A stretch of DNA of 64,000 nt from Komagataeibacter saccharivorans (GTDB lineage: Bacteria > Pseudomonadota > Alphaproteobacteria > Acetobacterales > Acetobacteraceae), in contig NZ_NKTY01000002.1 in assembly GCF_003207825.1 (NCBI RefSeq), forward strand, positions 1 to 64,000, given 5' to 3'. Shown here piece by piece: positions 1 to 64,000 of this stretch. Position 1 is the first letter of the stretch, and the number at the start of each line of letters is the position of its first letter. Position numbers and translations under genes: made by a program. The notes below the pieces were generated by a model that worked only from the letters and a program-made list of their open reading frames with translations, was not told the origin of the DNA and did not search any database.

Positions 1-1
1 C

Positions 2-295
2 CGCAGCTTCATCCATAATTTTGAACACGATACCAACGTGCAGGCCGTGACCATGGCGGTCATCGGCATCGGGCGGCGGCTGGGCATGACCGTGGTTGGC
101 GAAGGGGTCGAGACGGCGGAACAGCGCGCGCTGCTGGAAGAACTGGACTGTGACGTGATGCAGGGTTACCTGTTTGCACGTCCGCAGGCCCCAGGGGAAC
201 TGGCGCAGTGGGTACGCCAGCACAGGACAGTGGGGGATGCGGTAACAACATTGCAGACCGCCAGAGATGTTCCACCAAGCGGGAAGCCGTCCTAA
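2..295 (+). CDS. EAL-domain c-di-GMP phosphodiesterase, C-terminal fragment (cut by window edge)
   Basis: This is the last 97 residues of a protein whose start lies outside the window; the frame is open from base 2. It shows the end of an EAL domain: the residues after the catalytic lysine strand, then the VGEGVET motif with its catalytic Glu and the MQGYLFARP segment with the conserved Gln-Gly. These features are canonical, so nothing visible argues against c-di-GMP hydrolysis to pGpG. It sits 48 bp upstream of a PAS-GGDEF-EAL gene in the same direction. In cellulose-producing acetic acid bacteria, phosphodiesterase genes (pdeA) are known to lie just upstream of diguanylate cyclase genes (dgc) in cdg operons, and this arrangement fits that. 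Whether the missing part carries PAS or GGDEF domains cannot be seen. Confidence 0.85.
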   Translation, partial: RSFIHNFEHDTNVQAVTMAVIGIGRRLGMTVVGEGVETAEQRALLEELDCDVMQGYLFARPQAPGELAQWVRQHRTVGDAVTTLQTARDVPPSGKPS

Positions 296-343
296 ATCAA
301 TTTACGCCACACCCCCGGTTCAGCCCGTATTCGAGGTACCAGC

Positions 344-2071
344 ATGGCCGCACAACATGATAACAGGCTCCGCGCCCTTACGCATGACGATGCCGACTTC
401 TGGGCTGATGTTGTCGATAATGTCCTGATTGTAGCCGTAACGGACCGAAACGGGACGATTACGTACGTAAACGACAAATTTTGCGAAATCAGCCAGTATT
501 CCCGCGAGGAACTTCTGGGCCGGACCCACAGCATGCTGAATTCCGGCCAGCATGACCGGGCATTCTTCCGCAGCATGTACAGAACGCTTTTTACCGGTCG
601 TACATGGCATGGCAACCTGTGTAACCGTGCCAAGGATGGCAGTCATTACTGGGTCGCAACCACCATCATTCCCCACCGTAACAACGATGGGAAAATCAAC
701 GGTTTCGTCGCCGCGCGCTTTGAAATTACCGAGCTTATGAACGCCAAGATGCGGCTGAGAAAGCAGGCGGCGACCGACATACTGACCGGCCTGCTCAATC
801 GCGGGGGCTTCAATACCCACCTTATCGCCGCACTGGAAGCCAGCAAGCGCCGCAATGCCGAACCCAGGGTTCTGGTCATGTTCGACCTTGACGGATTCAA
901 ACCCGTCAATGACATCCACGGGCACCATGCGGGGGATGAAGTTCTCAGGACCATTGCCACGCGCCTGATCGAACTGGTGGGTGGCGAAGATCCCGTCAGC
1001 CGTCTGGGCGGGGATGAATTCGCCCTGATCCTGCATAAAAGCCTGAAAACGTCCCCGCTTGAGACGATCCTGAAGAAACTGCAGAACCTGCTGGAAGAAC
1101 CCATCATGCTGGACAGCGCGACAGTGCGCATTTCCGGCAGTATCGGCACCACCCGCATCACCGGCGACGAAACGCTGGAAGGGTTGCAGAAAAACGCCGA
1201 TGTCGCAGTTTATGCCGCCAAGCAGGCAGGCGGGAAACAGGTGCGCATGTTCACACCGGGCCTGCACAAGAGCACGATAAAGCGCGCAAAGCTTCTGGCC
1301 GAAGCCCGACTGGGCGTACAGGAAAACCAGTTCGAGGTTTACTACCAGCCCATCGTGAACACGCGCACGGGCCGTATCGAACAGGCGGAAGCCCTGATGC
1401 GCTGGCATCACCCGGTGCGTGGGCTGCTGTCCGCAGGTGTGTTCGCGGATGTCTTTACGGATTCAGCACTGGCGCAGATCATGGAAGCGCATCTGGTCCA
1501 GTCCTTTCACAACGATATCCGCAAATGGCACGCAGCGGGCCTGTCCAGCCTGCGGCTGGCGGTCAACCTGTCCCATCTGGACCTGCTGAACCTTGAACAG
1601 CAGACCAACCTGTTCAGCGAAATCCAGCGGCATAGCCTTGATCCGCGCAGTTTCATTCTGGAAGTGACCGAGCAGATGCTGCAGGGCCGCCGCGCGGAAA
1701 AAAGCGCCCTGCGCCTGCGGGAACTGGCACAGGAAGGATTCGGGCTGGCCGTGGACAATTTCGGTTATGGCACGGTGCGCCTGTCCACGCTGGGAGAACT
1801 GCCGTGGCAGTCACTCAAGATCGACCGCTGTGTCGTGCGCAACATGGCAACCGATGAGAAAGCCCGCAGCCTGCTCGCCTCCCTCATCAATATCGGTCAT
1901 GGCTATGGCCTGACCGTAACGGTGGAAGGGGTGGAAACGCACGAGGAGTTCGATGCCGTGCGTGATCTGGGCGTGGATTACGTGCAGGGCTTCTACATCG
2001 CACCGGCTGTCTCCGCCGCGGAACTGATCCACCTTACGCACCAGAAGGTATGGAACCCGCTGCCCGCCTGA
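344..2071 (+). CDS. PAS-GGDEF-EAL diguanylate cyclase with degenerate EAL domain
   Basis: A 575-residue cytoplasmic signalling enzyme with no membrane segments. A PAS/PAC sensor covers about residues 20-135, of the type that often binds FAD or haem (KDGSHYW motif). A GGDEF domain (about 140-305) has an intact active site, GGDEF at 222-226, so synthesis of c-di-GMP from two GTP is expected. The inhibitory I-site Arg is replaced by Gly213 while Asp216 is kept. The EAL domain (about 310-570) keeps Glu349, Asn408, Glu440, Lys492, Glu528 and Gln548. The metal-binding Asp-Asp of loop 6 is Asp471-Asn472, and the usual GTGYSS loop is altered to YGTVRL, so phosphodiesterase activity is doubtful. With the upstream EAL gene it resembles the pdeA-dgc pairs that set c-di-GMP for cellulose synthase. 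By analogy with A. xylinum AxDGC2, the PAS domain may bind flavin; this is inference. Confidence 0.9.
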   Translation: MAAQHDNRLRALTHDDADFWADVVDNVLIVAVTDRNGTITYVNDKFCEISQYSREELLGRTHSMLNSGQHDRAFFRSMYRTLFTGRTWHGNLCNRAKDGSHYWVATTIIPHRNNDGKINGFVAARFEITELMNAKMRLRKQAATDILTGLLNRGGFNTHLIAALEASKRRNAEPRVLVMFDLDGFKPVNDIHGHHAGDEVLRTIATRLIELVGGEDPVSRLGGDEFALILHKSLKTSPLETILKKLQNLLEEPIMLDSATVRISGSIGTTRITGDETLEGLQKNADVAVYAAKQAGGKQVRMFTPGLHKSTIKRAKLLAEARLGVQENQFEVYYQPIVNTRTGRIEQAEALMRWHHPVRGLLSAGVFADVFTDSALAQIMEAHLVQSFHNDIRKWHAAGLSSLRLAVNLSHLDLLNLEQQTNLFSEIQRHSLDPRSFILEVTEQMLQGRRAEKSALRLRELAQEGFGLAVDNFGYGTVRLSTLGELPWQSLKIDRCVVRNMATDEKARSLLASLINIGHGYGLTVTVEGVETHEEFDAVRDLGVDYVQGFYIAPAVSAAELIHLTHQKVWNPLPA

Positions 2072-2095
2072 TCTCACACCCGGCAGAAGGATACG

Positions 2096-2135
2096 AAAAA
2101 CCCACACGACAGGGATACTGCCGTGTGGGTTTTTT
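2096..2135. terminator. Bidirectional rho-independent terminator between the diguanylate cyclase gene and lpd
   Basis: An 8-bp stem (2101-2108 with 2122-2129) is flanked by five A on the left and six T on the right, so it can stop transcription from both converging genes. Confidence 0.85.
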
Positions 2136-2147
2136 CATTCCGGCGTG

Positions 2148-3884
2148 TCAGATGTGGATGGCGCGCTTGTCCACATCAAGTGCGGCTTCCTTCACCGCTT
2201 CGCTCAGCGTGGGATGGGCATGGCAGGTGCGGGCGATGTCTTCGGACGATGCCCCGAACTCGATCGCCATGGTGCATTCGGCAATCAGTTCGCCCGCCAT
2301 CGGGCCAATGATGTGAACGCCCAGCACCTGATCGGTGGAGGCATCCGCCAGAACCTTGACGAACCCGTCGGTCATGCCGATGGCGCGCGCGCGACCGTTG
2401 GCGGTGAAGGGGAATTTGCCAACCTTGTAGCTGACACCTTCTTCCTTCAGGTTTTCCTCGGTCTTGCCGACTGTCGCGACCTCCGGCCATGTATAGACCA
2501 CGGCGGGGATCGCGCCGTAATTCACATGACCCGCCTGCCCTGCCAGAAGTTCGGCTACGGCAACGCCTTCTTCCTCGGCCTTGTGGGCCAGCATCGGGCC
2601 TGCGATCACATCGCCAATGGCGTAGATGCCCGGCACGCTGGTCGCGTAATGCGCATCGGTCACGATGCGGCCGCGCTTGTCCAGTTCAATGCCCGCTTCT
2701 TCCAGCCCGAAGCCCTTGCTCGCCGCCGTACGGCCAATGGCCAGCAGCACCACATCGGCTTCCAGCGTCTCCGCAGCACCGCCTTTCGCGGGTTCCACGG
2801 TCAGGGTGACACCCTTGGCGTTCTTTTCCGCCCTGGTCACCTTGTGGCCCAGCTTCATCTTCAGGCCCTGCTTGGTCAGGATGCGCTGGAAGGTCTTGGC
2901 GACCTCGTTATCCGTGCCCGGAACCAGACGGTCGAGATATTCGATCACCGTCACATCCGCGCCCAGCCGGTGCCATACGCTACCCAGTTCCAGCCCGATC
3001 ACGCCACCGCCGATCACGACCAGCTTCCTGGGCACGGCAGACAGTTCCAGCGCGCCGGTGGAGGTGACGATCTGCTTCTCGTCCACTTCAACGCCCGGCA
3101 GGCCCGCGCTGTCACTGCCACTGGCAATGACGATATGCTTTGCCGTGACCGGCTTGCCATCGACCGTGATGCGGCCCGTGCCTTCGACCTTGCCGGTGCC
3201 CTTGAGCCAGGTGACCTTGTTCTTCTTGAACAGGAACTCCACGCCCTTCACGTTGGCTTCGACAACGGACTGCTTGCGCGCCATCATCTTCGCCAGGTCC
3301 AGCTTCACGCTGTCGATGATGATGCCCATATCGGCATATTCATCCTTGGCGGCATGAAAGTTTTCGGACTGCTGCAACAGCGCCTTGGACGGGATACAGC
3401 CCACATTGAGGCAGGTGCCGCCAAGGGTCGCGCGCTTTTCCACGCACGCCACCTTGAAACCAAGCTGGGCGGCGCGAATGGCGCAGACATAACCACCTGG
3501 TCCCGCACCGATCACGATCACATCGTAATCCGTCTCGACCGGGGCTTCAGCGGCAGCCTTGGGTGCGGGTGCGGCGGCAGGGGCCGCGGCGGCCGGTGCG
3601 GGCTTTGCCGGGCTGGTGGCAGCCGGGGCCGCCTTCTGGCCACCCGCGCCGGGGGTAAGCGTGGTCAGAACGGTGCCGACCTCAACTTCGTCGCCTTCCT
3701 TTACGGCATGCGCGCCCAGCACGCCCGCCTGCGGCGCGGGCACTTCCACGCTGACCTTGTCGGTTTCCAGTTCGGCTATCGGGTCATCCGCGTTTACGGC
3801 ATCCCCCGGCTGTTTCAGCCATTTGCTGACCGTAGCCGTGGTCACACTTTCGCCCAGCGTGGGCACCTTGATGTCGATTGTCAT
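2148..3884 (-). CDS. lpd: Dihydrolipoamide dehydrogenase (E3) with N-terminal lipoyl domain
   Basis: A 578-residue FAD enzyme that reoxidises dihydrolipoamide on the E2 subunit using NAD+. Residues 1-78 form a biotinyl/lipoyl domain with the lipoylation site Lys43 (ETDKVS). An Ala/Pro linker follows (about 80-117), then the flavoprotein with GAGPGG at 126-131, redox-active Cys158 and Cys163 (CLNVGC), a second nucleotide-binding region ([10 protein letters not shown]), and the C-terminal His557-Glu562 catalytic pair. Most E3 proteins are about 465 residues, so the lipoyl domain is the extra part. It is nearly identical to the start of the E2 protein encoded just upstream. The gene is last in the sucA-sucB-lpd operon, so it should serve 2-oxoglutarate dehydrogenase; use by other complexes is possible. 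Confidence 0.96.
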
Positions 3885-3955
3885 GTCTCTTCAGTCCTGC
3901 TTGCGATACAGCGGTTGCGCGTACGGGCCGCGCCTGCACGCGGCCCCGGCAGGCG

Positions 3956-5206
3956 TCAGACCTGCAGCAGCAGACGGCGCGGATCTTCCACGTTCTGCTT
4001 GACCCGCACAAGGAAGCTGACCGCTTCCTTGCCATCCACGATACGGTGGTCATAGGTCAGCGCGATATACATCATGGGACGGATCACGACCTGACCGTTC
4101 ACCGCGACCGGACGGTCCTGAATGGCATGCATGCCCAGAATGGCCGACTGCGGCGCATTGATGATGGGCGTGGACATGAGCGAACCATAGATGCCGCCAT
4201 TGGTGATGGAGAACGTGCCACCCGACAGTTCATCAATCTTCAGCGTGCCTTCGCGCGCCTTCTTGCCAAAGCCCGCGATCGCCCCTTCGATCTGGGCGAA
4301 GTTCATCTTGTCCGCATCGCGGATCACCGGCACGACCAGACCGTTCGGACCGCCCACGGCAATGCCGAGATTGACGAATTCGCGGTAGATCACGTCATCG
4401 CCGTCGATTTCGGCATTGATGGCGGGGAATTCCTGCAGCGCCGCAATGACCGCGCGACTGAAGATGGACATGAAGCCCAGCTTCACGCCGTTATGCTTCT
4501 TGATGAACAGGTCCTTGTATTCCGTGCGCATCTGCATCACGGCCGACATGTCCACCTCGTTGAAGGTGGTCAGCAGGGCGGCGGTGTTCTGCGCATCCTT
4601 CAGGCGGCGCGCGATGGTGCGGCGCAGGCGGGTCATCTTCACGCGTTCTTCACGCGGATCATCCTGACGGGGCGGGCGGGGCGCCGCCGCGGGCTGGGCC
4701 ACGCGCGGCTGGGACAGGAATGTCTGCACGTCACCCTTGGTGATCCGGCCATCCTTGCCCGTGCCGGTGCCGACCTGCGCGGCCGATACGCCCTGTTCCG
4801 CCATGATCTTGCGCGCGGCGGGGAACGCCACCGCTGCCGCACCCTGCGCCACCACATCGGACGGCGGGGTAGCGGGACGGGCAACCGGGCCGCTGGCCAC
4901 GGGCTGGGCCTGCACGCCAGCGGGCGCGGTCACCGGGGCGGGTGCCGCAGGCTTGGGGGCGGCGCCGCTGCCGGCTTCGACCGTGGACAGCACGGTGCCG
5001 ACTTCCACTTCAGAACCTTCGGGCACCAGAAGCGGGCCAAGCACGCCTGCCTGCGGGGCGGGGACTTCCACGCTGACCTTGTCGGTTTCCAGTTCGGCCA
5101 CCGGGTCATCCGCGTTCACGGCATCGCCCGGCTGTTTCAGCCATTTTGCAACGGTTGCGGTGGTAACACTTTCACCCAGAGTCGGTACCTTGATCTCGGC
5201 AGACAT
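3956..5206 (-). CDS. sucB: 2-oxoglutarate dehydrogenase E2, dihydrolipoyllysine succinyltransferase
   Basis: 416 residues, normal for the family. It transfers the succinyl group from E1 to CoA through its lipoyl arm. The lipoyl domain (1-78) has Lys43 in ETDKVS. An Ala/Pro linker leads to a peripheral subunit-binding domain (about 118-155, [11 protein letters not shown]... [10 protein letters not shown]) and then the catalytic acyltransferase domain with YDHRIVDG at 385-392, which holds the active-site His387 and Asp391. It lies between sucA and lpd in one minus-strand operon, with gaps of 120 and 71 bp. The ribosome-binding site before ATG 5206 is weak (GGGAAAT). Its first fifty residues match the N-terminus of the neighbouring E3 almost exactly. 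Confidence 0.97.
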
Positions 5207-5326
5207 TTTTTATTTCCCAATCCCTTGCCCGTCCGGCGCGTCAGCGCGACACCGGTCGGGCCTTATCATTATTTATGGGGGCGACCAGCCTGCCGCCCCC
5301 GATTACGCGTATTCCAACCCGCTCCG

Positions 5327-8200
<2,874 letters not shown>

Positions 8201-8546
8201 ATTGAAGACATCTCCTCGCTGGCGGCCTTTGTGGCCGCGCTATTTTCAGGTCCGGCGCTTGGTGTGTCACCGGCCCGATTTGTATCGCTACCCTAGCCGC
8301 ACCCTTGCCCGGATGCCGCCATCAATCATCAGGATCAGGTCTGCTTGCCGCGCATACTGACATTTTCGTGCCCGCCCCTGCTTCCGGGGACTGAGGGGCA
8401 GGAAAACATCCCGTTTCACGGCCGCGTTCCTGCTGATGCGATCTGGTCCATACCCAAGCAAAGACGGTGCCGCTTGCCTACCGCCCCATCAGTCACACCA
8501 CCGCCATAACCGTCACGATGGCGTGACCCTGCGGCCATTCCGCTCC
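8201..8546. other. Non-coding region between sucA start and zapE end
   Basis: About 346 bp with no supportable gene. It should hold the sucA promoter and leader. Two hairpin-forming stretches are visible: a 6-bp perfect stem at 8512-8527 just past the zapE stop, which may end that transcript although it has no T-tract, and a 6-bp stem at 8374-8399. I could not identify a convincing -35/-10 pair or a tRNA. Confidence 0.5.
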
Positions 8547-9749
8547 TTATGCGTTGAGATGCGGCAGCAGCATGTACGCTGCACTCTGCATCTCCTCCAG
8601 ACGGGAAGCGGTGCGCTCGAACGCGGTCGCCCCCTGCCCTTTCGCATACAGGGCGTCCGGCCCCACCGCAGCGGAGGCGAACAGCTTGACGTTCTGTTCG
8701 TACAATGTGTCGATCAGCACGATAAAACGCCGCGCTTCGTCAAAATTGTCCGGTCCCATGCAGGGCACGTCATCCAGCACAAGGTTTGGAAAGCGCGTGG
8801 CCAGCGCCAGATAGTCACCCGCCCCCAGCGGCCTGCCGCACAGATCGGCAAAGCTGAAGCGTGCGACGGGGCCTGCCGCCTGTTCCACCTTCAGGCTGCG
8901 GCCCATGACATCCAGCGTGACCGCCCGCACCGGCGCGCCATCGGCCAGCCGTGTAAAGATCGAGTCGAGCGCGCAGCGCGCGGCATGATCCGCAGGCGTG
9001 ATCCATGTCTGCATGCCCGGCGCGTTGCCACGGCGGTAATCGCGCGGGGAATCGAGGATGACGGTATCGACCTCCTTCAGCATCACGGCGATGAAGGGAC
9101 GGAAGGCATCCGCGCCGGGACGGTCCTGAAACAGGTCCTCGGGCCGGGTATTGGACGTGGCGACCACCACCACCCCATCGGCGAACAGGTAGTCGAACAG
9201 GCGGCCGAGGATCATCGCATCGGCAATGTCATTGACCTGGAATTCATCGAAACAGAGCAGCCACGCTTCCTGCGCGATCTGGCGCGCCAGTGGGGGAATG
9301 GGGTCGGTCAGGTCGGGATCGGCGGCCTTCATATCATGCAGGCGCTGATGCACGTCCTGCATGAAACGGTGGAAATGCACCCGGCGCTTGTGTTCCACCG
9401 GGGCCAGACTGAAGAACAGGTCCATGAGCATGGTCTTCCCACGCCCTACCTGTCCCACCATGTACACGCCGCGCGGGCGGTCCGGGGTCTGGGCGGCGCG
9501 GCCCGACAGGCCAAGGCGCGCCTTGAGCCCCCCGAGCCAGCCGCCGGACGACGGCGTGGAAGACGGAATGACCGGATGGTAGTCGCGCAGTTCCCGCCAC
9601 AGGCGGTCAAGCCTGCGGGCAGCCTTTTCCTGCTCGGGGTCGCGATCAAGACAGCCTGAAGCCACGCGGGCCTCATAGGCGGCGAAGGGGCCTGTGCCTG
9701 CGGGCAGCGCCGCAGCGGACGGGCGGGCGGGGGCGATGTCTGTGTCCAT
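8547..9749 (-). CDS. zapE: AFG1/ZapE-family ATPase
   Basis: 400 residues from ATG 9749. The frame stays open further upstream, but family similarity starts here (AAYEARVASG). It is a P-loop ATPase of the AFG1/ZapE family, linked to cell division in bacteria and to mitochondrial protein quality control in eukaryotes. Walker A is GQVGRGKT at residues 99-106; Walker B is LLCFDEFQVND, typical of the family; sensor-1-like VVATSNTRPEDLF and an HRFMQDVH segment are also present. There is no signal peptide or membrane segment. In many alphaproteobacteria zapE lies near TCA genes, and here it is directly upstream of sucA on the same strand, with a gap long enough for a separate promoter. Confidence 0.92.
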   Translation of the reverse strand: MDTDIAPARPSAAALPAGTGPFAAYEARVASGCLDRDPEQEKAARRLDRLWRELRDYHPVIPSSTPSSGGWLGGLKARLGLSGRAAQTPDRPRGVYMVGQVGRGKTMLMDLFFSLAPVEHKRRVHFHRFMQDVHQRLHDMKAADPDLTDPIPPLARQIAQEAWLLCFDEFQVNDIADAMILGRLFDYLFADGVVVVATSNTRPEDLFQDRPGADAFRPFIAVMLKEVDTVILDSPRDYRRGNAPGMQTWITPADHAARCALDSIFTRLADGAPVRAVTLDVMGRSLKVEQAAGPVARFSFADLCGRPLGAGDYLALATRFPNLVLDDVPCMGPDNFDEARRFIVLIDTLYEQNVKLFASAAVGPDALYAKGQGATAFERTASRLEEMQSAAYMLLPHLNA

Positions 9750-9866
9750 GATATTCCGCCGATAGTCCGTAAAAATACGGCCTTCAAGGGCACAATCTCG
9801 CCAAACTGTGTCATGACAGGCGTTCTCTCCATCTGGTGAACTGAAACCCGGCCAAATGGAGAACTT

Positions 9867-10208
9867 GTGATGACCGACTGGAACGCCTACCGCGCCCATC
9901 TGGGCCAGTCCGTAACGGCATTCGCCACCCTTGCTCCCGACACGATGAAGGGAATCCAGACACTGGACCACGCCGCCGCACGCACCGGCAGGCTGGATGC
10001 CAAGACGCGCGAACTGATCGCGCTGGCCGTGGCGGTGACCACACGGTGCGACGGCTGCATATCCGTCCATTCCGAAGCCGCGGTGAAAGCGGGTGCAACG
10101 AAGGAGGAAATAGCCGAAGCCCTGGGCGTCGCCATCGCGCTGAACGCGGGTGCGGCGCTGGTCTATTCCAGCCGCGTGCTGGATGCGGTGGATACCGTGA
10201 AGACGTAA
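9867..10208 (+). CDS. AhpD-like / carboxymuconolactone-decarboxylase-family protein
   Basis: 113 residues. It has the AhpD-like core with the C-x2-C-x3-H redox motif (CDGCISVH) that gives alkylhydroperoxidase-type activity in this superfamily, followed by the helix GATKEEIAEALGVAI. Small members of this type are usually predicted peroxidases or thiol-disulfide exchange proteins of unknown substrate. It is divergent from zapE (118 bp) and followed after about 70 bp by a predicted oxygenase. No ahpC is nearby. Because the Cys pair is present, I favour the peroxidase-like branch over true carboxymuconolactone decarboxylase. Confidence 0.88.
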   Translation: MMTDWNAYRAHLGQSVTAFATLAPDTMKGIQTLDHAAARTGRLDAKTRELIALAVAVTTRCDGCISVHSEAAVKAGATKEEIAEALGVAIALNAGAALVYSSRVLDAVDTVKT

Positions 10209-10277
10209 GCCCGCCGGGGTCGCTGCTTGCGACGGGAGGAAACCGGGCCTAATCTTGGCCCGGTTCACCCAGACAAC

Positions 10278-10934
10278 ATGCAGGATGGCATGATCCAACC
10301 CGTTATTCCCGACTATGCCGCGCTGGAGGCCGCAACGGTCTCGACCGAACCGTTCGCGCATGCGGTGGTGCCGGACTTCATCCGGGCCGACGACCTGCGC
10401 GCCCTTGCGGCAAGCCTGCCCGTCATCCGCTCCGGCGGGTCCTTCCCGCCGCAGGCGCTGGGCCTCACGCCGCTTATGGCGCAACTGGTCGATGAACTGC
10501 AGCAGCCCCGCCTGCGCGGCATCATCGCCACGAAATTCGGGCTGGATCTGGATGACGCGCCCACCATGCTGACCCTGCGCGGGCGCACGCGCGCAAAGGA
10601 TGGCCGCATCCACCGCGACTCCGCATGCAAGCGGGTGACGGTCCTGCTCTATCTCAACGCCGCCGATAACGTGGCATGGTCACGGCACGAAGGATGCCTG
10701 CGGCTGCTGCGCAACGGGCATGATCTGGAGGATTTCGCCGCCGAGATCGCCCCGGTCAACGGCACGCTGGTCATCTTTCCCAACGGGCCGGACACATGGC
10801 ACGGCCACCGTCAGTATGTGGGTCCGCGCCATACCATCCAGCTTAATTACATGGCCAATGACGCCAGCGCGCGCAACGAATTGCGCCGCCATCGGTTATC
10901 TGCCCTGACAAAGCGTCTGCCATGGGTTGCCTGA
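10278..10934 (+). CDS. 2-oxoglutarate/Fe(II)-dependent oxygenase family protein
   Basis: 218 residues from ATG 10278. The double-stranded beta-helix iron site is visible: an HRD triad (HxD) after RTRAKDGRI, a distal His in the segment DTWHGHRQYVG, and the 2-oxoglutarate-binding Arg in PRHTIQLNYM. The substrate is unknown. The start is uncertain: no good ribosome-binding site precedes ATG 10278 or ATG 10290. A strong GGGAGGA sits at 10234-10240 but is too far upstream, and an in-frame TTG at 10227 would place that purine run inside the gene. It follows the AhpD-like gene in the same direction and may be co-transcribed. Confidence 0.82.
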   Translation: MQDGMIQPVIPDYAALEAATVSTEPFAHAVVPDFIRADDLRALAASLPVIRSGGSFPPQALGLTPLMAQLVDELQQPRLRGIIATKFGLDLDDAPTMLTLRGRTRAKDGRIHRDSACKRVTVLLYLNAADNVAWSRHEGCLRLLRNGHDLEDFAAEIAPVNGTLVIFPNGPDTWHGHRQYVGPRHTIQLNYMANDASARNELRRHRLSALTKRLPWVA

Positions 10935-11047
10935 GATGTGTCCCCCGAACCGGGACCATGGCAATTTCCGGCCATTGTTTCGACACGAGTGGGGGTCATA
11001 AAACCTCAGTCTTCCGACTTCATGATATGTCGAGGTTTTCCAAGTCC

Positions 11048-11395
11048 ATGTATCTGCGTAAATTTGCTACATCCCTGCTGTCCGGCAGCCTTGCACTGGG
11101 AATCCTGATATCGGCCGTACCGGCTGCGCAGGCCCAGCCCTGGCGCGGGCCGGGTGGACCAGGGGGACCAGGCTGGCACCGTGGTCCGCCGCCGGGGCGC
11201 GGCTGGCATGGTGGTGGCCGTGGTGGGGGTGCGGGGCTGGCCGTAGGTAGCGGCATTGCCGGACTGGCGGTCGGCGCCATGCTTGGCAGCGCCCTTGCGG
11301 AACGGAACGCCGCCCCGCCGCCACCGGCCTATTATCCCGCCCAGCCGCCGTCACCGCCCCCTCCGGCCTATTATCCGTACGGCGGTGGTTACTGA
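11048..11395 (+). CDS. Small exported Gly/Pro-rich protein with glycine-zipper segment
   Basis: About 115 residues from ATG 11048, which has GAGG 12 nt upstream; ATG 11027 is an alternative start. The N-terminus is a classic Sec signal peptide (LRKFATSLLSG... PAAQAQ, cleavage expected near residue 30). The mature part begins with a Trp/Gly/Pro/His-rich repeat-like stretch (GPGGPGW, GRGWHGG), then a glycine-zipper-like hydrophobic helix (GSGIAGLAVGAMLGSALA), then a Pro/Tyr-rich tail with two PPAYYP units. It resembles small periplasmic or outer-membrane-associated proteins of acetic acid bacteria, but I do not recognise a named function. It is followed at 63 bp by a Spy/LTXXQ-like gene, which suggests a shared envelope role. 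Confidence 0.75.
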   Translation: MYLRKFATSLLSGSLALGILISAVPAAQAQPWRGPGGPGGPGWHRGPPPGRGWHGGGRGGGAGLAVGSGIAGLAVGAMLGSALAERNAAPPPPAYYPAQPPSPPPPAYYPYGGGY

Positions 11396-11458
11396 GCGCA
11401 TAGCGCCTGACACATCCCACGCATCTGACAAGCACCATTGCGAAGGAAAAGAGACAAC

Positions 11459-12019
11459 ATGATGTTCCGCCGCTTACTGCCCGCCGCCGCGTTCGTGCTG
11501 CTTCCGGGCATGGCCATGGCCGCCGACCAGCAGCCCGCCGCCGCACCCGCCGCGCAGTCGACCACCCAGCGCAGCCCCACCGCATCGCTGGCCCATACGC
11601 CCCATGCGCCGGCACCCGAACAGGTGGAAGCCCATATCAAGGCGCTGCACGACCAGTTGGCCATCACCAAGAAGCAGGAAGCCCTGTGGACACCCTTCGC
11701 GCAGGACATGCGCGATAATGCGCAGCGCCTGCACGACTCCATCGAAAACCGGCGCGAGAAGCTGCCGGGCATGAATGCGCTGGAGAACATGCAGTCCTAT
11801 GCCGAACTGACGGTCGAACGCGCGCAGGATATGCAGACGCTGAATTCCGCCTTCGCGCCGCTGTATGAAAGCTTCTCCAAAAAGCAGCGCAAGCATGCCG
11901 ATGCCCTGTTCCAGCAGGGTGACAGCGAACACGCTGAAAAGGGGCAGGCCCCTGAAGCCGCCGAACAGGCGACATCCACCACCTCCGCCCCGGCTACGGG
12001 TGGCGCTGCCGCCCAGTAA
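11459..12019 (+). CDS. Periplasmic Spy/CpxP-like (LTXXQ) protein
   Basis: 186 residues from ATG 11459, preceded by GAAGGA; a second ATG follows immediately. A signal peptide is clear (FRRLLPAAAFVLL... AMA, cleavage near residue 20). The mature protein is helical and charged, with the family's repeated motif around LAITKKQEALWTPF and MQTLNSAFAPLYESFSKKQRK. The C-terminal tail is Ala/Thr-rich and probably disordered. Spy/CpxP proteins are periplasmic chaperone-like stress proteins; this assignment rests on pattern and size. It is downstream of another small exported protein and ends at a strong terminator. Confidence 0.8.
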   Translation: MMFRRLLPAAAFVLLPGMAMAADQQPAAAPAAQSTTQRSPTASLAHTPHAPAPEQVEAHIKALHDQLAITKKQEALWTPFAQDMRDNAQRLHDSIENRREKLPGMNALENMQSYAELTVERAQDMQTLNSAFAPLYESFSKKQRKHADALFQQGDSEHAEKGQAPEAAEQATSTTSAPATGGAAAQ

Positions 12020-12044
12020 CGCAGCGGCATCTGCCAGACGCGAT

Positions 12045-12081
12045 GAAAAAACCCGCACCGGGCAATCCGGTGCGGGTTTTT
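12045..12081. terminator. Bidirectional terminator between the Spy-like gene and zwf
   Basis: A perfect 10-bp GC-rich stem (12052-12061 with 12067-12076), a 5-nt loop, a run of A on the left and five T on the right. Confidence 0.9.
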
Positions 12082-12140
12082 GTTTGCGTATTGCCATGCG
12101 GGGGCGAGCGGCTGCCTGCCCCCTGACTGTCAGCGGGCCT

Positions 12141-13691
12141 TCAGGCCCCGTTGAGCGGGTACCAGGTCCGCCCGTCACGCCGGAGCAGTTCTTCTGCCCC
12201 CTTCGGCCCCGATGAACCGGCTTCGTAGATTTCCGGCCCGGTTTCATCCTTCGCCCATGCCTGAAGCACCGGATCGACCGCCTTCCATGCCGCTTCGATG
12301 TTATCAGCACGCTGGAACAGGGTCTGATCCCCCATCAGGCAGTCATAGAGCAGGGTTTCGTAGCCGACATTGGGGGATCTGGTGAACACATCCTCGTAGC
12401 GGAAACGGGCCTGCACGTCGGTCAGGTCCATTTCCGGCCCCGGCTTCTTGGCACCCAGTTCCACCGTCAGCCCCTGGGCGGGCTGGATGTTGAGGATGAT
12501 GCGGTTGGGCGGCAGGTCTTCCGTTTCGGTCCCGCTGAACATGAGCATCGGCGGCTTGCGGAACTGGACGACAACCTCCGTCCGCCGGCCCCCAAGCCCC
12601 TTGCCGGTACGCAGGTAGAACGGCACGCCAGCCCAGCGCCAGTTATCCACATGCAGTTTCAGCGCCACATAGGTTTCCGTATTGCTATGGGGGGAAACAC
12701 CCGGACTTTCACGGTAACCGACCATCGGTTTGCCATCGACGGTACCGGCCGCGTACTGACCCCGCACCGCATCGGACGGGCTGATGGGGGTTACGGCCTC
12801 GAAAAGCTGTTCCTTGGCGTTGCGCACGCTTTCGGCGCAGAACGTGTTGGGCGGTTCCATCGCCACCATGGCGAAAAGCTGGAACAGGTGATTGGGCACC
12901 ATGTCACGCAGCGCGCCGGTGGGTTCGTAAAACGCGCCCCGCTGTTCGACACCGATGGTCTCGGCGGCCGTGATCTCGATATGATCGACATATTCGTTGC
13001 GCCACAGCGGTTCGAATATCAGGTTGCCAAACCGCATGGCGAGGATGTTCTGCACCGTTTCCTTGCCAAGGAAATGGTCGATGCGGAAAACCTGCGACTC
13101 ATCCAGAACAGAAAGCACCTGCCGGTTGAGCGTCTGCGCACTGGCAAGGTCCGAACCAAACGGCTTTTCAATCACCACCCGGCGGAAGACGCCTTCCTTC
13201 TGCGTCACCACGCCCGCCTTGCCCAGCGTTTCCACCACGGGGGCGAAAAAGCGCGAGGGAATGGCAAGGTAGAAGATGGCGTTGCCCGGTATCTTCGCAC
13301 CCAGCGCGCGGATGGCGTCGACATCGGTAAAGTCGGCCTGCACGTAATCCAGCCGCCCGGCCAGCCAGTCCCACTGATCGGCGTTGATGGTGGCGGGATG
13401 GAATTCGGCGTTCGGATCGTGCGTGAAGGACTCCATCATGGCGCGCAGCCCGTCGCGCCACTGCGCCGCGGTGCTGTCCACCCGGTCCACCCCGATGATG
13501 CGGAAGCCATCGTCCAGAAGATGACTCCCCACAAGATTATACAGCGCCGGCATGAGCAGCCGCTTGGTCAGGTCCCCGTGCGCGCCGAAGATGACCAGCG
13601 TGCACGGTGGGGCCGTACGGGTGCCTGCGGGGGAAACCGGCCGCGGGGCTGCGGCGACTGGCGTTGCGGGAATATCAGCTGATAAGGCCAT
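12141..13691 (-). CDS. zwf: Glucose-6-phosphate 1-dehydrogenase
   Basis: 516 residues from ATG 13691, preceded by AGAGAGA; the frame extends upstream but the extension is not conserved-looking. It oxidises glucose 6-phosphate to 6-phosphogluconolactone with NAD(P)+, the entry to the oxidative pentose phosphate pathway, a main sugar route in acetic acid bacteria. Signatures are the dinucleotide-binding FGAHGDLTKRLL (the usual Ser after GA is His here) and the active-site segment RIDHFLGKETVQN. Also visible are EPLWRNEYVDH and the C-terminal YETLLYDCLMGD. There is an Ala/Pro-rich N-terminal extension of about 28 residues. It is divergent from asd; the 281-bp gap should contain both promoters. 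No pgl or 6-phosphogluconate dehydrogenase gene is adjacent. Confidence 0.97.
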   Translation of the reverse strand: MALSADIPATPVAAAPRPVSPAGTRTAPPCTLVIFGAHGDLTKRLLMPALYNLVGSHLLDDGFRIIGVDRVDSTAAQWRDGLRAMMESFTHDPNAEFHPATINADQWDWLAGRLDYVQADFTDVDAIRALGAKIPGNAIFYLAIPSRFFAPVVETLGKAGVVTQKEGVFRRVVIEKPFGSDLASAQTLNRQVLSVLDESQVFRIDHFLGKETVQNILAMRFGNLIFEPLWRNEYVDHIEITAAETIGVEQRGAFYEPTGALRDMVPNHLFQLFAMVAMEPPNTFCAESVRNAKEQLFEAVTPISPSDAVRGQYAAGTVDGKPMVGYRESPGVSPHSNTETYVALKLHVDNWRWAGVPFYLRTGKGLGGRRTEVVVQFRKPPMLMFSGTETEDLPPNRIILNIQPAQGLTVELGAKKPGPEMDLTDVQARFRYEDVFTRSPNVGYETLLYDCLMGDQTLFQRADNIEAAWKAVDPVLQAWAKDETGPEIYEAGSSGPKGAEELLRRDGRTWYPLNGA

Positions 13692-13972
13692 GATCTCTCT
13701 AACCGTTCTTGCCTGCGCGCGGCACCGGGGCAGGAACGTGGACGCCCCTGCCTGATCGCGCGCCGGAGGGAGCGTGCACCCGGCACATGGCAGCGACAAG
13801 GGCTATCACCGCATGGGACGTGCCACACAAAGGCCCGTACCCGATTCGATTCGCGGTTTTGCGCGGTCCGTGCTGCTTGCACCTTTCGGGCGCAGGCTCT
13901 AGGTGTCGCTACAGTTACGCAAGCAGAACCGAGCGTTCCACTGAACGGTCGGGCAGGACAGGAAAGAAGATT

Positions 13973-14992
13973 ATGGGTTACCGCGTTGCGGTGGTGGGTG
14001 CCACCGGCGCTGTGGGGCGCGAAATCCTCAAGACTCTGGCCGAACGCCAGTTCCCTGTGGATGAAATCGTGGCTCTGGCGTCCGCCCGCTCGGCGGGCAA
14101 GGAAGTCTCCTTCGGCGATAAAAAGGTGCTGAAGGTGCAGAACCTTGAGACTTTCGACTTCACTGGCTGGGATGTCGCCCTCTTTTCGCCCGGCGGGGCG
14201 GTTTCGGCCGTGCATGCGCCGCGCGCGGCGAAGGCGGGCTGCATCGTGATCGACAACACCTCCCACTTCCGCATGGAGCCGGACGTGCCGCTGGTGGTGC
14301 CCGAGGTCAATCCCAATGATGTGAAGAAAGCCAGACGCGGCATCATCGCCAACCCCAACTGCTCCACCATCCAGATGGTCGTGGCGCTGAAGCCGCTGCA
14401 TGACCTGTTCACAATCAAGCGCGTTGTGGTGGCCACCTATCAGGCCGTGGCCGGTGCCGGAAAAAGCGGCATGGACGAACTGTTCAACCAGTCGCGCGGC
14501 AGCCTGGTTGGCGACCCGCTGAAGGCGGAACAGTTCACCAAGCAGATCGCGTTCAACTGCATTCCCCATATCGACCGTTTCATGGATGACGGCGCGACCA
14601 AGGAAGAGTGGAAGATGACGGTCGAGACCCGCAAGATCCTCGATCCCGACATCGCCGTCTTCGCCACCTGCGTGCGCGTTCCCGTGTTCATCGGCCATGC
14701 CGAGGCGGTCACCGTGGAATTCGAGGAACCTGTTGATATTGAACGCGCCCGCGCGGCCCTGCGTGAGGCACCGGGCGTGGTGCTGCACGACAAGCGCGAG
14801 GATGGCGGCTACGTCACCCCGCTGGAAGTGGTGGGGGAGGACGCGACCTATGTCTCGCGCCTGCGCATCGACCCGACTGTACCCAACGGACTCGGCTTCT
14901 GGTGCGTTGCCGACAACCTGCGCAAGGGCGCCGCGCTGAACGCGGTCCAGATTGCCGAAACCATGGTGGCGCTCGACCTGCTGGGTCACTGA
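13973..14992 (+). CDS. asd: Aspartate-semialdehyde dehydrogenase
   Basis: 339 residues. It reduces aspartyl phosphate to aspartate semialdehyde with NADPH, the branch point to lysine/diaminopimelate, threonine and methionine. The NADP-binding GATGAVGRE lies at 9-17. The catalytic Cys130 is in NPNCSTIQM. The segment QAVAGAGKSGMDEL and the C-terminal GFWCVADNLRKGAALNAVQIAE are typical. ATG 13973 is preceded by a good site (GGAAAGAAG). No other amino-acid biosynthesis gene is adjacent; sdhC follows after 187 bp. Confidence 0.97.
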   Translation: MGYRVAVVGATGAVGREILKTLAERQFPVDEIVALASARSAGKEVSFGDKKVLKVQNLETFDFTGWDVALFSPGGAVSAVHAPRAAKAGCIVIDNTSHFRMEPDVPLVVPEVNPNDVKKARRGIIANPNCSTIQMVVALKPLHDLFTIKRVVVATYQAVAGAGKSGMDELFNQSRGSLVGDPLKAEQFTKQIAFNCIPHIDRFMDDGATKEEWKMTVETRKILDPDIAVFATCVRVPVFIGHAEAVTVEFEEPVDIERARAALREAPGVVLHDKREDGGYVTPLEVVGEDATYVSRLRIDPTVPNGLGFWCVADNLRKGAALNAVQIAETMVALDLLGH

Positions 14993-15022
14993 CGGCCACC
15001 GGGGCATAAGGCCCCCCACGGC

Positions 15023-15046
15023 ATGGCGGAGCCCCTGCTCCGCCAT
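15023..15046. repeat. Perfect 10-bp inverted repeat downstream of asd
   Basis: 15023-15032 pairs perfectly with 15037-15046 around a 4-nt CCCT loop. There is no T-tract on either side. It lies 31 bp after the asd stop and may act as a 3'-end-stabilising or weak termination structure before the sdh operon. Confidence 0.6.
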
Positions 15047-15179
15047 CCGGGTGGCGCGGGGTCTCTCAACCTCGTGTTCCGGGCCTGCGTTGACCCGGCC
15101 TCCCACGCGGCGTAGGACCGAATTCAGACAAGGCGACGGAACAAACCGAAGCCATAACAGGGAAATTGACGAGACGACC

Positions 15180-15638
15180 ATGCAGGATGTCCGTGAAGCG
15201 CTCTATGTAGGGCAGCGAAGCGACGGAACTCTGACCAGGCGGCCTATGTCCCCGCATCTCCAGGTCTACCGCTTCCGTCTTTCCATGTTCCTTTCAATCG
15301 CGAACCGCGCCGCCGGCGTTGCAGCCGCTGGCGGCTCAGCACTCGGCCTATGCTGGATCAACGCGGCTGCCAAGGGACCCAAATCTTTCAGCAAGGTCCA
15401 GAAGGTGACCGGCAACCCGCTGGGGCAGCTTCTGCTGGCCGGGTGGGCGCTTGCGCTGGTCTACCATTTCGTGGCGGGACTCCGTCACCTTGCGTGGGAT
15501 AGCGGCTACCGCTTCGACAAGAAGGAAATAAACGAGGATGGCCCCGTGGCCGTAGGCGTGACGGTGGGAACCACGCTGGCGCTCGTGGCCGGTATCCTTG
15601 GCGTTGCGATCTGTCGTTCCCGCAGGAAGGCGTCCTGA
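15180..15638 (+). CDS. sdhC: Succinate dehydrogenase cytochrome b556 subunit
   Basis: 152 residues, one of two membrane anchors of complex II carrying haem b and the quinone site. The family signature RPMSPHLQVY is present at about 22-31, followed by SIANRAAG, which keeps the Ser and Arg of the quinone pocket but has Asn where many homologues have His. The haem-ligand region is YHFVAGLRHLAWDSGY. Three hydrophobic segments are expected (about 42-62, 82-102, 122-142). It is the first gene of sdhCDAB. Confidence 0.95.
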   Translation: MQDVREALYVGQRSDGTLTRRPMSPHLQVYRFRLSMFLSIANRAAGVAAAGGSALGLCWINAAAKGPKSFSKVQKVTGNPLGQLLLAGWALALVYHFVAGLRHLAWDSGYRFDKKEINEDGPVAVGVTVGTTLALVAGILGVAICRSRRKAS

Positions 15639-15640
15639 TC

Positions 15641-16072
15641 ATGAGCAATCCAAACAAGCCCCATGTCACGGTCATGCGGTCCCAGCTTTCGCGCGCACGC
15701 GGGCTGGGATCGGGACAGACCGGCGTCGCCCACTGGTGGGCGGAACGCGCTTCGGCCGTGGCCCTTGTGCCGCTGTCGGGCTGGTTCGTGATCCAGGTCT
15801 TCCGCCTTGCTGGCGCATCGCAGCCGGAAGTCGCGAAATGGGGCGCACGCCCCCTGAACACGACCCTGATGCTGTCACTGGTGATCCTGACCTTCTATCA
15901 CACCCAGCTTGGGCTGCAGGTCATCATCGATGACTACGTGCATGGCAAGGCGCACCTGCCTGCCGGGCTGCTGATGAAGGGCATTGTCTTCCTTCTGGGG
16001 CTGTTCGGCACGGTTTCCGTGCTGAAGCTGGCGCTGGCCGGCAGCAGCCGTGGCCGGATCGCTGCCGGCTGA
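15641..16072 (+). CDS. sdhD: Succinate dehydrogenase hydrophobic membrane anchor subunit
   Basis: 143 residues, starting 2 nt after the sdhC stop. It is the second membrane anchor of complex II. It shows the family's HWWAERASAVALVPL segment, then FYHTQLGLQVIIDDYVH, which carries the haem-proximal His and the Asp-Tyr pair of the ubiquinone site. Three transmembrane helices are evident. Tight spacing indicates coupling with sdhC. Confidence 0.95.
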   Translation: MSNPNKPHVTVMRSQLSRARGLGSGQTGVAHWWAERASAVALVPLSGWFVIQVFRLAGASQPEVAKWGARPLNTTLMLSLVILTFYHTQLGLQVIIDDYVHGKAHLPAGLLMKGIVFLLGLFGTVSVLKLALAGSSRGRIAAG

Positions 16073-16171
16073 GCCTTCGCGCCCAGCCCGCACAGAACAT
16101 GACATTCGCGGACCGGCCGGGCCGCAATGCTGCCCGGCCGCTCCGAACGAGCATCGGGACACGTCCAAGAA

Positions 16172-17983
16172 ATGAACGCGACCACTTCACCACTCACCGG
16201 CTCCTACCGGGTTGTCGACCACGCATATGACGTGGTTGTTGTCGGCGCCGGTGGCTCCGGCCTCCGGGCCACGCTGGGCATGGGGGCCGCCGGCCTCAAG
16301 ACCGCCTGCGTGACCAAGGTTTTCCCCACCCGCAGCCATACTGTCGCAGCCCAGGGCGGCATCGGCGCCTCGCTTGGCAACATGGCCGAGGATAACTGGC
16401 GGTGGCACATGTACGATACCGTCAAGGGATCGGACTGGCTGGGCGATCAGGACGCCATCGAATACATGTGCCGCGAAGCGGTGCCCGCCGTGCAGGAACT
16501 GGAGCACATGGGTGTGCCCTTCTCCCGCACGGAAGAGGGCAAGATCTACCAGCGCCCCTTCGGCGGCCACATGCGCAACTATGGCGAAGCCCCGGTGCCC
16601 CGCGCCTGCGCTGCTGCCGACCGTACGGGCCATGCCATCCTGCACACGCTGTACCAGCAGTGCCTGAAGCATAACGTCGAATTCTTTGTCGAATACTTCG
16701 CCATCGACCTGATCATGGATGAAGACGGCGCCTGCCGTGGTGTCATGGCATGGTGTCTGGAAGACGGCACGCTGCATCGTTTCCGCGCCCAGAAGGTGGT
16801 GCTGGCGACGGGCGGGTATGGCCGCGCCTATCATTCGTGCACGTCCGCCCATACCTGCACGGGCGATGGTGGCGGCATGGCGATCCGTGCCGGCATTCCC
16901 ATGCAGGACATGGAATTCGTGCAGTTCCATCCCACCGGCATTTTCCCCGCAGGCTGCCTGCTGACGGAAGGCTGCCGCGGTGAAGGTGGCTACCTGACCA
17001 ATTCCGAGGGCGAGCGCTTCATGGAACGCTATGCCCCCACGGCCAAGGATCTGGCATCGCGTGACGTGGTTTCGCGCGCCATGACCATCGAGATCAACGA
17101 AGGTCGCGGCTGTGGCCCCGAAAAGAACTACATCATGCTCCATCTGGAGCATCTGGGCGCGGAAATCCTGCATGAACGCCTGCCCGGCATTCTGGAAACG
17201 GCGCGTATCTTCGCGGGTATCGACGTGACCAAGGAACCCGTGCCGGTCCTGCCGACGGTGCATTACAACATGGGTGGCATCCCCACCAACTACCATGGCG
17301 AGGTCATCCGCCCCACGGCTGATGATGTCGATGCGGTGGTGCCCGGCCTGATGGCGGTGGGTGAAGCGGCCTGCGTGTCCGTGCATGGCGCGAACCGTCT
17401 TGGCACCAACTCCCTGCTTGACCTTGTGGTGTTCGGCCGTGCCGCAGCCCAGCGCGCTGCCGCCACCATCAAGAGCGAGGAGACGATCCCGCCGCTGCCC
17501 GCCGGCGCCGGTGAAGCCGCGATCGCGCGTTTCGACCGCCTGCGTTACGCCAAGGGCAAGACCCATGTGGCCGACATGCGCAGCAAGCTGCAGCGCACCA
17601 TGCAGAAGCATGCCGCCGTGTTCCGCAACACCGAAAGCCTGGCCCAGGGTGTGGAGAAGATCAAGGAAATCTGGGGCGAACTGCCTGATATCTCGATCAA
17701 TGACCGCTCACTGATCTGGAACAGCGACCTTATGGAAGCGCTGGAGTTCGAGAACCTGCTGGCCAATGCCACCGTCACCATGGCAGGCGCGGATGCCCGC
17801 CACGAAAGCCGGGGTGCCCAGGCACATGACGACTATCCCGACCGTGACGACAAGAACTGGATGAAGCACACCGTCGCCCACATGACCGATGCGGGCGATG
17901 TCACGCTAAGCTACCGCCCCGTGCACATGAAAACGCTTACCGACGATGTGCAGGTCTTCCCCCCCAAGAAGCGCGTCTACTGA
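16172..17983 (+). CDS. sdhA: Succinate dehydrogenase flavoprotein subunit
   Basis: 603 residues from ATG 16172. It oxidises succinate to fumarate using covalently bound FAD. The dinucleotide fold [11 protein letters not shown] is at about 24-34. His56 in [10 protein letters not shown] is the expected covalent FAD attachment site. Substrate-site motifs include [35 protein letters not shown] and [19 protein letters not shown]. The C-terminal KNWMKHTVA segment is standard. It sits about 100 bp downstream of sdhD in the sdhCDAB operon. Confidence 0.98.
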
Positions 17984-18009
17984 CGTAACGGCGGAAAAGG
18001 AACGAGACG

Positions 18010-18792
18010 ATGGTCGAATTCAGACTGCCAAAGAACAGCACGGTGGGCAAAGGCCGCATTTTCACGGCCCCCACCGGCGCCACCAATGTCAAGAACTTCC
18101 GGATCTATCGCTGGAGCCCGGATGATGACAAAAACCCCGTGGTCGACACGTATGAAATCGATCTGGACAAGATCGGGCCGATGGTGCTCGACGCCCTGAT
18201 CCATATCAAGAACGATGTCGATTCCACCCTGACATTCCGGCGTTCGTGCCGCGAGGGGATCTGCGGGTCCTGCGCCATGAACATCGCGGGCGAGAATACG
18301 CTGGCCTGCCTCAAGCCCATCCGGGATATTCAGGGCGATGTCGCGATCTATCCGCTGCCGCACATGCCGGTCATCAAGGATCTGGTACCCGATCTGGACG
18401 GGGCGTATGCCCAGCTCCGTTCCATCGAGCCGTGGCTGAAATCCGACACGCTGCCGCCGCCGGACGCCGAACGCCGCCAGAGCATTGAGGAACGTGCCGA
18501 ACTGGATGGCATGTGGGAGTGCATCCTGTGCTTCTGCTGCTCCACCTCGTGCCCGTCCTACTGGTGGAATGGTGATCGCTACCTCGGACCGGCAACGCTG
18601 CTGGCCGCCTATCGCTGGATCGCGGACAGCCGTGACGAACATGCGGGCGACCGGCTGGATGCACTGGAAGATCCGCTCAAGCTCTATGCCTGCCGCACGA
18701 TCATGAACTGCACCCAGACCTGCCCCAAGGGTCTGAACCCGGCCCGCGCCATTGGCCGGATCAAGGAACTGCAGCTTGAACGCAAGGCATAA
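18010..18792 (+). CDS. sdhB: Succinate dehydrogenase iron-sulfur subunit
   Basis: 260 residues. It relays electrons from the flavoprotein to ubiquinone. The [2Fe-2S] ligands are Cys80, Cys85, Cys88 and Cys100 ([10 protein letters not shown]... LAC). The [4Fe-4S] and [3Fe-4S] ligands lie in [16 protein letters not shown] and [17 protein letters not shown]. It is the last gene of sdhCDAB, 26 bp after sdhA, and ends just before a strong terminator. Confidence 0.98.
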
Positions 18793-18826
18793 AGCCCTGC
18801 CGTAAGCTTTCATGATTGACGGATAA

Positions 18827-18858
18827 GGCGCCGGATGTGAAAAATCCGGCGCCTTTTT
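18827..18858 (+). terminator. Rho-independent terminator of sdhCDAB
   Basis: A perfect 10-bp stem (18827-18836 with 18844-18853), a 7-nt loop and five T. Confidence 0.9.
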
Positions 18859-18889
18859 CATATCCGCTCCATCTGAAAGGACATGGCTG

Positions 18890-19552
18890 GTGTTTGAGGG
18901 AAACCTGTCTACCCCCGCTAGCCGAAGCCGGGCATGGATTGATAGCCTGTTTGTGGACCATGCCATCCTGCGGCAGACATGGACCAATTTCCGCACTGTC
19001 ATTCCCGGCCGCGTCTATCGCTGCAACCATCCCACGCCATGGCGCCTGCGTCTGGCCGCGCGTCGCTACGGGCTTCAGACGCTGGTCAACCTGCGCGGCC
19101 ACCGCAAATGCGGGTCCGATGCCCTGTCGCGTGAAGCCGCGCACCGGATCGGCCTGACCCATATCGACATGGCGTTCGAAAGCCGTAATGCCCCGCACAG
19201 GGACCGCATCGAACGCTTCGAGCGGATTTACCGCGATATCCGTTTTCCCATGCTCATGCACTGCAAGTCCGGCGCCGACCGTACGGGACTGGCTGCGGGT
19301 CTTGTCATCCTGTTCGAGGGGGGCACGGCACGGCAGGCGTTACGCCAGCTTTCGTGGAAGAACGGGCATTTCAATACCTCGCGCACCGGCGTGCTGGACG
19401 CTTTCTTCCTGCGCTATCAGGCGGAAGCGGAAGGACGCATGCCCTTCATGGACTGGGTGCGCGACGAATATGATGAAGACCGCCTGCGTGCCGACTTCCG
19501 CGCGGGCAGGATTGCCGCGTTCATGACCGACAAGGTCCTGCGGCGGGAATGA
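18890..19552 (+). CDS. Tyrosine/dual-specificity phosphatase-like protein
   Basis: 220 residues starting at GTG 18890, chosen because GAAAGGA lies 9 nt upstream; the nearby ATG 18883 meets a stop at once. The PTP signature loop is complete: HCKSGADRTG, with nucleophile Cys125 and Arg131. Upstream, FRTVIPGRVYRCNHPTP and LVNLRGHRK match the early strands of this cysteine-phosphatase family, where Asp/His residues before the loop serve as general acid. There is no signal peptide. The substrate is unknown; relatives act on phosphotyrosine, lipid or nucleotide substrates. It stands alone after the sdh terminator and converges with an XRE regulator, with only 9 bp between the stops. Confidence 0.85.
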   Translation: MFEGNLSTPASRSRAWIDSLFVDHAILRQTWTNFRTVIPGRVYRCNHPTPWRLRLAARRYGLQTLVNLRGHRKCGSDALSREAAHRIGLTHIDMAFESRNAPHRDRIERFERIYRDIRFPMLMHCKSGADRTGLAAGLVILFEGGTARQALRQLSWKNGHFNTSRTGVLDAFFLRYQAEAEGRMPFMDWVRDEYDEDRLRADFRAGRIAAFMTDKVLRRE

Positions 19553-19561
19553 TGGTCTGGC

Positions 19562-20038
19562 TCAGTCCGCCGCCATGGAGCGGACAAGGTCCAGCACCCG
19601 GCGGCGCGTACCGCTATCCTCGATACCGTAATAGGCGCGCACCAGATCAATGGTTTCGCGCCGCGACAGCAGGGACATGTCATCGGGCTGCGCTGCGGGC
19701 AGGACGCTTTTTTCCATATCCCCGGCATCCAGCGGGTCATCCGGCGCAGCCATGCCCGCGACATTTCCCGTTTCGGGTTGCGGGGGGATGGTGTCGTGGC
19801 CGGTCAGACCTTCGAAAAAGAAAGCCACCGGCACGTCCAGTACGCGCGCGAGATCGTACAGCCGCGATGCCCCGACACGATTGCGTCCCCGCTCATATTT
19901 CTGGACCTGTTGAAATGTCAGGCCCAGGGCGTTGCCCAACCGTTCCTGGGACATACCCAGCAATGTGCGACGCAGGCGGATGCGATTGCCCACATGCACA
20001 TCTATCGGATTGGACGTAACAGACATTTTCCCGGTCAC
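19562..20038 (-). CDS. XRE-family transcriptional regulator
   Basis: 158 residues. GTG 20038 is chosen over ATG 20026 because AAGG lies 8 nt before it. The N-terminal half is a Cro/CI-type helix-turn-helix (about 18-75): [31 protein letters not shown], and [15 protein letters not shown]. This sequence is typical of a conserved alphaproteobacterial regulator family. The C-terminal half is acidic and then helical ([15 protein letters not shown]). No enzymatic domain is seen. It lies between a phosphatase-like gene (convergent) and lnt; its target is unknown. Confidence 0.88.
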
Positions 20039-20298
20039 AGTGATGGCCTTACCTTTCTGGATGGATATTCCCAGACCAACTTAAAAAATGGAAGCAAGAG
20101 GCGGTAGCTGCCGCGGATGTTAATCCTTTTTAAAGGAATGTCTGCTACGATACACCTGTAATTATCTGCCCTTCGCTTTCCACGGGATGTGGACGGCAAG
20201 AAAGACCCCCGCACCCGTTCGGGCGCGAGGAGATTAGGAAAAGATTCATGCATTTTAAATACATGAATTAAAGTCCATGTCGATAAAATAGCAGGTTT

Positions 20299-21837
20299 CT
20301 AGACGAAACGGCTGCGTTTATGGCCGCACCACAATCCGGCCAGCCCCGTCAATACCGCCAGAAGCAGCGGAATCGTACGCCCGTAACGCCCGAAAAGCGT
20401 GGGCGGCAACGCATCGGGCAGCGCATGGACGATCACCCCCTGCCGATCCCAGCCAAGCCGGGTCACTTCATGCCCACGCCCGTCAAAAATGGCCGATATG
20501 CCCGTATTGGCGGCGCGGGCGACGGGAAGCCCTTCCTCCACCGCGCGGATCCGCACGGCAGCCAGATGCTGACGCGGGCCTGCGCTGTTTCCGTACCAGG
20601 CATCGTTGGTGCTGTTCATGAGCCAGTCAGGCCGGTCATGCGGATCGGTCACCTGCCCGGAAAAAATCACCTCGTAGCAGATCAGCGGCCCCACCGGGGC
20701 AATACCGGGCAGATGCCATGTCTGCACCCGGGGGCCGGGCGTCATGCCCTCACCCGGCACGACATGAAACGGCAGGAAAGCAGGCTGGTATTCACCAAAG
20801 GGCACCAGATGCGCCTTGTCATAAATGGCAGCCGCCTGCCCGTCTGGCGGCAGTAAGGCGGCCATGCTGTTACGCCAGTGCTGGTCTTCCATCCAGCGCA
20901 GGGTACCAATGATGCCAGCAGCCGCCCCCTGCCCGGCCTGCATGATCATGGGGCGGGCGATATCATCTTCCAGCAGCAGCCCCGGAAAGGCGGATTCAGG
21001 CCATGCAAACACAACGGGCCGTCCATCCGCCTGCCGCAGTCCCTGCGTGACGCCCTGCCGGGTCAGGGCAAGATAGCGGCGGAAGACCGCGATATCCGCA
21101 TTACGCGAAATCTTTTCCGTTTCCGGCACATTGCCCTGCACCAGAACAATCTCGGGATTATGCCCATAGGTATCATGCGTGCCAGTCAGACGCAGCGCCC
21201 CGCCTGTCACCCATGCCACCAGCAGTGCTGCGCAGGCCAGCCTGCCCCTGCGGCCATATAATGGCGCAAGGGAGAGAATACAGGTCAGCAGGGTCAGGCC
21301 ATCCACGCCGATCCATGCGGCGGGCTGAATCATGACATCCCCGGCCAGACCGGGAAACTCCCATACGCTCCCGGGCGGATTCCATGGAAAACCGCTGAAT
21401 ACGAATACACGCGCCATGTCCGTAATGGTCCACAGGGCACAGAATGCCAGCAGCCTTCCCATGCCTGCGGGCACAAGTCGGCTCAGGGCCGCCGTCAGCG
21501 CACTCAGGGGGGCAAGGATCAGTGCGCAGCCCGGTGATGCCAGCGGCACCAGCCACCAGAAATCATCGGCGCGAAGCAGGATGGCATACATCAGCCAGTA
21601 AAGGCCGACGGTATGGAGCCCCATCGCGAACATGAATCCGCGTCGCGCGGCTTCCCGCCAGCTCCGGGCACTGTCAATCGCCAGCGCCAGCAGGCAGAAA
21701 GCGACGGGCAGCACGATGACCGCATGCACGGGCGGAAAGCCCAGCGCATACACGCCACCTGCCAGCACCATGGCCAGATCCGCCCGCCACCCGTGCAGGC
21801 GGGACAGGCTGATATACTTGTCGTACAGAAACATCAT
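20299..21837 (-). CDS. lnt: Apolipoprotein N-acyltransferase
   Basis: 512 residues, the same length as E. coli Lnt. It is an inner-membrane enzyme that adds the third acyl chain to lipoproteins before Lol export. About six N-terminal membrane helices are followed by a periplasmic nitrilase-fold domain. The catalytic triad is visible at the expected places: Glu281 (AWPESAFPG), Lys341 (YDKAHLVPFGEY) and Cys387 (PLICYEVIFSG). A last membrane helix closes the C-terminus. The upstream neighbour olsB is on the same strand 39 bp away and also acts on membrane lipids, so co-transcription fur-olsB-lnt is likely. Confidence 0.96.
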   Translation of the reverse strand: MMFLYDKYISLSRLHGWRADLAMVLAGGVYALGFPPVHAVIVLPVAFCLLALAIDSARSWREAARRGFMFAMGLHTVGLYWLMYAILLRADDFWWLVPLASPGCALILAPLSALTAALSRLVPAGMGRLLAFCALWTITDMARVFVFSGFPWNPPGSVWEFPGLAGDVMIQPAAWIGVDGLTLLTCILSLAPLYGRRGRLACAALLVAWVTGGALRLTGTHDTYGHNPEIVLVQGNVPETEKISRNADIAVFRRYLALTRQGVTQGLRQADGRPVVFAWPESAFPGLLLEDDIARPMIMQAGQGAAAGIIGTLRWMEDQHWRNSMAALLPPDGQAAAIYDKAHLVPFGEYQPAFLPFHVVPGEGMTPGPRVQTWHLPGIAPVGPLICYEVIFSGQVTDPHDRPDWLMNSTNDAWYGNSAGPRQHLAAVRIRAVEEGLPVARAANTGISAIFDGRGHEVTRLGWDRQGVIVHALPDALPPTLFGRYGRTIPLLLAVLTGLAGLWCGHKRSRFV

Positions 21838-21876
21838 GGAGCGCCGAAATCCGCTCCCCTGCGGTCTGTTGCGGGA

Positions 21877-22722
21877 TCAGTCCAGCGCGTCACGCAGGCG
21901 GCGTTCGTAATGGCGATAATATTTATCGGCCAGCAGTTCGCTTTTGACCAGCACCGCAACATCCGTGGTGTTGAACTGCTCATCAATCACCGCGCCATCA
22001 CCCACATATCCACCCAGCCGCAGATACCCCTTTATCAGCGGGGGCAGGCGGGCCAGCGAACGCCGGTGATCCAGCAGTTGCGGATCGGAACGCAGCATTT
22101 CCACCCGCCGCTCCGGCACGGCCCGCACGCGCAGCGCGGGCGGGGCCAGATGGTTATGGTACAGATAGGTCAGTTCATCGGACACCGCATCGGGATCGGT
22201 ACCGGGCAGGCTGGCGCAGCCGAACAGCACATCGATCCGGTGCAGGAAAATATAGGAGGCAATGCCGCGCCACAGAAGCTGCATGGCCGACCGGCCCCGA
22301 TAACGCTGGTCCACGCAGGAACGGCCGACTTCCAGCAGTCGCCCCGGAAAATCCGTCAGCGGAGAGATATCGTATTCACTGGAGGTATAGAAGCGGCCCA
22401 GCTTTTTCGCCGCATCCCCCTGCATGAGGCGGTACGTGCCCACCACGCCTTTCGCACCCGATGAAATGGCATGATCGATCACCAGAAGGTGATCGGCATA
22501 GTCATCGAATTCGTCCACATCGCGCCGCAGGCGGGCGGTGCGGGAATCGGGGCGGGCACCCATTTCCTCATAAAAAACGCGATAACGCAGGGCCTGGGCG
22601 GCCTCACGCTCTTCCTCGGTCGCGGCGATCCTGACACCAAGATTGCCCCCCCGCAGTTCAGGAAAACCGTTGCGTTCCAGGTCCAGAGTAGAAAGGGACT
22701 GTATGGTTTTCTCGATACTCAA
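21877..22722 (-). CDS. olsB: L-ornithine N-alpha-acyltransferase (OlsB-like), ornithine lipid synthesis
   Basis: 281 residues. The GNAT-type acyltransferase fold includes EAAQALRYRVFYEEMGA, VVGTYRLM, EVGRSCVDQRYRGRSAMQLLWRGIA and FGCASLPGTDPDAV, all typical of OlsB, which transfers a 3-hydroxyacyl group from ACP to ornithine. Ornithine lipids are known in acetic acid bacteria. The start is TTG, overlapping the fur stop as TTGA, with no ATG nearby, so translation is probably coupled to fur. No olsA acyltransferase is adjacent. The general label would be GNAT-family hemolysin-like acyltransferase. Confidence 0.85.
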   Translation of the reverse strand: MSIEKTIQSLSTLDLERNGFPELRGGNLGVRIAATEEEREAAQALRYRVFYEEMGARPDSRTARLRRDVDEFDDYADHLLVIDHAISSGAKGVVGTYRLMQGDAAKKLGRFYTSSEYDISPLTDFPGRLLEVGRSCVDQRYRGRSAMQLLWRGIASYIFLHRIDVLFGCASLPGTDPDAVSDELTYLYHNHLAPPALRVRAVPERRVEMLRSDPQLLDHRRSLARLPPLIKGYLRLGGYVGDGAVIDEQFNTTDVAVLVKSELLADKYYRHYERRLRDALD

Positions 22723-23210
22723 GGCCGTGATCTGCCTTTCCGCTCTGTTTGTGCCTGCTGGTCAGTCTGCTCTTGTGACACGTCAGGCAACCTGCGCGCA
22801 AACAGTTCCAGCCGGTGCGACACCAGTTCAAACCCCAGTTCCGCCGTGATCCGGCGCAGCAGTTCCGCATGGTCGGCATGGGTGAATTCAACCACCTGCC
22901 CGCTTTCCACATCGATCAGGTGGTAGTGGTCGCCTTCATCGGCTGTTTCGTAACGGGCCCGTCCCCCACCGAAATCGCGCCGCTCAAGGATGCCGTTTTC
23001 TTCCAGCAGCCGCACGGTACGGTACACCGTGGCAACGGAAATGCGGTCATCCAGCACCGAAGCGCGACGGTAGAGTTCCTCCACATCCGGATGATCGTGG
23101 GATTCAGACAGGACGCGCGCGATGACGCGCCGCTGCCCCGTCATCTTCAGGCCACGTTCCATACACATGCGCTCGATGCGCGATTGCAGTCCGTTACTGT
23201 CTGTTGCCAT
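22719..23210 (-). CDS. fur: Ferric uptake regulator, Fur family
   Basis: 163 residues. The winged helix (about 1-85) includes MTGQRRVIARVL and RISVATVYRTVRLLEENGIL. The dimerisation/metal part has GDHYHLIDVESGQVVEF, the form seen in alphaproteobacterial Fur, with no CxxC structural zinc pair. Histidines in THADHAELL and VSHRLELF fit the second metal site. With Fe(II) it should repress iron uptake; a Mur-like manganese role is possible in alphaproteobacteria. Its stop overlaps the olsB start, so iron or manganese control may be linked with lipid synthesis. Confidence 0.92.
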   Translation of the reverse strand: MATDSNGLQSRIERMCMERGLKMTGQRRVIARVLSESHDHPDVEELYRRASVLDDRISVATVYRTVRLLEENGILERRDFGGGRARYETADEGDHYHLIDVESGQVVEFTHADHAELLRRITAELGFELVSHRLELFARRLPDVSQEQTDQQAQTERKGRSRP

Positions 23211-23268
23211 GTTTACGGGCGTAGCCGATCATGCAGATGCCTGTCCACGTTACCATACGCCAGAGGCG

Positions 23269-23673
23269 TCAGTCCTCACGTTTTGTGCCAAGCCCGATCT
23301 TGCGGGCCAGGGTGGACCGATGGCTGGCGTAATTGGGGGCGACCATGGGGTAGTCATGCGGCAGGCCCCAGCGCTCCCGATATTCTTCCGGCGTCATGTT
23401 GTACGCGGTCTTGAGATGGCGCTTGAGCATCTTGAGCTTCTTACCATCTTCCAGACAGACGATATAATCGGGGAAGACGGACTTCTTGAGCGGGACGGCC
23501 GGGACCGGCTTTTCCGGCACGGGTTCCACACGCCCGACGGAGGCAAAGGCCTCGTATACCCGGTGAATCAGGTCGGGAAGGGTATCCGCATTAATCTCAT
23601 TACGGGATACGTATGCCGAAACGACTTCGGCAGTCAGTTCCCGCAATTCAACTTCTGCCGCTGCATCCGCCAT
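23269..23673 (-). CDS. Ros/MucR-family transcriptional regulator
   Basis: 134 residues from ATG 23673, which has AGGA 8 nt upstream; a TTG one codon earlier is less likely. The family core is clear: YIVCLEDGKKLKMLKRHLK, MTPEEYRERWGLP and DYPMVAPNYASHRS. In Ros the zinc ligands are C-x2-C...H...H. Here the first Cys is kept, the second is Asp, and the distal His is lost (KTAYNM). Some rhizobial homologues also fold with fewer or no zinc ligands, so the protein may still bind DNA. Family members control exopolysaccharide and cell-cycle genes. It is divergent from a TusA-like gene. Confidence 0.92.
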   Translation of the reverse strand: MADAAAEVELRELTAEVVSAYVSRNEINADTLPDLIHRVYEAFASVGRVEPVPEKPVPAVPLKKSVFPDYIVCLEDGKKLKMLKRHLKTAYNMTPEEYRERWGLPHDYPMVAPNYASHRSTLARKIGLGTKRED

Positions 23674-23766
23674 CAAACTGATCCTGTCACTCTGGAATAA
23701 AGACCCATCCTATATAAATAATTCCAGACAGATCGCAACCGGCTACAACAAAGGTTCCATGGTAAT

Positions 23767-24015
23767 ATGTCTGATATTGATATGACAGAAATAGATATCA
23801 CCAATGAAGTATGCCCGATGACTTTCGTACGCACCCGTCTGGCGCTGGACAGACTTTCGGCGGGTGCAAGACTGTGTGTACGTCTGCGTGGTTCCACCCC
23901 GCTGGAGAATGTTTCACGTAGCCTGAAGTTGCTTGGTCATACCGTGGAAGAAATGCACACGGAACCGGATGGCGTGACACACCGGCTGACGGTGCTTAAA
24001 GCTTCCGCTGCATGA
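23767..24015 (+). CDS. TusA/YedF-like sulfurtransferase family protein
   Basis: 82 residues with the beta-alpha-beta fold of the family. The active Cys is in EVCPMTFVRTRLALD. The usual CPxP motif reads CPMT, so the second Pro is missing although the Cys is kept. TusA relays sulfur for tRNA thiolation or molybdenum cofactor assembly; a member with a modified motif may act on another sulfur carrier. It is divergent from the MucR-like gene and overlaps the 3' end of rimI, which is on the other strand, by 20 bp. Confidence 0.82.
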   Translation: MSDIDMTEIDITNEVCPMTFVRTRLALDRLSAGARLCVRLRGSTPLENVSRSLKLLGHTVEEMHTEPDGVTHRLTVLKASAA

Positions 24016-24454
24016 CACACGCATCCGCGCCATCGGGATAATAGTTGCGACGCAGGCCCACCTGCGTAAATCCTGCCGCGTGATATAACGTCATGGCAGG
24101 CCGGTTATCGTCCGCCACTTCCAGAAACAGCGTTGTCGCACCGGTCCCGGCCACCTGTCGCACGCAGCGTTCCAACAGGTCGCGCCCCAACCCCTGCCGC
24201 CGGGCGGCTGGCACAACCGCGAATGTCAGGATCTCGGCTTCGTCAAACAGGGTCCGGGCCATGATGAACCCGGCGCTGTCCTGCCCCTCCGCCGCGTCAG
24301 CAACCAGCACCGACACACCCGCCATGCCCAGCAAGGTCGTCATTGCCGCCACGTCCCACCGATGGGCAGGCGGAAAGGACAGGGCATGGATACGCGCCAG
24401 CATGGCCGCCAGCCCTGCATGTGCGGGCGACACGTCCATGCCAGCCTGCGTCAT
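23996..24454 (-). CDS. rimI: Ribosomal-protein-alanine N-acetyltransferase (GNAT)
   Basis: 152 residues. A GNAT fold is evident: FIMARTLFDEAEILTFAVVP, the acetyl-CoA loop RRQGLGRDLLERCV, then FLEVADDNRPAMTLYHAAGF, which is the RimI signature, and YYPDGADACVMQRKL. In E. coli it acetylates S18. The start ATG overlaps the tsaB stop (ATGA), showing coupling; tsaB-rimI pairing is common in bacteria. The 3' end overlaps the tusA-like gene on the other strand. Confidence 0.92.
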   Translation of the reverse strand: MTQAGMDVSPAHAGLAAMLARIHALSFPPAHRWDVAAMTTLLGMAGVSVLVADAAEGQDSAGFIMARTLFDEAEILTFAVVPAARRQGLGRDLLERCVRQVAGTGATTLFLEVADDNRPAMTLYHAAGFTQVGLRRNYYPDGADACVMQRKL

Positions 24455-25164
24455 GGGGTGGCCATGACCGGGGGCGGTCGCAGTCCTGCCGCTGGCAGTT
24501 TGGCTTCCGGTGCATCGACATAAAGCGGCTGGGCCGCACGCGGTGGCAGTTCACCGCGCAGGCGACGCAGGGCAACCGTAGCAATGGCCAGCGGATCGGA
24601 TGCAGGCAGGTCGGCCTGATGGATATCGTGCCGCTGCGGCAGTACGCCCGCCACCCATCGCGCACCGTTGCCCGCCAGCATCAGCGGACCATCGGGCAGG
24701 TCAAGCGTATCGCGCATATGGGCCGATACCGTGCCCGATGCGCCACTGGCCTCCAGCGTCTCGATAAACACGCGTTCGCGCCGGGCAATGGTGCAGCACA
24801 AGGGGGAAGCCCCGAGCGGACGGGCCGCTTCCTGCAGCGCCGCCGCCATCGCCTCTCCCGCCGTTACACCCACCACGGCGCAGCCAGAACCGGCGGCAAG
24901 TCCATGCGCGAACGCCAGCGAAGCCCGCAGCCCGGTAAATGATCCCGGCCCGACGATAACACCCACCAGTTCGGGCATGCCGTGTGTCCAGCCACATTCG
25001 GCAAAGAGTTCGGTCGCCAGAAGCGGAAACTGCTCCGCGGCACCACGCCCTTCCGCCACGCGGGTAGCCAGAACGGACAGGCTGTCCCCGTGCAGCACGA
25101 TGCAGGCGATGACAGCCTGCGCCTGCGCGCCGGTCGCCGCGCCATCCATTACCAGAATCCGCAT
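24451..25164 (-). CDS. tsaB: tRNA threonylcarbamoyladenosine biosynthesis protein TsaB
   Basis: 237 residues. It is the non-catalytic ASKHA-fold partner of TsaD in t6A37 tRNA modification. It shows the N-terminal MRILVMDGAA strand and the hallmark VIVGPGSFTGLRASLAFAHGLA, then GVTAGEAMAAAL. It starts 3 bp after the nitroreductase stop and overlaps rimI by 4 bp. TsaD itself is not in this window. Confidence 0.95.
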   Translation of the reverse strand: MRILVMDGAATGAQAQAVIACIVLHGDSLSVLATRVAEGRGAAEQFPLLATELFAECGWTHGMPELVGVIVGPGSFTGLRASLAFAHGLAAGSGCAVVGVTAGEAMAAALQEAARPLGASPLCCTIARRERVFIETLEASGASGTVSAHMRDTLDLPDGPLMLAGNGARWVAGVLPQRHDIHQADLPASDPLAIATVALRRLRGELPPRAAQPLYVDAPEAKLPAAGLRPPPVMATP

Positions 25165-25167
25165 GGC

Positions 25168-25752
25168 CTATATGACCACGCAGGCATCATCGAAAGCGGG
25201 ACGGGACGCGCGCGGCGTGGGAGGCGGCCCATCCGTATAGCCAAGACTGACCAGGAAATTGGCCTGCCATCCCTGCTGCGCAAGGAAGGCATCCTCCACT
25301 ATGGCCGCGTCAAAACCCGACAGGGGCAGCGCGGACAGGCCAAGCGCCCGCGCTGCCATTATCAGGTACCCGCCCTCAAGCGTGCCGTTGCGAAAGGCCG
25401 TTTCTTCCGCCAGCCCCACATCAGCGGCGAACCACTGGCGTATGTCGGGAATGGGGCTGAGCGTTTCCATATGATCGAAGAACAGCGGATCATGCGCCAC
25501 GATCACGGTAACGGGCGCTGTCATAACACGCTGCACGTTCCCCGCCGACAGGGCGGGACGCAGCCGCTCACGACAGCTTTCCGTGGTGATGAACACGAAC
25601 CGCCCCGGACAGCAGTTGCCTGAAGTCGGCCCCAGACTGACCAGTTCGTACAACTGCCGCAGCGTATCGGCCCCTACGGGCCGGTCATTCCATGCAACCG
25701 GCGTGCGCGCCTTGCGAAACAGAAGATCAAGCCCAGCGTCATCAAGCGCCAT
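25168..25752 (-). CDS. Nitroreductase-family FMN oxidoreductase (RutE/HadB type)
   Basis: 194 residues. The sequence matches the short RutE/HadB subgroup: LDLLFRKARTPVAWNDRPV, LYELVSLGPTSGNCCPGRFVFI, ETAFRNGTLEGGYLIMAARALGL and PLSGFDA. Members are often named malonic semialdehyde reductase because RutE acts in pyrimidine breakdown. No rut genes are present here, so the physiological substrate is open. It is embedded in a nifU-like/nitroreductase/tsaB/rimI minus-strand run, with 33 bp to the upstream gene. Confidence 0.88.
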   Translation of the reverse strand: MALDDAGLDLLFRKARTPVAWNDRPVGADTLRQLYELVSLGPTSGNCCPGRFVFITTESCRERLRPALSAGNVQRVMTAPVTVIVAHDPLFFDHMETLSPIPDIRQWFAADVGLAEETAFRNGTLEGGYLIMAARALGLSALPLSGFDAAIVEDAFLAQQGWQANFLVSLGYTDGPPPTPRASRPAFDDACVVI

Positions 25753-25785
25753 GAAACATTCCCGAATTACACACCGGCCTGCCGA

Positions 25786-26349
25786 TCAGGCCTCCACCTG
25801 CTCCACCGATACCACTTCCGGCACGTAATGGCGCAGCATGTTCTCCACCCCGTGCTTCAGCGTCGCCCCCGATGACGGGCAGCCCGAGCATGCGCCCTGC
25901 ATGGTCAGCCGCACCACCCCGTCCCGATAGCCACGGAACACGATGTCGCCCCCGTCCCCCGCCACGGCCGGACGCACGCGGGTATCGAGCAGTTCCTTGA
26001 TCTGCTGCACGATTTCCTCATCCCCCGGCGCGACCGTATCCTCGACCACCTGGGCATCGGTTTCCACCACGGCCTGACCGGTGGCCAGATAATCCGCCAG
26101 AACGGACAGGACCTGCGGGCGCAGTTCATCCCAGCCGGTTGCATCGCTACGGGTCACGGCGACAAAATCGTTGCCAAAAAAGACGCGCGCCACCCCTTCC
26201 AGATCGAACAGCAGTTCCGCCAGACGCGAACGTCCCGCTACCGAATCGGGGTTGATGAAATCGGCCGTGGCCCCATCGGCCATGATTTCACGTCCCGGCA
26301 GGAATTTCAGCGTGGCGGGATTGGGTGTGTCTTCTGTTTCAATGAACAT
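25786..26349 (-). CDS. NifU-like iron-sulfur cluster scaffold/carrier (Nfu family)
   Basis: 187 residues from ATG 26349. The N-terminal Nfu_N domain (IETEDTPNPATLKFLPG...) covers about 1-90. The C-terminal NifU domain contains the cluster-binding CSGCPSS motif (about residue 153) after RPAVAGDGGDIVF. It should carry [4Fe-4S] clusters to apo-enzymes; aconitase, SdhB and lipoyl synthase would be plausible clients in this genome, by inference. It leads a minus-strand run with the nitroreductase, tsaB and rimI. Confidence 0.93.
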   Translation of the reverse strand: MFIETEDTPNPATLKFLPGREIMADGATADFINPDSVAGRSRLAELLFDLEGVARVFFGNDFVAVTRSDATGWDELRPQVLSVLADYLATGQAVVETDAQVVEDTVAPGDEEIVQQIKELLDTRVRPAVAGDGGDIVFRGYRDGVVRLTMQGACSGCPSSGATLKHGVENMLRHYVPEVVSVEQVEA

Positions 26350-26444
26350 TGCTCGGTCTTCCAGACATGACGGGAAAGGGAGAGATGCAAAAGTACTTCC
26401 CAAGTCCTGTTATATGATCGACCTGAGCGCGAATCCAACCCCAT

Positions 26445-26465
26445 GCGGGCGCAAAGCCCGCTTTT
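26445..26465. terminator. Hairpin just after the histidine kinase gene
   Basis: A 6-bp GC stem (26445-26450 with 26456-26461) followed by TTTT on the plus strand. For the minus-strand kinase gene it forms directly after the stop but lacks a T-tract, so its termination value there is uncertain. Confidence 0.45.
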
Positions 26466-27843
26466 AGCCAGCCTGCCGTATCACGGCCCTGCGGGGCAGG
26501 ACAATCTCGGCACACAGGCCGCCCTCGGGGCGATTGAACAGATTGAACGCGCCGCCATCACGCGCCACCTCGCGGCTGACGATCGCAAGGCCCAGCCCCA
26601 GCCCGCCCGTACTGCGCGAACGCGAGCTTTCCACCCGGTAAAACGGGGTGGTCACACGGCTGATTTCGGCCTCCGGCAGGCCGGGACCATTATCCTCCAC
26701 GCGGATGCACAGCGTCTGGTCACTGACCTTCAGGCTGACATGCGCATTGCCCCCGTAGTTCAGGGCATTGTCGATCAGATTGCCCACCACACGCTTCATG
26801 GCCAGCGGACGCACGACCGCCTGCACCTGGTCCGGCCCGTCATAGGTGACATCGCGGCCCTGATCCGCCTCATCATCCACCCTTGTCGCCAGAATGGAGG
26901 CGAGGTTGACCGACCGCGCCGGTTCAGGGTCTTTCTCTCCCGACAGGTAGGCCAGCACGCCTGCGATCATGGCCTCCATTTCACTTACGTCGGCCTCGAT
27001 TTCCTTCTGCGCGTCCGGATCATCCAGAAAGCCCGCGCGTAACCGCAACCGGGCCAGCGGCGTGCGCAGGTCATGCGATACGGCGGCCAGCGCCTCGGTC
27101 CGGTCCGCGATCAGGCGGTTGATGCGGTCCTGCATCTTGTTGATGGCCTGGGCAAGGTAGCGCACTTCCCTTGGTCCCTTGTCCGCCAGCGGCACCCAGC
27201 GGCCCGAACCGACCGTATCCGCCACATCGGCCAGGGCGCGCAGCGGCATGCTCAGCGCACGCACCAGCATGCCAGCGGCCAGCAGCACCGCACCCGCCAG
27301 TATCGCCGCCGAGACGATGCCGCGCCGCATGTGGTGGGGCTGAAGGATGTCCGGGGCCAGAAACCCCATATAGCTGCCATCGGGCAGGCGCAGCGTGCCA
27401 CGCACATCCGTCGTTTCCGCGATTGTGCCCGACAGGTTCAGCGCATCGCCCTGCAGCGCACTCAGCGTGCCTGCCATCCGGTCGTGCAGCTTCCGCAGGG
27501 ATGCAGGCTGCACCTTCATCACGCCCATCTGTGCCGGTGTGCGCCAGTCCACCGTCAGATCGCCCGTGGACAGCATGGCCGCCAGCACCATGCGCTGGGA
27601 GGTGGGGGTGGCGGCCAGCACGCGGGCGTCGATCACCAGTCGCTCGCCCACCTGCTCCAGTTGGGCGTCATCTATGGTGTAGGTCTCGGCTTCCTCATAA
27701 AAGGCGGAACTGCCGACAAAAACGAGCGCGACCGCCACCAGCAGCACGAACATGACGCGCCCGACCAGACCGCGCGGCCACAGCGTAATGCGGCGCGTGA
27801 CCGGTGCCGGCTGGCGTGCGGGCTGGGCTGGCCCCGGCGTCAT
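26464..27843 (-). CDS. Membrane sensor histidine kinase (EnvZ-like)
   Basis: 459 residues. Two membrane helices (about 28-46 and 174-195) enclose a periplasmic sensor of about 125 residues. A HAMP domain follows (about 195-248), then the phosphoacceptor helix with His257 in VSHDLRTPLARLR. The ATPase domain has the N box LIDNALNYG, G1 EDNGPGLP and G2 GGLGLGLAIV. It overlaps nothing but starts 8 bp after the response-regulator stop, so the two form one operon. Organisation and sequence resemble EnvZ. The signal is unknown. Confidence 0.93.
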   Translation of the reverse strand: MTPGPAQPARQPAPVTRRITLWPRGLVGRVMFVLLVAVALVFVGSSAFYEEAETYTIDDAQLEQVGERLVIDARVLAATPTSQRMVLAAMLSTGDLTVDWRTPAQMGVMKVQPASLRKLHDRMAGTLSALQGDALNLSGTIAETTDVRGTLRLPDGSYMGFLAPDILQPHHMRRGIVSAAILAGAVLLAAGMLVRALSMPLRALADVADTVGSGRWVPLADKGPREVRYLAQAINKMQDRINRLIADRTEALAAVSHDLRTPLARLRLRAGFLDDPDAQKEIEADVSEMEAMIAGVLAYLSGEKDPEPARSVNLASILATRVDDEADQGRDVTYDGPDQVQAVVRPLAMKRVVGNLIDNALNYGGNAHVSLKVSDQTLCIRVEDNGPGLPEAEISRVTTPFYRVESSRSRSTGGLGLGLAIVSREVARDGGAFNLFNRPEGGLCAEIVLPRRAVIRQAG

Positions 27844-27851
27844 GGTCGGGT

Positions 27852-28637
27852 TCAGACCCGTTCGACCTCTGATGTGAAGATATATCCCATGCCGCGCACG
27901 GTACGGATCAGCCCGTCCGAATCCGGCCCCAGCTTGCGGCGCAGGCGACTGACCAGCACATCCACGCTACGGTCCGACACATCGCCCAGACGGGTGCGCG
28001 ACAGTTCCAGCAGGCGGTCGCGCCCGATCACGCGCTGGGGATTATCCAGAAAACTGGTGAGCAGATCGTGTTCCGCGCCCGAAATCTCGACCGCCATGCC
28101 GGACGGATCACTCAGTTCCCGCCGCCGCAGATCCAGCGTCCAGCCCGAAAAGCGCACGGTTTCCTTACGTGGCCGTCCGGCAATGGGGGTGGTGACCCCG
28201 CCGCCACGCCGCCGCAGCACCGCGCGCACGCGGGCCAGCAGTTCCTTCTGGCCAAAGGGTTTGGGCACGTAATCATCCGCGCCCAGTTCAAGCCCCTGCA
28301 CGCGATCAAGCTCCTCCCCCCGGGCGGAAACGATAATGACCGGAACCTCACGCAGCGGCTGTTCGTCCGGCGCAAGGGGTTCCGCATGCGCGCGCAGGCC
28401 GCGACACAGATCCAGCCCGTTGGTTCCGGGCAGCATGACATCAAGGATGATGAGATCGGCGGACTGCACCTTCAGCGCGTCCCACATTTCTGGTCCGCCC
28501 TGCACGCCGCGCACCCGATAACCGTCACCCTGAAGGGCGCGGACGATCAGGGTGCGCATGCCAGGGTCATCTTCCACCACAAGGATGCGGGCGGGCAGAT
28601 CAGCAGTGGCAGGTATCTGTGTCATTCTCTCGGCCAT
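27852..28637 (-). CDS. OmpR-family response regulator
   Basis: About 261 residues from ATG 28637; ATG 28625 is also possible. The receiver domain has acidic residues EDD near 22-24, the phosphoacceptor Asp66 in LIILDVMLPG, and the conserved Lys in DYVPKPFG. The C-terminal winged helix includes ISGAEHDLLTSFLDNP, VIGRDRLLEL, DRSVDVLVSRLRRKLGPD and IRTVRGMGYIF. It pairs with the downstream EnvZ-like kinase. Targets are unknown. Confidence 0.94.
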   Translation of the reverse strand: MAERMTQIPATADLPARILVVEDDPGMRTLIVRALQGDGYRVRGVQGGPEMWDALKVQSADLIILDVMLPGTNGLDLCRGLRAHAEPLAPDEQPLREVPVIIVSARGEELDRVQGLELGADDYVPKPFGQKELLARVRAVLRRRGGGVTTPIAGRPRKETVRFSGWTLDLRRRELSDPSGMAVEISGAEHDLLTSFLDNPQRVIGRDRLLELSRTRLGDVSDRSVDVLVSRLRRKLGPDSDGLIRTVRGMGYIFTSEVERV

Positions 28638-28760
28638 GTCTCGGTTGAGGGCAGTTACGATGCCATTTCGACAATCCGTACCATATCCAACGCACCGGGG
28701 CGGGATAAGACTCTCATTCTTATCATAAAGTGTCTGCACGACAGGGACCGCAAACAGAAA

Positions 28761-28786
28761 CGGGGCGCTGGATACCCAGCGCCCCG
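28761..28786 (-). terminator. Terminator of the TPR-protein transcript
   Basis: A perfect 11-bp stem (28761-28771 with 28776-28786) and a 4-nt loop, followed on the minus strand by a T-rich stretch (TTTCTGTTT). It separates the TPR gene from the two-component operon. Confidence 0.75.
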
Positions 28787-28808
28787 CATGCCCGGAAGAA
28801 CAGCCCGG

Positions 28809-30095
28809 TCAGTGCGCGGCAGGCGCCGCGTTCAGCTTGAGCACCCAGAACTGCGCGATATCACGCGCGCCATTGGTCCCCTCCACGCTGTTCAGCGTGG
28901 CGATGGCGGCATCCTTCTGGCCCGCAGCAGCCTGTGCCAGACCCAGATGCAGGCGGGCGATGTTGATGTCCGTCGGCCCCTTGGCAATGCCCTGCTTCAT
29001 CACGGCCAGCCCCTTGTCGGCCTGACCGAACAGCACGTAGTTGTAACCCGCCGTCAGCAGCGCGTTACCCGTGGTGGCCTGCGCCGTCGCGGCATCAAGA
29101 CCCGCCTTGCGTTCGGCCACGCCCTGCGTCACCAGCGCCTTCAGCTTCTCCGTGCGCGGCGCGGTGGCGTCATGCCCCAGCACGCCACTGGAATAACCCT
29201 GGTTGATTATATCCAGCGCAAGCTGCGGCAGGCCCGCCTGCATGGCCAGTTCGGTGATGTCCATGTATTCAGCCGAAGTCTTGACCAGCCCGGCTTCCAG
29301 CCGCACGCGGTCGATATCCAGCCGCAGTCCCGGCGCCATGTTGGGATTGCTCAGCACGGAATGGACCACCTGCGCCCAGTAATCGGGCTTGGGATAATAG
29401 GTGGCGAGTTGGACATAGGTCCTGGTCAGACCCGTCGTGTCATGAAGCTGCGACTGGCAGGCGGCCAGAAGCTGAAGCTGGTTTTCGGTCGGCCTGGCGC
29501 CCGCCTTGATCGTGGCGTCGATCTGACCCTGCTGCACGCGCGCCGCATTGGCGTAGTCATGCTGCAGGTAGTACGCCTGAATCAGGATCGTGAGCATCTG
29601 CGGGTTCTTGCCACCCGCCTTGATGTATTTTTCCGTTACGGCAATCGCCTGCGGGTAGTCCTTGGCGGTGAAGGCCATGCTGCCTTCGGCCAGCGCCATC
29701 TGTTCCTTCGTCGCCGCAGGTGTGCGGGACGATGCGATCAGCTTGTCATAGGCGGAAATCGCCGCGGGCACATTGCCCGACTGCGCGGCAACGGCGGCGC
29801 GCATCTGTTCGATGGTATAGGATTCGTATTCGGTCTTGCCCGTAACCGCATCCGCCGCATCAATCGCCGCCATGGCCTGCGGGTATTTATGGGCAGCCAG
29901 CGCCGTCTGCGCCTGCTGGAGGGACGTGCCCACCTTCTGCCCCAGCACATCAGCCGCATGGACGCCGTGCAGCGGCACGACCGTCATGGCGACAGGCAGC
30001 ACCATCATGGCACCGGCCAGCAGGCGGCCGCGCAACCGGAACAGCGATTTGGATGTGATGTTTTTCAACTGGATGTCCTTCCATGAACGGGTCAT
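28809..30095 (-). CDS. Exported tetratricopeptide-repeat protein in exbB cluster
   Basis: About 428 residues from ATG 30095; the frame continues to a TTG at 30149 and no start has a clear ribosome-binding site. After a basic n-region, a hydrophobic stretch (LLAGAMMVLPVAMTV) and a cleavage-like GVHA/AD end the signal peptide near residue 47. The mature part is almost all helical repeats. TPR-like units are visible, for example LQQAQTALAAHKYPQAMAAID, MAFTAKDYPQAIAVTEKYIKAG and YYLQHDYANAARV. This suggests a periplasmic scaffold. It lies downstream of exbB on the same strand, where exbD would be expected. No name is recognised. Confidence 0.8.
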   Translation of the reverse strand: MTRSWKDIQLKNITSKSLFRLRGRLLAGAMMVLPVAMTVVPLHGVHAADVLGQKVGTSLQQAQTALAAHKYPQAMAAIDAADAVTGKTEYESYTIEQMRAAVAAQSGNVPAAISAYDKLIASSRTPAATKEQMALAEGSMAFTAKDYPQAIAVTEKYIKAGGKNPQMLTILIQAYYLQHDYANAARVQQGQIDATIKAGARPTENQLQLLAACQSQLHDTTGLTRTYVQLATYYPKPDYWAQVVHSVLSNPNMAPGLRLDIDRVRLEAGLVKTSAEYMDITELAMQAGLPQLALDIINQGYSSGVLGHDATAPRTEKLKALVTQGVAERKAGLDAATAQATTGNALLTAGYNYVLFGQADKGLAVMKQGIAKGPTDINIARLHLGLAQAAAGQKDAAIATLNSVEGTNGARDIAQFWVLKLNAAPAAH

Positions 30096-30163
30096 GGCCC
30101 GAATGATCGGCCAGGGCATCACGATGGACCCACACGGTCCATCAATCAATCGGCTCTGACCGG

Positions 30164-30200
30164 AGGCACGGCAGGCTCCCGACAGGCGCCTGCCGTGCCT
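30164..30200 (-). repeat. Strong intercistronic hairpin between exbB and the TPR gene
   Basis: 30164-30175 pairs perfectly over 12 bp with 30189-30200. There is no T-tract. Its place right after the exbB stop suggests mRNA processing, stability control or partial termination. Confidence 0.65.
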
Positions 30201-30231
30201 GACTTGAAATCAGGTCACGTGTGGATGGTTT

Positions 30232-30999
30232 TTATTCGGCGGGGGTATGCGACTCATGGCGGTAGCCGCCGATCAGGATGGACTGCACGTCAGCCGCGAA
30301 ATCGCGCACTTCGTCCAGCGCGCCCTTGTTGCGGCGGACCAGCATGTTGTAGCCCAGAACCGCAGGTACTGCGGTGCCAAGGCCGATGGCCGTCATGATC
30401 AGCGATTCACCAACCGGGCCCGCGACCTTGTCAATCGAAGCCTGACCCGCGATGCCGATGGCGGTCAGCGCGTGGTAGATACCCCACACGGTACCGAACA
30501 GACCCACGAACGGGGAAGTCGAACCCACCGTGCCGAGGAAGGCCAGGCCACCCTGCAGGCGGTTCTGGATGAAATCGACGGAACGCTGGATGGACATGGT
30601 CGTCCAGGAATACAGGTCGATGGATTCCTGCATCGTGCCTTCATGGTGCTCGGCGGCCTTGATGCCGGTATCGGCGATATAGCGGAACGGGGACGCCGTA
30701 TCGAGCAGGGCCGCGCCCTGACGGAGATCGGAGGCCTGCCAGAACTTTGCCTTCACTTCCTTGGCGGCCTTCATCATGCGGGCCTGTTCCACGAACTTGG
30801 ACAGCATGATGTACCATGTCCCGACAGACATCACGACCATGATCAGCAGCACGGTGCGGGCGATGAAGTCACCGTTCGTCCACAATGCTTCCAGCCCGTA
30901 CGGGTTGGCTTCAGCCGCAGCGCCCTTTGCGTACGCAAACGCCGGCAGTGCGGTCAGCAGCGCGGCTGCGACGGCTATATTACGATGGTGTCGGGTCAT
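30232..30999 (-). CDS. exbB: ExbB/TolQ/MotA-family proton channel protein
   Basis: 255 residues. The N-terminus resembles a signal peptide (NIAVAAALLTALPAFAYA). It is followed by a membrane helix at about 46-64 (TVLLIMVVMSVGTWYIML), a cytoplasmic region, and a pair of helices (about 150-170 and 190-215). The family core is GGLAFLGTVGSTSPFVGLFGTVWGIYHAL and PVGESLIMTAIGLGTAVPAVLGYN, typical of ExbB. It should form the pentameric stator that uses proton motive force to power TonB. A short TonB-like protein is encoded upstream, but no exbD is present in the cluster. Confidence 0.93.
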   Translation of the reverse strand: MTRHHRNIAVAAALLTALPAFAYAKGAAAEANPYGLEALWTNGDFIARTVLLIMVVMSVGTWYIMLSKFVEQARMMKAAKEVKAKFWQASDLRQGAALLDTASPFRYIADTGIKAAEHHEGTMQESIDLYSWTTMSIQRSVDFIQNRLQGGLAFLGTVGSTSPFVGLFGTVWGIYHALTAIGIAGQASIDKVAGPVGESLIMTAIGLGTAVPAVLGYNMLVRRNKGALDEVRDFAADVQSILIGGYRHESHTPAE

Positions 31000-31087
31000 T
31001 TACCTGAAATCCTCTGACGAATAGGGCCATGGTTCTGGCCTGCAACACATTTCACGACTGTTATCTGACCAGTCCGGGCACTGAAAA

Positions 31088-31438
31088 TCAATCCACCTGT
31101 AACGTTTTCGGAACAATTTCCGGCTGACGCACCCGCCTGTCCCGCCCGATGACGGGGGCCGGAATGACCGGAACCGCCGGCTGGACCATGACCGGCAGCG
31201 GCATGGGGGGTGGCGCCGCAAGGAAGGGCGGCGGCTCACAGATGATCTTTATCGTAAGGGGGGGAAGCGGGCGGTATGGCTCGGGGAACATGGGTTTGGC
31301 CTTGGGCCGCAGCCCGTAGGCCAGCACGCCCACGACAACGACATGCACAAGCACGATCACGCCGATGATGCGCAGGTACGGCGTGCGTCGCCGCTGCCGC
31401 GCAGCGTAATCCAGTCCCATGACTTCGTCAGACCACAT
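31088..31438 (-). CDS. Short TonB-like protein (anchor plus Pro-rich segment, no C-terminal TonB domain)
   Basis: 116 residues with AGGA just before ATG 31438. It has a basic N-terminus (QRRRTPYLR), one membrane helix (about 23-43), then a Pro-rich periplasmic stretch (LRPKAKPMFPEPYRPLPPL, EPPPFLAAPPPMPLPV). It stops near residue 116. Classic TonB continues with a 90-residue domain that touches the TonB box of receptors; that domain is absent. It starts a cluster with exbB and a TPR protein. It may be a specialised energy transducer or a reduced one; the TonB label rests on topology, composition and its exbB neighbour. Confidence 0.65.
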   Translation of the reverse strand: MWSDEVMGLDYAARQRRRTPYLRIIGVIVLVHVVVVGVLAYGLRPKAKPMFPEPYRPLPPLTIKIICEPPPFLAAPPPMPLPVMVQPAVPVIPAPVIGRDRRVRQPEIVPKTLQVD

Positions 31439-31605
31439 GCCATTCCTGTCCAGAGGCCACCGCGCGCATACCCCGCGCGGCCCTTACCGCCATTTGTTGC
31501 CAGATCATGAATTGGGCGTGGTCGGGGCGTGTGTGTCAAGCAGGATATGCAGCAGGGGCGAAACAAATTTATTATTACGTAACAAGGCTCCAGCCCCGAA
31601 TACGC

Positions 31606-31633
31606 AAAAACCCCGCGACCGGGGGCCGCGGGG
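31606..31633 (-). terminator. Terminator of prfB
   Basis: A 7-bp GC stem (31611-31617 with 31627-31633) followed on the minus strand by five T (A run at 31606-31610). Confidence 0.75.
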
Positions 31634-31660
31634 CTGGAACACGACGGCCGTGCCGGATCG

Positions 31661-32792
31661 TTACTGCGCCTGCGCGCTTGCTTCCGATCGGGTGGCCCCC
31701 ACGCGGGCGGCAAGGGCTGCGGCCATGAAGTCATCCAGATCGCCATCGAGAATGGCACCCGGATTGGTTTTCTCGACGTTGGTGCGCAGATCCTTGACCA
31801 GCTGGTAGGGCGCCAGCACGTAGGAACGGATCTGGTGCCCCCAGCCGATATCGGTCTTGCTCGCCTCGGTCTGGGCGGCGGCGGCTTCACGCCGTTGCAG
31901 TTCCTGCTCGTACATGCGCGCCTTCAGCATGGTCATGGCCGTGGCACGGTTACGGTGCTGGGAACGGTCGGTCTGGCACGCCACCACGATCCCGGTGGGG
32001 ATGTGGGTGATACGGATGGCCGATTCCGTCTTGTTGACGTGCTGCCCGCCAGCGCCGGACGCGCGGAACGTATCCACACGCAGGTCGGCTTCATTGATCT
32101 CGATCTCGATCGAATCATCCACCACGGGATAGACCCAGACGGACGCAAAGGAGGTCTGCCGCCGTGCCGCCGCATCGAAGGGGGAGATACGGACAAGGCG
32201 ATGGACACCGGCCTCGGTCTTGAGCCAGCCATAGGCGTTGGGTCCGCTGACCTGGATGGTCGCGGATTTCAGCCCGGCCTGTTCCCCTTCCGAGCTTTCC
32301 ATCATCGTGACCTTGTAGCCATGCTGCTCGGCCCAGCGGGTGTACATGCGCAGCAGCATTTCCGCCCAGTCCTGCGCCTCCGTCCCGCCTGCGCCGGCAT
32401 TGACTTCAAGGTAGCAGTCATTGCTGTCAGCCTCGCCCGAAAGCAGGCTTTCGGTCTCGCGCCGCTTGGCTTCATCGGCCAGTGCGCGCAGCACGCCCAG
32501 CGCTTCGCCCACAACGGCCGAATCGCCTTCCATTTCGGCAAGCTCGGCCAGTTCGATCGTATCGCGCACATCGGCCTCAAGCCGCTGCACACCCTCGATC
32601 TGGTTGGCCAGCAGCGTGCGTTCACGCATGAGCTTCTGGGCGGCGTCGGAGTCGTTCCACAACTCCGGGTCTTCCGCCCGGTTGTTCAGTTCCGCGAGGC
32701 GGTCAATTGCGACATCCCAGTCAAAGATGCCTCCTCAGCAGTGCCACCGACTGCTTGATCTGGTCGTTCAGGGCCTCTGTCTCGGCAGACAT
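31661..32792 (-). CDS. prfB: Peptide chain release factor 2, with programmed +1 frameshift
   Basis: The coding region is in two frames. Zero frame runs from ATG 32792 (AAGGAG 9 nt upstream) for 23 codons to CTT at 32726-32724, followed by in-frame TGA at 32723-32721. After a +1 shift, reading resumes at GAC 32722-32720 and continues to the stop at 31661, giving 376 residues. The signal is classical: AGGAGG at 32735-32730, three bases, then CTTTGAC. RF2 recognises UGA/UAA, so low RF2 favours the shift and the gene autoregulates. The protein shows the GGQ loop (SGAGGQHVNKTES) for peptide release. It follows the penicillin-binding protein gene on the same strand after 68 bp. Confidence 0.97.
32720..32735 (-). 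promoter_or_regulatory. prfB: prfB programmed frameshift site
   Basis: An internal Shine-Dalgarno AGGAGG (32735-32730) is followed after CAT by CTT-TGA-C. This is the known RF2 autoregulation element, with the same spacing as in E. coli. Confidence 0.95.
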
Positions 32793-32860
32793 GGGCTTGC
32801 TCCTTGGTCAACAGTAAACTGTGCGGGCATGCGCGCCGCCATGCCCGGCGATAAGGGGCG

Positions 32861-35425
32861 TCAATACAGGCCGCCCATGCCAATGTCACCCCCGGAAGAC
32901 GGGGCCGGACCGGTATCGGCAGGGGCCGCCGGGTGCGCGACCGGGGCCGTGCCCTCCGCCGGGGTGGGGGGGGTGCCCGGGGTTGCGGCCATATCGTTTT
33001 CGGAATCAGGCATGTTCTCGGCCCCCGTATCCGCAGCCGTCAGGCCCGTACCGGACCCGGCGCCCAGATCCACGCTCATACCCGGTTCCTGACCGGGCTT
33101 GAAGGCGTCGATCGCCATGCCCATGCCCGTATCGTAGCGGGCCAGCCTTACGCCATCAGGCACCGGGAAATCCAGACGCGGGCGGCTGGCGAGCGCCGTC
33201 TTCATCACCTGATTCCAGATCGGCCCCGCGATGACGCCGCCCGTCTCGTTCTTGCCCAGTGACTGCGGGGTGTCGAAGCCGATCCAGACTACGGTCACCA
33301 GATCAGGGGAGAAGCCCGCGAACCAGGCATCGTTGAAATCCTGGCTGGTGCCGGTCTTGCCCGCGATGGGCCGGTCGATACCGGCACCCGCACGCACGCC
33401 GGTGCCACGGCGTATGACATCCTGCATCATCGCCACGATCTGGCTGGCGCTGGCGGCGGAAACGACCTGCGGGCGGGTATCGGCCATCTGCGGGCCGGTT
33501 GCGGGCGTTGCGTTGGGCTGCCACGCGATCCCGTCGGGCCGCCACATGACATTGCCGTTGCGGTCCTTGATGTCGTCAATCAGGGTGGGCGTAACCAGCC
33601 TGCCGCCATTGGCGATGGTGGCGTAGGCCCCGGCCTCCCGCATCACGGTGGTTTCCACGGCCCCGAGTGCCGCAGGCAGCACCAGCGGCATGGAATGGGC
33701 AAGGCCCAGCGTCTGGGCAAGCTGGGCGACAGGCTTCATGCCGATCTGGGCGGCAAGGCGGATCGTGACAAGATTGCGGGATTCGCGCAGGGCGTCATGC
33801 AGCGTGGTGGGGCCCCAGAAATCTTTTTCATAATTGCTGGGATGCCATTCGCCGTAGCTGACCGGGGAATCGTCGAATTTCTGCGATGGCGAGATACCGT
33901 TTTCCATCGCCGCGAGATAGACGAAGGGCTTGAATGACGAACCCGGCTGGCGCGCCGCCTGTGTCGCGCGGTTGAACTGCGATTCCTTGAACGACCAGCC
34001 CCCGACCATGGCCATGACGCGCCCGGTATGCACGTCAATGGTGGCCAGCGCGCCTTCCACATGCGGTATCTGCCGCACGGCGACGCCGCCGCCATCCGCC
34101 TGTGGCTCGATCAGTATCACATCGCCGGTCTGCACGCCCTTTCCGGTGCGCATCCATGCCCGGTCACGCGCCAGCAGGTCGCCGGTATGGGGCATGACAG
34201 GGTCCCGCCCTTCCAGCCAGCCCACACGCCCCGTCGCCGCCGACAGGACAACGGCCATGCGCCACTGTTCCAGTATGCCGGCAGGTGGCGTGACATGGGC
34301 CAGTTCACTGGCCCACTCCCCGCCCACGTTCCGGGCATCGACATGTCCCACGGCCCCGCGCCAGCCGCCATGGGCGCGGTCGTACCGCTCCAGCCCGTCG
34401 CGCAGGGCCGAAGTCGCGACCTGCTGCAGATGCGAATCGAGTGACGTATGGACCGAAAGGCCACCTTCCATCGTGGTGCCGATGCCGTATCGTTCGATCA
34501 GTTCACGGCGCACCTCTTCGGCAAACCATTCGGAACCGGGCACCGGACCGGGACGGGTGAAGTTGGCGGGGACCAGCGGTTCAAGCTGGGCGGCATGCGC
34601 CTCCTCGGGCGTGATGACATGCAGGTCCGCCATACGGTCCAGCACCCAGTTGCGCCGGGTGGTCGCCGCCTGCACATAACGGTGCGGATTGTAGTTGGTG
34701 GGCGATTTGGGCAGCGCGCCAAGGAAGGCGGCCTCCGCATTGTCCAACTGATCCAGCGGTTTGTTGAAATAGGTCTGGGCCGCAGCGGCAATGCCGTACG
34801 CACCTTCGCCCAGATAGATCTCGTTGAGATAGATTTCGAGGATCTGCTCCTTGCTCAGCGTCTGTTCCAGACGCATGGCAAGCAGGGCTTCCTTGATCTT
34901 GCGGTCGATCGAGACGGCATTCGATCCCAGCAGCATGATCCGCGCGACCTGCTGCGTAATGGTCGAAGCCCCGATGGGACGATGCTTGGTGCCATGCATC
35001 ATCATGTCGGTCAGCCCGGCGCGCAGGATCGCCAGCGGGTCGACACCGCCATGGGTAAAGAATTTCTGGTCCTCTGCGGCAAGGAAGGCGCTGCGCACGC
35101 GTTCGGGTATGGCGCTGTAAGGCACGAATATGCGCCGTTCCGCCGCCAGTTCGGCCATGACCTGATCATCGCCGGAATACAGGCGGCTCATGACCGGCGG
35201 CTGATAGGTGCGCAGGCCGTCTACGGTGGGCAGCCCCTCGCTCAGGCGCGCATATTCGCGCCATACGACCAGCCCGCCCACGCTGCCACCCAGCAGGGCC
35301 ATGGCCAGCGTCGTGCCCGCAAGCCAGCGCACCATCCGGTATCGTGGCCGACGGGGGCTGGCGGTTTCCGGTCGGGAAGGTCCATCACTCCGGCCATCGC
35401 GGCCTGATCCGTCAGCAAGCGTCAT
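32861..35425 (-). CDS. mrcA: Class A penicillin-binding protein 1A (bifunctional)
   Basis: 854 residues. It polymerises and cross-links peptidoglycan in the periplasm. A short cytoplasmic Pro/Arg-rich tail and one membrane helix (about 33-55) are followed by the glycosyltransferase domain with AAEDQKFFTHGGVD, GASTITQQVARI and EIYLNEIYLGEGAYGI. The transpeptidase domain has the nucleophile motif SSFK (RQPGSSFKPFVYL), an SRN-type SxN segment (LRESRNLV) and KTGTS. The C-terminal 100 residues are Pro/Ala/Gly-rich and probably disordered. It lies upstream of prfB on the same strand. Confidence 0.97.
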   Translation of the reverse strand: MTLADGSGRDGRSDGPSRPETASPRRPRYRMVRWLAGTTLAMALLGGSVGGLVVWREYARLSEGLPTVDGLRTYQPPVMSRLYSGDDQVMAELAAERRIFVPYSAIPERVRSAFLAAEDQKFFTHGGVDPLAILRAGLTDMMMHGTKHRPIGASTITQQVARIMLLGSNAVSIDRKIKEALLAMRLEQTLSKEQILEIYLNEIYLGEGAYGIAAAAQTYFNKPLDQLDNAEAAFLGALPKSPTNYNPHRYVQAATTRRNWVLDRMADLHVITPEEAHAAQLEPLVPANFTRPGPVPGSEWFAEEVRRELIERYGIGTTMEGGLSVHTSLDSHLQQVATSALRDGLERYDRAHGGWRGAVGHVDARNVGGEWASELAHVTPPAGILEQWRMAVVLSAATGRVGWLEGRDPVMPHTGDLLARDRAWMRTGKGVQTGDVILIEPQADGGGVAVRQIPHVEGALATIDVHTGRVMAMVGGWSFKESQFNRATQAARQPGSSFKPFVYLAAMENGISPSQKFDDSPVSYGEWHPSNYEKDFWGPTTLHDALRESRNLVTIRLAAQIGMKPVAQLAQTLGLAHSMPLVLPAALGAVETTVMREAGAYATIANGGRLVTPTLIDDIKDRNGNVMWRPDGIAWQPNATPATGPQMADTRPQVVSAASASQIVAMMQDVIRRGTGVRAGAGIDRPIAGKTGTSQDFNDAWFAGFSPDLVTVVWIGFDTPQSLGKNETGGVIAGPIWNQVMKTALASRPRLDFPVPDGVRLARYDTGMGMAIDAFKPGQEPGMSVDLGAGSGTGLTAADTGAENMPDSENDMAATPGTPPTPAEGTAPVAHPAAPADTGPAPSSGGDIGMGGLY

Positions 35426-35534
35426 CCGGTATCCAATAGGGAAAGAAAAGGGCCGTTCTGTGTCGAAGCCCCCTGTCTAGCATTGTCCGGCGGCGCCGTC
35501 GCCCCCGATCCATCTACCGGGATGCCGCCGGTCC

Positions 35535-36422
35535 CTATACGGCGTTACGGCTGCCCCATTCGGCGCGGCCTTCGTTATCAAGCTGATGGAATTCCTCATC
35601 ACTCAGCACAATCGCTGCTGCGGCGGCGTTATCGGCCACATGTTCGGGGCTGCCGGTGCCGGGAATGGGCAGCATGACCGGCGCGCGGCGCAGCAGCCAT
35701 GCCAGCGCGATCTGGCCGGGCTGGACCCCTTTTTCCGTCGCAAGGCGGGTCAGGAACGTCTCGCCGCGCGTAAGCCCGCCCGCAGCGAGCGGTGCCCACG
35801 GGATGAAGCCGATATTTTCACGCGTGCAGTAATCCAGCACATCTTCCGAATAGCGGTTGACCAGATTGAAGCGGTTCTGGACCGTGGCGACAGGAAAATA
35901 CAGCCGCGCGCGCTCGATCATCTCGACCGTCACTTCCGACAGGCCGACATGACGGATCAGCCCCTGCGCGCGCATGGTGGCGATCGCCTCGAACTGCTGT
36001 TCGGGCGTGCAGTCCGCGCCGACACGGTGCAACTGCCACAGGTCGATGCGTTCCACGCCCAGCCGGCGCATGCTCATCAACACGCACTGACGCAGGTAAT
36101 CGGGGTTGCCCACCGGCTTCCAGATATTCGGCCCATGCCGCGTATGGCCGCCCTTGGTGGCGATGACCGTGTCGGGATAGGGATGCAGCGCCTCGCGGAT
36201 CAGGTCCTCGCTGACATAGGGACCATAGGCATCCGCCGTATCGACGAAATTGATCCCCAGTTCGGGCAGGCGGCGCAATGTCGCAAGGGCCGCCGCCCTG
36301 TCGGCGGGTTCGCCCCATATGCCCGGACCGGTAATGCGCATGGCCCCGAAGCCCAGCCGCGTGACCTCAAGGTCACCGCCAATCATGAACGAACCGGACC
36401 GCCTTGCATCGGGAGTGAACAT
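35535..36422 (-). CDS. Aldo/keto reductase
   Basis: 295 residues with the TIM-barrel AKR pattern: [34 protein letters not shown] (catalytic Asp and Tyr), IATKGG (Lys), and the His of WQLHRVG. NADPH-binding residues are expected in the C-terminal [14 protein letters not shown]. It resembles the oxidoreductase group of YdbC-like AKRs acting on small aldehydes or ketones. It stands alone between hrcA and mrcA on the minus strand. The substrate is unknown. Confidence 0.9.
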
Positions 36423-36540
36423 CCCATCCTCCTTGCGCTTTCGGGCACGCCGTGGAGACGGCGCGCGGTTACTGTCGTGTAATCATAATGGGGGGCCGCG
36501 AGTCCGGTTGCATGTATGGGCTGCATCACACCCCTGCCCT

Positions 36541-37614
36541 TCAGCCCAGCATGCGGCCGATCACGCGTGCGGTGTAATCGACCACGGGAATGATACGGGC
36601 GTAATTGATGCGCGTCGGCCCGATCACGCCAATCGCACCCACGATCCGGTTGCTGTCCGTGCGCGCGGGGGCGACGACGACCGACATGCCCGCCATCCCG
36701 AACAGCCCGCTTTCGGCACCGATGAAAATGCGCACCCCTTCCGATTCGCGCGCCAGATCAAGCAGACGCAGCATGGTTTCCTGCGTTTCCAGCCGCTCGA
36801 ACAGCATCTGGATGGTGGTCAGGCGTTCGATTTCGGTCACATCGGCCAGCAGCCGCCCCTGCCCGCGAATGAACAGGGTGCCGCCGCGTTCGTCAGCGCC
36901 ACTCCACGTTGCAAGGCCACTGGCAACCACTTCCGCCGTCAGATGATCGAGTTCGGTACGGTTGGCGGTCATGTCGGTGCTGACCGTCTCGCGCAGGCGG
37001 TCCAGCGTCTGGCCCGACAGATGGGCATTGAGGTAATTCCCCGCCTCCACCAGTGCGGAAGGCGGCAGGCCAGACGGTGTCTCGATCACGCGGTTTTCGA
37101 CCTGACCGTCCGCGCTGACCAGAATGACCAACGCCCTGCCCGGACCAAGGGCCACGAATTCGATATGCTTGATGACGGTGCCATCGCTTTTCGGGGCCAT
37201 GACCACGCCTGCGGCACAGGACAGGCCCGACAGCATGGATGACGCCTGCGCCAGCATATCCTCCAGCGACCGGCCCTTCACATCCAGCATGCCCGCGATG
37301 CTTTCGCGTTCCTCATCACTCAGGCTGCCGAACTGGAGCAGGCCATCCACAAACAGCCGCACGCCCTTTTCCGTGGGCAGCCGTCCCGCCGACGCATGGG
37401 GGGAAAACAGCAGCCCCGCATCCGTCAGTTCCGCCATGACGTTACGAATCGTGGCGGGTGACAGCGACAGCGGCAGGCGCTGCGACAGCGTGCGCGAACC
37501 CATCGGCTCGCCCGTTTCGACATACTGTTCCACGATTTCGCGCAGGATCGCGGCGGAGCGGGCATCCAGCCCCGATAACAGGGGCGGCGGCACTACGTGG
37601 GATCGGGTTTCCAT
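36541..37614 (-). CDS. hrcA: Heat-inducible transcription repressor HrcA
   Basis: 357 residues. ATG 37614 is preferred to ATG 37620 because AGGAGG sits 7 nt before it and only 1 nt before the other. The N-terminal winged helix contains [32 protein letters not shown], and the C-terminal part [21 protein letters not shown] is typical. HrcA represses groESL or dnaK operons through CIRCE elements; I saw no CIRCE in the 37615-37765 gap. It is divergent from rph, a conserved alphaproteobacterial arrangement. grpE, its frequent neighbour, is not here. Confidence 0.95.
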
Positions 37615-37765
37615 AGCCATGCCTCCTGCCTTTCATGCCTCAGTTCATGCGGGCGTCCCGCATGGCCTTCATTATAGCAGATCAATCACATCCCTGCCCA
37701 CGCGGGACTGGAAAAGGGAGCGGATTGCAGGCTATGCCGCCCCATCACTTTGCGGAGTTATGCCC

Positions 37766-38494
37766 ATGCGTCCATCCGGCCGTGCCCCTGACGCCCTGCG
37801 TCCCGTCTCCATCCAGACCGGCTTCGCCCGCCATGCGGAAGGTTCCGCCCTGATCCGCATGGGGGGAACCGAAGTCCTGTGTGCCGCCAGTGTCGAAACC
37901 CGCGTACCACCCTTCCTGCGCGGCAAGGGACAGGGCTGGGTCACGGCGGAATACGGCATGCTGCCGCGCGCCACCCACAGCCGCGGCCACCGCGAAGCCG
38001 CCAAGGGCAAGCAGAGCGGCCGCACGCAGGAAATCCAGCGCCTGATCGCACGTTCCCTGCGCGCGGTGACGGATTTGAAGGCGCTGGGAGAAATCTCGAT
38101 CACCGTGGACTGCGACGTGCTGAATGCCGATGGCGGCACGCGCTGCGCCGCCATTACCGGCGCATGGGTCGCCCTGCGTCTGGCGCTGGAAAAGCTGGTA
38201 CGTGACGGCACGCTGGCCGCCCTGCCGCTCAAGGGACAGGTGGCGGCCGTATCCTGTGGCCTGACCGCGGAAGGTGCGGTGCTCGACCTCGATTACGATG
38301 AGGACAGCACCGCCGCCGCCGACGCCAATTTCGTCCTGACCGCCGAAGGGGGCATTGTTGAAATTCAGGGCACGGCGGAAAAGGACCCCTTTACCGAAGA
38401 CCAGTTCAACGCCCTCATGCGTCTGGCGCGCACGGGCACGGCGGAACTGTTCCGCATACAGGCCGCAACCATCGAGCAGGTGACCAGGGCATGA
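37766..38494 (+). CDS. rph: Ribonuclease PH
   Basis: 242 residues from ATG 37766, chosen because GGAG lies 8 nt upstream and the protein then begins MRPSGRAPD as in other RNase PH; ATG 37760 is the alternative. It is a phosphorolytic 3'-5' exoribonuclease trimming tRNA ends. It shows [28 protein letters not shown] and the phosphate-binding [17 protein letters not shown] region, then [19 protein letters not shown]. It is coupled to rdgB by a 4-bp overlap. Confidence 0.97.
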
Positions 38495-39108
38495 ATACGC
38501 ACACCAATCGCCTGCACCGGGGGGATACGCTGGTCCTCGCCACCCATAACCGGGGCAAGGTTGCGGAATTCGCCGCCCTGCTGGCCGGGTATGACATCCG
38601 CGTTGTCTCGGCTGGTGAACTGTCGCTACCTGAACCGGAGGAGACGGCCGACAGCTTTGACGGCAACGCCATCCTCAAGGCGCAGGCTGCGGCGAAAGCT
38701 GCCAACCTGCCCGCTCTGGCCGATGATTCCGGCTTCTGCGTCGCAGCACTGGACGGTGCTCCGGGCATTTTCTCGGCCCGCTGGGCCGGGCCGGAAAAGG
38801 ACTATCCCGATGCCATGCGCCGCATCCACGAACAGATGGGCGACAACCCCGATCGCAGCGCATGGTTCATTTCCGTGCTGTGCCTGGCATGGCCGGATGG
38901 AAACACCGAAACCTTCGAGGGACGGATCGATGGCCATGTCGTCTGGCCGCCGCGTGGCACGAACGGGCATGGTTACGATCCTGTTTTTGCCCCCGGCAAG
39001 GGCACCCGCAGCTTTGCCGAAATGACGGAAGCGGAAAAGAACGACATAAGCCATCGCGCACTGGCTTTCGCCCTGTTCCGCGATGCCTGCCTGCCCATGA
39101 CGGACTGA
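38491..39108 (+). CDS. rdgB: dITP/XTP pyrophosphatase (non-canonical purine NTP hydrolase)
   Basis: 205 residues. It removes dITP, ITP and XTP from the nucleotide pool. Signatures are [12 protein letters not shown] at the N-terminus, [26 protein letters not shown] in the middle, GHGYDPVF and [19 protein letters not shown] at the C-terminus. The ATG overlaps the rph stop (ATGA). A strong bidirectional terminator follows. Confidence 0.97.
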
Positions 39109-39124
39109 GCGGTCCCGTCTCAGT

Positions 39125-39160
39125 AAAAAAGGCTGGCTCCCGGGGGATGCCAGCCTTTTT
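39125..39160. terminator. Bidirectional terminator between rdgB and the NMO-like gene
   Basis: A 7-bp stem (39131-39137 with 39149-39155), six A on the left and five T on the right; it serves both convergent genes. Confidence 0.88.
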
Positions 39161-39179
39161 CATGTCCGCATGAACGGGC

Positions 39180-40604
39180 TTAACGCCCGGTCAGTATCCG
39201 TTCCATCAGTTCCGCCACCGTCGGCACATGGCCGTTGGCGTAAAGCGGGTCGGTGGCGAAGCGCCAGGCATTGGTGCCGCCGAACATCAGGTTGTGATCC
39301 ATCACCTCATCCTGATCCGGCCCATGGGCATGGGCGACGGCCTGAAGGGTCTTCTGGATACAGTAGGAACGCGGGTCCGCCTTGTGCCCGTTGGAATAGG
39401 CGGGCGGGCGCTGCGACCAGTTGGAAAAGCGGCATTCCGACAGGCAGCCCATGCAGGCCCCCTGATCGGCAAGGATTTCGCGTGCCTTTTCCGGGGTCAC
39501 GAACACCAGCGTATTGTCCGGCGTGCGCATGGCCTCGGTATAGCCTTCTTCCATCCACAGCTTTGCACGCTGCCCGTCTTCGGGCGTGACGAAGACCTGC
39601 CGGCCGCGCGCGCCAATGGCCAGCGCCATGGTATGCGCGCCCAGTTCCTCGGGCGAGAAGGCAATCTGCCGCTCACTACGTGCCCGCAGTTCATGCAGGA
39701 AGCTGTTGTTGACGGCGGATGAATAGAAACCCGTGGGCGAGAAGCGGTTGAGGAACACGTCCCCTTTCTTCAGCGTCAGCAGGCGGCGCTTCCACGAATC
39801 GGGAATCGGGCTTTCACGCGTCAGCAGCGGTCGCGTGCCGAACTGAAAGGCGATCGGACCCAGTTCGGGATTGTCGATCCAGTCCTGCCATTCCTCCAGC
39901 CACCAGACGCCACCGGCCATGATGATGGGGGTATCATCCAGTCCGAAGCTGCGCATCTGCTTGCGCAGCGCCAGCACGCGGGGGAACGGATCTTCCGGTT
40001 CCAGCGGGTTTTCGGTGTTGGACAGGCCATTATGACCACCTGCGCGCCACGGGTCTTCATAGACGACCGCGCCGAGCAGGTCGCCCGTCTTGTGATAGGC
40101 CCGACGCCACAGCGCGTTGAACGCGCGTGCGGATGACACGATGGGATAGTAATGGATACCGAACCGCGCGGCGATTTCCGACAGGCGATACGGCATGCCC
40201 GCACCACAGGTCAGACCCTGGATCAGTCCCGGCGCGCCTTCCAGCACCCCGTTGATGACCCGTTCCGCCCCGCCCATTTCCCACAGGATATTGGCATGGA
40301 TCCGTCCCTTGCCGCCTGCGATCTCATGCGCGATGCGCGCCTGCGCGATACCGCCACGAATGGCGTAATCGACCAGTTCCTCGTGCCGTTCGCGCCGCGT
40401 CCTGCCGTGATAGTCCTGCGGGATGACATTGCCATCCCCGTCATAGGAATCGGCGTTCACGATCGAGACCGTGCCCACCCCACCGGCCGCGGCCCAGTGC
40501 CCCGCGGAAACGCCGGTTGAGATCGAGACGCCCTTCCCCCCTTCGACCAGGGGCAGAATATCCGTCCCGCCCATACGGATCGCATTGATCGGCTTCATCA
40601 CCAT
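39180..40604 (-). CDS. Nitronate-monooxygenase-like FMN oxidoreductase with C-terminal Cys cluster
   Basis: 474 residues, longer than typical nitronate monooxygenases (about 320-380). The TIM-barrel FMN fold is suggested by PLVEGGKGVSIS, GLIQGLTCGAGMP, HYYPIVSSARA, DTPIIMAGGVWW and FQFGTRPLLT. The C-terminal third adds RQVFVTPEDGQRA and a cysteine group GACMGCLSECRFSNW plus SYCIQK (four Cys within about 45 residues), which could bind iron-sulfur or zinc. Product names for relatives vary (2-nitropropane dioxygenase, NAD(P)H-dependent flavin oxidoreductase), so the reaction is not certain. Start ATG 40604 or 40598 cannot be separated. Confidence 0.85.
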   Translation of the reverse strand: MVMKPINAIRMGGTDILPLVEGGKGVSISTGVSAGHWAAAGGVGTVSIVNADSYDGDGNVIPQDYHGRTRRERHEELVDYAIRGGIAQARIAHEIAGGKGRIHANILWEMGGAERVINGVLEGAPGLIQGLTCGAGMPYRLSEIAARFGIHYYPIVSSARAFNALWRRAYHKTGDLLGAVVYEDPWRAGGHNGLSNTENPLEPEDPFPRVLALRKQMRSFGLDDTPIIMAGGVWWLEEWQDWIDNPELGPIAFQFGTRPLLTRESPIPDSWKRRLLTLKKGDVFLNRFSPTGFYSSAVNNSFLHELRARSERQIAFSPEELGAHTMALAIGARGRQVFVTPEDGQRAKLWMEEGYTEAMRTPDNTLVFVTPEKAREILADQGACMGCLSECRFSNWSQRPPAYSNGHKADPRSYCIQKTLQAVAHAHGPDQDEVMDHNLMFGGTNAWRFATDPLYANGHVPTVAELMERILTGR

Positions 40605-40633
40605 TCCATCGTCATGTATCTGCCCCCGCAGGC

Positions 40634-40654
40634 GGCCACGCCTGATGCGTGGCC
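40634..40654. terminator. Hairpin downstream of pnp
   Basis: An 8-bp stem (40634-40641 with 40647-40654) with a 5-nt loop and no T-tract. It is a candidate 3' end structure for the pnp transcript. Confidence 0.45.
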
Positions 40655-40680
40655 GACCGCCGGGGTGTCATTTCCGCGTC

Positions 40681-42819
40681 TTAGCGCGCGGCAGGCGCCC
40701 GACCGGGCTTCGCGCCCACGGTCTCGGTGATGTCGGCACCAGTTTCCTGATCGACCACGCGCATGGACAACTTGACCTTGCCGCGATCGTCGAAGCCCAG
40801 AACCTTCACCTTCACCTCGTCTCCCTGCTTGACGACATCCGTCGTCTTGGAGACACGGCCCTGCGCCAGTTCGGAGATGTGGACAAGTCCGTCACGCGGG
40901 CCAAGGAAGTTCACGAACGCACCGAAATCGGCGGTCTTCACAACCTTGCCGTTGTAGATCTGGCCCACTTCGGGCTCGGCCACGATACCGCGGATCCGCT
41001 CGATGGCCTTTTCGGCCTGATCGTCGGAAGTGGCGGCAATCATGATCGTGCCGTCATCGTTGATGTCGATCTTCGCACCCGAATATTCAACGATCTCACG
41101 AATGACTTTACCGCCCTGACCGATCACATCGCGGATTTTTTCCTTCGGCACGGAGATCGTGGTGATCTTCGGCGCGGAGGAAGAAACATCCGAACGGCCT
41201 TCGGTCAGCGCCTTGGCCATTTCGCCCAGGATGTGCAGACGGCCATTACGGGCCTGACCCAGCGCGATCTTCATGATTTCCGGCGTGATGGACGTGATCT
41301 TGATGTCCATCTGCAGCGCGGTCACGCCCTTTTCGGTGCCCGCCACCTTGAAGTCCATGTCACCCAGATGATCTTCGTCACCCAGAATGTCGGACAGCAC
41401 GGCGAATTCGTCGTCTTCCTTGATCAGGCCCATGGCGATGCCCGCCACCGGGCGCTTCAGCGGAACACCGGCATCCATCAGCGCAAGCGACGTGCCGCAT
41501 ACCGTGGCCATGGAAGAAGAGCCGTTGCTTTCCGTGATCTCGGACACGACGCGCATCGTGTACGGGAAGGTATCCTTGCCCGGCAGCAGCGGGTGGATGG
41601 CGCGCCATGCCAGCTTGCCATGACCGATTTCACGACGGCCCGGCGAACCCATGCGCCCGCATTCACCAACCGAGAACGGCGGGAAGTTGTAGTGCAGCAT
41701 GAAGTTGGTGCGATATTCGCCTTCCAGCGCGTCCACGATCTGCTCGTCCTGCGCGGTGCCCAGGGTGGCCACAACCAGCGCCTGCGTCTCGCCACGGGTA
41801 AACAGGGCGGAACCATGCGCGCGCGGCAGGATGCCGACCTCGGACACGATCGGACGGATCGTTTCCAGATCGCGGCCATCGATACGGTAACCGGTGTCGA
41901 GCACTTCCGTGCGGACCACGTCGGCTTCCAGATCCTTGATCATCGGCTTGGCCGCATCGGCGTCGGCCTCACCGATCTTGGCAAGGATCGCTTCACGGGC
42001 GGCGGCAACCTTCTTGTAACGGACCTGCTTGGCCCGTTCCTTGTAGGCTTCGGCGATCAGGGCACGACCGACCTTGTCCACCTTCTTGCGCAGCTTGATT
42101 TCCTCAGCCGTCGGCTCGGCCAGGTCCCACGGGGCCTTGGCTGCGTTTTCGGCAAGGTCGATGATCGCGTCGATCACCTGCTGGAAGGCTTCGTGACCGA
42201 ACGTCACGGCGCCCAGCATCACGTCCTCGGACAGTTCCCCGGCCTCGGACTCGACCATCAGCACGCCTTCGGACGTGCCGGCCACGACCAGATCCAGCTC
42301 GCTGTCACGCACCTGCGAGATTGTCGGGTTGAGGATGTACTTGCCATCGCTGTAACCCACGCGCGCCGCGCCCACCGGACCGAAGAACGGGATGCCGGAC
42401 AGCGTCAGCGCCGCCGAGCAGCCGATCAGCGCCACAACGGCGGGATCGTTTTCCATGTCGTGGCTCAGCACGGTCGCGATGACCTGAACCTCGTTACGGA
42501 AGTTTTCGGGGAAGAGCGGGCGGATCGGACGGTCGATCAGGCGCGAGTTCAGAACCTCGGCCTCGGTCGGACGACCTTCACGCTTGAAGAAGCCACCGGG
42601 GATCTTGCCCGCGGCGTAGGCTTTTTCCTGATAATTGACCGTAAGCGGGAAGAAATCCTGCCCCGGCTTCACATTCTTGGCGCCAACAGCCGTGCAGAGC
42701 ACGACCGTATCGCCATAGGTTACGACAACCGCGCCATCGGCCTGACGGGCGACCTTGCCCGTTTCCAGCACCAGCGGGCGACCGCCCCATTCGATTTCCT
42801 TGCGAAAATAATTGAACAT
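40681..42819 (-). CDS. pnp: Polynucleotide phosphorylase
   Basis: 712 residues from ATG 42819; the frame stays open upstream but PNPase proteins start at [13 protein letters not shown]. It degrades RNA 3'-5' by phosphorolysis, usually in the degradosome. Two RNase PH domains are visible ([13 protein letters not shown]... and [22 protein letters not shown]), with the catalytic region [14 protein letters not shown]. The KH domain [15 protein letters not shown] and the S1 domain [20 protein letters not shown] follow. It is downstream of rpsO on the same strand after about 298 bp, the usual order. Confidence 0.98.
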
Positions 42820-43117
42820 CCAGACAACCCTGTCCGTTGACTGCCGCAATGCAGGCGGGCCGGACATTGGAACATTGATGGCAGCGCCTCGGACGGCATG
42901 GAGTGATGACGGCACTGCCGTCAGAACACCATGTGGCCTGAAACGCTGCGATCCGGTCCGGACATCTCCGCCGTGGCGTCGGCAGCGTGTTGATGGCACC
43001 CGTTATGGGTACCTGAAAATATCCGGCGCCGCCGGGCGCGGCCATGCACATGCATGCGCCGCACCCAGACGGGCCGAACGGGAACGCATTATGACCGCGA
43101 TCCCGTCATGTCGCAAA

Positions 43118-43387
43118 TCAGCGACGCAGGCCGAGGCGCTTGATCAGTGTTTCGTAGCGGGCCTGGTCCTTGCGCTTGACATAATCAAGCAGGCGGCGGC
43201 GGCGGCCGACCAGCATCAGCAGACCACGGCGGGAATGGAAATCCTTCGCGTGGGTCTTGAGGTGATCGGTCAGGTTCACGATCCGCTCGGTCAGCAGGGC
43301 AACCTGCACTTCCGGTGAGCCCGTGTCTGTGGCGGCGTTCTGGTATTCGCCAATCAGCGCCGTGCGGCGTTCAGCAGTAATCGACAT
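43118..43387 (-). CDS. rpsO: 30S ribosomal protein S15
   Basis: 89 residues, exactly the family length. It shows [33 protein letters not shown] and [12 protein letters not shown], all hallmark segments for binding 16S rRNA helix 22. GGAG precedes ATG 43387. It lies between truB (31 bp upstream) and pnp. Confidence 0.98.
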
Positions 43388-43418
43388 CGTCTTTCTCCAT
43401 TACAGACAGATATTCAGT

Positions 43419-44339
43419 TCACAGCATGCGTACTGATCGCAGCCAGCCGTCCACGGGACGACACAGCCCGACCACACGCGCCCCGTCCATCGCACGCACG
43501 ACCCCGCTGCGGGGATCGGTGTGGTCCGGCATCCGGTCCGCCAACTGGTTAAGGTCCAGGGCCTGACCGTATGACAGGGCATCCGCTTCCTCACGGGTCA
43601 GGGCCAGCGCCGGGATGTCGGCCAGCGCGGTCGCGACCGGAAGCAGCAGATCCGGGGGAGCAGGCGCGTTGTCGGCGCTTGCGACAATTTTGTCCAGTGG
43701 AATCGCATGGGATTCATCAAAAGGCCCCACGTTCAGCCGCCGCAGCGCCACCACATGGCCCACAGTGCCACAGGCCAGCGCGATATCGCGTGCGAGCGAA
43801 CGCATGTACACCCCCTTGCCCGACACCACCTCGAACACCGCCGTATCGGCATCGGGGCGGGCGATCAGTTCAAAACGGTCAATATGCGCGGGCCGTGACT
43901 GCAGTTCGGGTGCGTTCCCCGCGCGCGCAAGGTCATAAGAACGCTTGCCGCCCACCTTGAGGGCGGAAAACACCGGCGGCACCTGCATGATATCGCCACG
44001 GAACGCCCCAAGCGCCGCCGCAAAGGCCGCGTTATCGGGGCGCACGTCGGATACTGCCGTCACGTTGCCATCGGCATCGTCACTGTCGCGTGCTTCCCCT
44101 ATGCGCAGGGTGAAGTGATAACGCTTGGTGCCATCCATGATATAGGGCACGGTCTTGGTCGCCTTGCCGAAGGCTATCGGCAGCAGACCGGTCGCCAGCG
44201 GGTCCAGCGTGCCGCCATGGCCAGCCTTGGCCGCATCGAACAGGTAGCGCGCACGGCCCACGACCTGCGTGGATGTCATGCCCGACGGCTTGTCGATTAT
44301 CAGCCAGCCATCAAGCGGGCGTCCACGTTTGCGTCGCAT
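43419..44339 (-). CDS. truB: tRNA pseudouridine-55 synthase
   Basis: 306 residues. It makes pseudouridine 55 in the T loop of tRNA. The catalytic Asp is in GHGGTLDPLATGLLPIAFG, and other family marks are DGWLIIDKPSGMTS, PPVFSALKVGGKRSYDLAR, GKGVYMRSLARDIA and a C-terminal PUA-like tail. AAGG lies 9 nt before ATG 44339. It is co-oriented with rpsO and pnp. The gene expected just upstream, rbfA, is separated by a divergent MCE gene. Confidence 0.97.
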   Translation of the reverse strand: MRRKRGRPLDGWLIIDKPSGMTSTQVVGRARYLFDAAKAGHGGTLDPLATGLLPIAFGKATKTVPYIMDGTKRYHFTLRIGEARDSDDADGNVTAVSDVRPDNAAFAAALGAFRGDIMQVPPVFSALKVGGKRSYDLARAGNAPELQSRPAHIDRFELIARPDADTAVFEVVSGKGVYMRSLARDIALACGTVGHVVALRRLNVGPFDESHAIPLDKIVASADNAPAPPDLLLPVATALADIPALALTREEADALSYGQALDLNQLADRMPDHTDPRSGVVRAMDGARVVGLCRPVDGWLRSVRML

Positions 44340-44596
44340 TGCACGGCACCTTGCATCCAGTCAGGGGGAAGGCGTGCGTTTAGACGAGGCACGCAGGCAC
44401 GGCAATGCCCCATTCCATCAGGGGGGCTGGCCGTAAGGGACACACATGATAGTAAGGGCGAAGGTGGCACATGCCTGCCATCACCCTATCCCGCTTTGCC
44501 AGGCGTGGATGTGGTGCCATCTTGCGGCAAACAGGCGCATGGGTATCGTGTTCCTGGAATATTTTTTCATTCCGCGTGTAGGGAGACCTGAACACC

Positions 44597-45568
44597 ATGG
44601 CTGAACGGCAGACCACGGTCGGTGCATTTGTGTTGGGTGGCGCCCTTCTTGGTGTGACGGCCATCGCGCTGTTCGGGAAATTCCATCCCTTCTCCCCCAC
44701 CAGCCACGCCGTGGTCGTATTCGACAGCCCCATCAACGGTCTGGGTGTAGGTGCGCCCGTCACGTTCGACGGCGTGCAGGTCGGGCATGTGGAACGTATT
44801 TCCGTCCAGTTCGATCCCGACACGCATCAGGCCTATATTCCCGTAACGCTGGAACTTGAGGCCAATGGCGCGCACATGGCGACCAGCCATGGCAGGGCGC
44901 TCGATACACATGAACTGCCCAAGCTGGTCGAACGCGGCCTGCGCGCCGAACTGCATATGCAGAGCTTCGTGACCGGGCAGGAAGAAATCGACCTGACATT
45001 CGATCCCGCCACACCGGCGCACCTGCATCCCGGCTTCAGCGGATATACGGAAATCCCGGCGCGGGAATCGGAAATGCAGCGCCTGACCGATGCGCTGACG
45101 ACGCTGCCGCTCAAGAACATCGCCAATAATGCCGACACCATGCTGGTCAGCATCCGCACGCTGGCCGACCGGCTGGACAAGGACCTGCCGCCGCTGGTGG
45201 ACAGCGTACGTGCCACCTCGGACCACACACGGGTAACGGTTGATACGGCAACCGACGCCATCCGTGATCTGGACCACCGGATGGATACGACGCTGGCCTC
45301 CATCGACCATCTGGCCAATACGGGCACGGCCCAGCTTGATGCGCGGGGCAGCGAACTGCACACGCTTCTGGTCAATTCCAATGATACGGTCACCGAGGCC
45401 AGAGGCGCGCTGGCCGGGCTGCACGACATTACGGCCCCCAGTTCCGCTGACCGTTCCAATATCGATTCGTCCCTGCGCGACCTTGCCGCAGCGGCAGCGG
45501 CCCTGCGCGGTTTCGCAACCGATGTGGAACGCAACCCGCAACTGCTGCTTATGGGACGTCGTAACTGA
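44597..45568 (+). CDS. MCE/MlaD-domain membrane protein
   Basis: 323 residues. One N-terminal membrane helix (about 7-26) anchors a periplasmic MCE domain (about 38-118: VVFDSPINGLGVGAPVTFDGVQVGHVERI...), followed by long helices (LTTLPLKNIANNADTMLVSIRTLADRLD...) ending in RNPQLLLMGRR, a typical ending for MlaD/PqiB-like ABC lipid-transport partners. Such proteins usually sit with a permease and ATPase; none is adjacent here. It is divergent from truB and convergent with rbfA across a strong shared terminator. Confidence 0.9.
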   Translation: MAERQTTVGAFVLGGALLGVTAIALFGKFHPFSPTSHAVVVFDSPINGLGVGAPVTFDGVQVGHVERISVQFDPDTHQAYIPVTLELEANGAHMATSHGRALDTHELPKLVERGLRAELHMQSFVTGQEEIDLTFDPATPAHLHPGFSGYTEIPARESEMQRLTDALTTLPLKNIANNADTMLVSIRTLADRLDKDLPPLVDSVRATSDHTRVTVDTATDAIRDLDHRMDTTLASIDHLANTGTAQLDARGSELHTLLVNSNDTVTEARGALAGLHDITAPSSADRSNIDSSLRDLAAAAAALRGFATDVERNPQLLLMGRRN

Positions 45569-45594
45569 CCTGCCCGTGCATCCGACATTTACAG

Positions 45595-45632
45595 AAAAGG
45601 CCGGTCTGGCATTTCGCCAGACCGGCCTTTTT
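45595..45632. terminator. Bidirectional terminator between the MCE gene and rbfA
   Basis: A perfect 12-bp GC-rich stem (45599-45610 with 45616-45627), a 5-nt loop, AAAA on the left and five T on the right. Confidence 0.93.
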
Positions 45633-45652
45633 CAGTCAGTCCGCATTACGGA

Positions 45653-46089
45653 TCAGTCTTCCAGATCGCGCCTTACTTCCGGCTGACGGAGCATGCTGTC
45701 GACCTCCATCGCATAATCCAGCGCCGTATCGGGCTGGAAATGCAGGTCCGGCACCCCGCGCAACCTGAGCGCATGGGACAGACGTGTCCGCAGGAACGGG
45801 CTTACACGCTTGAGGGCAGGCAGAAGTTCCGCCACGTCACTACGCCCCAGCCGCGCTACGAATACCGTCGCGTGCTTCAGGTCGGGTGAGATGCGGACTT
45901 CGGTAACGGTGATATGGACATCGGCCAGATCCGGGTCGCGGAATTCGGTACGGGCAAATATTTCCGCCAGTACGCGACGCACTTCTTCCGCCACGCGCAA
46001 CTGGCGCTGCGAGGGACCTGATGCGGAATGGCCGGCAAGTTTCCCTGCCGGCCCGCTCTCGCTCATCCCTTTTCTGGATGAATTACGGC

Positions 46090-46093
<4 letters not shown>
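45653..46093 (-). CDS. rbfA: 30S ribosome-binding factor A
   Basis: 146 residues. A KH-like cold-shock factor that matures the 16S 5' end. It shows [48 protein letters not shown] and [12 protein letters not shown]. Its ATG overlaps the infB stop (ATGA), so it is translated with infB. It closes the rimP-nusA-ylxR-infB-rbfA operon. Confidence 0.96.
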
Positions 46094-48791
<2,698 letters not shown>

Positions 48792-48795
<4 letters not shown>

Positions 48796-49496
48796 GTACC
48801 CGCCTGTTCACACCGTCCGGCGGACCGCTCCGCCGAATTCGGGCCAGTCCTGCCGGACAAACCCGCAAAACGTTCACTCTCGATACGGAAACGGCGTGCC
48901 AGTTCACCATGCAGCATCGCTGCATGAACAACATGGTCACGGCCAAATGCCGCACCCAGACCCGATGCCGTAGGAACAACCGTAACCGGAAGGTCCCGTG
49001 CACCGGACAAAACTCTCTTCCTCTCGTCGGGACTGCCATCGGCCGCCTGGATGACCAGACCGGCGCGACCGCCCACAACCCACTCACGCACCTTGGCGAA
49101 ACCGCAGACAATCTGCCCGGCCCGCCGTGCCAGCCCCGCGACATCCATCATCCGCCGCAGCAACCCGTCTACTACAAGATGGGTCAGGTCAGGGGGAATA
49201 ACAACCCTTCCCCGTGCCGCGCGGGCGAATACGCCACGTGTGCGTGCTGTTTCTAACACATCCGCGCGTGCGCTCAACCAAATTCCCCGTCCGGGCAGAC
49301 GTGCGGAAAGATCAGGGATCACGACTCCATCGGGGGAAATGACGAATCTGATCATTTCCTCCTTGGGCAACCGGACACGGGTGACGACACAGCGGCGCAG
49401 CGGACCGCGCTCTTCCTGTGTGATGTCATCCGCGTCCTGCGCGTGCGTGTTATCCTGCTCAGACGTCGGACGTCTCCTGCGGGGCCGCGTTTTCAT
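48792..49496 (-). CDS. YlxR/DUF448 RNA-binding protein with L7Ae-like C-terminal domain
   Basis: About 234 residues from ATG 49496, which overlaps the 3' end of nusA by 38 bp; ATG 49502 is equally possible and the frame is open further upstream. The YlxR domain shows GPLRRCVVTRVRLPKEEMIRF and LPGRGIWLSA. The C-terminal half, LLRRMMDVAGLARRAGQIVCGFAKVREWV and GLVIQAADGS, resembles an L7Ae-type fold with nucleic-acid binding. This fusion is common in alphaproteobacteria between nusA and infB. Confidence 0.9.
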
Positions 49497-50994
49497 CACC
49501 ATCGAACCAGTGCGCGCGTGCCGCCATGATGATTTCGTTGGCCGCATCTTCATCAATGGCATCGCTGCCAAGGATTTCAACCAGTTCGTCACCGGCAAGG
49601 TCGGCCAGGTCATCAAGCGTCTTCACGCCCTTTTCACCCAGCGTCACCAGCATCTGGTTGGTGAACACGCCCAGCACGGCGATGTCGTCCGTGACGCCAA
49701 GTTCACGGCGCTTGTTGTCCAGTTCCTCTTCCTGCCCCGCAAGGTAGCCTTCGGCGCGACGGACCAGTTCACCGGCCACGTCTTCGTCAAAGCCTTCGAT
49801 GTTGGCCAGTTCATCGGGATCGGCGAATGCCAGTTCCTCGATGGAATGGAAGCCTTCGGTCACCAGCAGCCCGGCGATGACATCGTCAACGTCCAGCGCT
49901 TCGACAAACAGGTTACTGCGGCGACGGAATTCTTCCTGCCTGCGCTCCGATTCCTCGGCCTCGGTCAGGATGTCGATATCCCAGCGCGTCAACTGGCTGG
50001 CAAGGCGGACGTTCTGCCCGCGCCGCCCGATGGCGAGGCTGAGCTGATCGTCGGGCACCACAACCTCGACACGACCGGCTTCCTCATCCATCACCACCTT
50101 GCTGACTTCAGCCGGGGCAAGGGCGTTGACAACGAAGGTCGCGGCCTGCGGGCTCCAGGGGATGATATCGATCTTCTCGCCCTGAAGTTCCTTCACCACT
50201 TCCTGCACGCGGCGGCCACGCACACCCACGCACGCGCCGACCGGATCGATCGAGGCATCGCGTGAAATGACAGCCATTTTCGCGCGCGAACCGGGATCGC
50301 GGGCCACGGCCTTGATCTCGATGATGCCATCATAGATCTCGGGCACTTCCTGCGCGAACAGCTTGGCAAGAAATGCCGGATGCGTGCGGGACAGGAAGAT
50401 CTGCGGGCCACGGGGTTCGTCGCGCACATCGTAGATATAGGCGCGGACGCGATCGGAATTGCGGAAGCTTTCGCGCGGGATCAGCTCATCACGGCGCAGC
50501 AGGGCTTCGGCATCACCGATTTCGACCAGCAGGTTGCCGTATTCCGTGCGCTTGATGGTCCCGTTGACGATTTCGCCCACGCGGTCCTTGAAGTCATTGA
50601 ACTGGCGGCGACGCTCGTATTCGCGCACGCGCTGGACAATCACCTGCTTTGCCGTCTGGGCGGCGATACGCCCGAAATCGATGGGCGGCAGCGGATCGAT
50701 CAGGTATTCGCCAAGCTGGATTTCCGGCTTGAACTTGCGCGCGATGTACAGCGGAATCTGCGTTTCTTCATTTTCCACCGCCTCGACCGCTTCGGTCCAG
50801 CGCGAAAGACGCACATCCCCGGTCTTGCGGTCGATCGTGGCGCGGATATCCTTTTCGTGACCGTATTTGGCGCGACCGGCCTTCTGGATGGCCTGCTCCA
50901 TCGCTTCCAGCACTTCCTCGCGGTCGATCGACTTTTCCCGCGCTACGGCATCGGCCACCAGCAGCAGTTCGGGACGGGCAACGGACGTATCCAT
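49459..50994 (-). CDS. nusA: Transcription elongation/termination factor NusA
   Basis: 511 residues from ATG 50994, with GGAG 6 nt upstream; an in-frame GTG at 51006 is less likely. It binds RNA polymerase and affects pausing, termination and antitermination. It has the N-terminal domain (VADAVAREKSIDREEVLEAMEQAI), the S1 domain (VGEIVNGTIKRTEYGNLLVEI), and KH motifs (DPVGACVGVRGRRVQEVVKEL; LSLAIGRRGQNVRLA). Two C-terminal acidic helix-hairpin repeats also follow. It sits between rimP (20 bp) and ylxR. Confidence 0.97.
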   Translation of the reverse strand: MDTSVARPELLLVADAVAREKSIDREEVLEAMEQAIQKAGRAKYGHEKDIRATIDRKTGDVRLSRWTEAVEAVENEETQIPLYIARKFKPEIQLGEYLIDPLPPIDFGRIAAQTAKQVIVQRVREYERRRQFNDFKDRVGEIVNGTIKRTEYGNLLVEIGDAEALLRRDELIPRESFRNSDRVRAYIYDVRDEPRGPQIFLSRTHPAFLAKLFAQEVPEIYDGIIEIKAVARDPGSRAKMAVISRDASIDPVGACVGVRGRRVQEVVKELQGEKIDIIPWSPQAATFVVNALAPAEVSKVVMDEEAGRVEVVVPDDQLSLAIGRRGQNVRLASQLTRWDIDILTEAEESERRQEEFRRRSNLFVEALDVDDVIAGLLVTEGFHSIEELAFADPDELANIEGFDEDVAGELVRRAEGYLAGQEEELDNKRRELGVTDDIAVLGVFTNQMLVTLGEKGVKTLDDLADLAGDELVEILGSDAIDEDAANEIIMAARAHWFDGDENAAPQETSDV

Positions 50995-51014
50995 CAGTGT
51001 CTCCACAACATCGT

Positions 51015-51620
51015 TCAGTTGGCGCGGCGGCCCGGCTTGCCACTGGCCTTATGCGTTTCAGCCGGGGAATCCTCCGCCGGCCCGTTTTCGTCAGCAGCAG
51101 CGCCCGGCTGCATCATCCGGGCGCTCGCCTCGATCAGTTCGTCCGTCAGGACCAGGCGCGCCTTGCGCATTTCGGCAAAAGGCAGCGCAACCTCGGTCCC
51201 GTCGTCAAGCCGCATCAGGCCATGACCGTCCCGTGCGCCCAGCACGATACCGGCAAAGCGCTTGCGGCCATCAATCGGCATGTTCATTTCGGCGCGGGCG
51301 AGATGCCCGGCGAAACGGTCCCAGTCCTTGGCGCGGGTCAGCGGCCGGTCGATACCGGCCGACGAGACTTCCAGCGTCCATGCACCCGGCAGCGGGTCTT
51401 CCACGTCCAGGATCGCGCCCACCGCATGGCTGATCTGTTCGCAGTCCTCAATGGCGATAAGCGAGCCATCGGCCCGGTCCGCCATGATCTGCACCGTGGG
51501 CGATTCACGCCCCAGCACCGCCACCCGTACGAGTTCAAACCCCATATCGGCCAGCGCGGGCGCGATCATGGCGGCTATGCGGGCATCGAGGCCCGTCAGG
51601 AAAGGCAGATCAGCGTCCAA
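51015..51620 (-). CDS. rimP: Ribosome maturation factor RimP
   Basis: About 201 residues if TTG 51620 is the start; the frame also opens at TTG 51653, and no ATG or clear ribosome-binding site exists at the right distance from the conserved part ([19 protein letters not shown]). It helps 30S assembly. Other family segments are [45 protein letters not shown] and DWDRFAGH. The C-terminal tail is longer than in E. coli. It is the first gene of the nusA-infB operon; the promoter should lie in 51621-51797. Confidence 0.93.
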
Positions 51621-51761
51621 TGCAAAAAAGGCAGCCCTGCGGCCACCCCCCAAAGAAAAAAACCGGAAATGAAGGAATTGTCCGTAACATAGGTCACGCC
51701 ACCCCTGACCGCAAGGACTATATGCAGGCGGCGGGGTTACATTTCCTCTCTACTTATCATC

Positions 51762-51791
51762 TTGCCATATCCTTCACATCGCCCACATTAT
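51762..51791 (+). promoter_or_regulatory. Candidate promoter for a leaderless AAA-module transcript
   Basis: A -35-like TTGCCA (51762-51767) and a -10-like CATTAT (51786-51791) are 18 bp apart. The ATG at 51798 lies exactly where transcription would begin. No ribosome-binding site is seen there. Matches to consensus are partial (5/6 and 4/6). Confidence 0.25.
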
Positions 51792-51797
51792 GCGCGC

Positions 51798-52436
51798 ATG
51801 ATGCCCTTGCCCACACCGCCGGAAGCGACACGGGAACGCAGCGCACGCCCAGGCAGCCGCAGGCTGGTCGTGGTGGGCCTGATCGCGGCCGTAGTGGCGG
51901 CGGGCGGCCTTGGTTCCGGTGGTTTTCTTACGCCACGCGAAGGGGGGAACGGCAGCGCCACGCCCCCGGTGGCGGCGGAAGCGGGTGGACGTGGCACGGA
52001 CAATGGCGGCCATCTCCAGCTTAATGCACCGGTCCAGAACAGGCCGGACATGATGGGCCAGATGCCCATGATCGCCGCCGACAGGGCGGAAGAAATGCTG
52101 AGCCAGACATCCTACACACCCGAACAGAAGGGTGAGATCATGGCGGCGCTGAAGCGGCGTGAAATCGTTCTGGCGGATATGCCCATGTATGACATGTCGG
52201 GAACCGGCGCGGTGGTGAACGTTCAGTCACTGGGGCTGGTCCAGACGGTGCATCTTGGCCCTCAGCCCAAAAGCGTGATCCTGCCGATCCGCATTGCGGG
52301 AAACGTGACGGTGGCCCCGGCCACCGATCCGGGTCCCACGGGCATACGGACGGGGGCGGTATTCGTGCCCGGCCCCACGCCACTGCCGGTGCTGCTGCGG
52401 GATACTGAGATCGTGATCGGGGTTGTGGTACAATGA
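51798..52436 (+). CDS. Unrecognised membrane-anchored protein, first gene of AAA+ module
   Basis: About 212 residues from ATG 51798 (ATG 51801 also possible). A basic N-terminus (TRERSARPGSRR) precedes one hydrophobic helix (about 22-40), which predicts an N-in, periplasm-facing protein. A Gly/Ala-rich stretch is followed by a Met-rich segment (RPDMMGQMPMIAADRAEEML) and a helix (TPEQKGEIMAALKRR). The C-terminal half is beta-rich with many Val/Pro residues (LVQTVHLGPQPKSVILPI, TGAVFVPGPTPLPVLL). I do not recognise a domain. Its stop overlaps the start of the AAA+ gene (ATGA), so the two proteins are probably made together. Confidence 0.8.
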   Translation: MMPLPTPPEATRERSARPGSRRLVVVGLIAAVVAAGGLGSGGFLTPREGGNGSATPPVAAEAGGRGTDNGGHLQLNAPVQNRPDMMGQMPMIAADRAEEMLSQTSYTPEQKGEIMAALKRREIVLADMPMYDMSGTGAVVNVQSLGLVQTVHLGPQPKSVILPIRIAGNVTVAPATDPGPTGIRTGAVFVPGPTPLPVLLRDTEIVIGVVVQ

Positions 52437-53704
52437 AACCGCTCTATCCGGCCCTGATGGAACGGCTGGTGCCGTTCATCATGGTCATCTTTCTGGTGCT
52501 GGGCAGCCTGCAGGCGGCGATGGCGCTGCATCTTTCACTCGCCAGCCTGCGGCATTTCATGGAATGGTGTGCCCCGGCATATCCGGTCGTGGCTGCGGGC
52601 AGCGCCTTGCTGGCGCTGGCCGGGCTGTTGTTCGAGAGCCGGGCCGAAAAACTGGCCCGCAAGGGAATTCGACGCAGACGGGGATGGATGATGGACGTAC
52701 TGGCCAGGCTGACCAATCGCAACGCGCTGGAGGAAATGCTCGCGCGTGAGCAGAAGGAAACCGTGATCGACGCGGAGGAGCTGGCGGCAAGCCTGCGCGC
52801 GCGCGTGATCGGGCAGGATCAGGTATGCGAGGACGTGGCGACCCAGCTACGCCGCCGCCTGGCGTTGCAGGTGCGCGGCAAACCGGTGGGGATCTTCCTG
52901 CTGGCGGGGCCGCCCGGCACGGGCAAGACCTATCTGGCCAAGCAGCTTGCCCGCCAGCTTGACCGTCCGCTGCTCAATTTCGACATGACGCAGATGAGTT
53001 CGCCCCATGCCGCGACCCAGCTTTTCGGATCGCCCAAGGGATACGTCGGCTCGGACACCTACGGCAAGCTGACGGGCGGGCTGAAGGAAAAGCCCGATGC
53101 GGTGGTGCTTCTGGATGAAATCGAGAAGGCGCATCCCGACGTTTTCAAGAAATTCCTGACCGCATGGAATGATGGCCACGTAACCGAGGCATCGACGGGC
53201 CAGCAGATCTCGACCGTGCGATGCATCTTCATCCTGACATCCAACATCGCCACCGATGCCCTGTCCGAGATCGCGGACCGGCTGGCGGATGAGCCGGACA
53301 AGATGCGTGCCGAATCGGTGGAGGCCCTGCGTCAGGCCGGGTTCGCGCCCGAAGTTCTGAACCGTCTGGACCGCATTTTCGTATTCCGCCCGCTGGAGGG
53401 ACTCGATATCGCGCGCGTATCGGCCCTCGAGATCGAAGCGATGATCGACAGCTACGGGCTGAAAGTGGAAACAGGCGGCATCGACCCGGCCCTGCTGTTC
53501 GAGGTCATGCGCCGGCAGGACCGCATGGGACCGGCCGCCAGTGCGCGTGATCTGGCCCGCTCCATCGAGGACATGATAAGCGACTCGCTCATCACCGCCC
53601 GCCAGCAGGGTGCGAAGCTGGTGCGCGTGGTGAAGAACGAGGACGGGATCACGGCCGAAATCGCCGATGAAGCCAATGGCCAGCGCGCGCGGGTCAGTTC
53701 CTGA
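52433..53704 (+). CDS. Membrane-anchored ClpB-D2-like AAA+ ATPase
   Basis: 423 residues. Two hydrophobic helices (about 12-32 and 49-67) are followed by one AAA+ domain of the Clp/HSP100 D2 type. Walker A is GPPGTGKT (159-166) and Walker B is VVLLDEIEKAHPDVF (224-238). The aromatic pore loop KGYVG (202-206), sensor 1 ILTSN (267-271) and the FAPEVLNRLDRIFVF box with the expected arginine finger are present. The C-terminal small domain has a SARDLARSIEDMI sensor-2 segment. All catalytic parts are intact, so it should be an ATP-driven unfoldase held on the inner membrane, facing the cytoplasm. No protease or second AAA domain is fused. It overlaps the upstream gene by 4 bp. No named family comes to mind. 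Confidence 0.88.
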   Translation: MKPLYPALMERLVPFIMVIFLVLGSLQAAMALHLSLASLRHFMEWCAPAYPVVAAGSALLALAGLLFESRAEKLARKGIRRRRGWMMDVLARLTNRNALEEMLAREQKETVIDAEELAASLRARVIGQDQVCEDVATQLRRRLALQVRGKPVGIFLLAGPPGTGKTYLAKQLARQLDRPLLNFDMTQMSSPHAATQLFGSPKGYVGSDTYGKLTGGLKEKPDAVVLLDEIEKAHPDVFKKFLTAWNDGHVTEASTGQQISTVRCIFILTSNIATDALSEIADRLADEPDKMRAESVEALRQAGFAPEVLNRLDRIFVFRPLEGLDIARVSALEIEAMIDSYGLKVETGGIDPALLFEVMRRQDRMGPAASARDLARSIEDMISDSLITARQQGAKLVRVVKNEDGITAEIADEANGQRARVSS

Positions 53705-53720
53705 TCCATGCCCGCGCCGT

Positions 53721-53764
53721 CCAGCCCGTTGCCTTTACCCGACGATGGGGCTGGTCGGCTTTTT
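53721..53764 (+). promoter_or_regulatory. Overlapping alternative hairpins before the third module gene
   Basis: One stem pairs 53721-53727 with 53748-53754. A second, incompatible stem pairs 53739-53743 with 53754-53758 and is followed by CTTTTT. This could be a weak terminator or attenuator between the ATPase gene and 53825. Confidence 0.35.
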
Positions 53765-53824
53765 ACAACATTTTCCTGCCCCGACCGGATGACGGGCATG
53801 GCTACCTGCGGCATGGACTGCTGA

Positions 53825-54784
53825 ATGTCTGCTTTTTCGCGTTTATGGCATCGCGCGCCCCTGTGGCGGATGAGCCTTTACACCATCTTCCCTTTCCTGC
53901 TGCTGGCGGTCATTTTTCCGCCTGCCTATCTGATCCGCCTGCTGCCCGCGCTGAAGCCGATTACCGCCAGCATCCATAACCATCTGGGCATGGTGGATGA
54001 GCCACCGGCAACCGATAATGCCGCAGCCGATGGCGGCGGCGGAAACGGCGGTGGTGGCGACGGCGCGGTCACCATGCTGCCCATTACCGATCGCCTGACA
54101 AACTCCATCCCGTTTGCCGGGCGCGTTCTGCCGTTACCGGCGGGTGTGTGGCATCCGGTCATGAGCGTGGTTAACGGCCCGCATGGCGAGGTTCTGGAAA
54201 ATATTCTGGTCCGGGTCGAAGGCCATGTCGTGACCGGACTGATCGGCGCGGAAGGCAATATCCAGCCCGTGCCCGAATCCGCGATCACCAACATCGATTC
54301 AACGTGTCATGACGACCGCAATTTCATGTCCCGCGTGATCTCGGCCCATCCCCCGGCCATGGAATGCTGGTTCACCGCTGCGGTCTATCCCTCTTCCATC
54401 AACCGCACGGCTGTCATCGCCAACCGCCTGAAGGAAGAAGGGTTCATCCTGCCGCCGGTCTTCCTGAAAACCGGGTGGAGTTACAGCCAGCCCGCCGGGG
54501 ACCATAACGTCAATGTCGAGACGGTGACGATGTTCCTCAACCCCGTCAACACGGACGCCACCAAGGCACTGCGATCACCGGAAAGCTGGACGAAGGAAAA
54601 CCTTGCCCAGCAACCGGCGGCCAGTGATTTCGTAAAGCGTACGGACACATGGATCGCGGCCTGGGCACCGGTGCTGCATGATGGCTTCAATGGCGACATG
54701 CTGGCCACCAACGAGGCGCAGCGCGCCCGCCTGTCGCGCGATCCGGCCGCCCCGTTACCCGGACAGGGCAGCCCGCTGGACTGA
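53825..54784 (+). CDS. Unrecognised membrane-anchored protein, third gene of AAA+ module
   Basis: 319 residues. A basic start (SRLWHRAPLWR) and one hydrophobic helix (about 17-38) predict an N-in anchor with a periplasmic C-terminal part. A Gly/Asn/Asp-rich flexible linker lies at about 60-80 (DGGGGNGGGGDG). The rest looks folded, with Trp, Cys (STCHDDRN, MECWF) and mixed beta/helix pattern (GVWHPVMSVVNGPHGEVLENILVRVEG), but matches no family I know. It is 120 bp after the AAA+ gene on the same strand. The C-terminus is Pro/Ala/Gly-rich. I infer it works with the ATPase because of shared orientation and topology. Confidence 0.75.
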   Translation: MSAFSRLWHRAPLWRMSLYTIFPFLLLAVIFPPAYLIRLLPALKPITASIHNHLGMVDEPPATDNAAADGGGGNGGGGDGAVTMLPITDRLTNSIPFAGRVLPLPAGVWHPVMSVVNGPHGEVLENILVRVEGHVVTGLIGAEGNIQPVPESAITNIDSTCHDDRNFMSRVISAHPPAMECWFTAAVYPSSINRTAVIANRLKEEGFILPPVFLKTGWSYSQPAGDHNVNVETVTMFLNPVNTDATKALRSPESWTKENLAQQPAASDFVKRTDTWIAAWAPVLHDGFNGDMLATNEAQRARLSRDPAAPLPGQGSPLD

Positions 54785-54840
54785 TCGCCTGAACCCGCCC
54801 GGCGCGACGTTACGACGGAAGCCGGGTGGGAATAACCGCC

Positions 54841-55737
54841 TCAGCCCTGTCGCAATACGTCCGATATCTCGATCAGGAAATCCAGAACGGTGCGGGTGCG
54901 CAGCGGCAGCGTACGCGGCCCGGTATGCACCGCATAAAAGGGCAGTTCGGGAATCGTCCATTCCGGCAGCAGGCATTTCAGCCGCCCCGCCGCAATATCT
55001 TCTTCCACCTGGAAGGCAGGCAACATGCCGATGCCAAGACCCGCCCGGACGGCCTGCAGAACCGCTTCGCTGCTATTGGCGCGGAAGGGACCGCTGGCCG
55101 CAACCGTGGTCTCGCTTTCCCCCTTGCGCGCAAACTGCCAGTCATGGCGCGTGCCGCCATAGCTGTAGGCAATACAGGGATGGTTGAGCAGGTCGCGCGG
55201 ATGTTCGGGCGTACCACGGCGGGCCAGATAATCGGTGGAAGCGATCACGCAACGATGCACGGACCCCAGACGACGGGCGATCAGTGATCCTTCCGCGATG
55301 GAGCCGATGCGGACAGCAAGATCGAGTCCCTCCTCCACCAGATCACCGAATCCGTCACGCATGACCAGTTCGACCGACAGGTCGGGATGTTCTTCCAGCA
55401 ATCTGCCAAGCCGACTGGTCAGGTACAGGCCAAATGCCGTTGTAACACCCAGCCGCACCAGCCCCGAAACCGAAGCCCGGCGGCGGCCCAGCGCCGTTTC
55501 CGCCGTTTCAAGGATTTCCAGCACTTCATAGGCGTGGGGCAGCAGGCTGCGCCCGTCTTCCGTCATCATCAGGCTGCGCGTGGTGCGGGCGAACAGCGTT
55601 GCGCCGTAATGGGCCTCAAGCAGGGCGATATGACGCGAAATGGTCGGCTGACTGGCCCCAGTTTCCCGCGAAACAGCAGAGAACGATCCCGTCGCCGCTA
55701 CACGGACAAAGCTGTGCAAAGCAGAAAGCAGATCCAT
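54841..55737 (-). CDS. LysR-family transcriptional regulator
   Basis: 298 residues. The N-terminal winged helix (about 1-60) reads LHSFVRVAATGSFSAVSRETGASQPTISRHIALLEAHYGATLFART. The effector-binding domain follows (LVRLGVTTAFGLYLTSRLG, GLDLAVRIG, VLQAVRAGLGIGMLPAFQVEEDIAAGRL). It belongs to the common group with single-residue variations of TTRSLMMTEDG. It is convergent with the AAA+ module, with 56 bp between stops, and has no adjacent metabolic target, so its effector is unknown. Confidence 0.93.
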   Translation of the reverse strand: MDLLSALHSFVRVAATGSFSAVSRETGASQPTISRHIALLEAHYGATLFARTTRSLMMTEDGRSLLPHAYEVLEILETAETALGRRRASVSGLVRLGVTTAFGLYLTSRLGRLLEEHPDLSVELVMRDGFGDLVEEGLDLAVRIGSIAEGSLIARRLGSVHRCVIASTDYLARRGTPEHPRDLLNHPCIAYSYGGTRHDWQFARKGESETTVAASGPFRANSSEAVLQAVRAGLGIGMLPAFQVEEDIAAGRLKCLLPEWTIPELPFYAVHTGPRTLPLRTRTVLDFLIEISDVLRQG

Positions 55738-55881
55738 GAGGCCCCATCACATCCGGATATGTTATTACATAAACATAGCTTTAAACGGCATCTGATTTAT
55801 ACACAATACAGAGAAAAGACACCGCGGATATGTGCGTAACGCAACGGTACCTATGCTTTCCGCGCATAGATGGTTTCTGAC

Positions 55882-55917
55882 AAAAAAACGGCGGCCCGCA
55901 TGATACGGGCCGCCGTT
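55882..55917 (-). terminator. Terminator of acnA
   Basis: A perfect 12-bp stem (55887-55898 with 55906-55917) followed on the minus strand by a run of T (A run 55882-55888). Confidence 0.9.
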
Positions 55918-55958
55918 CTGTTACTTCATTCCGGCAGGGACCGGAATGGGCCGGATGG

Positions 55959-58652
55959 TCAGGCCGCCTGCGTCATGCCACGCAGCACGGTCTGGAGAAT
56001 GCCGCCATTGCGGAAATACTCCACCTCGTCCAGCGTATCGACACGGCACAGCAGGGGAACGTCCTGCCTGGAGCCATCGGCGCGGGTGATGGTCATCGTC
56101 ATCGTCATGCGCGGCGTGATCTTGTCCAGACCGCGGATTTCGAAGGTTTCATCGCCCTTCAGGCCCAGCGTCTTGCGCGTCGTGCCTTCCTGGAACAGCA
56201 GCGGCAGCACGCCCATGCCCACCAGGTTGGAACGGTGGATACGCTCGAAGCTTTCCGCAACCACGGCGCGCACGCCCAGCAGCAGGGTGCCCTTGGCCGC
56301 CCAGTCACGCGAGGAACCCATGCCGTATTCCTTGCCGCCGATCACGACCAGGGGCACGCCCTCTTTCTTGTATTCCATCGCCACATCATAGATGGAGGCT
56401 TCCTTCCCGTCCGGGAAGTGCTTGGACACGCCCCCTTCGGTTCCGGGCACCATCTCGTTCTTGATGCGGATGTTGGCGAAGGTGCCACGCACCATCACGC
56501 GGTCATTGCCGCGACGCGAACCGTAGGAGTTGAAGTCCTTCTTGGCCACGCCATGGGCTTCAAGATACTTGCCCGCGGGCGAGCTTTCCTTGATCGCGCC
56601 GGCAGGCGAGATGTGGTCGGTCGTGATGTTGTCACCCAGCAGGGCCAGCAGGCGCGCACCGACAATGTCACCACGTGGCTTGGGCTCGGGGGTGATGTCC
56701 TGGAAATACGGCGGGTCCTGCACATAGGTGGAGGACGCATCCCACTTGTAGGTCTCGGAACCGGTGGCGACTTTCAGCGCCTGCCATTCCTTCGTACCCT
56801 GGCTTACGTGCTTGTAGCGGTTGATGAACTCTTCGCGCGTGATCGCGGAACCCATCAGGGCGGCGATCTCGTGGTTGGTCGGCCAGATGTCCTTCAGGTA
56901 CACCGGCTTGCCATCCTTGGAAGTGCCCAGCGGCGCGGTGGTGATGTCCTCACGCATCGTGCCCAGCAGGGAGTAGGCGACAACCAGCGGCGGGCTGGCC
57001 AGATAGTTGGCCCGCACGTTGGGCGAGATACGCCCTTCGAAGTTACGGTTGCCGGACAGAACCGAAACCGCGACCAGCTTGTTGTTCTCGATCGCATCGA
57101 CGATGTGATCTTCCAGCGGGCCGGAGTTACCGATACAGGTCGTGCAGCCATAACCGACGGTGTTGAAGCCCATCGCGTCCAGCTCATCCTGCAGGCCGGC
57201 ACGGTTCAGGTAATCCGTCACCACCTGCGATCCGGGTGCAAGCGAGGTCTTGACCCACGGCTTGGGCTTCAGGCCCAGCGCACGCGCCTTTTTCGCCACC
57301 AGACCAGCCGCGATCAGCACGGCGGGGTTGGAGGTGTTGGTGCACGACGTAATGGCCGCGATCACCACGTCGCCATGGCCGATCTCGTAATTCGTGCCAG
57401 CAACCTTCGCCTTCTTGTCCTTCTCGGCCGCGGGCACGCCAAGGCTGCCGGTCAGCTCGGTCTCGAACGCCTTGTCCGCACCCTTCAGCACGACGCGGTC
57501 CTGCGGGCGCTTGGGGCCTGCGATGGACGGCACGATGGTGGACAGGTCCAGTTCCAGCGTATCGGTAAAGACGGGGTGTTCCGAATGGGCGTGGCGGAAC
57601 ATTTCCTGCGCCTTCAGGTATTCTTCCGTCAGCTTGATGCGGTGTTCTTCACGACCGGTCTGGCGCAGGTAATCCAGCGTCAGGTCATCAACAGGGAAGA
57701 AGCCGCAGGTCGCGCCATATTCCGGGGCCATGTTGGCGATGGTCGCGCGGTCGGCCACCGGCAGGTGGTCAAGGGCGGGGCCGAAGAACTCGACGAACTT
57801 GCCGACAACGCCCTTCTTGCGCAGCATCTGGGTCACGGTCAGCACCAGATCGGTCGCCGTCGCCCCTTCGGGCAGCTTGCCCGTCATCTTGAAGCCGATC
57901 ACGTCGGGGATCAGCATGGCGATGGGCTGGCCCAGCATCGCGGCTTCCGCCTCGATCCCGCCAACGCCCCAGCCCAGCACGCCCATGCCGTTCACCATGG
58001 TGGTGTGGCTGTCGGTGCCGAACAGGGTGTCGGGATAGGCATAATCCTTGCCGCCCACGTTCGCCGTCCATACCGCCTGCGCGATATATTCAAGGTTCAC
58101 CTGGTGGCAGATACCCGTGCCCGGCGGGACGACGGAGAAGTTTTCGAACGCTTCCTGACCCCAGCGCAGGAAGGCGTAACGTTCGCCGTTGCGCTCGAAC
58201 TCGATGGTCACGTTGTCCTGCAGCGCTTCGGGCGAGCCCGCCACGTCCACCATGACCGAGTGATCGATCACAAGATTGACGGGAACCAGCGGGTTCACCT
58301 TCTGCGGGTCGCCCTTGAGCTTGAGGATACCGTCACGCATCGCGGCCAGATCGACCACGGCGGGAACGCCGGTGAAATCCTGCATGAGGATACGCGCGGG
58401 CTTGAAGGGAACTTCCTTCGTGCTGCGCCCTTCCTTCAGCCATTCGGCGATGGCCTTGGCGTCCTCTACCGAGTAGGAATGCCCGTCCTCGAACCGCAGC
58501 ACGTTCTCCAGCAGCACTTTCAGGCTGACCGGCAGGCGGCTTACGGAGCCGATGGTCTTTTCAGCTTCCGGGATTGAGAAATAATGATAGGTCTTGCCGT
58601 CCACATTCAGTGTACGGCCCGTTTTCAGTGAGTCGTGCCCAACCGTCTTCAT
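55959..58652 (-). CDS. acnA: Aconitate hydratase A
   Basis: 897 residues, the AcnA/IRP length. It isomerises citrate to isocitrate through a [4Fe-4S] cluster whose Cys ligands lie in SCTNTSNP and [14 protein letters not shown]. The N-terminal [19 protein letters not shown] and the C-terminal swivel domain ([59 protein letters not shown]) are standard. GGAGG precedes ATG 58652. It is divergent from ccmA, an association also seen in other alphaproteobacteria. Confidence 0.98.
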
Positions 58653-58890
58653 TGGCTTTGTTTCCTCCGAGGCATCAGCAACGGATCATCCCGTATGATC
58701 GTGTCCCCGCAATCCGGTTCTGCGGTACGGGGTTTGCGACCTTGTCAGGGACAACCGGCTTGATCTCCCAACGGGGGTAGAACATACCCGGACGCGGTTG
58801 CGACACAAGCTGGACCCGGTAACAAGAAAGCGGGAGCAGACGTTTTTTTCGCCCCCGCGCCCTGTCACCCCTGATCGGAGGATTTCCGTC

Positions 58891-59574
58891 ATTCCTGCCT
58901 TTACTCCCCCCGGCCGCCCCTTGCTGGAAGTGGAAAATATCTCGGTTTTCCGCGGTGAACGGCTGGTTCTCGATCGGGTCGGATTCACGCTTGACGCAGG
59001 CGACGCCCTGCTTCTGACCGGTCCGAACGGGGCGGGCAAATCGACGCTGCTGCGGGTGCTTGCGGGTTTGCGCAAACCTGAAGGCGGCCATGTCCTGTGG
59101 TCAGGCGTGGATACCCTGGCCGACCGCAGCCAGCATGCGGGACGGGTTGCCTATCTTGGCCATCAGGACGCGCTGAAGCTGGGCCTGACATTGCGCGAAA
59201 ACCTGACACTGGCCGCGCGATCCGGGGGCGGAGATCCTGATTCGTGTATGAAATCACTCAATATTCTCGGGCTGGCCGACCTGCCCGCGCGCATGCTGTC
59301 GGCGGGGCAGAAACGCCGCGCGGCACTGGCGCGCGTCCTGCTGGCGCAGGCCCCCTTATGGCTGCTGGATGAACCCAGCCTGGGGCTGGATACCAGCACG
59401 ATGGGCCTGCTTGGCACCCTGTTTGCCGCCCACCGGCAGGCTGGCGGAATTGTGATTGCAACCACCCACGTTCCGCTGCCCCTGCCCAACCCCCGGACGC
59501 TGGCGCTGCCGGGCCTGAACGAATCCGACATCCCACAGCCGATGGAGGATTTCCCCGAGGACGACCTGCTGTGA
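58891..59574 (+). CDS. ccmA: Cytochrome c maturation ABC transporter ATP-binding protein
   Basis: 227 residues if translation starts at ATT 58891, chosen because GGAGG (58877-58881) lies 9 nt before it. There is no in-frame ATG until about residue 120. TTG 58798 and TTG 58921 are the other options. The ATPase has Walker A GPNGAGKST, signature LSAGQKRRAALARVLL and Walker B LWLLDEPSLGLD, with short length and context typical of CcmA, which drives haem handling for c-type cytochromes together with CcmB/C. It overlaps ccmB by 4 bp. Confidence 0.9.
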   Translation: MPAFTPPGRPLLEVENISVFRGERLVLDRVGFTLDAGDALLLTGPNGAGKSTLLRVLAGLRKPEGGHVLWSGVDTLADRSQHAGRVAYLGHQDALKLGLTLRENLTLAARSGGGDPDSCMKSLNILGLADLPARMLSAGQKRRAALARVLLAQAPLWLLDEPSLGLDTSTMGLLGTLFAAHRQAGGIVIATTHVPLPLPNPRTLALPGLNESDIPQPMEDFPEDDLL

Positions 59575-60251
59575 AATTCCAGATTCCCTCCCTCATCATG
59601 GCCATACTGGAACGTGACCTGCGCCTGGCGTTGCGCCATGGGGCGGACACGCTGGGGGCCGTGCTGTTCTTTATTCTTGCCGGGGCGCTGTTCCCGCTGG
59701 CGCTGGGACCATCGCCCGAACTGCTGCGCCGCATGGCGCCGGGTATCGTGTGGGTCTGCGCCCTGCTGGCGGCCCTGCTGCCGCTGGACCGGCTGTTCGG
59801 GTCGGAGCTGGAGGACGGGTCGCTTGACCAGCTCCTCATGACCGGGCTGCCGTCCCCCCTCATCGCGCTGGCCAAGATGATCGCGCACTGGCTGACCACC
59901 GGCGTGCCGCTCCTGCTGGCGGCGGGACCGCTGGCGATCATGCTGGGCATGCCCGCAGGCAGCATGGTGGTGCTGCTGACGGGACTGCTCCTTGGCACGC
60001 TCATCCTGTCGCTGATCGGGGGGATGGCGGCATCCGTCGTGCTGGGCGCGCGGCGCGGCGGGGTGCTGCTGCCGCTACTGGTGCTGCCGCTGACCACGCC
60101 TGCGCTTATTTTTGGCGCCGCCGCGCTGGATGCGGCGCAGACGGGCCTGTCATGGGGGCCGGATCTGGAACTGCTGGGCGCCTTCCTTGCCGCGGCGATC
60201 CCGCTATGCCCGCTGGCGGCCGGGGCCGGGCTGCGTGCGGCGGTGGAATAA
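59571..60251 (+). CDS. ccmB: Haem exporter permease CcmB
   Basis: 226 residues starting at GTG 59571 inside the ccmA stop (GTGA). Six hydrophobic helices are evident. Family marks include the early LERDLRLALRHGADTLGAVLFFILAGALFPLALGP, RMAPGIVWVCALLAALLPLDRLFGSELEDGSLDQLL, and the terminal PLCPLAAGAGLRAA. It forms the membrane part of CcmAB. The ccmC/D/E genes, often next in order, are absent; a minus-strand CopC-like gene follows. Confidence 0.95.
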   Translation: MKFQIPSLIMAILERDLRLALRHGADTLGAVLFFILAGALFPLALGPSPELLRRMAPGIVWVCALLAALLPLDRLFGSELEDGSLDQLLMTGLPSPLIALAKMIAHWLTTGVPLLLAAGPLAIMLGMPAGSMVVLLTGLLLGTLILSLIGGMAASVVLGARRGGVLLPLLVLPLTTPALIFGAAALDAAQTGLSWGPDLELLGAFLAAAIPLCPLAAGAGLRAAVE

Positions 60252-60270
60252 GCCCGCCGCGCAATCCTTT

Positions 60271-60669
60271 TTACGGGTGTCTGGCGGGGGAAGAATCAAC
60301 CCCGCCGACATCGAAGGGCAGCGTCCCCTGCCCCGCGCTGCCGCCGCGCGTGGCCATGCGCCATTGCAGCACGTAATGCCCCGGCGTCAGCGCCACGGTC
60401 GTGGTGATGGCATGCTGTTCATCATCAATGGGTGACGCGGGCAGCAGCCGCGGCGCACCATCCGGCCCCAGCAGCAGCAGTCGGGCACGGAACGGGTCGA
60501 TCACGCCATCGAAGGACAGCCTGACCGCCACATTGCCCGCCGCCACTTTCTGTCCCGCCGCCGGTTGCGCCTGTACCAGCACGGGTGCTGCGATAGCCTG
60601 CACCACTCCCGTACCGCACAGAATCACGGCGGACAGGCCCAGTACACGCGATATTATGGAAAAAGACAT
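60271..60669 (-). CDS. CopC-domain periplasmic protein lacking the usual copper ligands
   Basis: 132 residues with a strong site (GGAGG, 9 nt before ATG 60669). The N-terminal signal peptide (ISRVLGLSAVILCGTGVVQA) should be cleaved near residue 27. The mature domain has the CopC Ig-like pattern: PAAGQKVAAGNVAVRLSFDGVI, LTPGHYVLQWRM and TLPFDV. CopC proteins bind Cu(II) through a mature N-terminal His and a second His in the DGHPxxG loop; here the N-terminus is Ala-Pro and the loop reads GGSAGQG, so both are missing. It converges with ccmB, 19 bp apart. Confidence 0.8.
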   Translation of the reverse strand: MSFSIISRVLGLSAVILCGTGVVQAIAAPVLVQAQPAAGQKVAAGNVAVRLSFDGVIDPFRARLLLLGPDGAPRLLPASPIDDEQHAITTTVALTPGHYVLQWRMATRGGSAGQGTLPFDVGGVDSSPARHP

Positions 60670-60723
60670 GGGCAGGCACCTCCGGCACGGATTGAACTGC
60701 CGTGTGTATCCCCCCGATACAGG

Positions 60724-60755
60724 CAGGGCGGCAAGACCTTCGTCCTGCCGCCCTG
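60724..60755. terminator. Long hairpin between the decarboxylase and CopC-like genes
   Basis: 60724-60737 pairs with 60742-60755 over 14 positions with one mismatch and a 4-nt loop. There is no T-tract. It probably marks the 3' end of the decarboxylase transcript. Confidence 0.6.
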
Positions 60756-60790
60756 ATGGTCGCGGGTTCTTAAGACGGGTCGCAACCCTG

Positions 60791-61921
60791 TCAGATATAG
60801 TGTTCCTGAATCGGCTTCAGGCCATTGAAACCGGTCGAGCAGTAGGTGGAGACATACGCCCCGGTGGACAGCAGTTCGATCCGGTCCCCCGACTCCAGCG
60901 CCAGCGGCAGGGCGTAGGGGGTCTTTTCATACATGATGTCCGCACCGTCACAGGTCGGGCCTGCAATAGCGACGGGACCGGTTTCCATACCGTCATGCGA
61001 CGTGCGGATACCGTAGCGGATGGCTTCGCCCTCGGTCTCGGCCAGGCCACCGAAACGACCGATATCGAGATAGACCCAGCGCACGCCGTCATTCATGCCG
61101 CGACGGCTGACCAGCACCACTTCCGAGGAAACGACGCCCGCGTCACCCACCATGAAACGGCCCGGCTCCACGATCATTTCCGGCAGGTCATTGCCGAAAT
61201 GCTCGGTCATGGCGTGGCTGATCGCCAGCGCGAAACGGTCGATGCCCGGCACGTCATCACGATAGCGGATGGGGAATCCACCGCCCAGATTGACCATGCG
61301 CAGGTCCAGCCCGGCTGCCTTCAGGTCGGTAAACAGCATGCCCACGCGGGCGATCGCCGCTTCATAGGCACCGGTTTCCGTCTGCTGGCTACCGACATGG
61401 AAGGACAGGCCATACGGGTCCAGACCAAGGTCACGGGCACGCAGCATGAGGTCACGCGCATTGTCCAGCGTGGTGCCGAACTTGCGTGACAGCGGCCAGT
61501 CCGCACCCTCGTTTTCCACGATCAGGCGGCAGTAGACGCGGGACCCCGGCGCGTGGCGGGCCAGCTTGTCCAGTTCTTCCGCGCAGTCAAAGGCGAACAT
61601 GTCCACCCCTGCCTGATAGGCGCGGGCGATGTTGCTGGCCTTCTTGACCGTGTTGCCGAACGAGATGTCGGCCGCGCGGGCACCGGCTTCGAGGCACATG
61701 GAAATCTCTTCCCACGAGGCGGCGTCGAATGCCGACCCCAGCCCCACGAGGCGGCGCAGGATGGCGTTGGCGGGATTGGCCTTGACGGCGTAGTAGATCC
61801 GGGCCAGCGGCAGCGCTTCGCGCAGCGCGCGATAGCGTTCTTCCACCCGGTCAACGTCAACGACAAGGCATGGCGTTGCAGGAGCCTGCTCAGCCAGATA
61901 ACGAGCGATTTTGGGAGTCAT
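60791..61921 (-). CDS. Fold-III PLP ornithine (ornithine/lysine) decarboxylase
   Basis: 376 residues from ATG 61921. The eukaryotic-type barrel fold shows Lys47 in YAVKANP (Schiff base with PLP), FGNTVKKASNI, SFHVGSQQ, LGGGFP, EPGRF and the C-terminal Cys324-Asp325 of GPTCDGAD, the active-site loop donated by the partner subunit. This pattern matches ornithine/lysine decarboxylases making putrescine or cadaverine; arginine or diaminopimelate decarboxylases are longer or differ. The upstream 277 bp hold an unusual leader. Its stop is followed by a strong hairpin. Confidence 0.9.
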   Translation of the reverse strand: MTPKIARYLAEQAPATPCLVVDVDRVEERYRALREALPLARIYYAVKANPANAILRRLVGLGSAFDAASWEEISMCLEAGARAADISFGNTVKKASNIARAYQAGVDMFAFDCAEELDKLARHAPGSRVYCRLIVENEGADWPLSRKFGTTLDNARDLMLRARDLGLDPYGLSFHVGSQQTETGAYEAAIARVGMLFTDLKAAGLDLRMVNLGGGFPIRYRDDVPGIDRFALAISHAMTEHFGNDLPEMIVEPGRFMVGDAGVVSSEVVLVSRRGMNDGVRWVYLDIGRFGGLAETEGEAIRYGIRTSHDGMETGPVAIAGPTCDGADIMYEKTPYALPLALESGDRIELLSTGAYVSTYCSTGFNGLKPIQEHYI

Positions 61922-62124
61922 CGCACCCAAATCCCTTCTGTTCTGCCGCCCGGATGAATACAATTCTGGAATTGCACAAACGGACAGATGTTGCGAAACG
62001 GTCTAACGGACCAGCGACCAATAAGGACCCCCACCTGCGTGGCAGCCCGATTGCCAGAACGCTTGACGTCGTTGCGTAACCTCAGAGGGCCAGTGGCACG
62101 TGCGTTGTTGCGTAGGGAGCGCAT
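61918..62124 (-). CDS. Possible upstream ORF coupled to the decarboxylase gene
   Basis: A 68-codon frame from ATG 62124 whose TGA overlaps the decarboxylase ATG (ATGA). The predicted peptide is Arg-rich (RSLRNNARATGPLRLR) with an aromatic stretch (RPFRNICPFVQFQ). It has no good ribosome-binding site and shows no known domain. Chance open frames are common in GC-rich DNA, so its reality is uncertain. Confidence 0.3.
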   Translation of the reverse strand: MRSLRNNARATGPLRLRNDVKRSGNRAATQVGVLIGRWSVRPFRNICPFVQFQNCIHPGGRTEGIWVR

Positions 62125-62198
62125 ATGCGGACAATACGCGCGTGACGCAATAGAAAAATTATTCCTATGGAAGGTTTTTCATTTAGGGTCGGGGGATC

Positions 62199-63257
62199 GT
62201 GGCACAATCTCCACAGCCGCCACCCACCCGATCGCCTGCACGGCCTGACGGGTCAATTACCAGCATACAGGACACGAAGCCCGCATTGATTGGTTCCTCC
62301 TCTACCCAGATTGATATGACGGACATGCCCCCGCCCGCCCCATCGCTGCCCAATTTCTCCATGCAGCAGGTCAGGAAGGTGCTGCGGCAGGTGCTGCGCA
62401 ACATCATATCCGACCAGATCACGCTGGCAGCGGCGGGGTGCGCCTTCTACGCCACGCTTTCGCTGTTTCCTGCCATGAGTACGCTGATCTCGCTGTACGG
62501 GCTGCTGTTCGATCCGCAGACGGTGGAACCGCAGCTTGTGGTGCTGCGCAACCTGCTGCCGCCTTCCGCCTATGACATGATCGGCGCGCGCATCCACCTT
62601 CTGGTGGCCGAATCGCATTCCTCGCTCACGCTCAACCTGATCGTATCGACCACCATCGCCACATGGTCGGCATCGGCTGCCACGCGCTCGCTCATCATGG
62701 CGATGAATGTTGCCTACAACACCCCGGAAACCCGAAGCTTCCTGCGGTTCCAGGCCATGGGCATGGCGCTGACGTTCTGCTCCATCTGTGGCGGCATCCT
62801 GACACTGGCGCTGATGGTGGCGCTGCCGTTCCTTCTGGATTACCTGCCGCAGCGGCTGAATCTGGCGGCCCCGCCGGGTTCGGTGGAACTGCTGGTGCGG
62901 ATGGGTGGCCCCATCCTCATGCTGCTGTTCGTGCTGTCGCTGTGTTCGGTCCTGTACCGATTCGGACCCAACCGGCCCCATACCTACTGGCGCTGCATCC
63001 TGCCCGGTTCGGTCGGGGCGACGGTGCTGTGGCTGCTGTCATCGGTGGGTTTTTCCTATTACGTCAGCCACATCGCGGGCTACAGCGTGACCTATGGGCC
63101 GCTGGGGGCGTTCATCGCCATCATGATGTGGTTTTACGTATCGGCCTATGTCGTGCTGCTGGGCGCGGAACTGAACGCGGGGCTGGAAATCGAACTGAAG
63201 CTGCGCTGCTCACCTGAAAAGACGATGGAAGGCTGGACAAAGCACCAGCGCCTGTAA
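62199..63257 (+). CDS. YihY/BrkB-family inner-membrane protein
   Basis: 352 residues from GTG 62199 (purine run GGGGGA just before); ATG 62316 would drop a Pro/Ser-rich disordered tail of 39 residues. Six or more membrane helices are visible. The family core is DQITLAAAGCAFYATLSLFPAM, the YGLLFDPQTV region, GSVGATVLWLLSSVGFSYYVSHIAGYSVTYGPLGAFIAIMMWFYVSAYVVLLGAELNA. The family was once called tRNA-processing RNase BN in error; its function is unknown. It is divergent from the decarboxylase gene. Confidence 0.9.
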   Translation: MAQSPQPPPTRSPARPDGSITSIQDTKPALIGSSSTQIDMTDMPPPAPSLPNFSMQQVRKVLRQVLRNIISDQITLAAAGCAFYATLSLFPAMSTLISLYGLLFDPQTVEPQLVVLRNLLPPSAYDMIGARIHLLVAESHSSLTLNLIVSTTIATWSASAATRSLIMAMNVAYNTPETRSFLRFQAMGMALTFCSICGGILTLALMVALPFLLDYLPQRLNLAAPPGSVELLVRMGGPILMLLFVLSLCSVLYRFGPNRPHTYWRCILPGSVGATVLWLLSSVGFSYYVSHIAGYSVTYGPLGAFIAIMMWFYVSAYVVLLGAELNAGLEIELKLRCSPEKTMEGWTKHQRL

Positions 63258-63293
63258 CAGCCGGGCGGCTTCACGGCACCCGCCGGGGGCAGG

Positions 63294-63317
63294 CCGGTCC
63301 GGTCCGGGCAGGACCGG
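63294..63317. repeat. Hairpin downstream of the YihY-like gene
   Basis: A 7-bp stem (63294-63300 with 63311-63317) with a 10-nt loop and no T-tract, in the 217-bp gap between the YihY-like and RlpA-like genes. Nothing else is seen in that gap. Confidence 0.4.
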
Positions 63318-63474
63318 AATATCTGCCTGCGCAGTCCATCCACGGCTCTTTGCAGCCAACTTACCCACCGGCCACCTGAAATCGGTGATGTACGGAGCGG
63401 AACAGGACAGCCCTGAAAACCGGCTGCCATTCAGGAAACGTGAAAAATCCCGCTACCAGCACACCACGGACGCT

Positions 63475-63990
63475 TCAGCGCGGTGCGCTGGCGACTTCAT
63501 CCTCAGGTCGTGCGGGTTCTATGGCGACGGGCGATGTGCCAGCGCCCAGCATGCCAAGCTGGCGCGCAGCCTCCGGTGAGAGATCAATGATGCGGTGGCC
63601 ATGAAACGGCCCGCGATCATTCACCCGGACCACCACCGAACGCCCCGTCCGCATGGAACGCACGCGCAGACGGGTGCCGAGTGGCAGCAGGGGGTGCGCC
63701 GCCGTCAGCGCATCAGGATCGAATGTTTCACCCGATGCCGTGGCACGGGACATTTTTCCACCCGTACTATACCAGCTTGCCATGCCATGCTGGTGCCAGT
63801 TTTCGGGAACGGATGTCATCACAGGCGACCGGACCACGCCCCGCGCATGTTCATGCGTCGTTGCACAGGCAGCATGCTCGGTGCCCGACGCAACGAACAG
63901 AAGACATGTAACCACAACCGAACACACAAACCGCGCCGCGCCGTGACTCGCCTCCTCATCACCACGTCGGTGATCGGGATACCCTGTCAT
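63475..63990 (-). CDS. rlpA: RlpA-like septal-ring lytic transglycosylase family protein
   Basis: 171 residues from ATG 63990, near the window edge, so a longer N-terminus cannot be excluded. A hydrophobic signal segment (VCSVVVTCLLFVASG) is followed by a double-psi beta-barrel domain (HGMASWYSTGGKMSRATASGETFDP, HPLLPLGTRLRV, VVVRVNDRGPFHGHRIIDLSPEAARQLGM), the RlpA core that can cleave glycan strands without stem peptides. No C-terminal SPOR domain is present. No lipobox Cys is obvious at the predicted cleavage site. Confidence 0.9.
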   Translation of the reverse strand: MTGYPDHRRGDEEASHGAARFVCSVVVTCLLFVASGTEHAACATTHEHARGVVRSPVMTSVPENWHQHGMASWYSTGGKMSRATASGETFDPDALTAAHPLLPLGTRLRVRSMRTGRSVVVRVNDRGPFHGHRIIDLSPEAARQLGMLGAGTSPVAIEPARPEDEVASAPR

Positions 63991-64000
63991 TCGTGCCGTA

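Follow-up and report, generated by a model that had tools for sequence, protein, structure and literature searches.

What kind of machine could be built from a single HSP100-type ATPase that carries its own membrane helices and is encoded between two membrane-tethered partners? The question is raised by three genes, here called p1, p2 and p3, in the 64,000-nucleotide stretch of Komagataeibacter saccharivorans DNA that we analysed (the window). Bacterial HSP100 motors of the ClpA, ClpB and ClpC kind are soluble two-ring unfoldases, and the textbook membrane-anchored AAA machine is FtsH. The titles and opening parts of abstracts returned by full-text searches contained no description of such a module, and neither nusA nor an AAA ATPase is named in the main-text portions of PMC8602642 and PMC12041372.

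The module spans positions 51798-54784 on the plus strand of the window (Table 1). The p1 and p2 reading frames share 4 bp (ATGA) and 120 bp separate the end of p2 from the start of p3, ORF coordinates that agree with the 4-bp overlap and common direction described in an earlier note on this DNA. The neighbouring rimP heads a divergent rimP-nusA-infB group, in which the RimP, NusA and IF-2 models were matched above their cut-offs. In 97 of 110 loci the module is adjacent to rimP, and it follows lineage; rimP is divergent to p2 in all 97 loci where RimP was found. Since p1 and p2 share a strand in all 103 loci carrying both, and in 110 loci p2 is accompanied by p3 on the same strand, the grouping of the three genes is not due to chance.

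Table 1. Positions in the window of the module, its features and the adjacent rimP gene.
Feature	Position	Strand	Description and basis
rimP	51015..51653	-	neighbour outside the module; heads divergent rimP-nusA-infB group
p1	51798..52436	+	212 aa; ORF call; single TM anchor and envelope domain
p1 TM segment	51864..51920	+	residues 23-41; hydropathy
p1 folded domain	52047..52433	+	residues 84-212; AlphaFold model, pLDDT mostly above 90
p2	52433..53704	+	423 aa; membrane-anchored single HSP100 D2-type AAA+ ATPase
p2 TM1	52466..52522	+	residues 12-30; hydropathy
p2 TM2	52577..52633	+	residues 49-67; hydropathy; basic stretch after TM2
p2 Walker A GPPGTGKT	52907..52930	+	residues 159-166; alignment
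p2 pore loop KGYVG	53036..53050	+	residues 202-206; alignment
p2 Walker B LLDEIEK	53108..53128	+	residues 226-232; alignment
p2 Asn271	53243..53245	+	alignment; named sensor 1 by similarity to ClpB
p2 NRLDR box	53360..53374	+	residues 310-314, including R311; alignment
p2 Arg372	53546..53548	+	alignment; named sensor 2 by similarity to ClpB
p3	53825..54784	+	319 aa; single anchor and probable Mog1/PsbP-like envelope domain
p3 LWxxAxxWR motif and TM segment	53843..53941	+	motif from residue 7; TM at residues 21-39 (hydropathy)
p3 envelope domain	54092..54697	+	residues 90-291; PLPxGxW motif

Architecture of the ATPase and its two partners

The best NCBIfam match of p2 was ClpB (3.2e-52), covering positions 535-848 of the 853-position model, that is, the second AAA domain only. 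Like ClpB and the D2 domain of ClpA, p2 has Walker A and Walker B motifs, an aromatic pore loop, sensor residues and conserved arginines, the core of an HSP100/Clp D2-type domain. The names sensor 1, sensor 2 and arginine finger were assigned from similarity to ClpB, and we take R311 in the NRLDR box to be the likely arginine finger. All of the motor positions but K202 and L312 are either invariant or conserved in 90% or more of the rows in a 28-row alignment that includes the window protein and a Microvirga protein, and Tyr204 of the pore loop is found in 99 of 100 intact-motor rows. In contrast to ClpB and ClpA, p2 has one AAA domain rather than two and leaves no room for an N-domain or a D1 middle domain, so the class I plan of ClpA, ClpB and ClpC was not found in its 423 residues; instead it carries two N-terminal TM segments and has two envelope partners in its operon. 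Hydropathy, the alignment and the ClpB D2 match thus bear out the earlier description of p2 as a complete HSP100 D2 domain behind two membrane helices.

FtsH has two N-terminal TM helices, a short external loop and a cytoplasmic AAA ring. The predicted topology of p2 is similar, with two N-terminal TM helices by hydropathy followed by one AAA domain, and the basic stretch after TM2 leads us to read the ATPase domain as cytoplasmic. The AAA domain of p2, however, is of the HSP100 D2 type; the FtsH model of NCBIfam reached only 0.001, no HExxH zinc protease motif occurs in the p2 sequence, and the protein ends after the AAA lid. Skd3 (human CLPB) and the torsins are likewise single-ring proteins from the HSP100 D2 group; PDB matches of p2 include human CLPB, and Pfam Torsin matches p2 weakly, under its cut-off. 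Excerpts of published work place Skd3, which has ankyrin repeats, in the mitochondrial intermembrane space (PMC7343390, PMC9934407) and torsins in the ER (PMC5425593). These proteins differ from p2 in both compartment and partners.

Hydropathy supported the single membrane anchor that the earlier note had assigned to each of p1 and p3, and the flanking basic residues suggest that both are oriented N-in. In the AlphaFold model of p1, the TM region has low confidence and the envelope domain is built from beta strands and a pair of short helices; a conserved Gln is the last residue of p1 in 99 of 103 loci. In p3, L7, W8, A11, W14 and R15 of the anchor motif are at least 90% conserved, and the PLPxGxW motif, Cys161 and Cys181 of the envelope domain are invariant (37 rows). 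The p3 domain is part of a broader alphaproteobacterial set and probably adopts a Mog1/PsbP-like fold, of the alpha/beta/alpha sandwich type. It shows no sequence match to PsbP, DcrB or Eag chaperones and is set apart from such domains by the membrane anchor at its N terminus, the PLPxGxW motif and the two invariant Cys residues. Neither p1 nor p3 had a significant sequence match in Pfam, NCBIfam or the PDB, and with the window proteins as queries neither was matched at E<=1e-5 in 72,556 plasmid records, a search that missed a p3-like anchor in Microvirga which only a profile revealed. The view that p1 and p3 belong to no known family thus stands at the level of sequence matches but not for the probable fold of p3, and the homology of the flanking proteins to a secretion or conjugation system, which the earlier note had named as grounds for abandoning its proposal, was not seen in these four collections.

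Distribution and coupled loss of p1 and the motor

Among 200 Acetobacteraceae genomes, 46 contained p2 (E<=1e-60) and all 46 also contained p3. Together with the 110 loci, this indicates that the genes travel together within the family, as expected of the module that had been proposed. In samples of the class (385) and the phylum (299), p2 was found only inside Acetobacteraceae at E<=1e-70, in searches that scored, for each genome, no more than its 4 or 5 best first-look candidates and could miss weak or decayed relatives. A general scan of contigs for HSP100 motifs gave, among the 80 loci listed, one short p2-like protein with a TM segment (L077); the frame of L103 (519 aa) is cut by the contig end, and the remainder are longer frames. 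Because p2 was detected almost only in one family, the suggestion that the module might serve envelope quality control was not borne out as far as a general system is concerned.

Among plasmid records, p2 had 2131 matches, of which 10 were looked at. Outside the family, an AAA ATPase on a plasmid of Microvirga sp. VF16 (WP_203447015.1) is 45% identical to p2 in alignment, with the same two N-terminal TM segments and intact motor motifs (Walker A, Walker B and a GYSG pore loop). It is followed by an unannotated short frame that carries a p3-like anchor (profile match 6.7e-7) and, unlike p3, stops there without the envelope domain. No p1 was detected in the 31 kb around the gene (best profile E 0.44). 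This p2 is an exception, outside the family, to the coupling of p1 with an intact motor described below, and since its motor is intact without a detectable p1, either some p2 proteins of this type do without p1 or it lies elsewhere.

Within the family, p1 and the motor were, judged by sequence, lost together. Of the 110 p2 loci, 103 have p1 and intact motor motifs, and the other seven, which keep p2 and p3, combine a decayed motor with the absence of p1; indeed, an intact Walker A pattern agrees with p1 detection in 110 of 110 loci. The distance from rimP to p2 is 170-275 bp in the seven decayed loci versus a median of 800 bp (648-1885) in 90 others, which is why we regard p1 as deleted there. 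At least four changes are required for each state, p1 and motor, on both the p3 tree and the NusA tree. A pair test of the coupling had 3 supported pairs and p 0.25, not significant because four changes are too few.

From the pore loop to Walker B, identity to the consensus is 15-38% in decayed p2 versus 90-95% in four live comparisons; before Walker A it is 48-75% versus 65-98%. In the motor-decayed pair G158/G663, dN/dS is 0.057 for p2 and 0.058 for p3, values from one pair (another was saturated at synonymous sites) that point to purifying selection on the decayed p2 and to retention of p3. Decayed forms have presumably lost ATP hydrolysis; yet all 7 retain the Walker A Lys, 3 of the 7 still have R311 and R372, and the two Walker B acids of G158 and G663 stand in swapped order, so the decayed forms may still bind nucleotide or hydrolyse it weakly. 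These residues were read from an alignment of 107 of the 110 rows (all except L070, L248 and L251) in place of an arginine-finger pattern that was too strict and was disregarded. Four loci with an intact Walker A, L063, L197, L248 and L251, did not fit the Walker B, pore-loop or sensor patterns; on inspection L063 and L248 have mild changes and L251 a split frame.

A proposed membrane-tethered remodelling machine and its alternatives

The reading that we tentatively prefer, at a little less than an even chance, is that the trio is a protease-free inner-membrane remodelling machine of FtsH-like topology, in which p1 partners the working motor and p3 its membrane scaffold. The p2 subunits would assemble into an HSP100-type ring at the cytoplasmic side of the membrane, each tethered through its two TM helices, with the topology of FtsH minus the protease. 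The pore loop of p2 would grip a polypeptide and pull it into the cytoplasm, and a membrane protein, or one linked to the membrane, would thereby be extracted or unfolded. The partner of the working motor, p1, would be a membrane cofactor or adaptor, or the client itself, and p3 would contact the membrane scaffold of p2 through its conserved anchor and bring an envelope domain that is still useful when the motor is dead. The complete motor motifs, the constant company of p2 and p3, the coupled loss of p1 and motor, the selection on the decayed p2 pair and the conserved p3 anchor speak for this reading. Against it count the survival of p3 after motor decay, which shows that pulling is dispensable in some genomes, the intact Microvirga motor beside which p1 was not detected, the outcome of the pair test and the motor residues that decayed forms retain.

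With more reserve, we consider it possible that the trio represents an HSP100 machine of a new class, tethered to the membrane, free of a protease and found mostly in Acetobacteraceae. Its transmembrane partner p1 would have become tied to the working motor; on some four or more occasions the motor would have disappeared, and a pseudo-ATPase scaffold maintained by selection would have continued to work with an envelope protein of Mog1/PsbP-like type held by a conserved anchor. If so, a conserved single-ring HSP100 that sits in the membrane beside envelope partners and lacks a protease would offer a further means of pulling on membrane proteins, and the natural variants with a decayed motor and no p1 would split two functions of one module and serve as ready-made genetic controls.

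A somewhat unlikely alternative is that p2 is a motor for assembly or insertion rather than extraction, maturing an envelope enzyme or translocating it outward, while p1 and p3 would help assembly in the periplasm; Bcs1 and MoxR-type ATPases are models for such a motor. Both p1 and p3 have envelope domains, and the probable fold of p3 is common to Eag chaperones, which are described in excerpts of PMC7773334 and PMC12881460 as holding TM segments. The HSP100 D2 domain with its pulling-type pore loop argues against this alternative, as does one candidate client, PQQ-dependent alcohol dehydrogenase (TIGR03075), which does not track the module: it was found in 3 of 11 sampled live-trio genomes, in none of the 7 whose motor has decayed and in 2 of 6 that lack p3, so that this link was not supported.

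It is unlikely that p1 serves the p2 motor as substrate and not as cofactor, so that the motor remodels or removes p1 while the scaffold and p3 do the lasting job. On that account p1 and the motor would become useless together, consistent with their coupled loss; moreover, p1 of G101 is spread over two frames beside an intact p2, as if p1 were the first to go, and p1 evolves faster than p2 (dN/dS 0.30 versus 0.09, one pair). Nevertheless, the C-terminal Gln in 99 of 103 loci and the confidently folded domain suggest that p1 has a specific partner role, and the Microvirga motor is intact without a detectable p1. A defence system, against phages or of another kind, that is built on a single-ring Clp-like ATPase as in Dodola, where a DolB-type ATPase has DolA as its partner, is highly improbable. 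The PADLOC models PDC-M37B (8e-25) and DolB (3.9e-21) do match p2, but the ClpB model fits far better, p1 and p3 matched no PADLOC model at E<=0.01, and the locus, unlike defence islands, mostly sits next to rimP and follows lineage.

Layout, motor domain and distribution of the trio

The trio comprises p1 (a 212-aa single-anchor protein with an envelope domain), p2 (a 423-aa membrane-anchored ATPase with a single HSP100 D2-type AAA+ domain) and p3 (a 319-aa single-anchor protein with a probable Mog1/PsbP-like envelope domain), whose ORFs lay on the forward strand where the earlier note had placed them. Basic residues at the N-termini and behind the second TM segment of p2 suggest a periplasmic location for p1 and p3 and a cytoplasmic one for the p2 ATPase domain. 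p2 aligned to positions 535-848 of the 853-position ClpB model (3.2e-52) and to the second domain of the ClpA model (7.1e-49), and all motor residues were in place in the alignment, bearing out the complete D2-type motor claimed earlier. p2 has its motor in common with ClpB/ClpA but contains one AAA domain, and has its inferred topology in common with FtsH but no protease; it thus fails one defining feature of each. Literature searches for this module, which covered papers free of subscription, listed no description of it.

Features of the trio in the window
Feature	Position	Strand or number	Remark
p1 ORF	51798-52436	+
p2 ORF	52433-53704	+	ATGA common to p1 and p2
p3 ORF	53825-54784	+
p1 TM segment	residues 23-41	single	hydropathy
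p2 TM segments	residues 12-30 and 49-67	two	hydropathy
p3 TM segment	residues 21-39	single	hydropathy

p3 was detected in 49 of 200 Acetobacteraceae genomes. A second search, of a family sample with the same genome handles and a threshold of E<=1e-60, detected p2 in 46 genomes out of 200. All 46 also carried p3, indicating that the proposed three-gene module is real. Among the three p3-only genomes, G049 reflected a contig edge, and G061 and G136 had degenerate p2. In the order sample, p3-profile matches occurred in 107/200 genomes, a few solely to p3-like paralogues. With few candidates scored per genome, the p2 profile (E<=1e-70) matched 2 of 385 genomes in the class sample, both of Acetobacteraceae, and 1 of 299 in the phylum sample, the window's own.

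Joint loss of p1 and the motor

The comparison took in the window and 115 further loci; of these 116, 110 have p2 and six do not (p3 paralogues or contig edge). p1 was detected in 103 of the 110 and absent from seven; the Walker A pattern was intact in exactly these 103 and broken in exactly these seven (G158, G663, G061, G136, G070, G116 and G619), an agreement of 110/110. G953, from a small-genome genus and examined as a possible exception, has both. The rimP-to-p2 distance was 170-275 bp in the seven decayed loci versus a median of 800 bp (648-1885) in 90 p1 loci, and a relaxed search of the seven gave no convincing p1 remnant (best E 0.20, not adjoining p2); judging from both, p1 is truly missing there rather than only diverged. 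Within the family, these comparisons showed p1 to be coupled to the motor and p3 to be independent of it.

At least four changes were required for the p1 state and for the motor state alike, on both the p3 tree (FastTree, 110 rows) and the NusA tree (97 rows). Close relatives of opposite state were G116 versus G029, G619 versus G600 and G608, and G158 plus G663 versus G101. Three independent pairs on well-supported branches all ran in the expected direction (sign test p 0.25, the minimum possible at n=3).

The G101 p1, scored as present, is spread across two frames beside an intact p2 (locus L057, 11299-11846), either a loss intermediate or a sequencing error. Loci L248 (G591) and L251 (G165) hold divergent trios with all three genes, p1 being strongly diverged in the former (1e-9) and p2 split across two frames in the latter.

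The decayed p2 and the proposed mechanism

In the residue alignment, which excluded L070, L248 and L251, the Walker A Lys was kept in 7/7 decayed p2, the next Thr in 1/7 and the Walker B Asp-Glu order in none (Glu-Asp instead in G158 and G663); the sensor-1 Asn and pore-loop Tyr each remained in 1/7, and R311 and R372 each in 3/7. With these motor residues missing, ATP hydrolysis has likely been lost. Consensus identity in decayed versus live p2 (four comparisons for the latter) was 15-38% versus 90-95% over the stretch spanning the pore loop and Walker B, 4-32% versus 60-80% at residues 276-300, 48-75% versus 65-98% before Walker A and 40-51% versus 65-84% in the lid. For the G158/G663 pair, decayed p2 gave dN 0.016 and dS 0.289 (ratio 0.057, 427 codons) and p3 a dN/dS of 0.058; two live p2 pairs gave 0.044 and 0.091, and synonymous sites were saturated in the second decayed pair, G061/G136. 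From this ratio and the regional identities, decayed p2 seems to be retained, together with p3, as a pseudo-ATPase scaffold.

We propose that p2 forms an HSP100 ring tethered in the membrane, which would pull polypeptide through its own pore; p1 would be the partner of this motor when it works, and p3 that of the scaffold in the membrane. The main rivals to this model would have the trio act in assembly, or make p1 a client of the motor rather than its partner. PQQ-dependent alcohol dehydrogenase, the single candidate client examined by co-occurrence, did not fit (3/11 live, 0/7 decayed, 2/6 without p3).

Relatives and genomic surroundings

A Microvirga sp. VF16 plasmid protein is 45% identical to p2, with the same pair of TM segments and an intact set of motor motifs. 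When every frame of at least 40 aa in its 31-kb locus, L037 (469 frames), was compared with the profiles, no p1 was detected (best E 0.44); this locus is, by profile, an exception outside the family to the p1-motor coupling. Directly behind the p2 relative, an unannotated short frame (about 16001-16192, +) matched the p3 profile at 6.7e-7 over positions 5-53, including the anchor motif, and ended before any envelope domain, which supports an old association of p2 with the anchor of p3.

The opposite-strand neighbours of the trio are RimP, NusA and IF-2 (NCBIfam models above cut-offs). RimP was detected in 97 of 116 loci, divergent from p2 in all 97; the other 19 comprise six without p2, one truncated where its contig stops (L187) and 12 deep-branching trios (L060, L062-L064, L066-L069, L235, L248, L251 and L252). 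Since these 12 are sited elsewhere or on short contigs, the position is constant in just part of the family. Downstream of the trio, window 54841-58652 (-) encodes a LysR-type regulator, whose gene family was found in 9 of 38 loci compared, and the aconitate hydratase AcnA. Another opposite-strand family lies downstream in 21 loci, its member at L072 10825-12435 combining a solute-binding domain with an ABC permease domain.

p3-like paralogues apart from the trio occur at L065 9118-10065 (G092) and L071 9098-10264 (G056), both in genomes that also have the trio. p3-like domains accompany DUF2061 segments in L249 (two overlapping frames, one below the Pfam cut-off) and L250 (two such domains within a single frame). 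In L247 3763-5235, the p3-like domain is preceded by a stretch that we take to resemble a periplasmic ClpP-class protein, a resemblance for which Pfam and PDB searches gave no confirmation. In other alphaproteobacteria, p3-like proteins adjoin FecR-domain proteins in L272 and L278, and two-partner secretion pores of the ShlB/FhaC type in L272 and L276.
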